Shown here piece after piece: positions 1-64,000 of a DNA stretch of 64,000 nt. The notes under the pieces are model-generated. The model ran no database searches, had not been told where the DNA came from, and saw nothing but the letters and a program-made list of their open reading frames with translations. The stretch is from assembly GCA_945876035.1 (NCBI GenBank), contig CAMCMU010000007.1, forward strand, positions 1 to 64,000, given 5' to 3'. Position 1 is the stretch's first letter, and every line of letters begins with the position of its first letter. The DNA is from Schlesneria paludicola DSM 18645. Its GTDB lineage: Bacteria > Planctomycetota > Planctomycetia > Planctomycetales > Planctomycetaceae. Position numbers and translations under genes: made by a program.

Positions 1-200
1 AGAAATCTCGTGAAACCGCATCCTGTTTTCCCTGCGTAAGACGGTTGTTTGTGTGTGTCGTCTCTACGTCTTGGAAACACCGCGTTGGTAAATCGCTGGA
101 AATGCCCTGAGTTGCCGCAGTTCAATCGCTCTCGTCAAAAAAAACGGCGAGGCTCATTGCGATCACACAAGGCCCACACGAAATCGATGAGACAGAATTC
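1..200. other. Leading 200 bases without a gene
   Basis: No ORF of note ends or begins here apart from the antisense shadow of the next gene. The stretch directly precedes the AAA ATPase gene and must hold its promoter if that gene starts its own transcript, but I cannot point to convincing -35/-10 boxes. No Shine-Dalgarno better than a weak GAGAC is seen before the ATG at 201. Confidence 0.3.
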
Positions 201-1688
201 ATGAAACCCACGTTCAAGACGGCTTTGTTTTGGGGCCTTTTGATTGCGGCCTTTGTTGGGCTGTATCAAGTCGGAAAGAATCGACCAGCCGCTTCTGTTC
301 GGTATGACGTCTTTCGAGATAGCCTTCGGCGGAAGATGGTTCGCGACGTTGAGATTGACGGAAATAGGATTCACTTTGGGATCGTAGGATCTCTCAACCG
401 ATTGCAAACCGTTGGTGTTGTCAACGACGAGTTGGTCACTCAGCTTGATGAACTGGGGATCGTGCCTCAATGGAAATTGCCATCCTCGCCCACGGATTGG
501 ATTCCTTGGCTGGTGGGTGTCGGAATCTTATTTCTCGGGATCTTGCTGTTCACGCTGAAGCGAACGGGATCCGGATCGCCTGGAAACATCATGGGTCTGG
601 GCAAGAGCCGCGCAAAGTTAGTGGGGGAAGAGGCAAAAATCACTTTCGCCGATGTCGGAGGTTGCTACGAAGCAAAAGAAATGTTTGGAGATGTGATCGA
701 TTTCTTACGGGCACCCCAGCGGTGGGCGGATGCCGGAGTCCGATTGCCTCGCGGTATCTTACTGGAAGGGCCTCCGGGATCTGGCAAGACACATCTAGCC
801 CGCGCGGTGGCCGGAGAAACCGGGGCTAAATTCTACGTCGTTGCCGCGTCTGAATTCGTAGAATTGTTTGTTGGTGTGGGGGCCTCTCGCGTTCGGGATA
901 TGTTTGAAATCGCAGCAAATAATGCTCCTTCAGTGATCTTCATTGATGAAATCGATGCTATTGGCAGACGACGAGGTTCGGGGCTCGGCGGGAGTCATGA
1001 CGAACGCGAACAGACACTCAACCAATTACTCGTTTGTCTCGACGGGTTTCAACAACATGCACAGGTGGTCATGATCGCAGCAACGAATCGTCCGGATATT
1101 CTCGACAAGGCTCTGTTGCGACCCGGGCGTTTTGATCGACGAATCAAAATGCCAGAACTGTCCCGGGCAGACCGCATCGAAATATTAAAAATTCACACCC
1201 GAACGAAACCGCTTGCCGTCGATGTGTCTCTGGATGACATTGCTGCATGGACAGAGGGTCAGCATGGGGCCGATCTCGAAAGCATTGCTAATGAGGCTGG
1301 ATTGCAGGCCGTACGACGATCAAGACAGCAGTCTTCAGAACCGTCCATCACAGCAGAGGACTTTAAAAAAGCGTTACAACCTCGGAGCGAAAAAAACCAG
1401 TTGTTCGACAGACTTGATGCGGTGTTGATTGAATCCACCTCGCAACTTGCGGAGCCAACTGGCCGCGCCGCGGTACGCATCGTGTTACGTGATCAGACGA
1501 TCATTACGGGGGATGTTCTGTGGGCCGACGCGACCTTTCTGAAACTGCGTTCGACAATTGACGCTGCGGGAATCCTGGTCCCCAAATCACAGGTGCTTCG
1601 ATTAGAAGCAGTTCCAGGAACAGAAACCATTTTACGTGACGACTTACAGGGGGATCGATGGGCCGGTCGTCAAACCGACTTGGCCTAG
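201..1688 (+). CDS. FtsH-like membrane AAA+ ATPase lacking the M41 peptidase domain
   Basis: This 495-residue protein has the FtsH plan in its first 380 residues: a membrane segment (about 8-24), a small extracytoplasmic region resembling FtsH_ext, a second membrane segment (about 101-118), then an AAA+ module. Walker A is GPPGSGKTH (190-198), Walker [12 protein letters not shown] (245-255), the FVG pore motif lies at 223-225, and the second region of homology ends in RPGRFDR (308-314). The ATPase and its substrate-threading loop therefore look intact. FtsH would continue with an HExxH zinc protease domain, but none is present. The last 70-80 residues instead contain a beta-rich segment (about 423-470) that faintly recalls an Sm/LSm-type barrel; that is inference. 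The M50 protease gene follows after 38 bases, suggesting joint transcription and perhaps joint action. It is not a truncated pseudogene, because the reading frame is clean and has its own tail. Confidence 0.85.
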
Positions 1689-1726
1689 GAATCGTTCTCG
1701 GATAATTCTTTTGATTGGAGCAGTCG

Positions 1727-2374
1727 ATGGATCTCAATGATATTGTGATGCGTGCCCTATTTTTTGTTCCGGTGTTACTGTCGTTGACCGTCCACGAATG
1801 GGCGCACGCTTGGACGGCTTTCAAGCTTGGAGATGACACGGCACGATTAATGGGGCGACTGACGCTCAACCCGATCGCTCACATGGATCCCATTGGAACT
1901 TTTTTACTACCTTTGATGGGCTTCCCTTTTGGTTGGGCCAAGCCCGTACCTGTCGATCCTCGGCGGTTTCGTCGGGGTGTCAGTCCTCGCCGTGGTATGT
2001 TGCTCGTCGCCGCCGCAGGCCCGATTTCGAATGCGATCATCGCCGCGGTTGCTTGGTCATTGTTGCGAATATTGAGTCTGCCAATGTTCCATGAAGTTAC
2101 TGTTTTGCAGGGGCCCCTGCCCTTCTTTTTTTTGCGGTTTCTGTTGATGGCAAATATCGGATTGTGTGTTTTCAATCTTTTTCCGATCCCTCCGCTCGAC
2201 GGAAGTAAAATTATTGACGGTGTGTTACCCGACGACTTGAGGCCGGCATGGAACCGCTTCTGTGAGATGGGCCCCGGCCTGTTAATTGCTTTGATTCTGC
2301 TGCCGCAGTTTACCGGTTTCAGCCCAATTGGAAACGTGATCGAATTCCTAATGCAGCTCGTTGGCGAACCCTAA
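1727..2374 (+). CDS. M50 (site-2-type) intramembrane zinc metalloprotease
   Basis: The 215-residue hydrophobic protein carries the M50 signature HEWAH (His23, Glu24, His27 from this start), where the histidines bind zinc and Glu is the catalytic base. A second conserved element, PIPPLDG, lies near residue 163 and supplies the third zinc ligand, Asp. About five to six membrane segments are visible, which matches the compact M50 subfamily without a PDZ domain. I chose the ATG at 1727 because GGAG sits six bases upstream; a TTG at 1715 in the same frame is possible. It lies 38 bases after the FtsH-like AAA ATPase gene on the same strand, so the two are probably one transcript. Substrates are unknown; relatives cleave membrane-embedded anti-sigma factors or clear membrane remnants. 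Confidence 0.9.
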   Translation: MDLNDIVMRALFFVPVLLSLTVHEWAHAWTAFKLGDDTARLMGRLTLNPIAHMDPIGTFLLPLMGFPFGWAKPVPVDPRRFRRGVSPRRGMLLVAAAGPISNAIIAAVAWSLLRILSLPMFHEVTVLQGPLPFFFLRFLLMANIGLCVFNLFPIPPLDGSKIIDGVLPDDLRPAWNRFCEMGPGLLIALILLPQFTGFSPIGNVIEFLMQLVGEP

Positions 2375-2470
2375 GTTCCTACGCCTTCGCCCGTTTTATG
2401 ACACTCCATTATTTCGGACCCTCGATAACACCCCAAAAAAACAGCATGGTCTTGACTCGGGATCTAGGAC

Positions 2471-3307
2471 ATGAACGGCATCATCTCTTTTCTGATTCCG
2501 AAGACCTTCTGCGTCATTGCGAGCCTGTGGACCACATCGACGGTCACAGCCGATGACCCGTAGGCGGCACGTCAAATCTTCGACAACTTTGACGGGGATT
2601 CTTCTTTGGGGCAAAGGCGGGAGAAAATGGCCCGTCAAGGTCAATTCCGTTGACGTATCGCGGTTGATTGAGGAGGTCGTTTATGAGGACGGTCAAGTCG
2701 ATACGATTCTGGTGTGCGTGAATGCCCCGATGATGTATGACCCCACAATGGTGGGTCCCATGCGTGGATGCCTTTTCTAATCCCGAGGAACGGATGAAAT
2801 GGCCGGCTTCCGAACAGCAGCGATTTGAGAATATCACTCGTTTTTTTGAGGCGCGAATCGATCCGTACCCAATCATCTTGTCCGAAACAAAGCGGCGAGG
2901 TCGGCAAGCATTGCTGAATTTTCGGATGAATGACGATCCTGGCGACGACTCCTTACGGACACCGTTTTCTCGACCATGCGGCTTGGGGACTGGTAACCGA
3001 GAAACATCGTGGATACGGGGCCCCACACTTTGGGCGGGGTGAAGTTCTCGACCACGTGTTTCTCCAGATTGAGGAAGCGGTACGACGTTATGACTGTGAT
3101 GGTCTCGAACTCGACTTCAATCGGTTTCCGAAGTTCTTTAAGGACGGGCCTGCTGAAAGTCCTACCGAAAACAGGAATTGTTTAGTCGAACGCGTCCGCC
3201 AGATACTCGACGAGATGAAGATCGCCGTTGAAGACATCGGCCAACGACGACGGAACACGTCACATCTGTCGAAGTCTCTGGACCAGAGACAGACGATTAT
3301 CAATTAA
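2471..3307 (+). pseudogene. Frameshifted remnant of a secreted glycoside-hydrolase-like protein
   Basis: The pieces of one protein family are spread over all three forward frames in the correct order. A signal-peptide-like start at 2471 runs into TAG at 2561. A second frame (about 2640-2740) encodes SRLIEEVVYEDGQVDTIL and VCVNAP. A third (about 2790-2935) encodes RRRG-type sequence ending FRMND. A fourth segment (about 2960-3230) encodes the family core YDCDGLELDFNRFPKFF. This order (VxxLVCVNA, RMND, YDxDGLELDFxRFP) matches secreted TIM-barrel proteins common in Planctomycetes, which I know as glycoside-hydrolase-like proteins of about 400-450 residues. At least two frameshifts, one stop and a deletion after RMND are needed to explain it, and the C-terminal third is gone. 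It should not produce a working protein. Confidence 0.75.
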
Positions 3308-3360
3308 GTCCTTCGGTTGTGCTCACAGAACCGTAATCCGTAACACCCGCGTGTGTCTCT

Positions 3361-4359
3361 TTAACGCGTCTCGGAATGTGACGAACCCGCCGCGAGTTGT
3401 GTTCGCTTCCATTGAATAATGTCGTCGAGAATCAACCCCAGTTTCATGGATGGCTGGCGTCCAAGAATCTTTCCTAGTTGCGTCACATCCGGGACACGGC
3501 GTCGAACGTCCTCGAAATCGTCTCCATAGGCATCACGATAGGGAAGGTACTGAATGGCGATCTGAGGATCGACACGGCGAATGATTTCATCAGCAAGGCC
3601 ACGAATCGAAATCGGTTCATCACTGCCGATATTGAATACCGAACCGTGGGCGGCCGGTGTTTCGACAAGACCAATTACCGCTTCAACCACCTCTCGGACG
3701 TGAGCGAAGCAACGCACCTGCGCTCCGTCGTCATAAACAACAAGCGGTCCGCCACGAAGCGCCTGATCAACAAACCGCGGAATGACCATGCCGTAATGCC
3801 CTACCTGTCTCGGTCCGACAACATTGAAGAACCGGCCGATTGCGACAGGCAAGCCAAACTTCCGGTGATAGGCCAAGGCCAAAAACTCATCAATGGCCTT
3901 AGAACATCCGTAAGCCCAACGAGGTCGAGATGTCGGCCCAAAGTGAAGATCGTCTTCCTCCGTCCATCGTTCCTTCGGATTTTTTCCATAAACTTCGCTG
4001 GTTGATGCCAGAAAGACGCGTTTGTTTCCTTGGACCGCGAGACGCAACAAAACCTCTGTCGGATAGATATTCGTTTCGATTGTCCGAACAGGATCGTCGG
4101 CAACGAGTTTCACTCCCACCGCAGCCGCCATGTGGTAGATGATGTCGGCACCGGCCATAACTTCGGCAAGGAGAATCGGGTCCGTAATGGATCCAACGCG
4201 AATGGTCAGATGCGAGTGACCGCTCAAATGGTCCAAATTTGTCGGCCGACCGGTCGACATGTTGTCCAGAACGACGACATCATGCCCCAATTCCAATAGT
4301 CGTTCTGTGAGATGACTGCCAATGAAACCGGCACCTCCCGTCACTAAACACCGAGCCAT
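3361..4359 (-). CDS. NAD-dependent nucleotide-sugar epimerase/dehydratase (extended SDR)
   Basis: The 332-residue protein begins with the Rossmann motif GGAGFIGSH and has the catalytic YxxxK pair in YGCSK (about residue 143), with an upstream serine/threonine in the STSEVYG segment. This is the extended short-chain dehydrogenase fold of UDP-glucose 4-epimerase, UDP-glucuronate decarboxylase and dTDP-glucose 4,6-dehydratase. Sequence alone does not fix the substrate; [14 protein letters not shown] and FNVVGPRQ lean towards the UDP-glucuronate decarboxylase/GDP-mannose epimerase group. The ATG at 4359 is preferred over one nine codons upstream because GGGGG lies seven bases before it. The role is probably supply of activated sugar for cell-surface polysaccharide. 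It stands alone, with a pseudogene on one side and a 1-kb gene-poor stretch upstream. Confidence 0.88.
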
Positions 4360-5382
4360 GTCTTGCCCCCTTTTCGCATGAAACACGGCCCAATAACGGT
4401 TGGCCGAAATAGTAGACTTTTTTTACATCACGCGCATCCTCGTTGTTTGCGCCGATTGACCGCTGCAGACGATACAGAACCAGCCCCATGTTGAACAACT
4501 CAGTGCCACCTCTGATTGATGATTTCAAACACAAATTGACCTGAAAAGATTTAGCTGACGTCACACTCGGCCACGATCGCCGAGTCGCTGTTCCGAGACC
4601 CAATGGCGACATTCAAGCCTACCGTCGCGTCGGAAACGGTTGTTTGTCTCTGTCTTCTAAAGTACGAAAGTCTCAGCGGAAACCGAGATTTTTACGCAAA
4701 ACAGTCCAGAACGCCGCTCGGATCCACGGCCCTGATGACGACTGCTGGAATCCTGTGAATCAGTTGGTTCGATGGGTTGTCGCGATCGGTTTCGCTTCGG
4801 TTATGTCATGACCGTCATTTTCGGTTTCCGCGGAATCGTCTCGCAGATGCCAATCTACCACCCATTATTGGTGTTCAGCCTGTTCAGACGGATTACCACG
4901 GGATCGCTGTCAGCGGAAGACTCTTCCTTGGTCATTTTGACGAAGAACCTGGTGCGGGCATGGCGTCGACCGTACTCAATGGGCATTTGACGAAGCCATG
5001 GCGAGTCCGGTGGCGTGGCCAAGAGACCACCTTCGACAACGGAGGGGCAAAACAGCTTGGAACTGAACATATCTTGGAAGGCCTCACACAATCAAAGACC
5101 GAGCGGTACGCACGCGATCAAGAATCCGAACGAAATCCGCCACAGTTCGCCTGTCCCCGGAGGGGATTATCTATCTCCGTTGGCATCTTTGATGCCAAAC
5201 ACCACCTCGGAATTTCTGCAGCGAAGACCGCGCGAGCAGCCGCTTCTGATCCGTCTTGACGATCCGTTGACAGGTACCCTCTGGCCAAATCAAGGATTGT
5301 TTCCGCGTTCGTTAGTGCCTGTCTTTTAAGGGGTTGCCCGGTGTTCCGATTGGATTGTCTGGCGGATGATGATTGCCGCTCG
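4360..5382. other. One-kilobase gene-poor stretch with ORF debris
   Basis: No intact gene can be supported. Short forward-strand frames between about 4770 and 5330 have protein-like composition (for example HGIAVSGRLFLGHF near 4890 and RLDDPLTGTLWPNQ near 5255) but they switch frame and are cut by stops, as in a decayed gene. I do not recognise the family. No tRNA, repeat array or convincing terminator is visible. Confidence 0.35.
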
Positions 5383-6645
5383 TCAATCGATAATCGTCAG
5401 CTTGACAATCCGTTTTTTGCCAGCCTTAACCAACATTTCTGACTCTAATAAAATCGGGGTCTTCGAGTCCGTAATTGGTAATGTTTGATCGCCGCGAATA
5501 ACGGAGGCACCTCCCTGGGAGATCAGTCGCGTTGCCTCACTGGCGGAGGCAGCCAACCCCAACGCCTGAAGAAGCTGTGGAGCGGCTAGTCGCCTTTCGG
5601 CGAGATCTGTGGCGTGACGAGGCAGATGTTCGCTTAACGAGGTCATGCTCAGCGTGACTATGGGGATTTCTGATGGCCGTTCGCCGCCGCCGACTTCACG
5701 TTGCCAACGGTCAGCAGCATTCTCGGACTGTTGTGGTGAGTGGTATTCTGCAATGACGGCCTTTGCCAATCGGATTTTTGCGGACTTGGGATGCCCCGCG
5801 AGGATCGTTTGGACCTCCTCGAGACCGATCGACGTCAGCAGTTCAAAATACATCTTCATCACGGCATCCGGTAGCTGCATAATTTTTTTCATCATGTCAT
5901 ACGGTGGCTCGGCGATGCCAATGTAATTACCGAGGCTCTTTCCCATGCGTCGACTACCGTCCAAACCCACCAAAATCGGCGACATCACGCCGATTTGCTG
6001 TGGAAGGTGTTGATCTCGCTGCAGATCTCGAGCGAGCATGAAGCTGTACAGTTGCTCGGTTCCACCCAATTCAATATCTGACTGAACTTCCACAGAATCC
6101 CAAGCCTGCATGATGGGGTATAGGCATTCGTGCAAAAAAATGGGCGAGGCGGATGCATAGCGTTTGGAAAAATCGTCACGAGTGAGTAGCTGAGCCACAG
6201 TCACTTTTCCGCACAATCGGATCACCTCAGCGAAGCTCATCTTTCCGAACCAATCGCCGTTACGATGGACTTCTGCACGACTCAAATCGACAACTTTTCC
6301 AACCTGAAAAAGGTAGTCTTTTGCATTGACTTCCACGTCTTCGGCGCTGAGTTTCTGACTCCGGGCGTGATCGCGACCGCTGGGATCTCCCACCAAGGCC
6401 GTATAATTACCAATAATGATGACCGCTTGATGCCCCAATTCTTGAAATTGACGCAGTTTGCGTAGAGGGACCGTATGTCCAAGATGAACATCAATCCCAG
6501 TCGGATCGATTCCATATTTTACCCGCAACGGTTTGCCTGTTTCTCGACTCTGTGTGAGTTTGTAGGCTAATTCCTCTTCAGGCACGATTTTTTCGACACC
6601 ACGCCGAATGATGCTCAACTGCTCGTCAACGGGTAAAAAGGTCAT
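5383..6645 (-). CDS. tyrS: Tyrosyl-tRNA synthetase
   Basis: The 420-residue protein is a class I aminoacyl-tRNA synthetase that charges tRNA-Tyr. The HIGH motif reads HLGH (about residue 54) after the GIDPTG segment, and the KMSKS loop reads RMGKS before LGNYIG. The C-terminal 65 residues form an S4-like RNA-binding domain that recognises the tRNA. Length and motif spacing match the bacterial TyrZ-like group, in which KMSKS often reads K/RMGKS. The ATG at 6645 fits the usual family N-terminus; a TTG 13 codons upstream (6684) is in frame but less likely. It stands alone between unrelated genes. No T-box leader is visible, as expected outside Firmicutes. Confidence 0.97.
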   Translation of the reverse strand: MTFLPVDEQLSIIRRGVEKIVPEEELAYKLTQSRETGKPLRVKYGIDPTGIDVHLGHTVPLRKLRQFQELGHQAVIIIGNYTALVGDPSGRDHARSQKLSAEDVEVNAKDYLFQVGKVVDLSRAEVHRNGDWFGKMSFAEVIRLCGKVTVAQLLTRDDFSKRYASASPIFLHECLYPIMQAWDSVEVQSDIELGGTEQLYSFMLARDLQRDQHLPQQIGVMSPILVGLDGSRRMGKSLGNYIGIAEPPYDMMKKIMQLPDAVMKMYFELLTSIGLEEVQTILAGHPKSAKIRLAKAVIAEYHSPQQSENAADRWQREVGGGERPSEIPIVTLSMTSLSEHLPRHATDLAERRLAAPQLLQALGLAASASEATRLISQGGASVIRGDQTLPITDSKTPILLESEMLVKAGKKRIVKLTIID

Positions 6646-6855
6646 CTGGTGAAGCTTTGTAAAATGGGGTGCATGAGCATTCAAAGGGCGTTGACAAGTG
6701 GGCTTTCCGCAGTGCGTGTTGAACCGTGAAATTAACGGGGTTTAACTGGATAAGAAGTCTCGAACTTCAACGTTTCAGCCTCGGCCTCCGTCCTTGGAAT
6801 CTATTTTTGAGTAACAGGCTGGCGTCTTCATTAACCTACCAAGGATTCACTGCCA

Positions 6856-7797
6856 TCAATGGCTCAGCATCGCCAGAGCGAGCATCGTAGCGTTGAACAG
6901 CCCGTGAATCACGACCACGGTCAGGTAGCTCTGTCGTCTGTCAAAGGAATACCCCAGAATGAGAGCCAATGGAAGGAGTGCAATTCCATCAACCGGCCCG
7001 TGAACAGCCGCAAACACGATCGCAACAAAGGGAATGGCGACTCGTGCCGGCATGACGGATCCCAAGGCTCCCTGAAGAAGCACTCGAAATATCAATTCCT
7101 CGGAAAGCGGTGCGACGACGATTGCCAAGAAGAGGATTGCCGCCAAGACGTCGAGACCGAGACTCTCTGACAGTAATCGAAGAAGCACATTTTGTGTCTC
7201 GTGATTGCGGAGTGGGGTGGTCAGAATCGTTGTGCAGGCCATCGGCAAAATTGCTAATTTGAATCCAAACCAACCGTCACGAACGTGCTCTCCTAGCGGG
7301 CTCCATTTCAAACCAACGTCCGCTGCAAATTGCCATCCGCGACTCAGCAGAAGCGAGATCAGAAACAGCGTTGTGCCGCCGCTCAATACGATCACTTGAA
7401 CTAATCCGAATAACGTCGGCTCCGCCGGACGCATGTCGGTTCCGGGAATAAAACGAGCCCAGAGATGCAGCGCGGTCCATAACACGGCCAAGCCACAGGC
7501 TAGCTTCTCGGACGGATGAATCCATGCCGTGCGAAGTTGACGGTAGGGATTCACATCCAGACCCCGCTGCAGAAATCGAAGCCACACGGTCCACCAAGCG
7601 GAAGTCCCGCCGATGAGCAACGCCAGCAACAACCAAAATGTGACGAGCAACCGCAGTTCAATCGAAGGGAGTTCGTTGCTTGGCAAGGTGTCGGTTTCTG
7701 GGTGGATGAGTTGTAGGGATCGGAGACGATTATAGACCGGCAAGGGCTTGAGGAAAGCCGATCCGGTTCGGAATGGTTTTCCGTCGGCATCCACCAC
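6856..7797 (-). CDS. CPBP (CAAX-like) family intramembrane protease
   Basis: This 313-residue integral membrane protein has the three conserved elements of the CPBP/Abi family: EExxxR in SEELIFRVL, a histidine in AAVHG, and a final HGLFN near the C-terminus. In the eukaryotic Rce1 relatives these residues form a glutamate-dependent membrane protease that processes prenylated proteins; bacterial relatives have varied or unknown substrates. Roughly seven to eight membrane segments are visible, after a hydrophilic N-terminal stretch of about 45 residues. It begins at a GTG, with no ATG available nearby in frame. It is divergent from trpC, with only 75 bases between the two starts, so their promoters must overlap. 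Confidence 0.85.
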   Translation of the reverse strand: MVDADGKPFRTGSAFLKPLPVYNRLRSLQLIHPETDTLPSNELPSIELRLLVTFWLLLALLIGGTSAWWTVWLRFLQRGLDVNPYRQLRTAWIHPSEKLACGLAVLWTALHLWARFIPGTDMRPAEPTLFGLVQVIVLSGGTTLFLISLLLSRGWQFAADVGLKWSPLGEHVRDGWFGFKLAILPMACTTILTTPLRNHETQNVLLRLLSESLGLDVLAAILFLAIVVAPLSEELIFRVLLQGALGSVMPARVAIPFVAIVFAAVHGPVDGIALLPLALILGYSFDRRQSYLTVVVIHGLFNATMLALAMLSH

Positions 7798-7872
7798 GAT
7801 ACCATCTCACAGAGATCGCGACCTGTTTCCTGCGATTCAACGGCCGCTGAACACCTCGGGAATCCACAACTC

Positions 7873-8685
7873 ATGTCTTCCGCATCACTTTCTGGAGACA
7901 ACGTCCTCGCTCGCATTATGGATTACAAACGCAGTGAGATCGCCCACGCCAAGAGGCTCCGTCCATGGCCGGCCGTTGAGATGCAACTTGCGTTGGCACC
8001 GCCTGTTCGAGATTTCGCAGCCGCGTTGCGATCAAGGTCCGACGTGGCTCTGATCGCTGAAGTCAAAAAGGCCTCTCCATCGGTCGGTGTGATTCGCGAC
8101 GATTTCGATCCGGTACAGATCGCGCTGACCTATGAGAGACATGGTGCCGCCTGCCTCAGCGTGCTGACCGACGAACATTTTTTTCAAGGACATCTCAATT
8201 TTCTCACTGCCATTCGGCAGACAGTGAAGATTCCTTTATTGAGGAAAGACTTCATTATCGATCGCTATCAAGTGGCGGAAGCACGCGTGGCCGGAGCGGA
8301 TTGCATCCTGTTGATTGCCGAATGCCTCGACGATTGCCAACTACGGGACCTCTACTTCTACGCAAGCGAACTCGGCATGGAGTCGCTTATTGAAATTTAT
8401 GATCCACACAACCTCGACCGGGTTCTTAAACTTGATCCGTCGCTTGTGGGAGTCAATAATCGCGATTTGAGAACTTTTGTTGTTGATCTCAATCACACTC
8501 TAAAACTTGCCTGCAAAATCCCTCAAGCCACTCTCCTTGTCAGTGAAAGTGGAATCAAGTCCCGCGCGGACGTAGACCGCCTGGCGGAAGGCGGAGTGCA
8601 CGCCATGCTTGTCGGTGAAACGCTGATGCGTTCAAGCGACATCGGCAAAGCCGTCGATGAATTGCTTCGACGATGCAATTCGTGA
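7873..8685 (+). CDS. trpC: Indole-3-glycerol phosphate synthase
   Basis: This 270-residue TIM-barrel enzyme converts carboxyphenylaminodeoxyribulose phosphate to indole-3-glycerol phosphate in tryptophan synthesis. Signature segments are all present: EVKKASPS with the catalytic lysine, LRKDFI with the second lysine, GVNNRDL, and SESGI near the phosphate site. Length matches free-standing TrpC, so it is not the TrpC-TrpF fusion. No other trp gene is in the window, consistent with dispersed biosynthetic genes in planctomycetes. It is divergent from the CPBP gene and convergent with the HD-GYP gene. Confidence 0.97.
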   Translation: MSSASLSGDNVLARIMDYKRSEIAHAKRLRPWPAVEMQLALAPPVRDFAAALRSRSDVALIAEVKKASPSVGVIRDDFDPVQIALTYERHGAACLSVLTDEHFFQGHLNFLTAIRQTVKIPLLRKDFIIDRYQVAEARVAGADCILLIAECLDDCQLRDLYFYASELGMESLIEIYDPHNLDRVLKLDPSLVGVNNRDLRTFVVDLNHTLKLACKIPQATLLVSESGIKSRADVDRLAEGGVHAMLVGETLMRSSDIGKAVDELLRRCNS

Positions 8686-8802
8686 TTGATTTGAAGTTGC
8701 CTATCACCGTCAATTGCCCCGCAGGTCCCCCTGCAAAAAAGGCGAGATCACCGAGCGTTGCCTCTAACAATAGCGGATCGGTTGGAACGATCAGACTCCG
8801 AA

Positions 8803-10515
8803 TCAAACAGAGGCATCCATTTCGGAAACCGCCGGACGGCGTAGCCGTTTTTTTTGGGAAAGAGCATTGCTGGACGTCGGCGTATTTCCAGCCAATCGGT
8901 TTGCCGTTGCCGGGGAATACGACTCGCAGAGTCGTTGGACGTCTTCTCTGACAGCAAAGAAGGCCTCAATCACACGAGGATCCCACTGCTGCTTGGCACC
9001 TTTACGGAAAATCTCTTGGACCTGATTCCACGGCAATGCTTGACGATACGGCCGATCACTGGCCATTGCATCGTAACTGTCGGCAACGGCTAAAATTCTT
9101 GCCATCAGCGGAATTTCATCGCCCGTAAGTTTATCGGGGTATCCGTTGCCGTTGTAGAATTCATGATGACTTCGCACGCCAGGCAAAATTGATTTCAAGT
9201 TTTTCAACTTGCGTAAAATCTGATAGCCGATCATGGGATGCAATTCCATTTGACGCAATTCAACAGCGGTCAGCTTCCCCGGTTTGGACAAAATCCGATG
9301 ATCCAAAACCACTTTGCCGATGTCGTGAAGCAATCCGGATAGATAAATGTCCTCGAGATCCGCCGATTCCAGCCGGAGCTGCTCTCCAATGCGGCGGGCT
9401 ATCAACGCCACGCGTTCGCTGTGCCCACGCGTATAGGGGTCCTTTGCATCGAGCGTCGAAACGAGTGAACTTACGAATCCGACGAGAGGCGTATCGTGTT
9501 CGTCGAACAATTCGGTATTAAGAAGAGGCGTACCAAAGATTGTGGCGATGGAACTGATGAGATTGGCTTCCGCGGTGCCGTAGTCTCGATCTCCCGGCAG
9601 ATTCGTACTGACGATCCAGCCGCAACGATTTTGCGGATCTCCGATCGCTACAACCAACAGACTTTTCAGCCCCGGAAATTCTTGGCCGAGATGTGTCTGA
9701 TGTAATCGGTTTTTGATCAATGGTCGTGACCAGTCATGCTGGTCAAAATGAGAAACAAGCCTCGTCAGTCCCGACTGATCGAATGCAAGGCGTCCTTGAG
9801 CCATAAAGTGCGTCTCTGTTTTGCCCTGCTTCAGGAAGATGACGACACCACTGCTTTCGATAAGTGATTGCAGCCACTGCAAGCACATTTCGGCGAGTTG
9901 TTCGCGCGGTTGTGCCAAATGCAGGTTGCCGGTCAATCGATGCAGAAGTTGAATTTGCTCAAATGAATCCTCTTTTTTTTCTGTCATCGTGATCCATTCG
10001 GATTGGAGATCCACTGTGCGGCCGCTGTGGTGGAAGTTTTGCCCTGCGATGATCAGCAGTCGCCTCAAGAGCGTGACATCGCATACGGGAATTAATCCCA
10101 CTCGCTCATTCAATTGAGTTCGGTTCCAACCGGCATCCAAAGCCGCCAGAATTAACTCCACTGGACGTGAATCCCGCGAGGACAGAGCGTATCCGACGAT
10201 CACAAAACGACTGTCTGCCTGCCAAGGAAATGCGAAAAACGTCAAGTGATCGGTGATACAAACGATCTCCGTGCGAAACAGGGCGCAGACTGAATCGAGT
10301 ACCCAATCGGCATCAAGAGGCCGGAGGGTCGAGGGGGATTGCCCCACCACTTTTCTACGGTCACGATCAACAATCAGACACGGCAACCCGGTTCGTTCGG
10401 CGAATTCTTGAAAGGACGCTCGTGATGGCCAATCGGCGGACCAAGAGGGTGAGGGTTCAGCGATGGACACCCCATCAGCAACGACAGATTGCGTCCTTTG
10501 AAAATGACGGCTCAT
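8803..10515 (-). CDS. GAF and HD-GYP domain protein, probable c-di-GMP phosphodiesterase
   Basis: The 570-residue protein ends with an HD-GYP domain. Its metal ligands are visible: HSERV (His about 365), the LHDIGK HD pair (about 397-398), HHEFYNGNGYP with the paired histidines and the GYP signature (about 450-460). Such domains hydrolyse cyclic di-GMP, sometimes cGAMP. A GAF-like sensor region precedes it (about 190-340), and the first 180 residues form a separate region without a recognised domain. No membrane segment is seen, so the protein is probably cytoplasmic. The start ATG at 10515 has GGGAG seven to eight bases upstream. No receiver domain is present, so input presumably comes through the GAF region. 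Confidence 0.9.
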   Translation of the reverse strand: MSRHFQRTQSVVADGVSIAEPSPSWSADWPSRASFQEFAERTGLPCLIVDRDRRKVVGQSPSTLRPLDADWVLDSVCALFRTEIVCITDHLTFFAFPWQADSRFVIVGYALSSRDSRPVELILAALDAGWNRTQLNERVGLIPVCDVTLLRRLLIIAGQNFHHSGRTVDLQSEWITMTEKKEDSFEQIQLLHRLTGNLHLAQPREQLAEMCLQWLQSLIESSGVVIFLKQGKTETHFMAQGRLAFDQSGLTRLVSHFDQHDWSRPLIKNRLHQTHLGQEFPGLKSLLVVAIGDPQNRCGWIVSTNLPGDRDYGTAEANLISSIATIFGTPLLNTELFDEHDTPLVGFVSSLVSTLDAKDPYTRGHSERVALIARRIGEQLRLESADLEDIYLSGLLHDIGKVVLDHRILSKPGKLTAVELRQMELHPMIGYQILRKLKNLKSILPGVRSHHEFYNGNGYPDKLTGDEIPLMARILAVADSYDAMASDRPYRQALPWNQVQEIFRKGAKQQWDPRVIEAFFAVREDVQRLCESYSPATANRLAGNTPTSSNALSQKKRLRRPAVSEMDASV

Positions 10516-11183
10516 CAAAGTTCTCCCGCGAATCCGGTACGCTCTCCTAGATCAAATGTCCAATCGGCGTCTCAACGGCGCGCGGCAATGACATTTCATC
10601 CAAAATGAACGCTCGCAATTCGTGAAAACTTTAGATTGCGTCACAGCTCAGGCAAATCAATCTTCGCCGTTACACGAGCAATCATGCGGTTTGACGAGAT
10701 TGGTTCGCACAATCGACCCAGTCGGTTGTGATTCGTCAACAGCATAAATCTGTTGTAATCGTTAATACCGGAGTTCTCGCGATTGTCCGAAACCAGAAAT
10801 CGCTGGCCACAGTTTGCGGATATCGTCTTGAGTGTCACGGATTGACGGGGCATTAGCTTCACGGCAACCGACGCCGGTAAAAACGAGCGGGCGAAATTTA
10901 GGCAAAGTATAAAGAGATCAAGACCGCCGCCCATTGATTGCGGCTCTGTGAACCCGCTGGGCCCCTCCGTTCCTGTTTTGCCAGGCCGCGAAAGGAGCGT
11001 CACGCACAGATCTGACCGTCGCCGTGGAGAGAATAAGCCGATACTTTCCACACAGCCACGCCGTGAAACAGCACTCGAATGCGGCGTCATCCGTCGTGGA
11101 CAAGATCTCCAATCCATCCACGTCCGTGCCCACACTCTGCCAAGGCGATCTCTCTGAACGCCAAGACCCTGTAAGATCCCGGC
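10516..11183. other. Gene-poor stretch of about 670 bases
   Basis: It lies upstream of the HD-GYP gene and downstream of the DUF1501 gene. A minus-strand frame from 11135 to 10641 is open, but its composition changes along its length and no domain is recognisable. No RNA gene or repeat is visible. It must hold the HD-GYP promoter, which I cannot place. Confidence 0.3.
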
Positions 11184-12641
11184 TTACGCCAAAATCTTCT
11201 GAATTACGTTGCCGCTCACGTCAGTCAAGCGAAAGTCTCGGCCTTGGAACTTGTAGGTGAGGCGTTTGTGGTCGATGCCGAGTTGATTGAGGATTGTGGC
11301 ATGCAGATCGTGAACGTGAACCACATCGATGGCAGCGTTGTAGCCGAACTCGTCGGTTTGACCGTGGCTGTGACCGCCCTTGATTCCACCTCCCGCCATC
11401 CAAATCGAAAAGCCCTTGATGTGGTGGTCACGGCCGTTTCCCTGGGCCATTGGCGTGCGGCCGAACTCGCCCCCCCAAACGACGAGCGTGTCATCGAGCA
11501 TCCCACGTTGCTTGAGATCGGCGATCAGAGCTGCGCACGGTTGATCGACTTCCTTGGCAATCCCGGCAATTCCGTCCCGGATCCCGCCGTGATGATCCCA
11601 GTCACGATGATACAGCTGAATGAAGCGCACGCCGTGCTCGGCGAGGCGTCTCGCTAGTAAGCAGTTCGCGTTCAGAGAACCGTCGAGGCCCGTACATCCA
11701 TACTGCTCTAAGATGTGCTTCGGTTCGTTCGACAGGTCCATTAGCTCCGGAACGCTAGCCTGCATCTGAAACGCCATCTCGTACTGGTTGATTCGCGTGG
11801 CAATTTCGGGATCATCGATGCGTGCATCGAGCAGACGGTTGAGTTGGTTGGTCGCATCGATGACATCGTGCTGCTGATCGCGTGAGACTCCGGCGGGGTT
11901 GTTGATGTAGTAGACGGCGTCTCCCTTGGAATTGAATCTCACACCCTGAAAACGACTCGGCAGAAACCCGCTGTGCCACTGTCGCGAGGCGATCGGCTGC
12001 TGCTGCCCACTCTTGCCGGTCGATGTCAGTACGACAAACCCCGGCAGATCATCGCAGTCGGATCCCAATCCGTACCACGCCCACGATCCCATGCTGGGCC
12101 GTCCAGAGATCGTCGTTCCGGTGTTCATGAACGTGTGCGCGGGATCGTGATTGATCGCCTCGGTGACGAGAGAGCGGATGATGCACAATTCGTCAGCCAC
12201 TCCGCCCAAATTCGGGAACTGGTCACAAATCTCCTGCCCGGACTGACCGAACTTCGCGAACTTGTGCTGCGGGCCGAGACATTTCAGCGACTGCCCCTGA
12301 AGCTGCGCGATCGGCTGTCCCTTCGTGATCGACTCCGGCATCGGCTTGCCATCCTGCGCCGCGAGTTCCGGTTTGTAGTCGAGCGTTTCAAGATGACTCG
12401 GCCCGCCCGCCATGCACAGATGAATTACGCGTTTCGCCCGGGCCGGTCGATGCACAGGGGAAATCAGCCCATTCCACCGCTCATTCGTTCCCGACGAGAC
12501 CGCAGCGGCGGCCGTGAGCGTTTTGGGATCGAGCAGTGAAGCGAGAGCCATCGCCCCGATTCCGGTGGTCGTGCGTGTGAGAAACGAACGACGCGACACG
12601 TCACGACGAATCGCATCAAACTTGGAAACAATTGGATCCAT
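11184..12641 (-). CDS. DUF1501 protein with Tat signal, sulfatase/alkaline-phosphatase-like fold
   Basis: The 485-residue protein starts with a twin-arginine signal, SRRSFLTRTTTGIG, near residue 17, so it is exported folded. The body is a typical planctomycete DUF1501 protein: HLCMAGGPSHLETLD near the N-terminus, GGEFGRTP, GRDHH, WMAGGGIKGG and the C-terminal HDLHATILNQLGIDH with its metal-site-like histidines. The family resembles the alkaline phosphatase superfamily; its biochemical role is undetermined. In planctomycetes it is usually paired with a DUF1549/DUF1553 cytochrome-like gene, but none is found on either side here. The ATG at 12641 places the Tat motif correctly; a longer frame reaches 12788 but would bury the signal peptide. 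Confidence 0.93.
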   Translation of the reverse strand: MDPIVSKFDAIRRDVSRRSFLTRTTTGIGAMALASLLDPKTLTAAAAVSSGTNERWNGLISPVHRPARAKRVIHLCMAGGPSHLETLDYKPELAAQDGKPMPESITKGQPIAQLQGQSLKCLGPQHKFAKFGQSGQEICDQFPNLGGVADELCIIRSLVTEAINHDPAHTFMNTGTTISGRPSMGSWAWYGLGSDCDDLPGFVVLTSTGKSGQQQPIASRQWHSGFLPSRFQGVRFNSKGDAVYYINNPAGVSRDQQHDVIDATNQLNRLLDARIDDPEIATRINQYEMAFQMQASVPELMDLSNEPKHILEQYGCTGLDGSLNANCLLARRLAEHGVRFIQLYHRDWDHHGGIRDGIAGIAKEVDQPCAALIADLKQRGMLDDTLVVWGGEFGRTPMAQGNGRDHHIKGFSIWMAGGGIKGGHSHGQTDEFGYNAAIDVVHVHDLHATILNQLGIDHKRLTYKFQGRDFRLTDVSGNVIQKILA

Positions 12642-14260
<1,619 letters not shown>

Positions 14261-14281
14261 CGGACTTCGCAAAAGTGATCC

Positions 14282-14312
14282 ACTGGCGGTGACTGTTGCA
14301 GTCGCCGCCAGT
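14282..14312 (+). terminator. Hairpin terminator after metY
   Basis: A 13-base stem ACTGGCGGTGACT pairs with AGTCGCCGCCAGT around a GTTGC loop, with a single G-T wobble. It is followed by GTTGTT, a short T-rich tail. It lies 21 bases after the metY stop codon. The hairpin is strong, although the T tract is poor for a classic intrinsic terminator. It may also serve minus-strand transcripts arriving from the kinase gene. Confidence 0.75.
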
Positions 14313-14490
14313 GTTGTTCCATGCACATGGCTGAGCGAAGGCACGAGCCGCTCGGTCTCTCTCAAACGACAGACGGTGGAGTAGCGACGACACCGACCGG
14401 CGTCTCTGGCACGGAACTCCAATCGTTCCACGTTACCGAGGTCAGGGTCCGATCTATACACGTCGTTGGCGTAAGGAAGATGCCCACAAT

Positions 14491-15150
14491 TCAGAACTCT
14501 GCGGACCGTTCCGGCGGAGCGAGCGTCGAATTCGATAACCGCTGAGAATTCTGAAACCAAGCGGAAATGATCGGCGGCTGACTTCGCAAATTACACCAGT
14601 GAACTTGGGGTAACCCTGCGGCGAGTTCCGGAAACAGGGGGTCAATTAAACCGAGATGAGCGGCCTCTTCAACATCGATTGTCGCCGGTGCATCAGTCGA
14701 TTTTAATAAGACCAACTCATCGGCCATCCAGCGTGATGCGACCCACGCCGCGATCGAATCACTGGTAGCGTTCCAGTGATGGGGCAGCGGATTGTGATCA
14801 TTTTTCTCAGCTTCTCGCAGATACAACTCCACGTCCAGCAGCAGTGGTCCGGGCCGGATCTTCCATTCTGCTTCGGCCGATTGGCGCGATGCGACCTCAC
14901 GGGAATCGATCAACAAATGACGAACAAGAGCGCGATTGATCGCCAGAGATTGAACGGCAATCCAGTGCGCTGTTTCTTGGGGCAGTAAATAAACATCACT
15001 CCAGTGACGGACAATGTCCGTCACTGCGCCGCCGCCAACAATGATCAGCGACCGACCGTTGCCACGCAACTCGAGTACCGCATTCAGATGGTCCGCGAGA
15101 TCGTTCCAGGAGAGTAAACTTCCCCCCAGCTTATAAACCACCAGATCCAT
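14491..15150 (-). CDS. Amino-acid kinase family protein, MfnE-like
   Basis: The 219-residue protein has the amino-acid kinase fold signature: YKLGGSLL at the N-terminus, IIVGGGAVTD (about residues 39-48) and TSDSIAAW followed by DELVLLKS near the C-terminal third. It is shorter than glutamate or aspartate kinases. It resembles the small kinases found with tetrahydromethanopterin C1-transfer genes in methylotrophs and planctomycetes, related to archaeal MfnE of methanofuran synthesis. That assignment is from remembered family features and is tentative, since no other C1 gene is in this window. The ATG at 15150 has AGGAGA about ten bases upstream, and only 22 bases separate it from the aldose epimerase stop, so the two genes form an operon. 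Confidence 0.75.
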   Translation of the reverse strand: MDLVVYKLGGSLLSWNDLADHLNAVLELRGNGRSLIIVGGGAVTDIVRHWSDVYLLPQETAHWIAVQSLAINRALVRHLLIDSREVASRQSAEAEWKIRPGPLLLDVELYLREAEKNDHNPLPHHWNATSDSIAAWVASRWMADELVLLKSTDAPATIDVEEAAHLGLIDPLFPELAAGLPQVHWCNLRSQPPIISAWFQNSQRLSNSTLAPPERSAEF

Positions 15151-15172
15151 GTTCAACACATCTCCTGTCACG

Positions 15173-16126
15173 TTACGCCAATACCGATCCGACCGTGATC
15201 GTATGCCACGTCTGAAACTCCTCGCAGGGTTTGAGTGTTCTCCATCCACATTCAATGCCGCGTGCTGTCAGATTCACCGCGTCGGTGGGACAGCTATACG
15301 GCTCGAGACAGACGACCTGCCGTCCGGCTGGAGTGAATGCGACGATTTCACGAAACACTGGCGGAGCAGTCAGAGTCACCTGCAGACCGGATTTTTCATC
15401 AAGAATCCGACAGTCGAAGGGTTCTCCTTGAGACTGGATGGAGGTGTAAACATCGTCCAACATCACGCTACCGAGATAGGCGGCATCGCGCAGGTCATGC
15501 CATTCGTCCAACTCCAGACGTCGACCCGAGGGAAGACAATCAATCAGCTCCCAACGCTGCGCGGCTGGGACTTCAATCAGGCAATCTTCCATGCGGCTGT
15601 CGGTAGCCAACGGAAGTTTGAAGTACGGATGCGTTCCCAAGCCCCACGGAAGTGATCGATTGGTGGGATTGAAAATAGAAAAACTGCAACGCAGACAATT
15701 TTCGACAAGTTTGTAATGCACCTCAATGACAAAATCGGACGGCCAATACGGAACACGATCCGGTGCATCGACACTGAGTTGAAATTGCCCCGTCACAAAA
15801 TTTGTGCCCTGAGCAATAATTCGCCACGGCCGGTCCAGACACAATCCATGAATGGCATTACCAAACCTGTCCGTCACGGGTAGTGCGAAGTCACGACCTT
15901 CCCAAGAGAAGCGTCCGGCACGAATCCGATTCGGGAACGGGAAGAGGATTGGAATGCCGCTTCCACTGGCTCGTTGACCACCCATCTCAAAGCCGGGCAC
16001 GGAATCGAGGACGTTGAGCGATTGACCATTCATGATGACCCGGAAATCAAAACAGTTGAACCCCAACTCAGACGCAATGCGCGCTGTCGAGCCGGCATGC
16101 GAATCGGCGATTGTCACTGTTGGCAT
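15173..16126 (-). CDS. Aldose 1-epimerase family protein (mutarotase-like)
   Basis: The 317-residue protein belongs to the galactose mutarotase-like superfamily. The recognisable elements are FPFPNRI near residue 68, NAIHGL with a conserved histidine, and GTHPYFKL with the second histidine. A C-terminal acidic residue in the CLEPYSCPTDA segment probably supplies the catalytic carboxylate. Such enzymes interconvert alpha and beta anomers of hexoses or hexose phosphates; the exact sugar is unknown. ATG at 16126 is chosen; an in-frame TTG lies five codons upstream. It is followed by the amino-acid kinase gene after 22 bases, an association whose purpose is not obvious. Confidence 0.88.
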   Translation of the reverse strand: MPTVTIADSHAGSTARIASELGFNCFDFRVIMNGQSLNVLDSVPGFEMGGQRASGSGIPILFPFPNRIRAGRFSWEGRDFALPVTDRFGNAIHGLCLDRPWRIIAQGTNFVTGQFQLSVDAPDRVPYWPSDFVIEVHYKLVENCLRCSFSIFNPTNRSLPWGLGTHPYFKLPLATDSRMEDCLIEVPAAQRWELIDCLPSGRRLELDEWHDLRDAAYLGSVMLDDVYTSIQSQGEPFDCRILDEKSGLQVTLTAPPVFREIVAFTPAGRQVVCLEPYSCPTDAVNLTARGIECGWRTLKPCEEFQTWHTITVGSVLA

Positions 16127-16359
16127 TTGCTCTTTGTCCAATCCGTCATGATCTTGAAGGCGTTGTGAGGTGGCTGACGGGGACTATACCAAGGTACGGG
16201 CGACCCTTTCCACGACTCAGGGAGCACCGCGCCCCCGCAAAAAAAACCTGCATTCCCCTCGCTCCTTGATCCGCGGCACCACGTTGCTGACATTTTCCCC
16301 CTCTTCACAATCAGATCAGCGTGTCGAACTCCCAGCCGTTTTTTAAACGTCCACGATTG

Positions 16360-17367
16360 TCACTTGATGTGTGACCTGTGGAGATCCACCTTTCCGTGCA
16401 TCGTATACAGCAGAAATTCCGGACCATCGGGAATCAATAAGCCACTCGATTTATTTTCACTTAGCGGACGGAGTGGACCATCGGGGGACTTCGTCCAGTG
16501 AATCAAATCGGGCGAGACAGCCAAGCCCGTGGCCCACAAGCCTGGAATTTTCGGGTCCTCCGATCGCCTCGAAGAGTGGATCACGGCGTAGTACCGGCCA
16601 TGGTAAGTGATGATTTGATTCAAAGCGATCAGATCACGCTCATCCGGCTTGAGCTGCGGATGTTCGATGTCGTTGGGTTCCGCCGCCGCATCGGTGGGCA
16701 CTTTCGACAGCGTCACACCTGGCAGCATCACGGGATCATCTTGAACATTGGTAAAGACTTTCAAGTCGGTGGATCGTGCGAGCCAGATCCCTCGGTCACT
16801 TCTTTCATAAAACAAGTTCCAGATACCATTTTCCAGCCAAGCCGTCGGTGTGCCGTAGGGGCCATCGGAAAGTGCGTCGCCATTTTTTTGTCTGATATCA
16901 AGCCTACCATTTTGCTGCCAGACAATGCCATCACGTGATGTCAGCCGTTGAGCCTGGTCGTTCGCGCCCTCGGCGAACATGTGCAGGATTCCGTCGTGTG
17001 AGATGACACAGACATCTTCAATCCAGTGGTCCTTGAGGATTGGATTTGAGGGATCAGGCGTCCACTTGAGTCCGTCCATTGAGGTCGCATAGCCCAGCCG
17101 TTTTATTCCCGCCCGCGTCCCGTCGTAGCCGGTGTACCACATCCGCCAACGATCCTTGTCGCGAATGATCCAGCCGCGTTCACGAATCTTAACGTCCCAG
17201 TATCCCTCGCCCTGTGCTTCAAATACGGGGTGGGCAGCAATCGACTCGAACTGTGTCAGTTCCGGAGGAAAAACGATGTCATGATCCACAGCGCGTGCCG
17301 ACGCGACGGAAATTATTTGGCAGATGAGAAACAAACCACGAACGGGCCACGTCACTCTGCAACTCAT
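16360..17367 (-). CDS. Secreted five-bladed beta-propeller protein, GH43/GH32-like
   Basis: The 335-residue protein begins with a Sec signal peptide (about residues 1-25, cleavage near ASARA). It continues with repeated propeller-blade patterns: WRMWYTGYDG, GYATSMDGLKWT, ILHMFAEG, WNLFYERSD. Blades with a D/N-xDGxxW pattern are typical of the GH43/GH32/GH130 glycosidase clan. Catalytic acidic residues cannot be assigned with confidence, so a lectin-like or inactive role is also possible. The ATG at 17367 lies six bases after AAAGGAG, which decides it over an ATG two codons earlier. The product is probably periplasmic or secreted and involved in polysaccharide use. Confidence 0.8.
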   Translation of the reverse strand: MSCRVTWPVRGLFLICQIISVASARAVDHDIVFPPELTQFESIAAHPVFEAQGEGYWDVKIRERGWIIRDKDRWRMWYTGYDGTRAGIKRLGYATSMDGLKWTPDPSNPILKDHWIEDVCVISHDGILHMFAEGANDQAQRLTSRDGIVWQQNGRLDIRQKNGDALSDGPYGTPTAWLENGIWNLFYERSDRGIWLARSTDLKVFTNVQDDPVMLPGVTLSKVPTDAAAEPNDIEHPQLKPDERDLIALNQIITYHGRYYAVIHSSRRSEDPKIPGLWATGLAVSPDLIHWTKSPDGPLRPLSENKSSGLLIPDGPEFLLYTMHGKVDLHRSHIK

Positions 17368-17515
17368 TGCCATCTCCTTTGATTGGTCGTGCGGAGTTAA
17401 TTCCCGCCACGAAACTTTATCGTCCGGTGAACGGTCAGCATCACTGCCCTTGATGACATTCGGTGCTTATCATCTCGTTGTCAATCGATCGCCGTTCACT
17501 CCTTGAGCTATTCTC

Positions 17516-19789
17516 ATGACATTTTTTCGCCAGATCAGCCGACGTACAGCCCTTCAAGTTGCTTTGGCCTCGGTGACTGCGGGTTCGACGATCGGTCGAC
17601 GATCAGTACGGGGCGCTGATTCCCTAGTCTTCACTGCGGAACACGCACCTCTTGACAGGCGACGAGGAGTTTTGAAACAACTCAATGACTATTTTCCATG
17701 GGAGCCATCGCCGTCGGTGGCACAGTGGAACACACGCGCCGAGGATTTGCGTCAACAGGTCCTCGTCGCAGCGGGGCTTTGGCCGATGCCAACGAAGCGC
17801 CCCCTAAACGCCGTGGTACATGGACAGATCAAGCGTGATGACTACGCGGTTGAACGCGTGATCCTACACACGGGAGACGGACTTTTTTGTACCGGAAGTC
17901 TGTATCGTCCCCTCAACGCAGCAACGAAAACACGACCCGGCATCTTGTGTCCTCACGGGCACTGGCCGGGGGGACGATTCCACGATCACGGCGAGGAGAA
18001 ACTGAAGTCTGAGATCGAGTCCGGGGCGGAGCAGTTCCCCAGCGGACGGCATCCCCTTCAAGCACGATGTGTCCAACTCGCCCGCATGGGATGTGTCGTA
18101 TTTTTGTATGACATGCTCGGTTACGCAGACAGTGGGCCTCTAACAAAACAGCTGATCCATGACTTTAAAACGAAGAGACCTGAATTGGAGAACATCGATC
18201 GCTGGGGCCTGTTCAGTGCGCAGTCGGAGTTGAGATGTTTGAACGTACTCGGGCTGCAAACATGGAACTCGATTCGTGCTCTCGACTGGATCAGCGAGCT
18301 TGACGATGTTGATCCGAAACGCATCGGTGTGACGGGGGAGAGTGGTGGCGGAACACAAACATTCCTCCTCGGTGCGATCGATCCTCGTCCGACCGCATTG
18401 TTTGCCGCGGTAATGGTTTCCACCGCAATGCAGGGTGGATGCACCTGCGAGAATGCCGCCTATTTACGAGTGGGGACAGGCAATGTGGAATTGGCGGCAT
18501 TGATCGCGCCTCGTCCACTCGGGCTGTCGGCTGCCGATGACTGGACGCGAGAACTGGAAACCAAGGGACTGCCGCAACTCCAAAAACATTTCGAAATGCT
18601 TGATGTCCCCGGCAATCTCCAAGGGAAATATTTCCCGTTCGAGCACAACTATAATCGAGTCAGTCGTTCGATGATGTACGAATTCTTCAATGAACACTTA
18701 AAACTGGGGCAGAGCAGTCCGATTATCGAACGCGATTTTGTACCACTAACGCGTGACGAAGCTACCGTCTGGTATGACGAGCATCCCGCACCGCACTATT
18801 CCGAAGAGGCGGAACTCCGAATTCTGCGCGACTTCGCCACAGACCAAGGTCGACAATTTGCCGATCTCAAGCCGAATGACGTCAGGACTTTGGACACCTA
18901 TCGGCGAGTGATCGGAGGGGCGTGGAATGTCATGATAGGCCGCCGCCTTCCCGGCAAAGGCGAGTTCACTTACCGGCACACGGACACCGTTTCCACGAAT
19001 TCGCTGACGAAATTCTACACGATCGTCCGACTTACCCGAGAAGAGGAAGAAATCGCCACCCTCATTTATGTACCGAAACACTGGAATAAGCAGACGGCCA
19101 TCTGGGTGACAGACACTGGAAAATCCGGATTGCTAAAGGAAAATGACGCACCTATCGAACTCATTCGGAAGTTACTTGATGCGGGGTTTTCCGTCGTGTT
19201 GCCTGATCTGATCTATCAGGGTGAATCGCGGATTGCTGAATCGCGGATAAATGGTGCCTCACTCACAAAATCACGTGAAGTGGCATTATCGCGAGATTCT
19301 CTAGGTTTCACTGCCGGCTACAACCATCTGCCTTTTGCACAACGTGTCCACGACATTCTGACGCTGATCGCATTCAGCAGGTACGGCGAGAATCGATCGA
19401 TGCGGATTCACCTGCTGGGTCTGGGCCGGATTGCGGGGCCCCTTGTGGCGGCGGCGGCCTTTCAGGCAAAAGAGGCCATCGACACTGTCGCGATCACCAC
19501 AGACGGTTTTCGCTTCGGCGGCATCACGACCATTCGAGATCCGATGATGGTTCCGGGTGCCGTCAAATACGGCGACGTACCCGGCCTGCTACCCCTTCTG
19601 GCTCCAACACGGCTGCTCATCGCCGATACGTCGCCGAAAGACGACGCCATGCAATTGGCTCTTGCGGGCTACGCGGCGGTGGGAGCCTCACGGAAGTTGA
19701 CCCTTTTGAATGCGAACCCCCAGCAACAAATGTCAACTGCCGTGGGTTGGTTATTGACACAGCAACACCGACCAGACGTCCGCCATTGA
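17516..19789 (+). CDS. Tat-exported protein with two alpha/beta-hydrolase domains, acetylxylan-esterase-like
   Basis: This 757-residue protein has a twin-arginine leader, SRRTALQVALAS. The first hydrolase domain (about 60-400) has the nucleophile elbow GESGGG near residue 278 and a likely catalytic histidine in FEHNYN near 378; it resembles the acetylxylan esterase/prolyl-peptidase-like esterases common in planctomycetes. The second half (about 500-757) again shows alpha/beta-hydrolase features (ATLIYVPKHW, VVLPDLIYQGES), but the expected elbow position reads GLGRIAG without a serine between the glycines. The C-terminal domain is therefore probably non-catalytic. The first domain likely removes ester groups from plant or algal polysaccharide in the periplasm; substrate not established. 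Confidence 0.85.
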   Translation: MTFFRQISRRTALQVALASVTAGSTIGRRSVRGADSLVFTAEHAPLDRRRGVLKQLNDYFPWEPSPSVAQWNTRAEDLRQQVLVAAGLWPMPTKRPLNAVVHGQIKRDDYAVERVILHTGDGLFCTGSLYRPLNAATKTRPGILCPHGHWPGGRFHDHGEEKLKSEIESGAEQFPSGRHPLQARCVQLARMGCVVFLYDMLGYADSGPLTKQLIHDFKTKRPELENIDRWGLFSAQSELRCLNVLGLQTWNSIRALDWISELDDVDPKRIGVTGESGGGTQTFLLGAIDPRPTALFAAVMVSTAMQGGCTCENAAYLRVGTGNVELAALIAPRPLGLSAADDWTRELETKGLPQLQKHFEMLDVPGNLQGKYFPFEHNYNRVSRSMMYEFFNEHLKLGQSSPIIERDFVPLTRDEATVWYDEHPAPHYSEEAELRILRDFATDQGRQFADLKPNDVRTLDTYRRVIGGAWNVMIGRRLPGKGEFTYRHTDTVSTNSLTKFYTIVRLTREEEEIATLIYVPKHWNKQTAIWVTDTGKSGLLKENDAPIELIRKLLDAGFSVVLPDLIYQGESRIAESRINGASLTKSREVALSRDSLGFTAGYNHLPFAQRVHDILTLIAFSRYGENRSMRIHLLGLGRIAGPLVAAAAFQAKEAIDTVAITTDGFRFGGITTIRDPMMVPGAVKYGDVPGLLPLLAPTRLLIADTSPKDDAMQLALAGYAAVGASRKLTLLNANPQQQMSTAVGWLLTQQHRPDVRH

Positions 19790-19992
19790 ATGCCCGCAGG
19801 AGAAATGTCGCAACAGGCCAGGCCAAGCCGTTGTGTTTTGAGTTGCCGACCGTGACACGGATCTTAAGCGTGAGTTCCGTTCGCCGGGAGATCACACACT
19901 TTCTGACTGGAAATGATATGCTATGCCTGTGATCATTGCGGCGGCCAGAGGTTCTGCTACCGAAAAAAGCCACTTTCAGTTTCTGTTCTATC

Positions 19993-21240
19993 ATGCTTGA
20001 CCGCCTCAAATCGTGGTTTGGATTGGAATCATTTTCCGAAGAGATGCTCGAGCGGCAGCGACTCGCCTTGCTTCGGAAGACACCGGTTCCCGTAGTCTGG
20101 CTGTTCGGGAAGACTGGAAGCGGCAAATCCTCCATCGTCAAATACCTGACAGGGGCCACGTTAGCCGAAATTGGGAACGGCTACCGACCGCAGACGCGGA
20201 CTTCATCCCAGTACGACTTCCCGTCGAATGAGCAACCGATTGTGAAATTCCTCGACACGCGTGGTCTCGGAGAAGCAGGCTACGATCCGACTGAGGACGT
20301 AAAAGCATTTGACGCTTCCGCCCACGTGGTGGTCGTTGTCGCGCGAGTCATGGACCACGCATTGGCCGATGTGATTGAATCCCTGCGAACGATTCGCGCG
20401 GCTCGTCCGACGCGACCCGTGGTCTTGGTCTTGAGTTGTCTGCATGAAGCCTATCCATTTGAACAGCATCCCGAACCGGATCCGTTTGAAAGTGCTTTAC
20501 GATCCTCAGCCCAAGACGCGAGGTCCAAGGACGGAGAAAGAGACAAATCAGCGTTTTCCGGCATCAACGACCAACCTGCGGGCATCCACCCAAACTTAGA
20601 ACGGTCGTTGGCCGAACAACGTCAGCGTTTCACAGGTCTCGTGGATCACGTCGTTCCGATCGATCTGACGATGCCCGATGAAGGATACGCCCAACCGGAG
20701 TTCGGCGGGCGACGTCTCGAAGAAACGTTGATCGCATTACTACCGGCCGCCTGTCGGCAGTCGTTAATGCATTTAGATGATGTGAGAAAATCATTGGTAG
20801 ACCTGACGGCGAGGCAGGCGTTGCCGACGATCATTCGCTACAGCAGTCTGGCGGCGACGGCAGCGGCGAGCCCATTGCCATGGGTCGATATTCCCGCCGT
20901 GATGGGCTTACAAACTCGATTGATCTATCTTCTGGCCGACCTGTACGACCAGAAAATGGACGTCGAACTGCTGACAAAAATTGCGGGTGTCGCGGCGGGT
21001 GGATTGGCGTTGCGTTTTGCCGTCAAGGCTCCTTTAAAGTTGATTCCGGTTCTCGGTCAGACAGCGAATGCCGCGATGGCATTTGCCTATACATTTTCGC
21101 TTGGGAAAGCCTGTTGCTGGTATTTTGGTGAAGTCCGCAAGGGAAGCACACCTTCCCCTGAAGATCTGAATCGAGTCTGGGGGGAACAGTTGCAGCAGGC
21201 GACGAACGCTTGGCGTCGTCAACGCAATGGACCGACTTGA
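19993..21240 (+). CDS. P-loop GTPase with C-terminal DUF697-like domain
   Basis: The 415-residue protein has a P-loop GKTGSGKS (39-46), a switch I region with threonines (about 68-71) and a G3 box DTRG (88-91), so it belongs to the TRAFAC GTPases related to Era/YcjX. The expected G4 motif N/TKxD is not visible: the strand that should carry it reads VLVLSCLHEAYP. The C-terminal 150 residues hold two or three hydrophobic helices with a Gly/Ala-rich pattern (AGVAAGGLALRF) resembling DUF697, which suggests membrane association. ATG at 19993 is preferred over a TTG at 19936, though neither has a good ribosome site. A second GTPase gene follows 200 bases later on the same strand. Function is unknown. 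Confidence 0.8.
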   Translation: MLDRLKSWFGLESFSEEMLERQRLALLRKTPVPVVWLFGKTGSGKSSIVKYLTGATLAEIGNGYRPQTRTSSQYDFPSNEQPIVKFLDTRGLGEAGYDPTEDVKAFDASAHVVVVVARVMDHALADVIESLRTIRAARPTRPVVLVLSCLHEAYPFEQHPEPDPFESALRSSAQDARSKDGERDKSAFSGINDQPAGIHPNLERSLAEQRQRFTGLVDHVVPIDLTMPDEGYAQPEFGGRRLEETLIALLPAACRQSLMHLDDVRKSLVDLTARQALPTIIRYSSLAATAAASPLPWVDIPAVMGLQTRLIYLLADLYDQKMDVELLTKIAGVAAGGLALRFAVKAPLKLIPVLGQTANAAMAFAYTFSLGKACCWYFGEVRKGSTPSPEDLNRVWGEQLQQATNAWRRQRNGPT

Positions 21241-21440
21241 CGGAGGTTCACGACATCAAGAGCCTTCTCCGCATCGATTTTTTGTGGATTGCATGCGCGT
21301 CTGTGGTTCTGCATCATCGACAGTTCAGCAATCGTGCGAATGGCTTATACTGACCCCCAACGCAAACAAGAGTTGCCAGAATTGAGCACAGCGACGCGGG
21401 GTGTGGTCCAACACACGTCGATTTCCGCTGAGAGAGAGCT

Positions 21441-22994
21441 ATGTCCTATTTCAGGCTGATCGTGATTGCGGTTCTGCTCCTGCTACCCATCTCCCTATTT
21501 TCGGGAGTGGGGGCATGGGCCATCTGGCATTCTGGACATTTGCTGTGGTTGTCGTGGACACTACCTCTTTGCTGGGGGTTGGCTTGGTTTCTCTTTCGGA
21601 GAGCGCGTCAGTCCGCGGTCGCTCTGCCTCATTTTGGTGCGAGGGCGCAATGGACTCCACAGGACAAAGCAGCGGCAACTATCGTCGAAGCGGAACAGAA
21701 AAACATCGGCGATCAGGCAACCACTGATCAACTGACAGATCTCAGGTTCTTTCGTGAACGGACACTGGATCTCGCGACAAAACTGGCAAAACACTATCAC
21801 CCGAAAGCAGTCGAACCACTGAATGCCCTTTCCGTCGTCGAGATCTTCGCCGTGGTGCGACTTGTCTCCGAAGATCTGGAAGAATGGTTTCTGCAAAATG
21901 TTCCGGGTAGTCATCTCATCTCCGTTGGCCAATGGCGAATGCTGGCGCAGGCACCTGGTTGGTGGAAAGCCGCCAGTGATACCGTCTGGATCGCCTCGAT
22001 TGTGCTCAATCCCTTCAGCCTAATTCGATACGCCGCCTCAAAAGCATTCGTCGATCCGATGACCAAACAGATCCAATCCAACCTGTTTGGCGCATTCTGC
22101 ATGCTCTATATCCGTCAGGTAGGGTTCTATTTGATTGAGCTCAACAGTGGCCGACTACGTGGTGGGTCGGCCCGATATCGTCGTGCCATGGATCACTTAC
22201 AGGATCGCACCTACGAGGCAAGAACAACGACGGAACCACATGACCCTGAGCCAGTGACGGTAACGATTGCCATCGTGGGCCAGGTGAAGGCTGGCAAGTC
22301 GAGCTTGGTCAACAGCCTTCTCGGCGAACAACGGGCTGCAGTCGATGTGTTGCCGCTCACACGTGATGTCGCCCGATACGAATTGAGGCTGGAAGAAACG
22401 AATGACCGCCTCGTGCTTCTCGACACACCGGGCTACAGCGATGTGGGGGCAACACCCGCTCAACTGGCGGCAAGCCGTGAAGCAGTGCGGCACGCAGATC
22501 TGATATTGCTCGTCATGGATGCCCGTTCACCGGCAAAGCTGGCGGATGCGAACGTACTTACGGAACTGAACAGCTGGTTCCGTGAGCAGCATCGACTGAA
22601 ACCGCCGCCGATGGTGGGTATCGTCTCCAAAATCGATGGCCTCAGTCCGATCATGGAATGGTCTCCCCCCTACAATCTGGAACAACCATCGAGTCCCAAA
22701 GAACAGGCGATTCGTGACGCGGTCGAGTATGCGAGTCAAGCGGTTGGAGGCGGTTTGGCTGCGATCGTTCCCGTCTGTACTGATCGCGAACGAGGCCGAG
22801 TCTTCGGAATCGAGGAATGGCTGCTGCCAACGATTTCACTCCACCTCGATGAAGCCCGAGCCTGTTCGCTCGTCCGCTCGCTGCACCATGATCATGACCG
22901 GCTGAAGGCATGGCAGGTGTTCTCCCAACTCGTTCAGGCCGGCCAACGCATCAAAGATGCCGTTCAGGCGTTGAACGACCCTCATCTGTCTTGA
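21441..22994 (+). CDS. Membrane-anchored GTPase (EngA/Era-type G domain in the C-terminal half)
   Basis: The 517-residue protein begins with two membrane segments (about 5-27 and 34-52). A long helical region follows, and then the G domain: P-loop GQVKAGKSS (280-288), a switch threonine in PLTRD (about 305-309), G3 DTPG (328-331), and G4 SKID at about 395. All four motifs look functional, unlike the neighbour. The layout (membrane anchor, helical region, G domain) resembles uncharacterised planctomycete and cyanobacterial GTPases of the HSR1-related group. It lies directly downstream of the other GTPase gene, and a ThiF-like gene follows. A dynamin-like or membrane-surveillance role would be a guess. 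Confidence 0.85.
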   Translation: MSYFRLIVIAVLLLLPISLFSGVGAWAIWHSGHLLWLSWTLPLCWGLAWFLFRRARQSAVALPHFGARAQWTPQDKAAATIVEAEQKNIGDQATTDQLTDLRFFRERTLDLATKLAKHYHPKAVEPLNALSVVEIFAVVRLVSEDLEEWFLQNVPGSHLISVGQWRMLAQAPGWWKAASDTVWIASIVLNPFSLIRYAASKAFVDPMTKQIQSNLFGAFCMLYIRQVGFYLIELNSGRLRGGSARYRRAMDHLQDRTYEARTTTEPHDPEPVTVTIAIVGQVKAGKSSLVNSLLGEQRAAVDVLPLTRDVARYELRLEETNDRLVLLDTPGYSDVGATPAQLAASREAVRHADLILLVMDARSPAKLADANVLTELNSWFREQHRLKPPPMVGIVSKIDGLSPIMEWSPPYNLEQPSSPKEQAIRDAVEYASQAVGGGLAAIVPVCTDRERGRVFGIEEWLLPTISLHLDEARACSLVRSLHHDHDRLKAWQVFSQLVQAGQRIKDAVQALNDPHLS

Positions 22995-23255
22995 AAGTCG
23001 GTCTCTCCCTCCCCCAGAACATTGTGGCATTCTACTAATTCACTTCTGTCAACCCGGTGCACAGATTACTGTGTTGGGGATAACTCGTAACACAAACGGT
23101 TTGTGGCGGGCGGCAGCCGCAATCCTAGGCCGACGAGCCATGGCCGCACTTCACGTTGGAGGCGTTTGCTACGCTCCTTGGACGCTGCTCTATTTTGTTC
23201 GGCTGGTGGTTTCGATGCCCGCAGAACGATCGCCGAAGACACAGATTGGACGCTC

Positions 23256-24299
23256 ATGCCAAATGTTCTAGAACGCTACAGCCGTCAGATACGATTCACC
23301 GGAATCGGCGTACGTGGTCAAGAACGGATCTGCGAGGCAAAGGTCCTGTTGTGCGGATGTGGCGCCTTGGGGACGGTGCTCGCAGATACGCTCGTGCGAG
23401 CGGGAGTTGGTTTTTTGCGGATCGTCGATCGCGACTTCGTTGATCTCTCCAACCTGCAACGACAAGTCTTGTTCGACGAACGGGACGTGGTCGAGCATTT
23501 GCCCAAGGCGATCGTCGCGGCGAACAAGTTGTCGCGAGTGAATTCACAGGTGACGCTCGAGCCGCACGTGGCTGATGTCGAGTGGCGCAACGTGCTCGAA
23601 TTTACTCGAGGCATGGATCTCATCCTGGACGGGACCGATAATTTTGAAACGCGATTCCTGATTAATGATGTTTCACTGGAAACTGGTATTCCATGGGTCT
23701 ACGCCGGTGTTGTTGGCTCTCACGGTCAGACGATGGCAATTTTTCCCAATGAATCGGCTTGTTTGCGTTGTGTGATTGAATCGCCGCCCGAACCGGGATC
23801 AACTGAGTCGTGCGATACGGCAGGTGTGATTGCTCCTGCAATTCACATGGTGACGTCACTGCAGGCGGCGACGGCATTAAAAATTCTTTCTGGGCAGCGA
23901 GATCTCGTCGCACGGCAACTGACCATTGTTGATGTCTGGGAGGGTTCGCTTCGACAGATGCAATTGGCGGGTCTGCGTGAGCAAGGCGAATGCCCTGCCT
24001 GCGGGCCGCAACGGCGACGCGATTGGCTCAACGGTTCACTGACTTCGCAATCCTCAGTGTTATGCGGGCGAAACTCAGTCCAAGTCGCGCCCGCCCAGCG
24101 AAGTGGATTGGCGCTCGAAGAACTCGCTGCAAAACTATCGTCCGCCGGAGAAGTGACTCGCAATCCATTCCTACTTCGATTTCAGCCGACCGGATGCGAG
24201 TATCAACTGACGGTTTTCCAAGATGGCCGCGCAATCATTCAAGGAACAGAAGATCTGGCGGTGGCTCGTGGTCTGTACGCACGCTACATCGGATCGTGA
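23256..24299 (+). CDS. MoeB/ThiF/HesA-family E1-like adenylyltransferase
   Basis: The 347-residue protein starts with the family hallmark RYSRQIRF, then the nucleotide-binding GCGALG (about 33-38), VDRDFVDLSNLQRQ, and DGTDNFETR. Two CxxC pairs (CLRC and CPAC) form the structural zinc site, and a likely catalytic cysteine sits in ESCDTAGVI. It should adenylate the C-terminal Gly-Gly of a small sulfur-carrier protein such as MoaD or ThiS. The last 90 residues form a small extra domain ending VARGLYARYIGS in place of rhodanese; it is seen in some MoeB-like proteins and may itself bind the carrier. No carrier gene is adjacent. ATG at 23256 fits the family start; the longer upstream frame is spurious. 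Confidence 0.92.
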   Translation: MPNVLERYSRQIRFTGIGVRGQERICEAKVLLCGCGALGTVLADTLVRAGVGFLRIVDRDFVDLSNLQRQVLFDERDVVEHLPKAIVAANKLSRVNSQVTLEPHVADVEWRNVLEFTRGMDLILDGTDNFETRFLINDVSLETGIPWVYAGVVGSHGQTMAIFPNESACLRCVIESPPEPGSTESCDTAGVIAPAIHMVTSLQAATALKILSGQRDLVARQLTIVDVWEGSLRQMQLAGLREQGECPACGPQRRRDWLNGSLTSQSSVLCGRNSVQVAPAQRSGLALEELAAKLSSAGEVTRNPFLLRFQPTGCEYQLTVFQDGRAIIQGTEDLAVARGLYARYIGS

Positions 24300-24305
24300 C
24301 AGAGG

Positions 24306-25469
24306 TCAGTTGCCGCCCGTCTTTGACAGACTGATTACGACGAGATTGTCGCGGTGAATCACCTCGGCATAAGGAACGAACCCGATGGACATAGAGATCT
24401 CGTCCGTGCGTTTTCCGGCGAGGGCCAACGCGGTGGCGGCGTCGTAATTTGTCAAACCGCGGGCGAATTCGGCTCCTTGCTGATCCACCAATGAGACCAC
24501 CTCTCCCTTGGCAAACTCGCCTTCAACTCGAACGATTCCAGCGGCAAGCAGCGACTTTCCGGATTTTTCAACAGCATTCCGTGCTCCGTGATCGAGCACG
24601 AAACGCCCCTGAGGCGGCATCGTATAGCCAATCCAACGCTTCCAAGCGGAGAGACCGTCTCCTTCTCCGCAGAACAATGTGCCGAGATCTTCACTACCTA
24701 AAATTTCTTCTAAGACGCGTGGTCGTTTTCCGTTGGCGATGATGACGTTGACTCCGACTGCCGTCGCAGTCCGAACCGCCTCAAGCTTGGTTTTCATCCC
24801 CCCCGTGCCACGAGAGCTCTTCGAGGCCCCCACCAGATTCAGAAGTTCATCATCAAATCGCTCGATCATCGATATTCGACGACTGTTGGGATCTGTCGGA
24901 TCGCCTGTCAGCAGTCCCTCCACGACGGTCAGAACAATCAGCAGATCAGCTTGAATTAGTCCTGCAACCATCGCGGCAAGACGATCATTGTCACCCAGTT
25001 TGATTTCCGCAGTGCTGACAGTGTCATTTTCATTGACGATCGGAATCGTCTTGTATTCGAACAGCGTTCGCAGGGTATTCCTGACGTTCAAATAGCGAGA
25101 TCGATTTTTGAAGTCGTTGGCCGTTAACAACAGTTGTGCTGCGTGATAGCCATGCGGACGAAAGGCCTGATCATAGAGGTGAATTAATTGCGCCTGCCCT
25201 GTCGCGGCAGCCGCTTGGAGATGAGGCAAGTCCTTCGGACGCTCCTTCAGTCCGAGAAGGCCCATTCCGGCGGCAATTGCGCCACTCGAGACAAGCACCA
25301 ATTTTCGTCCTGACACACAAACGGAGTGTACCTGTTCCACCAGTGCTTCAATTCTGGCGGAGTCTAATTGATCGTCGTCCTTGGATAGCACGTTTGTGCC
25401 GACTTTGACGACAACCGTTTTTGTGCGGTCCATGACTGATCGACGAAGCGAAACAGCGGGCTCGTTCAT
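24306..25469 (-). CDS. proB: Glutamate 5-kinase with C-terminal PUA domain
   Basis: The 387-residue protein phosphorylates glutamate, the first step of proline synthesis. The amino-acid kinase core is clear: VVVKVGTN near the start, VSSGAIAAGM, and NENDTVS with LGDNDRLAA. The last 110 residues, from about RFVLDHGA onward, form a PUA domain as in the long ProB group. ATG at 25469 is used; an internal ATG at 25433 (MDRTKTVVVK) is equally plausible since neither has a strong ribosome site. It is convergent with the E1-like gene, with six bases between stop codons. proA is not in the window. Confidence 0.96.
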   Translation of the reverse strand: MNEPAVSLRRSVMDRTKTVVVKVGTNVLSKDDDQLDSARIEALVEQVHSVCVSGRKLVLVSSGAIAAGMGLLGLKERPKDLPHLQAAAATGQAQLIHLYDQAFRPHGYHAAQLLLTANDFKNRSRYLNVRNTLRTLFEYKTIPIVNENDTVSTAEIKLGDNDRLAAMVAGLIQADLLIVLTVVEGLLTGDPTDPNSRRISMIERFDDELLNLVGASKSSRGTGGMKTKLEAVRTATAVGVNVIIANGKRPRVLEEILGSEDLGTLFCGEGDGLSAWKRWIGYTMPPQGRFVLDHGARNAVEKSGKSLLAAGIVRVEGEFAKGEVVSLVDQQGAEFARGLTNYDAATALALAGKRTDEISMSIGFVPYAEVIHRDNLVVISLSKTGGN

Positions 25470-25825
25470 GGGAAAAGAGTTCGCAGAAGTGGCATGGATT
25501 CGGTGACACCGATTAAGATTACTCGGCACAATGCAAGATATAGGAGGGCGCAGTCCAATGCCACTGTCACACGCAGGGAAACAGCAGGCTTGACTTGGTT
25601 GGTCGCACACGGAGAAGCCTGTATGATCCGAATCATTGCAAACTCGGTGTCGCGTCCATGATGACGGATTGCGTCAAGAGAGATCTACAGTACGTGTCCA
25701 ATGGCCTGTGATCGGAATGTGTCAACAATGCCCGTGACGGCTTGGCTGGACTCGATGATTTGAAATTTACCCCGCTTGAGTAACAAATGCGCTGACGTTC
25801 CGGCGTACCAAGGGAGAACCGCTCT
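25470..25825. promoter_or_regulatory. Divergent region between proB and purF
   Basis: About 355 bases separate the outward-reading proB and purF starts, so both promoters should be here. AGGGAG (25811-25816) is the purF ribosome binding site. I see no recognisable purine riboswitch, operator or hairpin. Confidence 0.4.
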
Positions 25826-27388
25826 GTGGCCGACTTGTATCACGAGTGTGGAATTGCGGCGATTTATCATCTGCCCGGTGAACCTCATCGGCTGGCGCCG
25901 AAGGGCGGCCCGTCGCAGGTTTCACGACACATTCCTCGACTCCTGCTTGACATTCAAAACCGTGGGCAGCTTGCCGCGGGAATGACTGTTTACCGGCCGA
26001 CTCATCCGCAGTTGCTCGAGACCTATAAGGATGTCGGAACGGTCACCGAGGTCTTTCAGCTCAACCATCAAACGGATGCAACGGCTTTGATGGATCGCTA
26101 TGCGGGCGTGGCCGCGATTGGGCATGTGAGATACGCCACCTGTGGCGGCGATGACCGAGGCAACGCCCAGCCTTTCGAGAGGCATCACATCGAAAAACAC
26201 AAGTGGTTCGCATTTGGGTTCAACGGACAACTGGCCAACTATCAGGAATTGCGGCAGGAGATTTTATCTCAACCCAACTTCCATCTCGCCCGCGATACCG
26301 ACACCGAAGTCCTATTGCACTTGATCTCACAGCAGTTGTCCGGCGACAGACTACCACGTTTGATCGACGTGCTGTCGGTTCTCAGTCAACGATTGGACGG
26401 GGCGTGGAACATTGTCTTCCTGAACGCACAGGGCGAAATGGCTGTGGCCCGCGATCCGCTCGGCATTCGACCACTGTGCTATGCATTTGACGGTTCGTTG
26501 TTCGCTGCGGCGAGTGAAAGTGTTGCTCTGGCCAATCTCGGCTTCCGACAAGAACACATCCGTAACGTTCCTCCGGGCCATGCGGTGTTGATTCAAAACG
26601 GACAACTCGAACTCGTCGAATTTGCAACCAGCCCACGCCGCGCTCACTGTTTCTTCGAGTGGATCTACTTTGCAAACGTGGCCAGTACTCTCGACGAACG
26701 CAGCGTCTATCTGACTCGCAAACGTCTCGGAGAGGAACTCGCTCGCCAAGAGACGCTGACCATTGATGAAAACACCATCGTTGTTCCCGTTCCTGATACC
26801 GCGAAAGCCGCGGCGGACAGCATGGCCTTCACACTGAAGGTCCCCTCCGTCGAAGGCTTGATGCGTAATCGCTACATGGGCCGCACATTCATAGACGGAA
26901 CCAATCGCGAAGACAAAGCCCGCATGAAATATACTCCGCTTCCTGAAGTGCTGGCCGGCAAGAGAGTGATTCTTGTCGAAGATACCATCGTCCGATCGAC
27001 CACAATGAAAGTGTTGATCTCACAATTAAAAGACCGTGGCCAGGCTAAAGAGGTCCACGTGCGCGTTGCCTGCCCGCCAATCCTGTCGCCCTGCTTTTAC
27101 GGCATTGACATGACAACGATTAATCAGCTCTTTGCCCCGAAATTCATGAATCTAGGCGATCCCCTGACGCCCGAGGTTGAGGCCCGTATGGCGGATGCCA
27201 TCGGGGCGGAAAGTCTGCGCTATCTCTCGTTCGAATCGATTGCTCGCAGCATCGACCTACCAAGCACATCCATCTGCCAAGCCTGTCTTGATGGCAAATA
27301 CCCCACCTCCGCCGGCAAACAGCTTTATCAACTTGAGCTGGATCGGATGCACATTGCAGGCGTTCAAGGCCGAGCCTTCGATCGATGA
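25826..27388 (+). CDS. purF: Amidophosphoribosyltransferase (glutamine PRPP amidotransferase)
   Basis: The 520-residue protein catalyses the committed step of purine synthesis, moving the amide nitrogen of glutamine to PRPP. The N-terminal glutaminase begins at Cys8 (ECGIAAIYH), so a seven-residue propeptide would be removed. The phosphoribosyltransferase domain carries the PRPP loop [13 protein letters not shown] near residue 385. Cysteines in CFFEWIYF and the C-terminal CQAC match ligand positions of the iron-sulfur cluster in the Bacillus-type enzyme. The start is GTG at 25826, with AGGGAG nine bases upstream. No other pur gene is adjacent; moxR follows after about 100 bases. Confidence 0.96.
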
Positions 27389-27491
27389 CAACCACCAGAT
27401 CACCAGCAGATCACCAGCAACCGCGACCTGAACGAAATCTGAATGAAAACCGGATCTCCCGACCTATTTAACACACTTTGGAGCTGATTGC

Positions 27492-28571
27492 GTGACAGAC
27501 AATTCTCCTTCAGATTCACCACCTGCTGAAAGTGATTTGGCGGCGGTTGAGAAGATCGGTGCCGCTTATCAACGGGTCGTCGAGGAGTTGGGTAAGGTCA
27601 TCATCGGACAGCGGGGCGTTGTCGAAGAGTTACTCGTGGCGATGTTGGCGGGGGGGCACGCGCTGCTCGTTGGTGTCCCCGGCTTGGCGAAGACTTTGAT
27701 GGTGCGGACACTGGCCGAAACGCTCGACATGTCGTTCAACCGGATCCAGTTCACCCCCGATCTGATGCCCGCGGATATCACGGGTACGGAAGTAATTCAA
27801 GAGGACAAGTTATCGGGGACACGCGAATTCAAGTTCCTTCCCGGCCCCGTCTTCACCCATGTTCTGCTGGCTGACGAAATCAACCGGACGCCACCAAAAA
27901 CTCAGGCTGCGCTGCTCGAAGCGATGCAAGAACACCAGGTGACTGCGGGAGGCAAACGGCATAAACTACCCAACCCATTCTTCGTCCTCGCCACCCAAAA
28001 TCCGATCGAGCAAGAGGGAACGTACCCGCTTCCCGAAGCGCAACTCGATCGCTTCATGTTTGAAATCCTCGTCCAGTACCCGACCGAAGAAGAAGAGTTC
28101 GAGATCGTCCGACAGACGACGGTCAATACGACTCCCTCGGTGGAAAAGGTGCTGGGCTATGCGGAATGGCTGGAACTGCAGAGCCTTGTCCGGCGAGTTC
28201 CCGTTGCCGATTCGGTGATCCGCTACGCGATGCAGTTCGCCAGATTGACCCGCAGGCAGGACGGAGCCACAAGCGACGCCGCCGTTCCCGATTTCGTGAA
28301 GCAGTACGTCAGTTGGGGTGCTGGCCCCCGAGCGAGCCAGTACCTGATCCTCGGCGCCAAGGCGCGCGCCATTCTGCATGGCCGCCCCTATGCGGGGATC
28401 GAAGACGTGCAGTCGGTCGCCGCTCCGGTCCTAAGACATCGCATTCTGACTAACTTCAACGCCGAAGCCGAAGGCGTTCGCCCAGACGACATCGTCAACA
28501 AGTTGATTGATCTCATTCCCCCTACGGGAATCGTGAGCCGTGTTCTGCCGAAAGTCTTCAAGACGGTGTGA
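27492..28571 (+). CDS. MoxR-family AAA+ ATPase
   Basis: The 359-residue protein has Walker A GVPGLAKT (about 76-83), Walker B VLLADEINRTPP, the MoxR segment ALLEAMQEHQVT and sensor ATQNPIEQEGTYPL. MoxR ATPases act as chaperones that help assemble or load metal into complexes, usually with a DUF58 protein and VWA-domain membrane proteins encoded next to them. Here nothing of that kind follows: 500 gene-free bases and then an opposing Hsp70 gene. A BatA/VWA gene does occur in the window, 13 kb away. The start is GTG with GGAG nine bases upstream. Confidence 0.95.
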   Translation: MTDNSPSDSPPAESDLAAVEKIGAAYQRVVEELGKVIIGQRGVVEELLVAMLAGGHALLVGVPGLAKTLMVRTLAETLDMSFNRIQFTPDLMPADITGTEVIQEDKLSGTREFKFLPGPVFTHVLLADEINRTPPKTQAALLEAMQEHQVTAGGKRHKLPNPFFVLATQNPIEQEGTYPLPEAQLDRFMFEILVQYPTEEEEFEIVRQTTVNTTPSVEKVLGYAEWLELQSLVRRVPVADSVIRYAMQFARLTRRQDGATSDAAVPDFVKQYVSWGAGPRASQYLILGAKARAILHGRPYAGIEDVQSVAAPVLRHRILTNFNAEAEGVRPDDIVNKLIDLIPPTGIVSRVLPKVFKTV

Positions 28572-29067
28572 TATTGGTGACGCCTACGCCATGCCTTCCG
28601 GTATCCCCGAAGGACAACATCTCTGCGGCTCAACGGTGAACGCTCTGGCCCCCAATGTGGAGGTCTTCCGCTTCGCCCCCAAACGGGCCTTTCCGTTTTT
28701 CCAAAAGGTGCGGAATTGCACCGACGAACGCGATCCACACCGTTGAGCCTGTGATTGCCTATGGAGTCTGGCAACGGGAATCTTGTGGGCGAGGACTCTC
28801 CGAGCGAGGGCGAGATGTTTGTCAAAACCTCGATCCCATTTCGAACGGATGGCATGTCTTATCGAGTTCCTCGAGGCAGAATTCTGGGTGAGTCCTGACG
28901 ATGGATGCTGTCAACCCGCGGGAGTCTTGTCGCTATCGCGGCAGGAGAAAACACTCCACGTGGATTGGACACATCGCAACCGACGTGTCCTTTGTTTCAT
29001 GCACAGCGGTCATTACGGCAGCCGTCACAGTCACCTTCGCGCCCACCGACGCAGCGGATCCGCTTTC
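28572..29067. other. Convergent gap between moxR and the Hsp70 gene
   Basis: Nearly 500 bases without a supportable gene. Short frames on both strands have no recognisable domain. Neither a clear intrinsic terminator nor a repeat is visible, although two convergent transcripts must end here. In related genomes a DUF58 gene would be expected after moxR, but no trace can be read. Confidence 0.35.
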
Positions 29068-32000
29068 TCACGCGATGCGCAGTCCCTTGGGTAGGGCTTC
29101 TCCAAACAAAAGCGACTGGTCATCCGTTTCAAGTGTACCGACTTCGCGGACCAATTCGTGGTAGCGTTTGGCGGCGTGGTTTCGATCCATCCAAATGAGG
29201 ACGCTCTGACGAACCGTCTCGTCGATGTCTCGATAGCGGTCACCGGTCTTGCGAGCGAGTTGCATCACCGCAAAGGCGACCAGAGGACTGCTGTTGTCGA
29301 ATTGCATGAGACGGTCTAACCAGTTAACGACCGCTTCTGCCGAGAGCACTGCATTCAGCGGCCCATACACGAGCCGCCTCGCGCCGACTCGAGACAAGGC
29401 CCACAAGGCCGCTGAGCTCAACGCCGCGAAGCGGTCACGATGTAGCATGTCCAGCAACATCTCTCCCAGCTCAAATTTGACGCCGAGCGAAAGTAATTCG
29501 CACGAACCAAGCAACCGCAGCGTCTCTGCTGCCTCGTGAGGATTGCGCCCGAAGTCGTTTCCCTTCGTCAGGCCGGATGACGCGCGCAACGACTGTCGAA
29601 TTGTCGCCAAAAGCGATGCGGAAAGCGTTTTTTGCTGACCTGGCGTCAGACCACCGGCGACTCGCCTCCACAAAATCGACAGCTCGGCTCGACTGGCAGG
29701 AGTATTGAACAGGAGTTTCCCATTGAGCAGTTTCCACGTCTCCCCAACGCGCCAATCATCGACCGCCAAACCGTACCCCGGTCGCAGGGCAAACCCGGTC
29801 AGATTGATCCATCGAGCCTCGTGCTGAGCACTCCGCCAGCGACCCGCCTCAACCTCAATTAATCCCTCCCACAGCTGACGCAACAACGACGTTGGCCACT
29901 CGCCACGCTCCATCCCCAACGTTTCGACCAATCGCTTCGTCAGGCCGTCCGGGGCTTCTCCTGTCCTCGCGCTCCCCGACTTTGAAAGACGGAGCTCTGG
30001 GGAGCCGGTGACGTTGCGCGACTTTCGTTCGGCGGAAAGATGCTGATGTGTGGTTTCTGCTTGTAAGACATCGTGGTCGGATGAGGAATCACCTCGGATA
30101 CCGACCGTCTCCCGCAAAGACGGGGCCGAAGTGGCCGAGAAATCGACATCAACGAATGTGCTCGCGATAACCGCATGAGCGGCCTGCAACACGTCCTCGT
30201 CAAACACGCCCTGTCGTTCCCCAACGGCATTATGCGCGACGATGTCGGTTTGAGTCGCCGATCTGACGTCGAACAATAACTTCCACGAACGCCGTCCTTC
30301 CACTTCGCGACACCACAGATCAAGCGTGCCAATTTCGGTAAGCTTCGCTTGCAAAACAACCGTCACCGATGCCGCTTGCTTTGATTTCCCCTGTTTAAGG
30401 ACCGTCCGAATCGGAGGCAATGCTCTGATCTGGTCAGGATTGACTTCCACAAATTCGCCCGGCTTGTCAGTCAGTCGGGTACTGGAGACATACAGCGGAA
30501 ACTCGATCGGCTGCGACACACGCAACTGAAAATGACGCGAACTGAGATCGATTTCGTGTCCCGGTTCGATTCCCGCAGGAAGCAGGCACAGTGCGCGGAG
30601 TGACACCTTCTGATCCGAGTCTTGACTGGGAAGGGTGGATTCGCCATCCCGCATCTCGTCCTCGACTCCAATATAGTATGTTCGCGCCAGACCCGCTGCG
30701 ATCCGAACGCCCTCACCCCGGCGGACCATGCCGTAGTAGGCCGCTCCGCGAGCTACCGCCAGATCGAGTCGTTCGTTCTCCAGTACGATGGGTGTCCAGT
30801 GCGGATCGGTGTTGGTGCGGAACCAGCGTTCAAGCGACTCGACGACCCGTCGCTGCAACAACGGTGAGGCGAAGGCGCCTCCATTGAAGAGCACGATGTC
30901 GGGGCGAGCGGGATCGCAGTCGGATCGGCCCTGCTGCTCGTCCAACGCCACATATCGGTGGGAGGTTAGGAACGCCGCGAGATGTGTGGTCACCGAGGGA
31001 TCCGCAGCGTAGGGAAGGCCAAATTCCTGCAAGCCCGACTGAGACGTGAACGGCTTGGCATCGAGTGCGACTTCCGGAAAAAATCCACTCACGAGAAGCT
31101 CACGCACTTCTGCACGCGTCACAGAGACTTGCAGACTACCGCCGATCACCTTTGATCCGCCGCGAGGAAGCGTCAGCGTCCATTTGTCGGGCGCGTTGTC
31201 TGACATCAACACCTCTTTGAGCTGCCGACAACTGCGGACAAGGAGACTCCATTGTCGCGGCTCGAGACGTCCGTCCCCCTGGAGTCGTTTCTCAATGTGA
31301 TGTGCTAGAGCGAGATCGCAATTGTCGCCGCCGAGAATCAAGTGATCTCCAACCGCCACGCGATGGAACTGCACAGCGGCGTCGTTCGCCCGCGCGACGC
31401 GAATCAGCGTCAGATCCGTTGTCCCCCCGCCCACATCGCACACCAGTATTTTTTGACCAGGCGAAACGAGGTCGCTCCAGTTGCCGGCGTGCTTGTCGAT
31501 CCAAGCATAGAAAGCGGCCTGCGGTTCCTCGATGAGAACGATCCGGGTCAGACCTGCCTGCTTCGCCGCCTTCACCGTCAACTCACGAGCCACCTCATCA
31601 AACGATGCTGGAAGAGTCAGGACAAAGTCCTGATCGACCAACGGATGTTCGGGAAAATGTGCGTTCCAAGCTTCGCGCGCATGTTGCAGATACCGCGCGC
31701 TGACCGTGACCGGCGAGAGTTTCTCCACCTCTGCAGCGCCCTGCCATGGAAGGAGTTCTGCGGTTCGATCCACACCGGCATGACAGAGCCACGACTTCGC
31801 AGAGGCAACCATCCGTCCTGGAACAAAGGTGCCATGGTCCCGAGCGAAGTGGCCGACCAGATGCCGAGAACTCTCTCGAGGATCAACTTCGGTGAGACCC
31901 ACCTCCGAACGAATCGCCGTTCCGGTTCCGACGATCGGCGATGCCGATTGTAAACCCTTGATGCCCAAGGGACCATGTCCCGTTGGCCATGGCAAAACCG

Positions 32001-32217
32001 TAGAACCTTCCGGAAACTCGCCAATCGCGGGCTGATAGTGGAACGAAGGAAGCGTGTCTCTTGCTTCAATTTGTCCTGGGGCAACAATCTGAGGGATGAA
32101 GAACGTATGAATCCGACGAGGCTGCTCTTGAGTGTCCACGTAAGCCACTGCGCAGTTGGTCGTACCGAGATCAAGTCCCACGACATATCGGCTAGACGGA
32201 AGTTGGCTTGCTGTCAT
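29068..32217 (-). CDS. Hsp70-family protein with long C-terminal extension (DUF3731-like)
   Basis: The 1049-residue protein begins with the Hsp70 ATPase fold: GLDLGTTNCAVAYVD near residue 14, VCDVGGGTTDLTLI near 262, and the later VLFNGGAFASP and RGAAYYG segments that complete the nucleotide site. In place of the usual 250-residue substrate domain and lid, the remaining 600 residues comprise a beta-rich part and a helical C-terminal region (about 780-1045) that resembles DUF3731. Such giant Hsp70s are known in planctomycetes and proteobacteria, usually beside a DUF2760 gene and a second Hsp70; neither is present here. The length and lack of a DnaK-type EEVD tail argue against DnaK or HscA. 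Confidence 0.92.
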   Translation of the reverse strand: MTASQLPSSRYVVGLDLGTTNCAVAYVDTQEQPRRIHTFFIPQIVAPGQIEARDTLPSFHYQPAIGEFPEGSTVLPWPTGHGPLGIKGLQSASPIVGTGTAIRSEVGLTEVDPRESSRHLVGHFARDHGTFVPGRMVASAKSWLCHAGVDRTAELLPWQGAAEVEKLSPVTVSARYLQHAREAWNAHFPEHPLVDQDFVLTLPASFDEVARELTVKAAKQAGLTRIVLIEEPQAAFYAWIDKHAGNWSDLVSPGQKILVCDVGGGTTDLTLIRVARANDAAVQFHRVAVGDHLILGGDNCDLALAHHIEKRLQGDGRLEPRQWSLLVRSCRQLKEVLMSDNAPDKWTLTLPRGGSKVIGGSLQVSVTRAEVRELLVSGFFPEVALDAKPFTSQSGLQEFGLPYAADPSVTTHLAAFLTSHRYVALDEQQGRSDCDPARPDIVLFNGGAFASPLLQRRVVESLERWFRTNTDPHWTPIVLENERLDLAVARGAAYYGMVRRGEGVRIAAGLARTYYIGVEDEMRDGESTLPSQDSDQKVSLRALCLLPAGIEPGHEIDLSSRHFQLRVSQPIEFPLYVSSTRLTDKPGEFVEVNPDQIRALPPIRTVLKQGKSKQAASVTVVLQAKLTEIGTLDLWCREVEGRRSWKLLFDVRSATQTDIVAHNAVGERQGVFDEDVLQAAHAVIASTFVDVDFSATSAPSLRETVGIRGDSSSDHDVLQAETTHQHLSAERKSRNVTGSPELRLSKSGSARTGEAPDGLTKRLVETLGMERGEWPTSLLRQLWEGLIEVEAGRWRSAQHEARWINLTGFALRPGYGLAVDDWRVGETWKLLNGKLLFNTPASRAELSILWRRVAGGLTPGQQKTLSASLLATIRQSLRASSGLTKGNDFGRNPHEAAETLRLLGSCELLSLGVKFELGEMLLDMLHRDRFAALSSAALWALSRVGARRLVYGPLNAVLSAEAVVNWLDRLMQFDNSSPLVAFAVMQLARKTGDRYRDIDETVRQSVLIWMDRNHAAKRYHELVREVGTLETDDQSLLFGEALPKGLRIA

Positions 32218-32275
32218 ATTTGCTGATCGTTCCCACGGCCGCCTTCATTTGTCTGAAAAAGTGCAGGCGTTCCGC

Positions 32276-33454
32276 TTAACGAATCACAAGGCAAGACGGA
32301 CTATGGACAGCAACCGGCTGTTGAAGCAACTTTAAGGCACCCGTCTGCGGATCGATATGAAAGACGACAACATTGTTACCGGGCATATTGGCACAGATCA
32401 AACATTCACCCTGAGGGGTAATCACCAGATTCTGTGGGCCTTTGCCGAGGCTCGGCTCAATTGCGACCAAAGAGAGACTGCCGTCCTCCGCAATTCGATA
32501 AGAGGCGATGCTGTCATGCCCCCTATTGGTTCCATACAGGAAACGACCGTCAGGAGTAATTTTTAAATCGGCACAAAAACTCGATCCTTCAAACCCGTCA
32601 GGAAGTGTCGAAATCGTCTTTTGTTCAATCAGCATTCCGGAGAGGGTGTCATAATCGAATTTTGTGACCGAATTCGCGAGTTCGTTGATGACATAGACAA
32701 ACTTGCCATTCGGATGAAACGTCAGATGGCGCGGCCCAGCTTCTCGTGGTGTTCTGACGAATGGCTGTTGATTCGGTGTCAACTTTCCAGTCACGGCGTC
32801 TAGTCGATAACAAAAGATCTGATCAAGTCCTAAATCTGCTGCAAAAGCAAATCGATTGTCTGGGCTGAATACAATACAGTGAGCACGTGCTTGGTCCTGC
32901 GGTGGTTTGGGTGTGCGCCCCAAAGTGGCTGTGTGTTGAAAAAAGGATGCCGCTTCAGATAACGAGCCGTCTGAATTGACCGGAAACGTCGCCACGCTGC
33001 CGGTTGAATAATTGGCAACCGCGACGGTCTTGCCAGTCGCATCGACATCCAAATAACACGCCGCAGACCCGCGGGCGGATTGACGGTTCAACAACTTCAG
33101 CTGTCCTGTTCGTGCGACAAGTTGATAGGCTGCAACTTGTTCGCTGTCCCCGCCTCCAAATGCTCCCGGTGCGTGAATCGAGTACAGAAATTTTTCATCC
33201 GGAGACACGACAATGAAAAACGGATTCTCAACAGATTTCGTCCCTTGAATAAATATCAGTTGACCCGTTATCGGGTTCAATCGATACGAATGAATCGCAC
33301 CCTGTTCTCCGGTCGCAAAAGACGTGACGAAGACGAGAAGTTCCTGTGAATCTGCTGCCTGAGTCTCGATGACCATGAACGCACCAATAAAAATTGTAAG
33401 TAGAAGTCGCAGTGCCAAAATCGGAAACAGAAGTCGCTTTGCGAGATTTGTCAT
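32276..33454 (-). CDS. Exported lactonase-family beta-propeller (6-phosphogluconolactonase-like)
   Basis: The 392-residue protein has a signal peptide (about 1-34, ending TQAADS). It then shows seven-bladed propeller repeats: SPDEKFLYSIH, DATGKTVAVANY, SPDNRFAFAADLG, HPNGKFVYVINE, TPDGRFLYGTNRG. This is the YbhE/Pgl lactonase superfamily. Because it is exported, cytosolic 6-phosphogluconolactone is unlikely as substrate; an extracytoplasmic lactone or a structural role is more plausible. The start ATG at 33454 is preceded three bases upstream by a run of ten G, which must act as the Shine-Dalgarno. A longer frame to 33499 reads through the G run. Confidence 0.88.
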   Translation of the reverse strand: MTNLAKRLLFPILALRLLLTIFIGAFMVIETQAADSQELLVFVTSFATGEQGAIHSYRLNPITGQLIFIQGTKSVENPFFIVVSPDEKFLYSIHAPGAFGGGDSEQVAAYQLVARTGQLKLLNRQSARGSAACYLDVDATGKTVAVANYSTGSVATFPVNSDGSLSEAASFFQHTATLGRTPKPPQDQARAHCIVFSPDNRFAFAADLGLDQIFCYRLDAVTGKLTPNQQPFVRTPREAGPRHLTFHPNGKFVYVINELANSVTKFDYDTLSGMLIEQKTISTLPDGFEGSSFCADLKITPDGRFLYGTNRGHDSIASYRIAEDGSLSLVAIEPSLGKGPQNLVITPQGECLICANMPGNNVVVFHIDPQTGALKLLQQPVAVHSPSCLVIR

Positions 33455-33457
33455 AAT

Positions 33458-33467
33458 CCCCCCCCCC
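33458..33467 (-). repeat. Homopolymer of ten G as ribosome binding site of the lactonase gene
   Basis: Ten consecutive C on the plus strand read as G10 three bases before the lactonase ATG. Long G runs slip during replication, so the length may vary between cells. A change would alter Shine-Dalgarno strength and spacing, and would shift the frame of any initiation upstream of the tract. Confidence 0.7.
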
Positions 33468-33860
33468 AAGAAAAACTCCGCAATGGAGGGCCCTAACAAT
33501 TCCGTTAAGGTCCTCGCATGAGTATAACGGCCGATTGGGGACTGTCACGCCAACGGAACCGACAATCCCCTCCGTGATGATGAGGAACATTTGTCGTTTG
33601 ATTTGTGTTTTGTGTTGACAGATAAACAAGTCAAGGCCTTACGAATACGACGCTTCTCCGCAGTGGCACAGAAATGTTCTGGCTAAGACACGAACTTTTC
33701 ACCTGCTCCGGCTTGCAGCCTGAGTGCAGCATCATTTAGTATTTTCGGACGGCACTCAATTAACGTCTTCCAAGACTCGAAAATTCCGAGGCTTAAACAT
33801 TTTTACCGGACTGCAAATCACTTCCAACACGCTCTAGACTTCCAACGTAGTCAGGCCGAA

Positions 33861-33890
33861 GGCACTGGATGGCACAGGATGGCACAGGAT
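33861..33890. repeat. Three tandem copies of a 10-base unit, GGCAC(T/A)GGAT
   Basis: The unit GGCACTGGAT is followed by two copies of GGCACAGGAT with no spacing. It lies about 110 bases before the ABC operon start. The spacing of one unit per ten bases (one helical turn) would suit repeated binding of a regulator on one DNA face; slippage is the simpler origin. Confidence 0.7.
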
Positions 33891-33997
33891 TCATAGTCGA
33901 TTTGGTGTTTTTGTGTCAGGTTTCAGTTTCAACATCGAGTCGTGGGCGAATCACTTCAAACCTTTGACTGAATTGTTTTTTAGCATCATCTGTCAGA

Positions 33998-34924
33998 ATG
34001 GGACATCGCATGCGTCAACCGGACCAATCCTCCGAATCCGTCATTGAGGTACGCAACCTGACGAAGGTTTATCGCGATTTTTGGGGGCGTCCGAAGGTTC
34101 GAGCGCTCAATGCGTTGAGCTTCGACGTGAAGCCCGGCGAAGTCTTCGGCCTGCTCGGCCCCAATGGATCAGGCAAGACGACAACTCTCAAGCTGCTGCT
34201 AGGATTGCTCTTCCCGACTGACGGGGAAATTAAAGTTTTGGGCAAACCGGCAGCGGATGTTACCAAGAACGAAAGAATCGGTTATCTGCCTGAAGAGTCG
34301 TATCTCTACAGGTTTTTAAATGCCCATGAGACCCTCGATTTTTACGGCCGATTATTCAAAATGCCCAGCTCGGTACGAAAAGAGCGGGCTCAAAAGTTGC
34401 TCGATTTGGTGAAACTCGATCCGCGTGCACATCGACGCCAACTGAAGGAATATTCCAAGGGGATGACGCGCAGAATCGGATTGGCTCAGGCACTGATTAA
34501 TGACCCCGATCTTGTCGTACTGGATGAACCGACAAGCGGACTCGACCCGCTGGGCAATCGTGATATGAAAGATTTGATTCTGGAATTGAAGAACCAGGGA
34601 AAAACCGTCTTGATGTGTAGCCATCTCTTGGCCGACGTCCAAGATGTGTGTGATCGAATTGCGATTCTTTATGGAGGTGAGCTCAAGGTCATGGGGCGAG
34701 TCGATCAGTTGCTCAAGGCTCAGGATGAAACCCAGATTCGCACCTCAAAACTCAGTGACACCGCCATCAAAGACGTGGAAGCGGTTCTGAAAAAGCATGG
34801 GGCCAATGTCCTTAAGATTGATCAGCCAACAGCCAACTTGGAAGATTTGTTCCTCAAGACGGTGGAAGAAAGTCGAGACCGCCCCGGGCATCGGCTTATT
34901 CAAGAAGGAACACCTGTGTCCTAA
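33998..34924 (+). CDS. ABC transporter ATP-binding protein
   Basis: The 308-residue protein has Walker [10 protein letters not shown] (about 51-59), the Q-loop region LPEESYLYR, the signature [10 protein letters not shown] and Walker [14 protein letters not shown], with a switch histidine in CSHLLADV. The group is that of ABC-2-type exporters such as the DRA/CcmA family, which pump lipids, polysaccharides or drugs, or drive gliding and envelope machines. About 80 residues follow the nucleotide-binding domain. ATG at 33998 is used, and an ATG four codons later is possible. It opens a three-gene operon with a permease and a membrane-anchored TPR-like protein. Confidence 0.93.
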
Positions 34925-35060
34925 GAGACCTTTCGGGACTTTAGAGTGGTTCTTGTCTGACCACGCGAAAATATCGTTGCGTCTGCGGTCCGTTCCTTAT
35001 TCGTCGCCGATTTGCTGTACTAGTTAAAGCGTCATCGTAAAACGAGGATGAGCCACTACC

Positions 35061-36740
35061 ATGTCTTTTGATCCGCAGCCATTGTTTTTCTGGTATCGCG
35101 TAGACCCGATTAACAAGTTTATGGAAGCTGGGGCCATTCCGTTTTGGCTGGTCGTTTCCGGCATATTCGGCTTGGTCGTACTGTCCATTTCGATTCTGAA
35201 TATTTTTATAATCCATCGCAGAGCGGGTGGCAGAGTTCTCGTCAGGGAAACTGCGGGCTGCATTTCAGACCTATCCAGCATTTCCCTTCGTCGTGTGTTC
35301 GCCCTCACCAAACTGACATTTCTTGAAGCCTATCGCCGAAAGGCTCTGGCTGTTTTCGTTGTGTTTGGATTATTGTTCATGTTCGCTGGCTGGTTCATGG
35401 GCGGTACCGGTGAAATCACGAACGACCAAGTGAAAATTTACGTCAGTTTCGTACTGCGGGCCATCACTTGGCTCACGCTACCCGTTGTCGTGGTGCTCTC
35501 TTGCTTCGGCATTCCGGAAGATATTCGTCTGCGATCGATTCACACCGTTGTCACAAAGCCTGCGCGGCGGTTGGAGATCGTTCTTGGTCGAATTCTCGGC
35601 TTCAGCCTCATCGGAACAGTGGTGCTGGTCGTGATGTCCGCAGTGGGATATGTCTGGATCGTTCGGCAAATCCCCAAAGAGGCGAAGGAAAACGGCATGT
35701 TAACATGCCGCGTCCCGTCCTACGGAAAGTTGTTGTTTCTGGATCGGTCTGGATTACCGGTTGCCTCCGGAATTAACGTGGGTGATGTGTGGGAATTTCA
35801 AAGTTTCATTGAGGGAGCCACAGCCGCTCGAGCAATCTGGAAGTTCGAAAACGTCAATGAGCTTGCGTTGGATGCGGATGGGAACCTCAATTTGGAAAAT
35901 CGGTTCTCCGCATTCCGAAGTTATAAAGGTGATATGAAGCGGCAATTATTTTACGATTTCAAGTTTACAAACCCCGAAAAGCAAGTCGGACCTGATCACA
36001 AGCCATTGAGTTTTACGACCGAACCCCGCGAGGTCAACGAATTTCGAGGATCGACGGATAAAATCCCGCGCAAGCTCAGTCGTATCGGTGAGGCGAACAC
36101 TTATGATCTCATCAACGATTTTGTGACGGCGAGTGGGTCTCTTACTGTGGAAGTCTCCTGCCTTGATCGTCAGCAGTATATCGGCTTGGCGAGGCCCGAT
36201 TTATTCATTCGCAAGCCAGATCAACCCTTTTGGTATGGCTATGCCAAGGCCACATTAGGAATTGAACTGTTGCTCCTCTTGGTCTCGATCATCAGCGTGA
36301 CCGCAAGTACGTTCCTCAAGGGGCCCATTGCCGCCCTGACCACAACATGTCTTCTCCTACTGGGTGGTGAGGCGTCGCACAAATTCATGGACGATTTACT
36401 GATTGGACTGATGCGTCCGGAAGGATTTAAGGGGGGAGGATTTCTCGAGTCAATCTATCGACTCGTGACTCACGCCAACTTGGTAACAGAACTGCCAGAC
36501 AATCCCGCGGTTCTCATTATGAAGAATTTTGATTCCATGTTGACGGTGATGATGTACGTTTTCAAGTCGATTATTCCACGGTTAAAGTATTTCAACATGT
36601 CTGATTATGTTTCGAATGGATTCGATGTCCCGTGGAATGAGTCTGTTGTGCCCAGTCTGGTCGTCACCCTGGGATATTTTTTACCGTGTGTGTTGCTGGG
36701 GTACTTCGCACTCCGGATTCGTGAATTGGAATCCAAATGA
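35061..36740 (+). CDS. ABC-2-type permease with large soluble domain
   Basis: The 559-residue protein has a membrane segment near residue 30-55, a cluster around 90-190, and several C-terminal segments (about 400-430, 440-460, 530-550). Between them is a soluble region of about 200 residues (about 210-400) that probably lies outside the cytoplasm. It contains the RVFALTKLTFLEAYRRK motif typical of ABC-2 permeases of the NosY/GldF type. It follows the ATPase gene after 136 bases and its stop overlaps the next start in ATGA. The substrate is unknown. The extracytoplasmic domain may contact the third operon product. Confidence 0.85.
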   Translation: MSFDPQPLFFWYRVDPINKFMEAGAIPFWLVVSGIFGLVVLSISILNIFIIHRRAGGRVLVRETAGCISDLSSISLRRVFALTKLTFLEAYRRKALAVFVVFGLLFMFAGWFMGGTGEITNDQVKIYVSFVLRAITWLTLPVVVVLSCFGIPEDIRLRSIHTVVTKPARRLEIVLGRILGFSLIGTVVLVVMSAVGYVWIVRQIPKEAKENGMLTCRVPSYGKLLFLDRSGLPVASGINVGDVWEFQSFIEGATAARAIWKFENVNELALDADGNLNLENRFSAFRSYKGDMKRQLFYDFKFTNPEKQVGPDHKPLSFTTEPREVNEFRGSTDKIPRKLSRIGEANTYDLINDFVTASGSLTVEVSCLDRQQYIGLARPDLFIRKPDQPFWYGYAKATLGIELLLLLVSIISVTASTFLKGPIAALTTTCLLLLGGEASHKFMDDLLIGLMRPEGFKGGGFLESIYRLVTHANLVTELPDNPAVLIMKNFDSMLTVMMYVFKSIIPRLKYFNMSDYVSNGFDVPWNESVVPSLVVTLGYFLPCVLLGYFALRIRELESK

Positions 36741-38080
36741 ACAATATGACAACCGCTCAAGCCAATAAATTTGTCTATCTTTGCGGCATTGTGCTGTTAT
36801 TAATCCCGATTATCTGGCTGGGATTGCCCTCCGACGGGAACGCAGGGTCTGGGGGCAAATTGTCCCAACTTCGGACGCGATATGAGCTGGGCGAGAGTGA
36901 CTTAGGAGACATTGATCCCTCGGGTGCCGCAATGAATCTGGTCTTGCTAGGGATGCGTGGAGTTGCGGTGAATTTGCTGTGGATCGATCTCGACAATCAA
37001 AAGAACATGAAGCGTTGGTCCGAAATGCAAGCGGTGACTGAGTCGATCGTCAGACTCCAGCCTCACTTCGACAAAATATGGGAATTCAATGGATGGAACT
37101 TAGCCTACAATACGTCCGCCGAATGGGATGCCGTACCGGATCGATATTTTTGGGTAAAAGCGGGTGGTAAGTTTATCAAGCGCGGCGTGGACCGAAATCG
37201 CAAGTCAACTCACCTTCAATACCACCTTGGAAACATCTATCAGAAAAAGATCGGCATCGCTGACGAGTCAAAATACTATCGCAAGTATTTCTTGCGTGAC
37301 CCCGATCCCAAATTTAACAACGGACCGGATCGTGATTTCAATCCGGACGAAATGGACAACTATCTGGTCGCCAAAAAGACATTTTTGTTGGCGATGGTTA
37401 AAGAACAAACGAATCCGCAGCATATCCTCGATATCTCACTCTTCAAGACATCACCCGCACGGTGTCAGTTTGACTATGCTGTTGCACTCCAAAAAGATGG
37501 TCTGTTCGGAGAGCAGACTCGTGAAGCTTGGCAGGATGCTTTGAATGACTGGACCCTGAAGTATGGCAGGGAATTTTTCCAAGTCAAAATTCAAGACCAA
37601 GTGCAAAGCATTCAAATGGAAATGACTCGACCGGAAATCAAGGCTGTCGCAAAGTCTCCCGATGACGTACCGAAAATTGCTGCGATGATTGAGCATTACC
37701 GCAAAATGGTGAATTACTATTACTGGAGAACGCGAGGAACAATCGAGTCCGAACGAGAGACATCCGAAGCCCATCGCGATTTGTACGAAGGTGCTCAACT
37801 TTACAAAAAGCAGGAGTTGGCCAAAGCACAGGAATCTTTGCTCAGCGGAATGCAAAAAATGGAATCCCTTCTAAAGAGGAAGGGCAATGAAAGCCTGGCG
37901 GACGAAAACGATCTCAATGAAGAGTGCCTTCTGGGAGTGCTGATTTGGATTGATATTCATCGACTTGTCGGCGAACAGATCCCTGAACGTTTTCCGCTCG
38001 ATTGGCTGAAGGCAAAAATGGAAGGCAACGCTGAAACGATGAACAAAGTGAATCGAAGGCTTCGGCTGCTGGTTGAATAG
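36737..38080 (+). CDS. Membrane-anchored TPR-like protein of the ABC operon
   Basis: The 447-residue protein has one N-terminal membrane segment (about 12-30) and is otherwise hydrophilic and helical. GVAVNLLWIDLDNQKN, SIVRLQPHFDKIWEFNGWNLAYN and HLQYHLGNIYQKK look like degenerate tetratricopeptide repeats. I recognise no enzyme domain. Its start overlaps the permease stop by four bases (ATGA), which shows translational coupling, so it is very likely a dedicated part of this transporter, for example a scaffold on the periplasmic side. It ends the operon, with a 1-kb gene-poor region after it. Confidence 0.8.
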   Translation: MNNMTTAQANKFVYLCGIVLLLIPIIWLGLPSDGNAGSGGKLSQLRTRYELGESDLGDIDPSGAAMNLVLLGMRGVAVNLLWIDLDNQKNMKRWSEMQAVTESIVRLQPHFDKIWEFNGWNLAYNTSAEWDAVPDRYFWVKAGGKFIKRGVDRNRKSTHLQYHLGNIYQKKIGIADESKYYRKYFLRDPDPKFNNGPDRDFNPDEMDNYLVAKKTFLLAMVKEQTNPQHILDISLFKTSPARCQFDYAVALQKDGLFGEQTREAWQDALNDWTLKYGREFFQVKIQDQVQSIQMEMTRPEIKAVAKSPDDVPKIAAMIEHYRKMVNYYYWRTRGTIESERETSEAHRDLYEGAQLYKKQELAKAQESLLSGMQKMESLLKRKGNESLADENDLNEECLLGVLIWIDIHRLVGEQIPERFPLDWLKAKMEGNAETMNKVNRRLRLLVE

Positions 38081-39083
38081 TCACGTTTCCTGAAGAGATT
38101 GCGTTTTTTCCAAGCCGGATTATATCGAACCGTCTTGCAATCGTGTCGAAGAAAATGGTGTTTCGTTTGGCCGGCTGACAATCAATCCGCCGGCGGGGTT
38201 ACTTCGAAACAACGCCGCCTTGGCTTGGTGTTCGCAGATGAACCGATTCTCGACTTAGGAAGTCACTCTTGGTTGGGCGGGGCGATTCCCGCAAGGCGTG
38301 TCACTGGCAGCGAAAACGTGTGCGGCGGGGAGCCTTAAAAGCCTTCGGAAACGTTGATCTCGAGCGACTCGTAGAGATTCACCGAGCTGTCGGCGTTTGT
38401 CCCATTGCCCCGGGTGATCTGTTTCCGGCCATTCCAGACAGAGAACGATGCAGACCACCCTGATGCCGCGTCTCAGGCAAGGCCCGGATCCAGAGTGTTA
38501 CTGAAACTTGGTAGCAACAGGCGTACTTCGCGCCACCAGCCGTCGTGAATTTGACGTGACTTACAACGCGAGAGATGACTACGAAGAACAAGCCATCCTC
38601 AGAGGACCAGTGACTCCGAGTGACTGTCCGCGAATGACCGAGCCCCCAAGATTCTGCTGTTCAACGATCTCGTGTCGGGTTGGATCAATTTGGATCGGTC
38701 GACGTTAGGACAACAACGCGTAAACGATCGTCAAGAGACGACAGCACACCGAGTCGGAGTGCTGTCGGAACAGATCCTAGAACGTCAGCCTGACCGTAAA
38801 ATTTCTGCAGGCCTAGTTCACAACGGACATGCTGACCGGTGTGATGCCGAATTCGTTGTTTGGGATCTTCTTTCGCAACGAAATCATGCCTGTTTATCGA
38901 TTAGACTGCGTGTCTCTCATGAGGATGAGATAGCCTGTTTGTTGTCTTGCCTCGGTTGACCTGCAAAAATAGGTAGCGAACAGTTCGCGGAGGTCCCTAG
39001 GGATCCTCGTCGTCAGCCGATAGCTGGACAGCGGATACATTAGAACCGAATTTGACAACAGAACGCCTGACCTCGGAATTGAC
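38081..39083. other. One-kilobase gene-poor stretch with ORF debris
   Basis: No intact gene can be supported between the ABC operon and the methyltransferase gene. Forward frames near 38500-38960 look protein-like in pieces (FDVTYNARDDYEEQAILRG near 38550, then in another frame ILLFNDLVSGWINLDRSTLG near 38660) and may be a decayed gene with a frameshift. I do not recognise the family. A T6 tract at 38104-38109 lacks a convincing hairpin before it. Confidence 0.35.
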
Positions 39084-40130
39084 ATGTCTCGACGAATCGG
39101 CGTTTTTGATCGATCAGGCATAGAATCACTCCGAAAGGAACTGCGGATCGACCCCCACTCGGTCCGGCAGTTGCGGAACGATTTGTTCAAACATTTTCTT
39201 TCCGACGAGGATGCCTTGAGCCGTTTTTCGGCTGCGGATCGCGTAGCCGTACACTCGCTTGAAATGTATCACCGTCGTGACTCAATGTTCGATGGGGCGA
39301 CGAAGTTGTTGCTCAAGACGGCCGCGGGGATGTTGATCGAGTCGGTGATTCTTCGTGTCGCGTCCGGACGGACCACACTTTGTGTCTCGAGTCAGATCGG
39401 GTGTGCGGCGGCATGTGATTTTTGTGCGACGGGCAAAATGGGGATTGCCCGCAACTTGGCAGCCGCAGAAATACTCGATCAACTGCTCATTGCCGGTCAG
39501 CTGCTGCGCACCGAAAAACGCTCAGTTCGGAACGTGGTTTTTATGGGGATGGGTGAGCCGTTTCACAACGAAGAGAACCTGTACCAATCGCTGGAATCAC
39601 TGATCTCTCAGGACCTGTTCCACCATTCGCCAACAAAGGTTTTGATCTCAACAGTTGGCATCGCCGATGCCATGATTCGCTGCGCCAAACGGTTTCCGAA
39701 GGTCAATCTGGCCCTCAGCCTGCACAGCGTCCGTCAGGATGTTCGTGAGCAGTTGATTCCACTTGCTCGTTTGTATCGGCTCAAACAATTGCGAGAGACT
39801 GTGATCGAAATCAATGCCTTAACGGGATCACCGGTGATGATCGAATACTTAATGCTCGCGGGGAGGAACGACTCGGAAACTGACGCTCGCGAGTTGATCG
39901 AGTGGGTGTCGGGAATGAGCGTGCATGTGAACCTGATTCCTTACAACCCGATCGACGAGTCGCCGCATCTCCACGGCAGCGACCGCCCGACTCGGGAGGC
40001 GTTTGCATCGCGGCTCAAAAACGAGGGCATTAAAACAACCCTGAGGTATTCGCTTGGCCATGACATCGCGGCGGCCTGTGGTCAGTTGGTCAGACATGAG
40101 AACCGACATCCGCCGACGGTGATCCAATAA
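39084..40130 (+). CDS. RlmN/Cfr-family radical SAM rRNA methyltransferase
   Basis: The 348-residue protein binds an iron-sulfur cluster through Cys107, Cys111 and Cys114 (CxxxCxxC). Two further cysteines needed for methyl transfer are present: Cys100, seven residues before the cluster as in E. coli RlmN Cys118, and Cys332 in AACGQL, equivalent to Cys355. The SAM motif is FMGMGEP. The family methylates A2503 of 23S rRNA at C2 (RlmN) or C8 (Cfr). Total length (Cfr 349, RlmN about 384), FCATGKMG, EILDQ, ISTVGI and NLALSLHS resemble Cfr more than RlmN, so the regiospecificity is open. It is a single gene, with an unrelated oxidoreductase gene opposing. Confidence 0.9.
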   Translation: MSRRIGVFDRSGIESLRKELRIDPHSVRQLRNDLFKHFLSDEDALSRFSAADRVAVHSLEMYHRRDSMFDGATKLLLKTAAGMLIESVILRVASGRTTLCVSSQIGCAAACDFCATGKMGIARNLAAAEILDQLLIAGQLLRTEKRSVRNVVFMGMGEPFHNEENLYQSLESLISQDLFHHSPTKVLISTVGIADAMIRCAKRFPKVNLALSLHSVRQDVREQLIPLARLYRLKQLRETVIEINALTGSPVMIEYLMLAGRNDSETDARELIEWVSGMSVHVNLIPYNPIDESPHLHGSDRPTREAFASRLKNEGIKTTLRYSLGHDIAAACGQLVRHENRHPPTVIQ

Positions 40131-40393
40131 ATTCGATGTGTGTTTGCCAACGATTTGTGAGGTGGTGATTGCTGACAGGCGAAGTCCGTGTTCTGGTCTT
40201 ATCAAACCAGCGAACTCCCTCAAGGCATCATGACTTCGCCGCCCTACCAAAATTTAAAAATCTGCTTCGGTTTAAAATCGCGTGTTGCGGATCCGTCGAA
40301 ACGGATGCTTTTGATGCGCTGACGGAAACAATGTGCTCGATGCAGAACCGAGTTGAATCCGGAGCTTCGACGCCCTCCGAGCTTGGTAAAAAC

Positions 40394-41407
40394 TCACGTC
40401 ACCACGGTTTTAGAAATTGTTTGCCACGAGTGACTACGTACACTTTCCAAAATGGCGAGATTGACTCGCAATGTCTGCGCAGCTTCGGCCAGAGTGCAGG
40501 CGGGTGAGGCCTGGCCCTCTAAGATATCAAGAAAGTGATTCGCTTGCGCAACGAACATCGCGTCACGTTCAATCACTCGAACATCTTCGTCATGCCAGAC
40601 GTCACCCGGTTCGACCATCCACCGCCAGCCATTGTTATGCGTCTCAAATCGTATCGTTCCACGCTCACAGATCACCGTTAGTGTCGATTCGTTGGGCGCC
40701 TGATGTTGATTCAACTGAAAGCATCCCAACACGTCACCATGCCGGGTCAATACTTGTACGGTGTCTTCGACTGTCACCCCTTCCAACGCCAAGTGTTCGG
40801 CATCACCAACCAATCGATCGACGGGACCAACGAGCCACTCCACAGCGTTGATCCAGTGTGTCAAGCTATCCTGAATCGCGCCGCCGCCGGTGTCATGCCG
40901 AGTATAGTAAGTTTGACGATAGGCAGGACGATAGAACGGAAAGTGTTGTCCTGCGACTAAGACGGCTTGAAGTGGCTTTCCAAAACGCCCGGAATGCAAG
41001 ACCGAACGCATTGCGGCCAACGTTGGATGACATCGAAGAACGTAGGCCACTGAGACAAATGCTCCGCGTTCCGCAACCAAATCCTGAAGTTCCGCGACAC
41101 CGGTGATGGATATCGACAACGGCTTCTCGATCAACACATGGCAGCCGTTCAAGACAGCGTTTCGGGCCATCGGAATATGAAAATCCGCTGGTGTTGCGAT
41201 CACAATGGCTGCTGGATCGGAAGCCAACGCGTCATCCCAAGAAACGAACGATTGGGATACTTGGCATCGCTCCGCCACCTCGCGACACTTTTTAGAATCG
41301 ACATCGCACAGGGAAACGTCAACGCGCCCCGTCGATCCAAAGCACCGCGCGTGCCTTTCTCCGATCGAGCCTGCTCCGACCACCAGAACGTTCATTTTTT
41401 GCGCCAT
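40394..41407 (-). CDS. Gfo/Idh/MocA-family oxidoreductase
   Basis: The 337-residue protein has the N-terminal Rossmann motif VVGAGSIGERH and the catalytic-domain motif IEKPLS (about 95-100). These enzymes use NAD(P) to oxidise or reduce sugars and their derivatives. It lacks a signal peptide, so it acts in the cytoplasm, unlike the Tat-exported relative at 47.8-49.2 kb. The ATG at 41407 has GGAG eight bases upstream; the longer frame to 41506 is not needed. Substrate cannot be inferred. It stands alone, divergent from the BatA/VWA gene. Confidence 0.9.
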   Translation of the reverse strand: MAQKMNVLVVGAGSIGERHARCFGSTGRVDVSLCDVDSKKCREVAERCQVSQSFVSWDDALASDPAAIVIATPADFHIPMARNAVLNGCHVLIEKPLSISITGVAELQDLVAERGAFVSVAYVLRCHPTLAAMRSVLHSGRFGKPLQAVLVAGQHFPFYRPAYRQTYYTRHDTGGGAIQDSLTHWINAVEWLVGPVDRLVGDAEHLALEGVTVEDTVQVLTRHGDVLGCFQLNQHQAPNESTLTVICERGTIRFETHNNGWRWMVEPGDVWHDEDVRVIERDAMFVAQANHFLDILEGQASPACTLAEAAQTLRVNLAILESVRSHSWQTISKTVVT

Positions 41408-41953
41408 CCGTCCAACTCCGATAGTGCGAACCCCTGAGTTTTTTGCTCGCGACGACTGGGGCTCTGACTGTTGTCGTCCGGAACGTTTACTCCTGTGGCT
41501 CGACAATATGGAGACCTAGCAAAGGGGTGTCAATATCGGAGGCGAGAGGAATCGTAATGCCGAGATTTCCAATGTTTCAAGGCGAATCACGATACGATTT
41601 CTTTTCCCTTCCGAAATTGTCCTCAGACGGCCGGTTATTGATCAGAAGCCGGGTTTATTGAATGAGGATCGAACAACCAAACGGCCTTGTCCGATGGATT
41701 ACGCCTGCTCTTGGCTCGGACGTCAAGAAAACGTTCAACAGCGGTTTGAATGTTACCCTAGGCCTCAGGTTCCGTGAAACCGTAAAGCAGTCTCTTTCCT
41801 TCTCTGAAACGAATTGAGATCCGCGAGCCCTGTAGCATCCGACGCAATAACAGCTTAGACTTTATGCAATTCGCGGCCACTGGCGATACGACGCGACGAA
41901 TAACGAGCTTCCCTAATTTTTGTCATTCGCAGTGAGATATTGAAGACTTTCAG
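41408..41953. promoter_or_regulatory. Divergent region between the oxidoreductase and BatA/VWA genes
   Basis: About 545 bases with no supportable ORF; the forward frame at 41443-41661 shows no domain. Both adjacent genes read outward, so it must hold two promoters. I see no clear motif, hairpin or repeat. Confidence 0.35.
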
Positions 41954-44302
41954 ATGATGCCGCAGTTCCCTCTGATTGTTGCCTTCGGATTCGTGAGTCC
42001 CGTGATGTTGTGGGGGCTCGCTCTGGGTGCCGTTCCGATTGGAATTCATTTGCTGCATCGACGGCGTTTCGTGGAACAGCCATGGGCTGCGATGCGTTTT
42101 CTGATCGCGGCGACAAAGAAGCAGTCACGTCGGCTTCGACTCGAACAGTTGCTATTGTTGATCGTTCGTACTCTGATTTTGGTGCTTGCCTCAATGGCTC
42201 TGGCGCGACCTTCGGTCGAGAAATCGGGTGGGCCAGTCGTGGCGGAGGAACCTTGCCACCAAATCATTGTTGTTGATTCGACACTGAGCATGGGCTATCG
42301 GCACTCTGAACAAAGTTGCTTCGAACGCGCCAAGGAATTCGCCAAGCACGTGGTCCGGTCAGCCCAAGATGGAGACGCATTCCATGTGGTGCGGTTGAGC
42401 GATTCCGCTCCTCGTGTGATTGCTCACCGCCCCACCTACGACACGAGCGTTGTGTTAAATGAGATTGATCATCTTCCGCTTCTGGACGAGCGTGCCGATG
42501 TTTCGTCGGTGCTACAAGAGATTGAAGAACTGCTGATGCTGGCACCCACAATCCCTCACAAAAAAATTTACTTCGTCACGGATCTTCAGGCGACGGAGTG
42601 GTCTTCCGATGATTCCACCGACGCGGGAGGAATCCGGCGGCAATTAAAGAGGCTGTCTGAACGAGCAGATCTTGTTTTTGCGGACGTGTCGGAGGCAGGT
42701 CCGGCCAACGTTGCCGTGACAGACCTTCGAATCAAAGAGGGGTTTGCCCTCTCCGGCCGTGAGGTGCCAACTGTTGCCACTTTGTGCAATTACGGATCAG
42801 GCGGAGTCCAAAATCAACGGGTTGAACTCTATCTCGATGATCGCCTCGTGGATTCGAAACAGATTGACCTTCCGGCGGGATCCGACGTGCGAATCGATTT
42901 TTCACCGACGTTCAGCAGCGGAGATCATCGACTCGAAGTGCGACTGAACCCCGACGGACTTCGTGTCGATGATTCTCGCTGGCTGATTGTCCCTGTCAGA
43001 GACGAACTGCAGGTGCTGCTTGTTAATGGTAAGCCGTCCGGCGAAGCCATGGGGAATGCGACGGACTTTCTGAAGTTGGCTCTCGCCCCCGAATTGCCGA
43101 ATCAGCATTTTTCCAGTCCGATTCGACCGACTGTGATTCGCGAGGGGGAATTTCTAGGTACCGATCTGGAGAGATTCGACTGCGTGTTCGTCTGCAACGT
43201 GGCCATGTTCACCGAACGCGAGACCACCGTCTTGAGGGATTATCTGGAAACCGGAGGGGGTGTCATTTTCTGTCTCGGGGACCAAGTCCGGGCCGAAAAC
43301 TACAACCACACGCTATTCCAAGAAGGGTCCCCAATACTTCCGGGAAAACTGGTCGAACGAATCGGCGACTCAAAAACGACGGATTTGGTCTATGAATTCG
43401 ATGCAGGAGATTTTTCCCATCCCATCGTCCGGCCGTTTCAAGGCAATCCCCGTGCCGGACTTGAATTGACGAAAACCTTTTCTTACTTCAAGGTCGAGGT
43501 CCCGGAAAATCGTGCCGTACGCGTTGCGTTGCGATTCAACAACGGCGACCCTGCCATCCTGGATTCTCCGTACGGGCACGGACGTGTGATACTCGTTACC
43601 ACATCGATTGACCGTGAGTGGAGCACTTGGGCCGTATGGGGTCATAGCCTCATTCCGCTGATGCACGAAACGGTCAACTATGCCATCGCCGACCGTTGGG
43701 CCGGTCGTGATGTCTCAGTCGGTCAACCGTTAGTCTCTCGTGTTTCCAGACAGTCCGCAGGTCTCACCGCTGTGCTTCAAATTCCCGGCGGCGAGACGCA
43801 GACTCCTAACGCGAGCAGTGACGGACGGACGCTCATCTCCGAGCCGACAACCAAATCAGGGTTTCATCAAATGGCACTCGGAACGCCGCTTAACCGCAGC
43901 GAATGGTTTGCTGTCAACGTAGATTCGAGAGAGAGTGACCTGACTTCGTTGCGCGATGAAAACCTGAAAGAAGATCTCATTCCGGGTGTCAACTATCGGT
44001 ACCTCAAGGAATGGACAGAGCGGCCTACCATCGACAACCCACCCGACCTGCGATTTGTTGTCTCAAACGTCAGTTTCTCTCGGACGTTCCTTCTGGCCGT
44101 TTTCGGTCTGCTTCTGGTGGAGTTCATCATGGCTTGGAATTTTGTTGCCGGAACAGTCCTTCTGATCGGATTGATGTCGCTGGCTCTGACCGTCAGCCTG
44201 TGGATGGTGTCACCGACCGTAGGACTTGTTTCTGGCTCGATGCTTGGCAGTGCGGTGGCGTTCGGCGGATTGATGAAATTCGGTGTCTCTACCCGACCTT
44301 GA
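41954..44302 (+). CDS. BatA/VWA-domain membrane protein
   Basis: The 782-residue protein starts with the BatA-type N-terminus (about 1-90): a membrane segment, LLHRRRFVEQPWAAMRFL, then a second segment in LLLLIVRTLILVLASMAL followed by ARP. A von Willebrand factor A domain follows, with its metal site DSTLS (about 113-117), fitting DxS/TxS. The middle is a large extracytoplasmic region with a glutamine-amidotransferase-like stretch (YLETGGGVIFCLGD near 435). Two C-terminal membrane segments end the protein. In planctomycetes such proteins belong to MoxR-DUF58-VWA clusters of unclear envelope function; here neither partner is adjacent. Confidence 0.9.
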   Translation: MMPQFPLIVAFGFVSPVMLWGLALGAVPIGIHLLHRRRFVEQPWAAMRFLIAATKKQSRRLRLEQLLLLIVRTLILVLASMALARPSVEKSGGPVVAEEPCHQIIVVDSTLSMGYRHSEQSCFERAKEFAKHVVRSAQDGDAFHVVRLSDSAPRVIAHRPTYDTSVVLNEIDHLPLLDERADVSSVLQEIEELLMLAPTIPHKKIYFVTDLQATEWSSDDSTDAGGIRRQLKRLSERADLVFADVSEAGPANVAVTDLRIKEGFALSGREVPTVATLCNYGSGGVQNQRVELYLDDRLVDSKQIDLPAGSDVRIDFSPTFSSGDHRLEVRLNPDGLRVDDSRWLIVPVRDELQVLLVNGKPSGEAMGNATDFLKLALAPELPNQHFSSPIRPTVIREGEFLGTDLERFDCVFVCNVAMFTERETTVLRDYLETGGGVIFCLGDQVRAENYNHTLFQEGSPILPGKLVERIGDSKTTDLVYEFDAGDFSHPIVRPFQGNPRAGLELTKTFSYFKVEVPENRAVRVALRFNNGDPAILDSPYGHGRVILVTTSIDREWSTWAVWGHSLIPLMHETVNYAIADRWAGRDVSVGQPLVSRVSRQSAGLTAVLQIPGGETQTPNASSDGRTLISEPTTKSGFHQMALGTPLNRSEWFAVNVDSRESDLTSLRDENLKEDLIPGVNYRYLKEWTERPTIDNPPDLRFVVSNVSFSRTFLLAVFGLLLVEFIMAWNFVAGTVLLIGLMSLALTVSLWMVSPTVGLVSGSMLGSAVAFGGLMKFGVSTRP

Positions 44303-44521
44303 AAAGAGTCATCGCCTCGCTAGTACGGACGTTCTTCGGTTCCGCCATGCTACCGATCCGACTCTCATCATCTGCCAATTGTGATTGGCGACATCTTCTC
44401 GGTTGACATTCATTTCAGACAGGCCTACCGTTTCCAATCTGCAGCATTAAAAAAGATCGACGTCACCGTTGTGTGTCAGAAAACGTTTCGGGTTCACCTT
44501 ATTTGTCTTGGGGAGGTAGGA

Positions 44522-45517
44522 ATGGGACGGCCTGTCACACTGTTTACGGGTCAATGGGCGGACCTCAAGCTGGAGGATCTGTGCAAGAAGGCCAAGGACT
44601 TCGGCTATGATGGCTTAGAACTCGCTTGCTGGGGCGACCATTTTGAAGTTGACAAGGCCTTAAATGACGACACCTATTGTGCGCGCAAACGCGAGTTGCT
44701 GGAAAAATACGACTTGCAGGTTTTTGCATTGTCAAATCATCTTGTTGGGCAAGCCGTACTAGACCGCATCGATCTTCGCCATAAAAGCATTCTTTCACCG
44801 GCCATTTGGGGAGATGGAAATCCTTCGGGGGTGACTCAACGGGCCATCGAAGAGATGAAAAATACCGCACGTGCCGCACAAAAACTCGGTGTTGGAGTCG
44901 TTAATGGGTTTACAGGGTCGAGCATCTGGCACCTGATCTACGATTTTCCACCGACTCCCCGTTCGATGTATGACGCCGGATACCAATTGTTGGCGGATCG
45001 GTGGAACCCAATCTTGGATGTTTTTCAGGAATGCGGCGTTAAGTTCGCTCTGGAAGTTCATCCGACGGAGATTGCGTTTGACATCTACTCGGCGGAAAGG
45101 GCTGTGTCCGCTTTGGGTGGACGGGAAGAGTTCGGTTTCAATTTTGACCCTAGCCATCTCATTTGGCAGGGAGTCGATCCTGCTGAGTTTATTCGGACTT
45201 TTCCAAATCGTATTTATCACGTGCATATGAAGGATGCCAAAGTCACCCTGAACGGACGATCTGGCATTCTCTCAAGCCACTTGTCGTTTGGTGATCCACG
45301 CCGTGGATGGGATTTCCGCAGCATGGGACGTGGTGGCGTCAACTTTGAAGAAGTCATCCGGGCGTTGAATGCCGCAAAATATCAGGGACCGTTGTCGGTG
45401 GAGTGGGAAGACTCCGGAATGGACCGCGAACATGGGGCCCGCGAGTCCTGTCAATATGTCAAAAACATCGACTTCGCGACTTCCGCAAGGGCTTTTGATG
45501 CTGCATTCGCAGACTGA
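44522..45517 (+). CDS. Sugar phosphate isomerase/epimerase-like TIM barrel
   Basis: The 331-residue protein belongs to the AP-endonuclease-2-like TIM barrels (xylose isomerase-like superfamily). Metal-site residues are seen in [12 protein letters not shown] (Glu and His), [22 protein letters not shown] and a final VEWEDSG glutamate. Members isomerise or epimerise sugars, inosose or hydroxypyruvate and are very abundant in planctomycetes; the substrate here is unknown. The ATG at 44522 directly follows GGGGAGGTAGG, a strong ribosome site, so the upstream frame to 44381 is rejected. No signal peptide is present. The gene ends just before a clean hairpin terminator. Confidence 0.92.
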
Positions 45518-45559
45518 AACCTCTTCCAAGTCGTTCTTGACGTCGTGGCTCGGTTCTCG

Positions 45560-45587
45560 ATAATGCAACCCTCACCGGTTGCATTAT
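45560..45587 (+). terminator. Hairpin terminator after the isomerase gene
   Basis: ATAATGCAACC (45560-45570) pairs perfectly with GGTTGCATTAT (45577-45587) around a CTCACC loop, giving an 11-base stem. TCTTAACATTT follows. It lies 42 bases after the stop codon. The stem is AT-rich at its base, so it could function in either direction. Confidence 0.7.
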
Positions 45588-45833
45588 TCTTAACATTTGT
45601 GAGATGCCCTCGGACTGCGATGTTCTCTCGAATCTTGGCGGGTGAGTGGTGCCCTAAACTCTGTTCCGCCGTTCTGTTGTCTCTCGCAAACAACTCGCCT
45701 GAATCGGTCAAACACAAGCAAGGTCACGCATCAATCGGCTTTCCGAAGAAGTTATGCCAGGGGGGATGATCCGTTGTAATCTGGGTCAGGACCTCCAACC
45801 TTTTTTTGATTTCGGTGAGAGGAGAATCGTTCC

Positions 45834-46790
45834 ATGACATGGAAATCGATGGCACTGCTCTGCATCTGCTGGATGGCAGCCGAATCCCTTTCCAGCCATT
45901 TCATCGCAGCCGTTTCGATCGCTGACGACGACAATCAAGAACGCTTAAACAGCGATTTAAGGGCCTTGGGGCACCCCGAGTTCCGCATTCGGGAAGCGGC
46001 CAGTCTTCGACTGTTCGATGTTGGAGTGGATGCCGTCATTCCATTGGCGCAATTGGCGCAGACAGGCAACGCCGAGGCTTCTATCCGGGCTTTTGAGTTA
46101 CTCCGCCAACTTTACACCGAGGGAAACGAAGAAATCGCAGAAGCGGTCGAATCCGCTTACGAATCGATTTTACACGGCGAAAACGTTTTGGCTGCAGTGC
46201 GGGTTGAAATGGCACTTGAAACAGCATCCGCGATTCGACATCGGCGGGCACTGACCTCTTTTCGAAAACTAGGGGGAATTCTAAGGTTTAGCGTGGCGGA
46301 GGAACTCTTCGCAGAAGGCTCTTCACCCCCGATCAAGTACGCCATGATTACACGTGAATGGAAAGGCGGAGACGAAGGTCTGAAATTTTTGAGACGCATT
46401 GGGGACTTTCGTTCGCCCAAACTCACCACGCTGCGTCCGGCACTCTACGTCATCAAAGGAAGCATTTCTCCCGCGGCCTTGGTGCAACTGAAAGTGGACC
46501 TCCCCGAATGCGTCGCGGATCGTGGACCGGCCTGTCTGGGTGTTCAGCCGGAGTTACCTAGTAGTGATCCGATGGAAATCGCTCTTGTTCTCCCCGGATC
46601 CGCGGCCGATAAGGCAGGCCTCCAAAAAAGAGACATCATTCTTAATTTCGATGACGCCAAAATCCCAAATTTTACCGCACTGGTCAAACAGATTGGTGAG
46701 CGGCAACCGGGTGACAAAGTGCGCGTTCTTTATCTTCGTGACGGTGAGGAAAAGACCACAATCGTGGAGCTTGGTGAGTGGGAAAAGTAG
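45834..46790 (+). CDS. Exported PDZ-domain protein with HEAT-like helical region
   Basis: The 318-residue protein has an N-terminal signal peptide (about 1-32). An alpha-helical region follows (about 40-130) with HEAT-like pairs (LRALGHPEFRIREAASLRL, VIPLAQLAQ). The C-terminal 90 residues are a PDZ domain: CLGVQPEL, VLPGSAADKAGLQKRDIIL, ALVKQIGERQPGDKVRV. No protease triad is present, so it is a binding or scaffold protein rather than a DegP-type enzyme. GAGAGGAGA ends eight bases before the ATG. The gamma-carbonic anhydrase gene follows 61 bases later on the same strand, which suggests one transcript, though no functional link is known. Confidence 0.85.
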   Translation: MTWKSMALLCICWMAAESLSSHFIAAVSIADDDNQERLNSDLRALGHPEFRIREAASLRLFDVGVDAVIPLAQLAQTGNAEASIRAFELLRQLYTEGNEEIAEAVESAYESILHGENVLAAVRVEMALETASAIRHRRALTSFRKLGGILRFSVAEELFAEGSSPPIKYAMITREWKGGDEGLKFLRRIGDFRSPKLTTLRPALYVIKGSISPAALVQLKVDLPECVADRGPACLGVQPELPSSDPMEIALVLPGSAADKAGLQKRDIILNFDDAKIPNFTALVKQIGERQPGDKVRVLYLRDGEEKTTIVELGEWEK

Positions 46791-46851
46791 TCGTGACCAT
46801 TACTTCTGAAGTCCGCCGTCACCGATCCACACCCAGATAGGAAAGCGATGT

Positions 46852-47478
46852 ATGTCAAATCGTTCCCCCGTTTCGAGGGATGATGATTTCAAACAACAAT
46901 GGCCTATTTTGAAAGAGGCTCTCGGCACGGCGCCTGCGGTCCCCTATCCCAAGGTGAATTGGGACTGGCAAGCGATTCATTCTCGCCCTGAAATCGATTC
47001 AACCGCTTGGGTCGCTCCGAATGCAATCGTGTTGGGTCGGGTCCGACTGAAGCAGCGAAGTTCGATTTGGTACGGTTGCGTCTTACGAGGCGACTTTGAA
47101 TGGATTGAGGTGGGCGAGGAAACCAACGTGCAGGATGGTTCGATCCTGCACGTCGACCATGGCTATCCGTGCATCATTGGCAATCGTGTGACACTCGGTC
47201 ATCGAGCGATTGTTCATGGTTCCGTGGTTGGAGATGACGCGCTCATTGGTATTGCCGCCACGGTTCTGAGTCGGTGTGTCATCGGCCAAGGAGCACTGAT
47301 TGCGGCAGGTGCAGTGGTGATGGAAGGAACACAGGTGCCACCCCATACGTTATGGGCCGGTTGCCCCGCGAAACAACTGAAGGACTTAAGCCAAGAACAA
47401 CGTGACCGGCTGATCCAGACTTATCAACATTACGTCAATAACAGTCAGGGATTCCGAGCGGCCTTCGGAGAGACTTAA
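46852..47478 (+). CDS. Gamma-class carbonic anhydrase-like hexapeptide-repeat protein
   Basis: The 208-residue protein folds as a left-handed beta-helix, with hexapeptide-type repeats from AWVAPNAIVLGRV to GALIAAGAVVM. Three histidines fitting the gamma-CA zinc site appear in LHVDHGY and GHRAIVHG. The family includes Cam and the YrdA/CaiE/PaaY proteins; zinc ligands are conserved, but activity varies among members. A 40-residue N-terminal extension precedes the helix. ATG at 46852 is supported by AGGAAAG seven bases upstream. It probably shares a transcript with the PDZ gene. Confidence 0.9.
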   Translation: MSNRSPVSRDDDFKQQWPILKEALGTAPAVPYPKVNWDWQAIHSRPEIDSTAWVAPNAIVLGRVRLKQRSSIWYGCVLRGDFEWIEVGEETNVQDGSILHVDHGYPCIIGNRVTLGHRAIVHGSVVGDDALIGIAATVLSRCVIGQGALIAAGAVVMEGTQVPPHTLWAGCPAKQLKDLSQEQRDRLIQTYQHYVNNSQGFRAAFGET

Positions 47479-47800
47479 ATGACTGGCCCGACGCATTGAC
47501 GTTGCAATGATGTGTCAACCACGAGTGCCCCATCCTATCGCGGTGTTTCTGGCGATCGGTTCGCGAAATTTATTTTGACCCTTGCCAAGACGAGCACTCG
47601 GAGGGTCAGGCAACAAATCCGTGTCTGCCGCATGGTTGTTGAATCACACACCAAAGCTTCCGTCATTCCTTGCGGCGGGGCGTCAATGCCTCACGCTCCG
47701 CCGTCTGATACACCCCCCGACCGAAGAGCCACACACCAAAGTGTCGCTCGCGGCTCAGTAGAGACCTCGGGGTTCCGTCACTCCTGTGTGGGAGGGGTGC
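47479..47800. other. Convergent gap with a 12-base direct repeat
   Basis: No gene is supported. CACACACCAAAG occurs twice (47645-47656 and 47730-47741), 85 bases apart. Otherwise I see only GC-rich non-coding sequence. Two convergent transcripts must end here, but no classic terminator is recognised. Confidence 0.4.
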
Positions 47801-49225
47801 CTAATACTCGCGTTTTTTGTTGATCCCAGGAGCCGGAACTGAATACCGACCACCGGCATCACAAATCAATGGGGACTCCCCGTCGATTGTCAGTTCACTC
47901 ACGGTCGGGGCAAACTCATGTTCACAATTCAACATTTCCTCGTACGTAATCACACGACCTGTATGGCACGCCATGCGTCCCATCGCCGTGACGAGGCTCG
48001 CTTCCGCACCCCGTTTTGCTTCATTATACGGCTGGTCCTTGATGATCGCCGTGATCAAGTGATCCCATTCGCCTTGATAAGGATTGACGACGTCGTTGCC
48101 TTGCCAGACGATTTCGCTGTCAATCATCTGTTGTCCCTTAAATATGCGGGCCTTCGATGGCCAGTGCCCGGAGGTGGAGATGACTGCCGACCCCTTGCTT
48201 CCATGGGCGTAACTGGCAAATTCAGTCGCGGCTCCCTCCATTCCTCGACCTTCCAGAAACAGTTTACTTCCGTCAGCAAAGGTGTATTCGACGGTGTAAA
48301 CATCAAAGTTCTGGTCAATATAGTCACCACGATAATGCCGTCCACCATAGCCTTTGGCCTCAACAGGCCAAGCATTCTTCATCCAGCAGCACTCATCAAT
48401 ATTGTGGATCAAAAAATCGCTGAAGGCACCACCGCCGACCCACAGAAAACCGTGAAAGTTGCGGATTTGGTACATTAACTCGTTCTTGTCTGCCGGCCTT
48501 GGTTTCACAAATGCACTACCCGTTGGGCCGGAGACACGGTAGGCCCGCAAAGTAATCAGGTCGCCCAATTGACCGTCTTGAATTCGGTTCCAAAGTTCGG
48601 TACGCGTCTCGCAATGGCGGCACATTAATCCAACGCCGACCTTCAATCCTTTTTTCTGCGCCTCTTCATAAAGAGCGAGCATTTTACGTGTACTGGGACC
48701 GTCCACCGTCGTCGGCTTTTCCATAAAGACATTTAAACCCTTTTCAATCGCATACTTGAAATGAACCCAGCGAAAGGCCGGAGGGGTGGTCAAGATCACA
48801 ATGTCGCCTTTCTTCAGGCAATCCATCGCATTCTTGTAGCCATCAAATCCGATGAACTTGCGATCTTCGGGAACGTCGACCTGCTCCTTAAAAGTATCAG
48901 AAAGGTTCTGGTAGCAAGATTTCATTCGCTCTGGAAAGACGTCCGCCATCGCAACGAGCTTAGTGGGCCGTTGCGTTGTGGAGAGTGCATTTGAAGCCGC
49001 TCCGGCCCCCCGACCACCAGATCCAACAAGCGCAATTTGGATGGTGTTCGATTCTTCGGCATAGACGAACTGCGGGACAGAAATTCCAGCCAATGCGGAT
49101 ACCGCCGCGATATGGACAGACGTCTTCAGCAACCCCCGACGTGTGATACCAGCCTCGTTGACAGAACTTGAGTTGTCGCCATTTCCCATATCAACAACGC
49201 TATTCAATCTTTCCGTATTACCCAC
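47801..49225 (-). CDS. Tat-exported Gfo/Idh/MocA-family oxidoreductase
   Basis: The 474-residue protein carries a twin-arginine signal, ITRRGLLKTSVHIAAVSALAG, beginning about residue 27. The Rossmann motif ALVGSGGRGAG and the EKPTTVDGPSTR motif define the Gfo/Idh/MocA family. Exported members with tightly bound NAD(P) are a hallmark of planctomycetes and probably process sugars or polyols in the periplasm. GTG at 49225 has GAGGAG eight bases upstream and is preferred; the ATG at 49189 has no ribosome site. Both give a usable signal peptide. The long frame to 49402 would bury it. Confidence 0.9.
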   Translation of the reverse strand: MGNTERLNSVVDMGNGDNSSSVNEAGITRRGLLKTSVHIAAVSALAGISVPQFVYAEESNTIQIALVGSGGRGAGAASNALSTTQRPTKLVAMADVFPERMKSCYQNLSDTFKEQVDVPEDRKFIGFDGYKNAMDCLKKGDIVILTTPPAFRWVHFKYAIEKGLNVFMEKPTTVDGPSTRKMLALYEEAQKKGLKVGVGLMCRHCETRTELWNRIQDGQLGDLITLRAYRVSGPTGSAFVKPRPADKNELMYQIRNFHGFLWVGGGAFSDFLIHNIDECCWMKNAWPVEAKGYGGRHYRGDYIDQNFDVYTVEYTFADGSKLFLEGRGMEGAATEFASYAHGSKGSAVISTSGHWPSKARIFKGQQMIDSEIVWQGNDVVNPYQGEWDHLITAIIKDQPYNEAKRGAEASLVTAMGRMACHTGRVITYEEMLNCEHEFAPTVSELTIDGESPLICDAGGRYSVPAPGINKKREY

Positions 49226-49722
49226 AATTAAATCTCCTCGACTGGCTGTGACTAAGCGACGATTTGAAATTGGATCACCAACAATGCAATAGCAGAGGGT
49301 TTTTTCCACTGCGAAACAGTTCAAAACTAAGGGGATGAGTGTATCGCCATGGGCCACCGCATGCGAGAGAAACACTCGTACCCTTTTTAGAGACCGCCTC
49401 AACGCCTAGGGGAATCCGTATTGACAGTAGCGAAATTTGCTTTGGGTCATATCGGCATCGACACTCGTCGACTTTGATGGAAAGCCTTTCTGAAATACCG
49501 CAGTCCGATTTCGTTGACGATTTTTGAAGACACCCGACGCATCTCACCCCACACGTCGCCCCAGTGTCTGTCTCGAGGCATGCTTGATAGAGGTATACCC
49601 AAAAACAACTGGCATCCGCCTGTGTTCCAGATGATCACAGGCCAATTCAGCGAAAAACATTTCTCGTTCAATCAAGGTCGATCTGGCATCGGTGATCCGT
49701 ACGACGTCCTGTGGATTGGCGA
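49226..49722. other. Gap between the Tat oxidoreductase and the cyclase gene
   Basis: About 500 bases on the minus strand between the cyclase stop and the oxidoreductase start. A 61-codon minus frame (49729-49544) overlaps the cyclase stop as ATGGTGA, which would allow coupled translation, but its product has no recognisable domain. The rest holds no supportable gene and presumably the oxidoreductase promoter. Confidence 0.35.
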
Positions 49723-51129
49723 TCACCATTTGGTTGAAGCCGCTCGTTCAAGAGTGAAGACAATCGATCCATTTCGAAAGACGGTCACCGTTCCAGTCGA
49801 TTGGCTCACAGTGATGGCCATCGCCAGTGTGTGCGCCGTAATCGCCGCGGCGGTCTGGTGCCTGGCCCCCAAACCGGAGGGGAGGCCCGGCGGAATAGAC
49901 TTCGGCAACAGGTATGACCCCGCACTCAAGACCGTTCCATCTCCCTGAACGACAAATGCGCCATCAATTAACGCAAATTCCTTCATCGTTTCAGCAAGAC
50001 TGGGGTCCAGGACATTCCGCAGGTTTTTAGAGTAGCCATGAAATGGATTGAGTACCAACTGTTGAACGTGGCGCAAGACATTGCGCGCGTCCCCAAGAAC
50101 AAACATGGTACCGACGGGATGCGCTTCGCGCCCCTCCGCCGCGATCTCAACGGCCAATGATAAAATTCGAAGGACAACCGCGGGCCGAACCACATCGACA
50201 CCGCGTCGATTTTTTTCCGAAAGCATCGCTCGAAAATGAGCCTCGGGTTTTGTAATTGTGATGCTGTCCAGGCGCCGACCATCGGGGCCAGTCACGCAGA
50301 CAACACTGTGCTTCTCGTTCAGCAGTCCCTGCGAGGCCGCTAACAGCAACCCAAGGTTAGAACGATCCATGCGAGAGAGTGTGGCATGCAAACCATTAAA
50401 CGTGTGTGTATCTTCGCGTTTGATCTCAAATTCCTCACTATGTTCCGTGGTCACCAGCAAGAGACGCCCCTTCCAGTTCGACAAGGACTCCCATGGAACA
50501 CTTTCCAAGCGATCCACAGCCAACAACAGAGCCTGAGCTCCCACAGATTCGACCAATTGCATCGCCTGTTTGACCAGAGTCTGCGTCAATCTCGGAATGC
50601 TGGCCGCACGACTAGGCCTTTGATCTGGTTGAAGACCCGCCTTAGCCAGCAACAAGCCATCGAGCGATCGCGTATCCTTTGAATCAATCAACGCTTGACG
50701 AAATTCGGCAAGCTTTAACAACTCCGCTAACGCGGCCAAGACTTCAACGTGGGTTTGCTGCAGCTTGCGACCAATGACCAGCAGCACAATGAGTTGAACA
50801 CTTTGGCCGGAGGGAACTCCGTAATCCACACCGCCGCGACTGCGGCCCATGACAACACGAAAGTCTCCCTCCCAATCGATGAATGCATGGGGAAGAGCGA
50901 AGTCGCTGGCGACCAATGTCTGCGCGGCGGCCTCGCGTTCTTCAATGGCCTCGAGGACTTTATCGGGTAAAATCCCCTCGTCATCCCAGTTGGAGGCGTG
51001 GACCAGTGCGCGAATCGCCGCCACGCGTGTCTTAGCGGACAATTCCACCAGACGTATTGCACTGACTAGTTCGCCCAAGTCCAATGGTGTGTCTCCCGAT
51101 ATCGCGTGGCGACCAGCTTTTTTTGTCAA
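49723..51129 (-). CDS. PTS EIIA - DacZ-like diadenylate cyclase fusion
   Basis: The 468-residue protein joins three parts. Residues 16-165 resemble a PTS EIIA type-2 domain (PtsN-like), with the phosphoacceptor His81 in FALPHAF. Residues 180-310 resemble the pyruvate-kinase C-terminal-like domain found at the start of archaeal DacZ. Residues 325-460 are a DAC (DisA_N) domain with DGA at 389-391 and GLGARHQ at 419-425. DAC domains make cyclic di-AMP from two ATP. The third residue of the classic RHR motif is Gln here. The fusion implies that phosphate-relay status could tune c-di-AMP output; this is inference. The frame opens at TTG 51129; a TTG at 51084 with GGGAG eight bases upstream is the likelier start. 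Confidence 0.85.
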   Translation of the reverse strand: MTKKAGRHAISGDTPLDLGELVSAIRLVELSAKTRVAAIRALVHASNWDDEGILPDKVLEAIEEREAAAQTLVASDFALPHAFIDWEGDFRVVMGRSRGGVDYGVPSGQSVQLIVLLVIGRKLQQTHVEVLAALAELLKLAEFRQALIDSKDTRSLDGLLLAKAGLQPDQRPSRAASIPRLTQTLVKQAMQLVESVGAQALLLAVDRLESVPWESLSNWKGRLLLVTTEHSEEFEIKREDTHTFNGLHATLSRMDRSNLGLLLAASQGLLNEKHSVVCVTGPDGRRLDSITITKPEAHFRAMLSEKNRRGVDVVRPAVVLRILSLAVEIAAEGREAHPVGTMFVLGDARNVLRHVQQLVLNPFHGYSKNLRNVLDPSLAETMKEFALIDGAFVVQGDGTVLSAGSYLLPKSIPPGLPSGLGARHQTAAAITAHTLAMAITVSQSTGTVTVFRNGSIVFTLERAASTKW

Positions 51130-51775
51130 GCAATAAAAATTCGGAACATGTCTATGTTAATGCACACTGGCGAACGTGGCAACTACGGCAGAAAACACCG
51201 CGGGGCCAATGCCGTTTTGAACAACCGCGCAGTGATTCCAGTTGCGCGTTTTTTCGAATTACGGCTGCCCGCCAAGACGACGATTCAGGACGGGCTTCCA
51301 AGTCCATGTACGGATCCGGTGTACTGAACTAACTCGAACCGCCACAGGACGGAAATCGTTAGAAAAAATAGTGCCCTTCGTTACTCGGACGCCTTGATAC
51401 GAAGTTGCTGAACGTCGCGGTCCGCAAGTCGAGGCATCTGGGAATCCCTCTGGTTAAAGCTCAACCGCATGAGCCGGTTTTCAGTTCTGTTGGTTTTTGA
51501 TCTCCCTTAAAGAACGACTTAGGCGAAATTTTGAAGAGCCTGAAGGCCCGCCCGTTCCTGTTGAGAGTCACCAATCTGCTATTAAACTCCATCTCTCGAT
51601 AAGTCCGATGCTTGCCGCGAACATCAGACCGCCTTATGATTCCGCAACGATGCCCTTATTTATATTATGCAAATGGGGCATCAATGACCGAAGCGTATTC
51701 GAAGGACGTGAAGGTCCCGTTGAAATCGGGTTTACTTACTTCGACTGCACACGGAACAGCTTCAAGGACATAGCG
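51130..51775. promoter_or_regulatory. Divergent region between the cyclase and phosphoesterase genes
   Basis: About 645 bases with no supportable gene. A forward frame runs from 51497 into the phosphoesterase, but its first 93 codons have no family similarity and are probably untranslated. Promoters for both outward-reading genes are expected here but not identified. Confidence 0.35.
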
Positions 51776-52519
51776 TTGCGCGCCATTATTAGTGACATTC
51801 ACGCCAATCTTGAGGCTTTGGAAGCGGTTCTGACAGATATCCGACGGTCTGGAATTGCTGAGATTTACTGTTTGGGTGATGTCATTGGGTACGGCCCCAA
51901 TCCCTGCGAGTGCATTGAACTTGTCTATCCGTTCGATAAATGCCTGCTCGGCAACCACGATCAGGCGGCTTTGTTTGACCCTGATGGTTTCAATGCCAGT
52001 GCTGAAAGAGCTGTTTTTTGGACACGCGGGCAATTAGAAGCAGCAGCAGGATCCGAAAGGCAGCAAAAGCGATGGGACTATCTTGGTGAACTTCCTCGCT
52101 TGGTTCGTGAGCCCAATTTCATGTACGTTCACGGCTCCGCCCGCAATCCCCTGAATGAGTATGTGTTTCCTGAAGACATCTACAATGAGCGCAAGATGGA
52201 ACGCATTTTTTCATTAGTCGAAAAATATTGCTTTCAGGGACATACCCATATTCCAGGAGTGTTCACCGAGGACCTGAATTTTCTGGCACCGGAAGAAATC
52301 GATTTCACATATGAGTTGGGGGCAAAAAAGGTTCTGATCAACGTCGGTTCGGTTGGCCAGCCACGCAATGGTGATCCGAGATCGTCTTACGTTGTGTTGG
52401 ACCAAAATACGATTCATTTCAAACGCGTTGAATACGACTTCAATAAGACGGCCCAAAAAATCTACGCCATTCAGGATCTCGACAACTTCCTTGGCGACCG
52501 CCTTAAAGAGGGTCGTTAA
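51776..52519 (+). CDS. Calcineurin-like metallophosphoesterase (YfcE/MJ0936 type)
   Basis: The 247-residue protein has the full set of metallophosphoesterase motifs: [10 protein letters not shown] at the N-terminus, [16 protein letters not shown], and QGHTHIPG near residue 165. These bind two metal ions. Small members act as phosphodiesterases on nucleotides or model substrates; the natural substrate is unknown. The family starts a few residues before SDIH, so the TTG at 51776, with AAGGA seven bases upstream, is the best start. The longer frame from 51497 would add 93 unmatched residues. yidC follows after 116 bases. Confidence 0.9.
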
Positions 52520-52635
52520 TTCTGACGTGAGACCGCTGTTTTCTCACCGTATTTTACGGTTCAGTTTGGTCTTCCGTCTTGCCGTTCGCTCCTAATGCGG
52601 AACGGCTTTCTTAAAAACTTGATGGACTTTGCAGC

Positions 52636-54669
52636 ATGGATCAGCGGCGGTTTCTTCTTTTCTTTACATTGTCCATGGTGATTTGGTTCGGCTGGCTTCA
52701 CGTTTTGGTTCCAAAGCTGTTTCCTATCCCACCAAAGGCGCCACAGAAAATCATCGCCTCGGCGGAAATGGATCGGCCGGCAGACGCTCTCGCTCCCGAC
52801 AACGTGGAAAGAGAGACTGTCGAACAACACGACGCTGACCCGCTCCCCACACATCCAGCGAAGTCTTTTTGGCTCGGTCCCGCCGAGGATCAAAAAGACA
52901 AGCAGATGCTCGATGAGTTTTTTTTAGCGGTGAAGTTGAATAGTCGTGGTGCGGCCGTTGATACGATTGAGCTCACGGATCATGTTCGCTATCCCGCATT
53001 TGGACAACGGGGTAAGCGACTGCGACTAGTAGGCAGCGATATCGCAACGTCTTTGCGAACATTCGAACTGCAGATTCCGACGATCGATTCCTTCTTAAAA
53101 GGGAAGGGGCTCGATCGACTTCCGTGGGAGATCCTCGATTCCAACTCCGATTCCGCCACGTTTCGTCTGCAAACTCCTGACGGTCGATGGGAACTGAAGA
53201 AGCATTTCAATCTGGCACGTCTCACGCCCAAAGAACTCCAGCAATCTCATGTGCGGGATACGCTTTCCAGCGGTTATCAATTGAGGTTAACGATCTCGTT
53301 AAAAAACCTTTCCTCGCGAACTCAGGAAATAGCCTACACCTTGCGAGGACCTGTTGGTGTGCCTCTGGAGGATCGAGACAACACGTACAAATACCGCGAT
53401 GTGCGGATGGGATTTTTTGATGCGGACGGCTCCATTGACGAAAGCAAACTCTCGGCCTCGGATGTGGTCAAACGAGTCAAAAACGAGAAGTCGGAACTGT
53501 CTCAACGGCCCGTGAAATATATCGGCGTCGATGTTCTCTATTTTGCGGCTCTGGTGATGCCGTCTGGCGATCAACTCAAACAACGCACCGTGGAACAATC
53601 AAACTGCGTGATCGTCGACGAAAACCAGCAATCACCGCAGTTTAGCGATGTCACAGTGGATCTCATTTCGCCAAAACTAAGCCTCTTACCAAACGAGGAA
53701 ATCGAGCATGAATATCGGTTGTATGCCGGCCCCAAGCTAAAGTCTCTGGTACAGCAGATCTCTGCCGGAGCGGTGATGGACTACGGCTGGTTTGATTCGA
53801 TTTGTCGCGGAATGGTCTGGCTGCTCAATACGTTTCATGCCATGGGTTTGAGTTACGGAATTGCCATTTTGTGCCTGACCGTTTTAGTCCGTTGTCTGTT
53901 AATTCCGATTTCCAAGCATCAGGCGATGCATGCGGCCAAGATGAAGGAATTGCAGCCAAAGATTGCCGCGCGGCAAAAAGAGCTTGAAGCAAAGTACGGT
54001 AAGAACACAGAAGAATACGTTAAGGCATCGCAAGAATTGGTTGCCGAGCAATCAAAAATGATGCTGGGTGGGTGTCTTCCCATGTTCTTACAACTGCCGA
54101 TCTTTATTGCTCTTTACCGGGTGATCGGGACATCGATCGAACTACGGATGGAACCGTTTCTATGGTTCCAAGATCTCGCCTCACCCGATGCCTTATTTCC
54201 ATTTCCATTCAAACTTCCGTTCCTCGGGTGGACGGAATTCAATCTGCTTCCCTGTATTTCCTCCGGACTGATGTATTTCCTGCAAAAATTGTCGATGCCC
54301 GCCCCCACCAATGAGGAACAAGCCTCTCAGCAAAAGATGATGAGCTACATGTCCATCATGATGGGCGCGATGTTTTATCGTGTTCCAGCCGGACTCTGCC
54401 TGTACTTCATTGCGACCAACATCTGGAGCATGACAGAACGCTGGCTTTTGGAACGGAAAGCAAAAGCCGCCGCACTGAATCCACCCGAGGTACCCACCGT
54501 AGCGGTGAAGAACGGAAATCCACCCCCTCCCAAGAAGCCATCTGCCTTTTCCGCATGGTGGTACAACATGGTTGAAGCCGCCGACAAAGACATCTCGATC
54601 AAGAATAAAGGTACCAACGGGGAAGACAACGACAACCGCAGAACCAAGAAGAATCGCGGCAAGAAATAG
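52636..54669 (+). CDS. yidC: YidC membrane protein insertase
   Basis: The 677-residue protein inserts and folds inner-membrane proteins, alone or with SecYEG. It has a first membrane segment (about 7-25), a large periplasmic domain (about 55-370) as in Gram-negative YidC, and a C-terminal Oxa1 core (about 385-615) with KMKELQPKIAARQKELEAKYG and five membrane segments ending near CLYFIATNIWSMTERW. A basic tail of about 60 residues may contact ribosomes. yidC and mnmE are adjacent with a 14-base gap, a conserved bacterial pairing. rnpA and rpmH, often upstream, are not here. Confidence 0.96.
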   Translation: MDQRRFLLFFTLSMVIWFGWLHVLVPKLFPIPPKAPQKIIASAEMDRPADALAPDNVERETVEQHDADPLPTHPAKSFWLGPAEDQKDKQMLDEFFLAVKLNSRGAAVDTIELTDHVRYPAFGQRGKRLRLVGSDIATSLRTFELQIPTIDSFLKGKGLDRLPWEILDSNSDSATFRLQTPDGRWELKKHFNLARLTPKELQQSHVRDTLSSGYQLRLTISLKNLSSRTQEIAYTLRGPVGVPLEDRDNTYKYRDVRMGFFDADGSIDESKLSASDVVKRVKNEKSELSQRPVKYIGVDVLYFAALVMPSGDQLKQRTVEQSNCVIVDENQQSPQFSDVTVDLISPKLSLLPNEEIEHEYRLYAGPKLKSLVQQISAGAVMDYGWFDSICRGMVWLLNTFHAMGLSYGIAILCLTVLVRCLLIPISKHQAMHAAKMKELQPKIAARQKELEAKYGKNTEEYVKASQELVAEQSKMMLGGCLPMFLQLPIFIALYRVIGTSIELRMEPFLWFQDLASPDALFPFPFKLPFLGWTEFNLLPCISSGLMYFLQKLSMPAPTNEEQASQQKMMSYMSIMMGAMFYRVPAGLCLYFIATNIWSMTERWLLERKAKAAALNPPEVPTVAVKNGNPPPPKKPSAFSAWWYNMVEAADKDISIKNKGTNGEDNDNRRTKKNRGKK

Positions 54670-54683
54670 GCAGCGGACTGGCC

Positions 54684-56072
54684 ATGGAACTGTCACTTGA
54701 TGGCTCAATTGCAGCGTTAGCTTCTGCCTCCGGTTCGGCAGCCCGCGGAATCGTTCGATTGTCGGGTGACAGTGTCCGTCAAATCTTGTCGGGGTGGTTC
54801 CAACCTTTTGATGAATGCGTTTGGCAACGAAGCCGAACCGCGACGGTCCATCGCGGTGTTTTGACTCAAGCGACGGCCAAGGTTTCGATCCCGGTACAAG
54901 TCCATTTTTGGCCCAATCATCGCAGCTATACGGGTCAACCTGTAGCGGAACTGCACCTGCCTGGCGCACCTCCCCTGCTGGAGCTTGTGCTTGCGGAGGC
55001 ATATCGCCGCGGAGCTCGGCCAGCTCGGCCAGGCGAATTTACCTTGCGGGCCTTTCTCGCGGGGAAGCTGGACTTGTTACAGGCCGAAGCCGTTTTGGGA
55101 GTCATCGACGCGCATGACCATACGGAACTGAGCGTGGCTCTTGGACAACTCGCCGGCGGCTTGTCTGGACGCCTCGCCGGATTGCGATCGGATTTATTGG
55201 AACTGCTGGCAGACCTAGAAGCCGGTCTCGACTTCATTGAGGAAGATATTGAATTTGTGAGTCGCAACGATGTGATCCATCGCATCGACTCCGCCCGCAG
55301 TCTTGTTGAGGACCTTTTAAAACAGGCCTGCGATCGAATGCAATCTCGGCCCCGCTTGAAAGTCGTGCTGGCCGGTCTTCCGAACGCGGGTAAGAGCACT
55401 TTGTTCAATCATCTGGCACAGAACAATTCGGCGATTGTGTCGACCACTGAAGGAACGACACGCGATTTTCTTTCGGCACCGATTGACTGGCACGGACTGG
55501 GCTTCGATTTGGTGGATACCGCCGGATGGGAAGCCGATGCGACCGGCATCGCATTGGCTGCTCAAATGCAGCGAACCGACCAACTGAAGGATGCCGACGT
55601 GATCGTTTGGTGCTCTTCTGCAGCCCTCAATCCGTTGCAGCGAGAACTCGACCAAAATTTATTTCTGCAAATCCAGTCCTCTGCGTTCAGCGTCGTTCGA
55701 CTGACAACACAGACGGACCGAATTCACGGCGTTCCGACAACAAATATTTCTTTTCCGGGCTCTGCGATCAGTGTCGTGACCGGGCATGGTGTTGACGATT
55801 TTTCCGAATGTTTGCGAAATCGGCTGATAAGCTCCGATGGTCGCGGCCGGCAATGGCTCGGGATGACGGCCGCGCGGTGCCGTGAAAGTCTTGAGTCCGT
55901 CGCGAACGCGCTCGTGCAAGCCGGGGACGTTGCGAATTCGCTTTCGACAGGCGATGAATTGCTGGTTGTGGACGTGCGTGAAGCTCTTGATCATCTCGGT
56001 CGAATTCTCGGAACCGTCTATACAGAGGACATACTCGATCGAGTTTTCAATAAGTTTTGTATCGGCAAGTGA
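54684..56072 (+). CDS. mnmE: tRNA uridine-5-carboxymethylaminomethyl GTPase MnmE
   Basis: The 462-residue protein works with MnmG to modify wobble U34 in several tRNAs. The N-terminal folate-binding domain (1-120) ends in [10 protein letters not shown]; a helical domain surrounds the G domain; and the C-terminal CIGK supplies the conserved cysteine. G1 is GLPNAGKS (231-238), the K-loop TTEGTTRD follows, and G3 is DTAG (278-281). The G4 position, normally NKxD, reads TQTD (342-345), so base recognition may be altered. It follows yidC after 14 bases and is probably cotranscribed. mnmG is not in the window. Confidence 0.95.
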
Positions 56073-57172
56073 CACTCCCCGAAAAGCGATCCGGCGGCGT
56101 CCGCAGGAATCCGAGTCGCTTCCCCTGCAACCATCCATTCATGATTTCGAAAATCCTTCGGAGTGCTCTGCGAGTTTCTCGTCCACAACTCGAGCGGAGA
56201 CGTCCTTCGAGCGTCGCGACCGCCGTAGTGAGAGGTCAGACGTTCGTGGTCAAGTCCCCTGAGATGCAGGATCGTGGCGTGGAGATCATCAACGCGAACC
56301 GGACTCCCCATGGCGTCCCTGCCAAAATCGTCTGTCGCTCCGTGAGCCATTCCACCGCGCGTACCACCACCGGCCATCCACATCAATGAGCGCACTCGTG
56401 CGAGGGAACGGTCGGCTGTAATGCCTCCAAAAATCTTCTTCCGCTGGAATCGAGACGCCTTCGTTACCGGCTCCAATTCCTCCAGAAGAGGGGTTGTGTG
56501 GAAATGTGATGTCGTACAAGAAGACGATCCGTTGATCGACGTCACCAGATTCGAAATCGGATTTCACTGGCTTCGCAAGGCCCACTGAAACGTCGTCGAG
56601 CAGATCGTCGTTCAAGAGAAACAAGGCCTAGGCTCTATCAATCAATCGATTTCGCGGTTCGACGATTCTGCCTCCGTCTGGTCTGTGACACAGCGAGGTG
56701 AAGTCGCCTGTCTTGATACCCATACGTAGCGTCATCAAGTACAGCGTTCGTCGAGGCACGAAAGCCACCAATCCATTCGCTGCCGCCCGTGGTGTTGTTC
56801 CGCTTTCCAGGCACATTCAGACACGCATCGCGAATCGATTCCGCCTACAAATAGTGTCGAGGCATTCGTGACAACCACCGGTTATTGGAGTCAGCGTCCC
56901 GTGTCGTTTCGTCGGTCGTGCGGCTGAATTGGCAAACATTCGACAGCACCGGGCGACGTCTTCTGCAACGCCATGTGATGAATTCTACACGGCTTATCGC
57001 ATTCCTTCCTCGGCGACTATTTCGCCTGACGAAACGAGAAGATATCCTTAAGAAAGGATTGAATCCCTTGTTGCGAGACAACGACGTGGGGACATTGAAA
57101 CTTTTCAACACTTCAACTCCACCCTACATGACGTTTGAGGGTTGGCGATTCCCAGCAAAGTGACACGAGACG
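56073..57172. other. Gene-poor stretch of 1.1 kb with a decayed gene
   Basis: Apart from the DUF1501 remnant listed separately, no gene can be supported between mnmE and mfd. Minus-strand frames between 56289 and 56816 look protein-like in places and may be further debris of the same decayed locus, but I do not recognise them. The mfd promoter should lie near the right end. Confidence 0.4.
56207..56380 (-). pseudogene. C-terminal remnant of a DUF1501 protein
   Basis: Fifty-eight codons on the minus strand match the C-terminal end of DUF1501 proteins: [11 protein letters not shown], then [20 protein letters not shown] and [11 protein letters not shown]. The intact copy at 11.2-12.6 kb has WMAGGGIKGG, VHDLHATILNQLGIDH and LTYKFQGRDFR at the same places. 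The sequence directly upstream lacks the expected GGEFGRTP and GRDHH segments, so the rest of the gene is deleted or scrambled. Confidence 0.8.
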
Positions 57173-60100
57173 ATGGCCAACGAAGCAGCGTTCACGGGAT
57201 CACCTCTGACCGATCTTGGCAGAAGACTGCTGAAGCAGCCCGGCATGGGCGCCGTGATTGAACGTCTGCAGCACAGCCGAGCGGCGACCGTTGTCTCTAG
57301 CTGGGGTTCTTCGGCATCACTCGTCATCTCGGCTCTGAATCAACGAGCTCCGTCCTCTATCATTGTCGTGCTACCGCGAGAACGCGAAGTGGACGAATTC
57401 GCAGCCGACGTTCGCTCATTTGGCATTTCCTGCGGGAGTGAATCCAAATCGAGCGAAACAAGTCCCTCGAATGCGCTCCATCTCCTTTCATCGTGGCCGT
57501 CACTCCCGAGTGAGTTGAGCATCACAGATCCGGTGCTGGGCAACCGCTTGAAACTCTTGCGTGCCTTTGAATCCACAACGCCCCCACGCATCGTCATCAC
57601 GACAATCTCTGCATTAATGCAACCTGTCCCAACTCAATCGGAAAGGGCCGTTGCCTCGCGGATACTCAAGGTCGGAGGCGAATTAAACTTGGACGAACTC
57701 ACCGCATGGTTAGCGTCGCGAGGATTCGAACGCGTCACGGCGATTGAATCCCCGGGTGAATTCACTGTTCATGGTGGCATCGTAGACCTGTTTCCTCCCG
57801 ATTCTGCCTATCCGATACGACTGGAGCTTTTTGGGGACGAGATCGAATCCATCCGCTTGTTTGAAGTCGAATCTCAACGCAAAGTTCGGGATCTCGATGA
57901 AGCCACGATCACGATTTTGTCTTTGCAGACACCGCCTCCAGCATTCAAGGACAAACGAACTCTGCCCGGTGAGCCCCGAAACGACGAATTCCGCATCAAC
58001 TCACCGCGTTCAGCACAACAGAGCCATCGCTCCACAGCGCATCGGACTTCGTCTCTGCTCCATTCCGGCGCACACATACTCGACGCACTTCCCGCTGACG
58101 CATGGGTCGTGCTTGTCGAACGGGAAGAGGTCCTTCAAGAAGGAAAACGCTATTGGGATCGTCTGGCGGATCGAACGGGCCTGTTCACCGTCGAATCGAC
58201 ACTGGAGCGGGTATCGCGGAACGGTTGCCTGAATCTCTCGCCGGTCGTAGGTGAGAGCGGCGAGATTCACTGTCAACTTCGCATCGAATCAATCGAACGC
58301 TTTGGGGGCCAAAAAACAGCCGCATTCAAAGAGCTTGAACGTGTCGTGCAGCAAGATGAAACAGTCGTTATCGCGTGTCACAATGAAGCGGCACGACAAC
58401 GGATGGCCGAACTGTTGAAGGAGGTCTACGACAACACAACCGCCATGATGACGCCCCTCGAATCGATGCGACCGCGGCACGGAACCAATCTTCTTTCAGG
58501 CTCGCGCGACGCAGGCAATTCGCTCGAACAGAGCGTTATCGATCCAATGCTCACGGGCCGGTCACCGCTCAAAAAATTCCTGCAAAAAAAACGTGCGATC
58601 GGTTCGCCTTCGTCACCACCGGAACAACTCTTGTCTGCGTCCCCAAACGTGGATCCTGCGGTTTCGGAGGAGAGTGATGACAGCCGTCAGACACTGCCGA
58701 AAAACTTCGCGGATCGAGTCACGTTGTGCGTTGGCCACATTTCCCGTGGATTCCGCTTGATTACCGACAAGATTGTGGTTCTCAGTGACAACGAACTGTT
58801 TCATCGGACAGAGTTGCAGCGTGCTCCGAAAAGACGCCGGATTGAGTCGCGCGCCATCGACACATTTCTTGACCTATCACCAGGAGACCTCGTGGTCCAT
58901 CTGTCACATGGAATCGCTCGGTTTCGGGGAATGGAGGTGCAATCGAAAGGCGAACTCACCGAGGAGATGTTGTCACTGGAGTTTGCGGACAGTTTGAAGA
59001 TGTATGTTCCCGCATCGTTGATCCATCTTGTGCAAAAATATGTGGGCGGATCCAGAGGAACGATTGAGCTGTCTAAATATGGCGGCTCCAGCTGGGCCAA
59101 CAGGAAACGTCGAGTGACCGAGGCTGTTGGAGATATGGCCGCGGACATGCTGAAGTTACAAGCCGAAAGAGATCTCAAGCCGGGGCTGGCATGCCCCGAA
59201 GACAGTCATTGGGTTGAGGAGTTCGATGCCGCATTTCCTTACACGGAAACGATTGATCAACTGCAAGCGATTGTTGACACGAAAGAAGACATGCAACGTT
59301 CGCGCCCGATGGATCGGCTGATCTGTGGCGATGTCGGCTACGGGAAGACGGAGATCGCCATGCGAGCAACATTCAAGGCGGTTGATGCCGGTCGACAGGT
59401 CGCCATTCTCGTCCCGACAACAGTGCTCTGTGAGCAACATTTACGAAGCTTTACCCAACGGATGGCAGAGTTCCCGGTCCATGTCGCGGCGCTCAATCGA
59501 TTTCGTTCAACAATCGAGACACGTGAGGTACTCCGCGGCTTGGCCGAAGGAACGATCGACGTGCTGATTGGCACGCACCGCTTGGTGAGCAAGGATGTCA
59601 AATTCAAAAATCTCGGCCTGTTGGTGATCGACGAAGAACAACGCTTCGGTGTCGAAGTCAAGGAGTTACTCAAACACTTGCGGCTCGAAGTGGATGTCCT
59701 CACCCTGTCGGCAACTCCGATTCCACGGACGTTGCACATGTCACTCGTCGGTGTGCGAGATATTTCCAATCTGGAGACACCGCCACACGATCGACATGCG
59801 GTTGAAACTCGCCTCTGCCGCTGGGATGGCGAACAGATTCGTGCGGCAATCGTCCGGGAATTGAACCGCAACGGCCAGACGTATTTCGTCCACAATCGCG
59901 TCCATAACATCCAAGCCATTGCCGACATGATTCGCGGCCTGGTTCCTGAAGCCAAGGTCGATATCGTCCACGGCCAGATGAACGAAGACGAGATGGAAGC
60001 GACCATGCTGGGCTTCGTCGAAGGTCGGACTGATGTTCTCGTGGCCACGACCATCATTGAAAGTGGACTCGACATTCCGAATGCAAATACGATTTTCATT

Positions 60101-60856
60101 CACCAAGCGGACAAGTACGGCCTAGCCGATCTCCATCAACTTCGAGGTCGAGTCGGTCGGTATAAGCATCAGGCATACTGCTACCTGATGCTCGAAGAGG
60201 GTCGTAGGATCACCCCTCTGGCAGCGAAAAGACTGAAGGCGATCGAAGAATATAGTGAACTCGGAGCGGGCTTTAAAATCTCGATGAGAGACCTCGAAAT
60301 TCGCGGCGCGGGAAACATTCTGGGAACCGAGCAATCGGGCCACATTACGGCGGTCGGATACGAATTGTACTGTCAACTTTTGGAAAATGCCGTTCGTACC
60401 TTGAAACGCCAACCCCTGCGCCAACAGCATCATGTCGAGATCGCACTACCTTTTGAAGCGTACCTGCCATCGAATTACATTCCGGACGGACGGCCAAAAA
60501 TTGAGATGTACCGCAAACTTTCGGCGGTCTCCTCGCTGGAATCGCTGACCGAGTTGAAAGAGGAATTCTGCGACCGATTCGGACCACTTCCCCCCCCGGC
60601 TGTCCGGATGTTTGAACTTCGTGAATTGCAGCTCCTCGCATGGCGATGGCAAATCGATGACATTCGCGTCCATGAAGGGGACATTGTGTTCGGTTATCGT
60701 AGTCCGAAATTGATCGCGCGCCTGGTCAAATACAGCTATGCGACACTGCGAATTGTTGATGATCGAGATGCTTGCTTGATTCTTCCAACGAAGCTCAAGG
60801 GGACCAGAGCCCTGATGCGACTGCTCAAAGAGACCTTGCAAGCCAACCCTGAGTAA
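57173..60856 (+). CDS. mfd: Transcription-repair coupling factor
   Basis: The 1227-residue protein recognises RNA polymerase stalled at DNA damage, removes it and recruits UvrA. The N-terminal third is UvrB-like (LPREREVDEFAADV, FTVHGGIVDLFPPDS). An RNA-polymerase-interacting domain follows (LSPGDLVVHLSHGIARFRG, near 570), then the RecG-like translocase: GDVGYGKTEIA (Walker A, near 720), DEEQRFGVEVK (Walker B), LSATPIPRTL, and ESGLDIPNANTIF with GRVGR. A C-terminal TRCF domain completes it. It is somewhat longer than E. coli Mfd (1148), with an added low-complexity stretch around residues 425-510. It is transcribed alone. Confidence 0.97.
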   Translation: MANEAAFTGSPLTDLGRRLLKQPGMGAVIERLQHSRAATVVSSWGSSASLVISALNQRAPSSIIVVLPREREVDEFAADVRSFGISCGSESKSSETSPSNALHLLSSWPSLPSELSITDPVLGNRLKLLRAFESTTPPRIVITTISALMQPVPTQSERAVASRILKVGGELNLDELTAWLASRGFERVTAIESPGEFTVHGGIVDLFPPDSAYPIRLELFGDEIESIRLFEVESQRKVRDLDEATITILSLQTPPPAFKDKRTLPGEPRNDEFRINSPRSAQQSHRSTAHRTSSLLHSGAHILDALPADAWVVLVEREEVLQEGKRYWDRLADRTGLFTVESTLERVSRNGCLNLSPVVGESGEIHCQLRIESIERFGGQKTAAFKELERVVQQDETVVIACHNEAARQRMAELLKEVYDNTTAMMTPLESMRPRHGTNLLSGSRDAGNSLEQSVIDPMLTGRSPLKKFLQKKRAIGSPSSPPEQLLSASPNVDPAVSEESDDSRQTLPKNFADRVTLCVGHISRGFRLITDKIVVLSDNELFHRTELQRAPKRRRIESRAIDTFLDLSPGDLVVHLSHGIARFRGMEVQSKGELTEEMLSLEFADSLKMYVPASLIHLVQKYVGGSRGTIELSKYGGSSWANRKRRVTEAVGDMAADMLKLQAERDLKPGLACPEDSHWVEEFDAAFPYTETIDQLQAIVDTKEDMQRSRPMDRLICGDVGYGKTEIAMRATFKAVDAGRQVAILVPTTVLCEQHLRSFTQRMAEFPVHVAALNRFRSTIETREVLRGLAEGTIDVLIGTHRLVSKDVKFKNLGLLVIDEEQRFGVEVKELLKHLRLEVDVLTLSATPIPRTLHMSLVGVRDISNLETPPHDRHAVETRLCRWDGEQIRAAIVRELNRNGQTYFVHNRVHNIQAIADMIRGLVPEAKVDIVHGQMNEDEMEATMLGFVEGRTDVLVATTIIESGLDIPNANTIFIHQADKYGLADLHQLRGRVGRYKHQAYCYLMLEEGRRITPLAAKRLKAIEEYSELGAGFKISMRDLEIRGAGNILGTEQSGHITAVGYELYCQLLENAVRTLKRQPLRQQHHVEIALPFEAYLPSNYIPDGRPKIEMYRKLSAVSSLESLTELKEEFCDRFGPLPPPAVRMFELRELQLLAWRWQIDDIRVHEGDIVFGYRSPKLIARLVKYSYATLRIVDDRDACLILPTKLKGTRALMRLLKETLQANPE

Positions 60857-61075
60857 GACTAGAACCCCGCCGGTGCCAGTGTCCAATCGACATCAAGCCT
60901 CCCCTGATCGGCGTCAACCTGCCCCAAATCAATAGAGTCCGGTGGGTTTCACCGAGTTTTCGTGGAGGATCTTGTGTCAGCGAGAGGATTGTGCTCAAGA
61001 CCTCCCATTCACTTCCACGATTGTCTTTCGATCCCCGTTCGGGGCTTCCATTTTTGGAATTGACGGACCGCAAAC

Positions 61076-62329
61076 ATGCGTCGAAACGCCATAAAACTGA
61101 TGATTCTGCTGTCCTGTACGGCCTGCAACGGCATACAAAAAAAACATGAAAATCCAGTTCTCACCGCCGCCCCCCGCCGTATTTCTCCGATGGACACTGA
61201 GGATTCGGAGAAGATCCAGTTGGCCGATGCCTCTTCCACAGACGAAGTAGGGGTCAGTGACGACGATGAGACCCAAAAACGTATCGAATCCGTCGCTGCC
61301 GTAGTTTCCGATCCATGGGCCACTTGGAAAGATGATACGGCGATCTTTAATTCTAAGGTGGCCGCAACCGTCAATGGTGCGCCGATCCTGAACGGCGACG
61401 TCTTGGACCGTTACGCCGGTGTGATCATCACCACTCGCGATCAAATGCAAAATTTATGGTCTCATCCCGAAAAACTGCAACGTGGACAACGCAAGCCCAT
61501 ACCGGAAGATTTTGAACGCTTCCGCGACATGCTTGTCAAACGCGATCTTTCTGGGCATATCCAGCGTCGATTGCTCGTGGAGCGGATGAAATCCAGCTTA
61601 AAGCCGGATCAGATCAAGGCGATGGACGGGCACATTAATCAACTCTTCGACCAAGAAATCGCCAATTTGAAGCGAGAGATGAAAGTCTCGACCCGCACAG
61701 AACTCGAACTGGAACTGAACAAGAAAGGAACAACTCTTCAAAACGTCAAGGATAACTTTGCAACGGAACGACTGGCGATGGAGTACATTGTTCTCAAATC
61801 GGAAAAGCCGGCGCCACTGAATCGAATTGACTTGGTGAACTATTACAAAGAACACCTCGATGACTATGCCGTTCCGGCGCAGGTCAAATGGGATCAGATT
61901 CAAGTCTCGTTCGGACCAGAACGGAGTAAGATCGCGGCAAAAAAACGTATTGAAGAGGCCCTTCAGGAACTCGAAGACGAAATTCCGTTTGGACAGGTTG
62001 CCAAAGAATACTCGGACGGCCTTACCGCCAAGTCCGGTGGCCAGAGAGACTGGATGGAATCAGGCAATCTGACTGATACGGTCCTCGAACAAAAGCTGTT
62101 TGACATGCCTCTCGGGGAAACCAGTTCGATCCACGAAGGACCTGCAGAATGGCAGATCGTCAGGGTTACAGAACGACAGACGGAAGGAAGAACACCGTTT
62201 GGTAAAGTTCAGGAGCAAATCCGTAAAAAGCTAACTGAAACCCAAAACAAAAACCGACCGAAAAAATTGTTCGATCAGTTGTTTGCCGAGGCCGTCATCG
62301 AGACAAAGTATGACTTGCCCGTTCCTTAG
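61076..62329 (+). CDS. PpiC/SurA-type peptidyl-prolyl isomerase lipoprotein
   Basis: The 417-residue protein has a short hydrophobic leader with cysteines (LLSCTAC, residues 12-18), which suggests a lipoprotein anchor. An N-terminal SurA-like chaperone part follows (VAATVNGAPILNGDVLDRYAG, then long helices to about residue 245). A parvulin rotamase domain ends it (about 258-365), with EIPFGQVAKEYSDG, GGQRDWM and a GEWQIVRV-like strand. It probably helps fold exported proteins. It lies 219 bases after mfd and ends in a hairpin. Confidence 0.88.
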   Translation: MRRNAIKLMILLSCTACNGIQKKHENPVLTAAPRRISPMDTEDSEKIQLADASSTDEVGVSDDDETQKRIESVAAVVSDPWATWKDDTAIFNSKVAATVNGAPILNGDVLDRYAGVIITTRDQMQNLWSHPEKLQRGQRKPIPEDFERFRDMLVKRDLSGHIQRRLLVERMKSSLKPDQIKAMDGHINQLFDQEIANLKREMKVSTRTELELELNKKGTTLQNVKDNFATERLAMEYIVLKSEKPAPLNRIDLVNYYKEHLDDYAVPAQVKWDQIQVSFGPERSKIAAKKRIEEALQELEDEIPFGQVAKEYSDGLTAKSGGQRDWMESGNLTDTVLEQKLFDMPLGETSSIHEGPAEWQIVRVTERQTEGRTPFGKVQEQIRKKLTETQNKNRPKKLFDQLFAEAVIETKYDLPVP

Positions 62330-62338
62330 TGTGTATCG

Positions 62339-62363
62339 TTCCGGTCTCGCCGAGGGACCGGAA
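62339..62363 (+). terminator. Hairpin after the PpiC-type gene
   Basis: TTCCGGTC (62339-62346) pairs with GACCGGAA (62356-62363) around a nine-base loop. It starts ten bases after the stop codon. There is no T tract, so termination may be weak or the hairpin may only protect the transcript end. Confidence 0.5.
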
Positions 62364-62856
62364 TCGATGATAAGCCAGTTCGATCGGAACATCATGCCCT
62401 TGGTGTGATGCGCAACGAGAGTCGGACTATGATTCCGTCATTGACAGGACTGCACGTCGCACTTATCAAACGATGTTGAAATCAGCGTCTTGTGTTTCAA
62501 ATCGGCTGTGTCCGCGACATCCGTTACGGGCCCTCGACAGAGAAACTGCCTTCCTGCGTTTCTGTTCGAACGTAGCTGCCGCCTCTGGCAGATCGATCCC
62601 GGGCTAGCGAGTAGGATTCTCCAATAATCCATTTTACCGGGCAGGCGAATTCGAATTCCTGACAACCGTTGTTTTCGAAATCACCCGACACGTTTCGCGG
62701 CGAAATAGCAAGTTTGATTTTCTAATTTGATTTCCGCTTTCTGGATTGCGAGACTCAAAACGAATCAAAGGAATTGGTGACGCAACGTTCGTCGACACCG
62801 TTGAAATGTATCACGCGTCAAGGCCAAGACCGAGTAACGCGGCAAACGAGATCGCT
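62364..62856. other. Convergent gene-free gap
   Basis: About 490 bases between the PpiC-type gene and the SDR gene. Only short frames without recognisable domains are visible. I see no RNA gene or repeat. Confidence 0.35.
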
Positions 62857-63651
62857 TCAACTTTCGACCCGGGCGACAAGCGATTGAATCGGCAACGCCG
62901 CTCGCAAGCACCAGCCCCCATCCACTTTAAGGTCCGTGCCGGTGATGTAGTCTGCATCTTCCGAGCAAAGGAATGCGGCGGCCTTACCAACGTCCGCCGG
63001 TGTCCCTAAACGGCCCCAAGGTGTGTGCGGTGCCGCTGCCGTGATGGCTTCTGTGCCGAAGGAGTTGTGCTCACCCGGAGTGTCAATCCAACCAGGGTCA
63101 ATGACATTGACATTGATGCGATGGGGCAGCATTTCGGCAGCAATCGTCAAGGCCATGTGCTTTAAACCGCTCTTGGCGGCGTTGTAGGCGACACTGTCAA
63201 CATAAGGAATACTGGAATGGACACTCCCAATGAAGACGATCTTTCCGCATCCGCCTCGGGTCACCATATGTCTCGCGACAAGTTGACTCATGTGAAAACC
63301 ACCGGCCAACGTCCCCTGCAAAATTTTTTCGAATAGTGCGGGATCCAATTGAAGAAATTCACAGCGCCGAGAGATGGCCGGATTACTGATCAAAATGTCA
63401 ATTCTACCGAGAACCTCCAATGTTCTGTGCACTATCGATTCACACGATTGCCTTTCGAAGGCATCCCCTTGGACGAGGAAGGCCCGACGGCCCAAGGCTC
63501 GTATTTCTGCAACGATCGATTCACACGCATCAGAACCTTCGATGTCGTTGACGACAACGTCCGCACCGGCTGTCGCTAATTCTAAAGCGCAACCTCTTCC
63601 GATTCCGCGAGCGCCACCGGTAACCAATGCCTTCATGCCTGCCAGTTTCAT
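62857..63651 (-). CDS. Short-chain dehydrogenase/reductase (SDR)
   Basis: The 264-residue protein is a classical SDR: nucleotide motif TGGARGIG near residue 11, a catalytic serine in FIGSVHSS, and YNAAK as the YxxxK pair near residue 155. The NNAG motif reads SNPA. The C-terminal DADYITGTDLKVDGGW is typical of the FabG-like subgroup. Substrate cannot be inferred. ATG at 63651 gives the usual family start; in-frame ATGs at 63672 and 63720 are less likely. No partner gene is adjacent within the window. Confidence 0.92.
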   Translation of the reverse strand: MKLAGMKALVTGGARGIGRGCALELATAGADVVVNDIEGSDACESIVAEIRALGRRAFLVQGDAFERQSCESIVHRTLEVLGRIDILISNPAISRRCEFLQLDPALFEKILQGTLAGGFHMSQLVARHMVTRGGCGKIVFIGSVHSSIPYVDSVAYNAAKSGLKHMALTIAAEMLPHRINVNVIDPGWIDTPGEHNSFGTEAITAAAPHTPWGRLGTPADVGKAAAFLCSEDADYITGTDLKVDGGWCLRAALPIQSLVARVES

Positions 63652-64000
63652 TTGAGATCCAAGCCGATTCATTTGATCAAACGTGATTGTCTTTTTTTGG
63701 GTGGGGCGCGGGTACAACAAAGCACACGCATTGCGAGAATGCCGCGATTTTATGTCCGGTAAATCCGGAACGGTCGGATTCCGTAAATCTTTTGTGCGTA
63801 TCCAACCTTTAATTGACTCGCTTATTTTGATTAAGAGTGGCTGAGTTCTAACGGTCGCAGAGACGCCCTCCGAAGCTTATCGATCAGACAACGCGCAGGC
63901 AAACAGGACATCGCAGATTCACGCCAACACGGGCATTCAAAACGTCGACTTCGGTCTACGGCGGGTTGTGCGTTCAAAACGTTCCACGAAACGGTAGCAG
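63652..64000. other. Trailing 350 bases without a gene
   Basis: No ORF is supported. The SDR promoter should lie here. A small inverted repeat, TCCGG TAAAT CCGGA (about 63754-63768), is the only structure noticed and may be chance. Confidence 0.3.

Follow-up and report, generated by a model that had tools for sequence, protein, structure and literature searches.

An EIIA domain fused to a DacZ-like diadenylate cyclase in Planctomycetaceae: a candidate link between the PTS and c-di-AMP

Domain architecture at the locus

The window, by which we mean the whole stretch of 64,000 nucleotides that was analysed (contig CAMCMU010000007.1, assembly GCA_945876035.1), carries an open reading frame that encodes three domains on a single chain (Table 1). 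In the listed protein, Pfam matches were obtained in the order PTS_EIIA_2, DacZ_P and DAC, each above its own cut-off. The PTS_EIIA_2 match spanned residues 29-157 (E 5.8e-15, 56 bits as compared to a cut-off of 27), the DacZ_P match (PF21755) residues 183-293 (E 4.5e-7, 30.0 bits, cut-off 27.4) and the DAC match (PF02457) residues 329-455 (E 3.3e-20, 72.3 bits, cut-off 27). The AlphaFold2 model (pLDDT 80.9, pTM 0.59) matched EIIA-Ntr (1a6j) at residues 17-165 (Z 18.8, rmsd 2.2 over 145) and the C domain of pyruvate kinase (2vgg) at residues 179-295 (Z 14.6, rmsd 2.2 over 115), and a Foldseek search with the model also returned DisA and CdaA. The original prediction had placed a PtsN-like domain with His81, a pyruvate kinase C-like (PK-C-like) domain and a DAC domain with DGA and RHQ motifs on this chain, and had proposed profile searches for EIIA and DAC. 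Both domains were found, all three motifs are carried by the expected codons, and the folds agree. The EIIA - PK-C-like - DAC fusion is real and conserved.

Table 1. Features of the fusion gene, in coordinates of the window
Feature	Position	Strand	Basis
Whole ORF: EIIA - DacZ_P (PK-C-like) - DAC protein	49723..51129	(-)	468 aa as listed; Pfam and AlphaFold2 model
Likelier start codon TTG, codon 16, protein of 453 aa	51082..51084	(-)	GGAG at 51093-51096; homologues
EIIA (PTS_EIIA_2 / EIIA-Ntr fold), residues 17-165	50635..51081	(-)	Pfam and 1a6j match
His81, expected phosphoacceptor, in ALPH (xPH site)	50887..50889	(-)	His in 66/68 fusion rows, 44/46 representatives
DacZ_P, pyruvate kinase C-terminal-like domain, residues 177-298	50236..50601	(-)	Pfam and 2vgg match
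DAC catalytic domain, residues about 316-461	49747..50184	(-)	Pfam; DisA and CdaA matches
DGA catalytic motif, residues 389-391	49957..49965	(-)	D389 and G390 in 46/46 representatives
RHQ motif, residues 423-425, aligned with RHR of CdaA	49855..49863	(-)	R423 and H424 in 46/46 representatives

The protein more likely starts at the TTG at 51084 than at the listed start of the reading frame. A GGAG is located 8 nt upstream of this codon, and both the site and its spacing are common to the three homologues examined (L076, L077 and L079). In L079 there is no in-frame start codon before the TTG site.

The order of a PK-C-like domain followed by a DAC domain is that of DacZ (CdaZ) from Haloferax volcanii and planctomycetes, which differs from the fusion in having no EIIA domain. 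The likeness to DacZ that had been predicted holds for the domain order but not for membership of the curated family, since the fusion scored 122.9 bits against the NCBIfam DacZ equivalog NF041371, below the cut-off of 430. The protein may nevertheless be DacZ-like in its working. Unfused H. volcanii DacZ, with PK-C-like and DAC domains, makes c-di-AMP in vitro, and the dacZ gene is essential, according to the accessible part of PMC6741144, which also states that E. coli lacks a DAC protein.

The second DAC motif of the fusion has Gln as its third residue, where Arg or Thr is usual. Among related proteins this residue was Q, A, S, E, W, L, R, T or N. By lineage (L045-L067 and L175-L187), the motif reads RHE in one group of unfused planctomycete proteins, RHW in the majority of the common planctomycete DacZ proteins sampled, RHA in most Opitutia-type fusions and RHQ in the fusion described here. 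Five verrucomicrobial fusions (L123, L124, L125, L139 and L143) have the third residue of the DGA motif altered, giving DGC, DGG or DGS, which is a possible sign of changed activity.

The phosphoacceptor site and the PTS relay

The conservation of the EIIA site was analyzed in 68 of 69 fusion rows, L192 being dropped as not fused to EIIA. These rows include duplicate genes (for example L040/L086, L043/L092, L044/L093 and L097/L117), and the count to use is that of the 46 representatives with less than 90% identity. The position of His81 is occupied by Ser in the two rows that lack His. Among the representatives, P80 and E66 were found in all 46 and R65 in 45, as compared to a median conservation of 0.48 for the EIIA columns. 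The EIIA part displayed dN values of 0.09-0.14 in five sequence pairs whose synonymous sites had reached or nearly reached saturation, indicating that it is under purifying selection. His127, which we take to be a second active-site His of EIIA-Ntr, was kept in all 13 planctomycete representatives, and Tyr was found at this position in 30 of the 33 verrucomicrobial ones.

The two proteins with Ser in place of the phosphoacceptor are Opitutia-like fusions (L188 in genome G577 and L189 in genome G603). Their EIIA parts scored just under the Pfam cut-off of 27 bits (23.9 and 26.0 bits), and both proteins retain the DGA and RHA motifs. Since they carry Ser yet keep the architecture, the EIIA domain can persist without a phosphoacceptor. 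Loss of the PTS wherever the equivalent of His81 is lost was ruled out, as HPr is retained in both genomes.

The genome of the window (4.71 Mb, 102 contigs, 96.85% complete) was searched for the remaining components of the relay, the presence of a PTS phosphotransfer protein being something on which the original prediction depended. Such proteins are encoded on contig C27, where the genes for a PtsN-like EIIA, HPr and EI adjoin and are followed by the genes for RNase E/G and L21. HPr retains the GLH site, presumably the site with the relay role, and EI contains three PEP-utiliser domains alone, with no GAF domain. A PtsP gene, which was to be looked for alongside HPr, was not detected in the genome: the second and sole other protein with a PEP-utilizers_C domain is pyruvate phosphate dikinase (PPDK), not an EI of the PtsP type. 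In PtsP, glutamine and 2-oxoglutarate are sensed by the GAF domain, as stated in the accessible text of PMC13104625. The proposed sensing of nitrogen is thus unsupported, given the domain content of EI and the identity of the second protein, and since EI has no GAF domain the likely input is the PEP supply and not the ratio of glutamine to 2-oxoglutarate.

No PTS_EIIC permease was detected in any of the 12 genomes searched, including that of the window, whereas the same search was positive in 7 of 14 known control genomes. Because EI and HPr are present and no PTS_EIIC was detected, the relay looks regulatory, as opposed to serving sugar uptake through the PTS_EIIC family. All 12 planctomycete genomes searched for EIIA_2 have at least one further copy of it in the relay, and the six without a fusion carry one or two free ones. 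The third EIIA of the genome is found on contig C3 (L075:6621-7343), in a protein of 241 residues that combines a helix-turn-helix domain (HTH_17) with EIIA and that, from these domains, is likely to be a PTS-controlled DNA-binding protein. In the EIIA tree it clusters with EIIA proteins of comparable length from relatives.

The fusion is the sole DAC protein detected in its genome. With no other DAC detected, it is the likely source of c-di-AMP.

Distribution, neighbourhood and origin of the fusion

The closest named relatives of the fusion are from Schlesneria MAGs, with up to 90% identity; the genus belongs to the Planctomycetaceae. Matches were obtained in 146 of the 148 sampled genomes of the class, and no match in two. 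Among the matches listed, full-length fusions were found in seven genomes, all of the family to which the window belongs, and in another 122 genomes the match does not begin before residue 143 and so leaves out EIIA, with the proviso that a distant EIIA could count as a separate piece in these 122 genomes, as it does in G587. The other 17 genomes are known by their best E-value alone (>3.8e-34), which completes the count (7 + 122 + 17 + 2 = 148). One of the seven fusion genomes (G266) has an additional, separate DacZ-like gene.

A scan of named genomes yielded 29 loci, five of them from MAGs of Opitutia or Opitutales that encode all three domains in this arrangement at 28-30% identity; further comparisons of the fusion of the window with Opitutia proteins gave 27-28%. 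With an Opitutia query, full-length matches with E <1e-98 were obtained in 32 of 194 Verrucomicrobiota genomes. Another three genomes (G432, G463 and G587) gave weaker matches yet encode fusions, with Pfam EIIA and DAC in all three, so that the total is 35 of 194. The suggestion that similar proteins occur in planctomycetes, to be followed by a survey of EIIA-DAC fusions, is thus borne out and extends to a second phylum. In an alignment across the two phyla (A2), EIIA and DAC were present in all 17 fusions and DacZ_P in 16 of them (E <= 0.001), L190 being the one without it.

Eight verrucomicrobial genomes were searched for further EIIA domains. In two of these (G421 and G586) the fusion was the only EIIA_2 found, although a second EIIA may have been missed as both assemblies are fragmented; the other six carry one or two more. 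EI and HPr are retained in G421. Co-occurrence of the fusion with HPr was considered as support and found to be uninformative, since HPr is nearly universal, being present in 147 of 148 genomes of the class and in 193 of 194 Verrucomicrobiota genomes.

DAC domains were detected in 271 of 294 genomes of the phylum. Outside the class of the window, most of the sampled genomes encode a DAC protein that scored near E 1e-40 (Pfam), is often 270-300 amino acids long and is CdaA-like by size and score, whereas the scores of the 21 class members in this search were mostly near 1e-22. This difference in scores suggests that the class has changed from one type of synthase to another. Two DacZ-like matches are listed for a number of genomes with the family code f93; one of the two is closer to the fusion (about 36-42% identity) and the other has lower scores, so that these genomes probably encode two paralogous c-di-AMP synthases.

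A conserved gene neighbourhood was rejected, as all seven planctomycete loci had nothing in common but the fusion gene and the frames that overlap it. Two of the genomes (G283 and G354) are close relatives and have many frames in common. A member of the DUF1501 family was located within about 5 kb of the fusion in four of the seven loci, and this proximity is taken as chance because the family is abundant in planctomycetes. In one locus (L095:2896-7341) the fusion gene lies on the same strand behind the genes for an EIIA-carrying HCO3 transporter and a universal stress protein; the gene order suggests a possible ion-homeostasis operon.

The origin of the fusion was analyzed with trees of the DacZ and EIIA parts. 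The first version of the DacZ tree comprised 82 rows, after 24 similar rows, the window's own copy (L038) and the partial L090 had been dropped; for the second version, with 59 rows, the archaeal L102 and L103, L183, L121, L182 and 18 others were removed. The EIIA tree was built from 34 of the 68 fusions together with 25 further EIIA domains, and long branches were flagged by the programs in both the DacZ and the EIIA trees. The DacZ tree placed the fusions from planctomycetes (100/99) and those of the Opitutia type (100/100) in separate clades, and the latter joined unfused planctomycete proteins (PLunfB) and L192 at 98/97. A single clade of all fusions was not rejected (p-AU 0.213), and a clade of the planctomycete and Opitutia fusions alone was borderline (p-AU 0.0408). 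In the EIIA tree, the verrucomicrobial L190 joined the planctomycete fusions (97/80); here too, a single fusion clade was not rejected, either with all fusions (p-AU 0.259) or without the three other fusions (0.342). There was no support for the idea that the fused EIIA derives from the resident PtsN, as the planctomycete PtsN-like rows formed a clade of their own (100/99). The trees suggest that the fusion may have arisen more than once.

Possible control of c-di-AMP synthesis by the relay

We lean towards the interpretation that the fusion is a soluble DacZ-like c-di-AMP synthase whose output depends on the phosphorylation of its EIIA domain by P~HPr, and hence on the PEP supply. PEP would phosphorylate EI, which would phosphorylate HPr, which in turn would phosphorylate His81. 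The phosphorylation state of His81 would reach the DAC domain by way of the PK-C-like domain. The DAC domain would have to pair with a second copy in order to join two ATP into c-di-AMP, and the cellular PEP supply would thereby set the c-di-AMP level. We infer the cyclase activity, the phosphorylation by HPr and its effect on the cyclase, and the retention of His in 44 of the 46 representatives supports control of the cyclase by the relay. Potassium or carbon status may be the input, in line with two of the signals originally proposed. In other bacteria, potassium uptake is restrained both by unphosphorylated EIIA-Ntr and by c-di-AMP; for this reason we guess, at little better than even odds, that the unphosphorylated form would be the active one.

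Three other explanations were weighed. The EIIA-fold domain could be a phosphorylation-independent sensor or docking module, in which the His is kept for folding or ligand binding. Such a module is presumably found in band 3 type transporters, whose cytoplasmic domain is EIIA-like, and the match between human BTR1 and the EIIA part of the model (Z 14.8, rmsd 3.0 over 146), the whole architecture of the two Ser-for-His proteins and the HCO3 transporter with a fused EIIA near the cyclase gene in L095 all point in this direction. We nevertheless regard it as unlikely, since few EIIA columns are as well conserved as those of P80, H81, R65 and E66, and since the genome encodes the relay enzymes but yielded no PTS_EIIC permease. 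More improbable is that EIIA acts outward, as a sink for PTS phosphate or a regulator of other proteins, with a cyclase that is constitutive or set by a metabolite on the PK-C-like domain. The clear match to the PK-C fold and the retention of this domain in EIIA-less relatives (L187) are consistent with such a site, and the accessible part of PMC6741144 describes the fold as an allosteric ligand site in pyruvate kinase and as a proposed regulatory element in DacZ. An outward role, however, leaves unexplained why EIIA has stayed on the cyclase chain in two phyla.

The remaining explanation is that the DAC domain is inactive or weak, because the RHR/RHT motif ends in Gln here and in Ala in most Opitutia-type fusions. 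The invariance of D389, G390, R423 and H424 among the representatives, the variability of this third residue across related proteins and the lack of a further DAC in the genome argue against it, and we consider it highly improbable.

A phosphate relay of the PTS that sets a nucleotide messenger has parallels. In E. coli, EIIA-Glc acts on adenylate cyclase. In both this case and that of Caulobacter, EIIA is a separate protein that acts on a different enzyme, whereas the EIIA domain described here is part of the c-di-AMP synthase itself. In Caulobacter the PTS-Ntr is linked to (p)ppGpp, according to the accessible part of PMC4848567. The fused domain resembles the EIIA-Ntr (PtsN) of the PTS-Ntr in its fold, its His site and a relay without a detected EIIC permease, but differs in its attachment to a cyclase, in an EI without GAF and in the position of the fused EIIA domains outside the planctomycete PtsN-like clade.

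The DacD class of diadenylate cyclases, reportedly defined by Corrigan and Grundling in 2013, is probably the one that bears EIIA N-terminal to DAC, a feature that the protein of the window has. The accessible part of PMC6741144 lists five DacD representatives, all verrucomicrobial by name: Lacunisphaera limnophila, Puniceicoccaceae bacterium, Coraliomargarita, Verrucomicrobia bacterium and Opitutae bacterium. Lacunisphaera and Coraliomargarita belong to the class Opitutia, in which the fusions found here join EIIA, DacZ_P and DAC on one chain. Since Opitutia supplies DacD cyclases and such fusions occur there, the EIIA-DAC architecture has probably already been catalogued for this class. The original statement that there is no well-described example is weakened to this extent. 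No biochemical description of an EIIA-DAC fusion was found in the open-licence literature, where, among the matches listed, no paper had such a protein in its title or the start of its abstract. Term searches in the accessible text likewise returned no EIIA in PMC5575661, PMC7288161 and PMC9465037 and no c-di-AMP in PMC13104625. The protein of the window differs from its Opitutia counterparts in having RHQ instead of RHA and in keeping His127. Results of the present analysis are the branch in the Planctomycetaceae, conservation at the relay site, a setting in which no PTS_EIIC was detected and the natural Ser variants.

A broader interpretation, to which we give somewhat less than even credence, is that in two PVC phyla a permease-free PTS feeds directly into c-di-AMP synthesis. 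The cyclase itself would be covalently phosphorylated, and the PEP supply would in this way be recorded in the potassium and osmotic messenger. Some Opitutia-like genomes would have no EIIA_2 besides this cyclase, and the fusion may have had more than one origin. If so, the whole PTS of the genomes with the fusion as their sole EIIA_2 would represent a dedicated pathway from metabolism to c-di-AMP. To our knowledge, the inputs so far described for c-di-AMP synthases are mostly protein partners. With a phosphoacceptor domain on the synthase itself, it becomes testable whether PEP-dependent phosphorylation sets c-di-AMP, which would parallel, for this messenger, the connection of EIIA-Glc to cAMP in E. 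coli. The natural His-to-Ser proteins of G577 and G603 offer ready-made comparisons. Both groups include a named species, Lacunisphaera limnophila and Schlesneria paludicola DSM 18645, and both of these are cultured.
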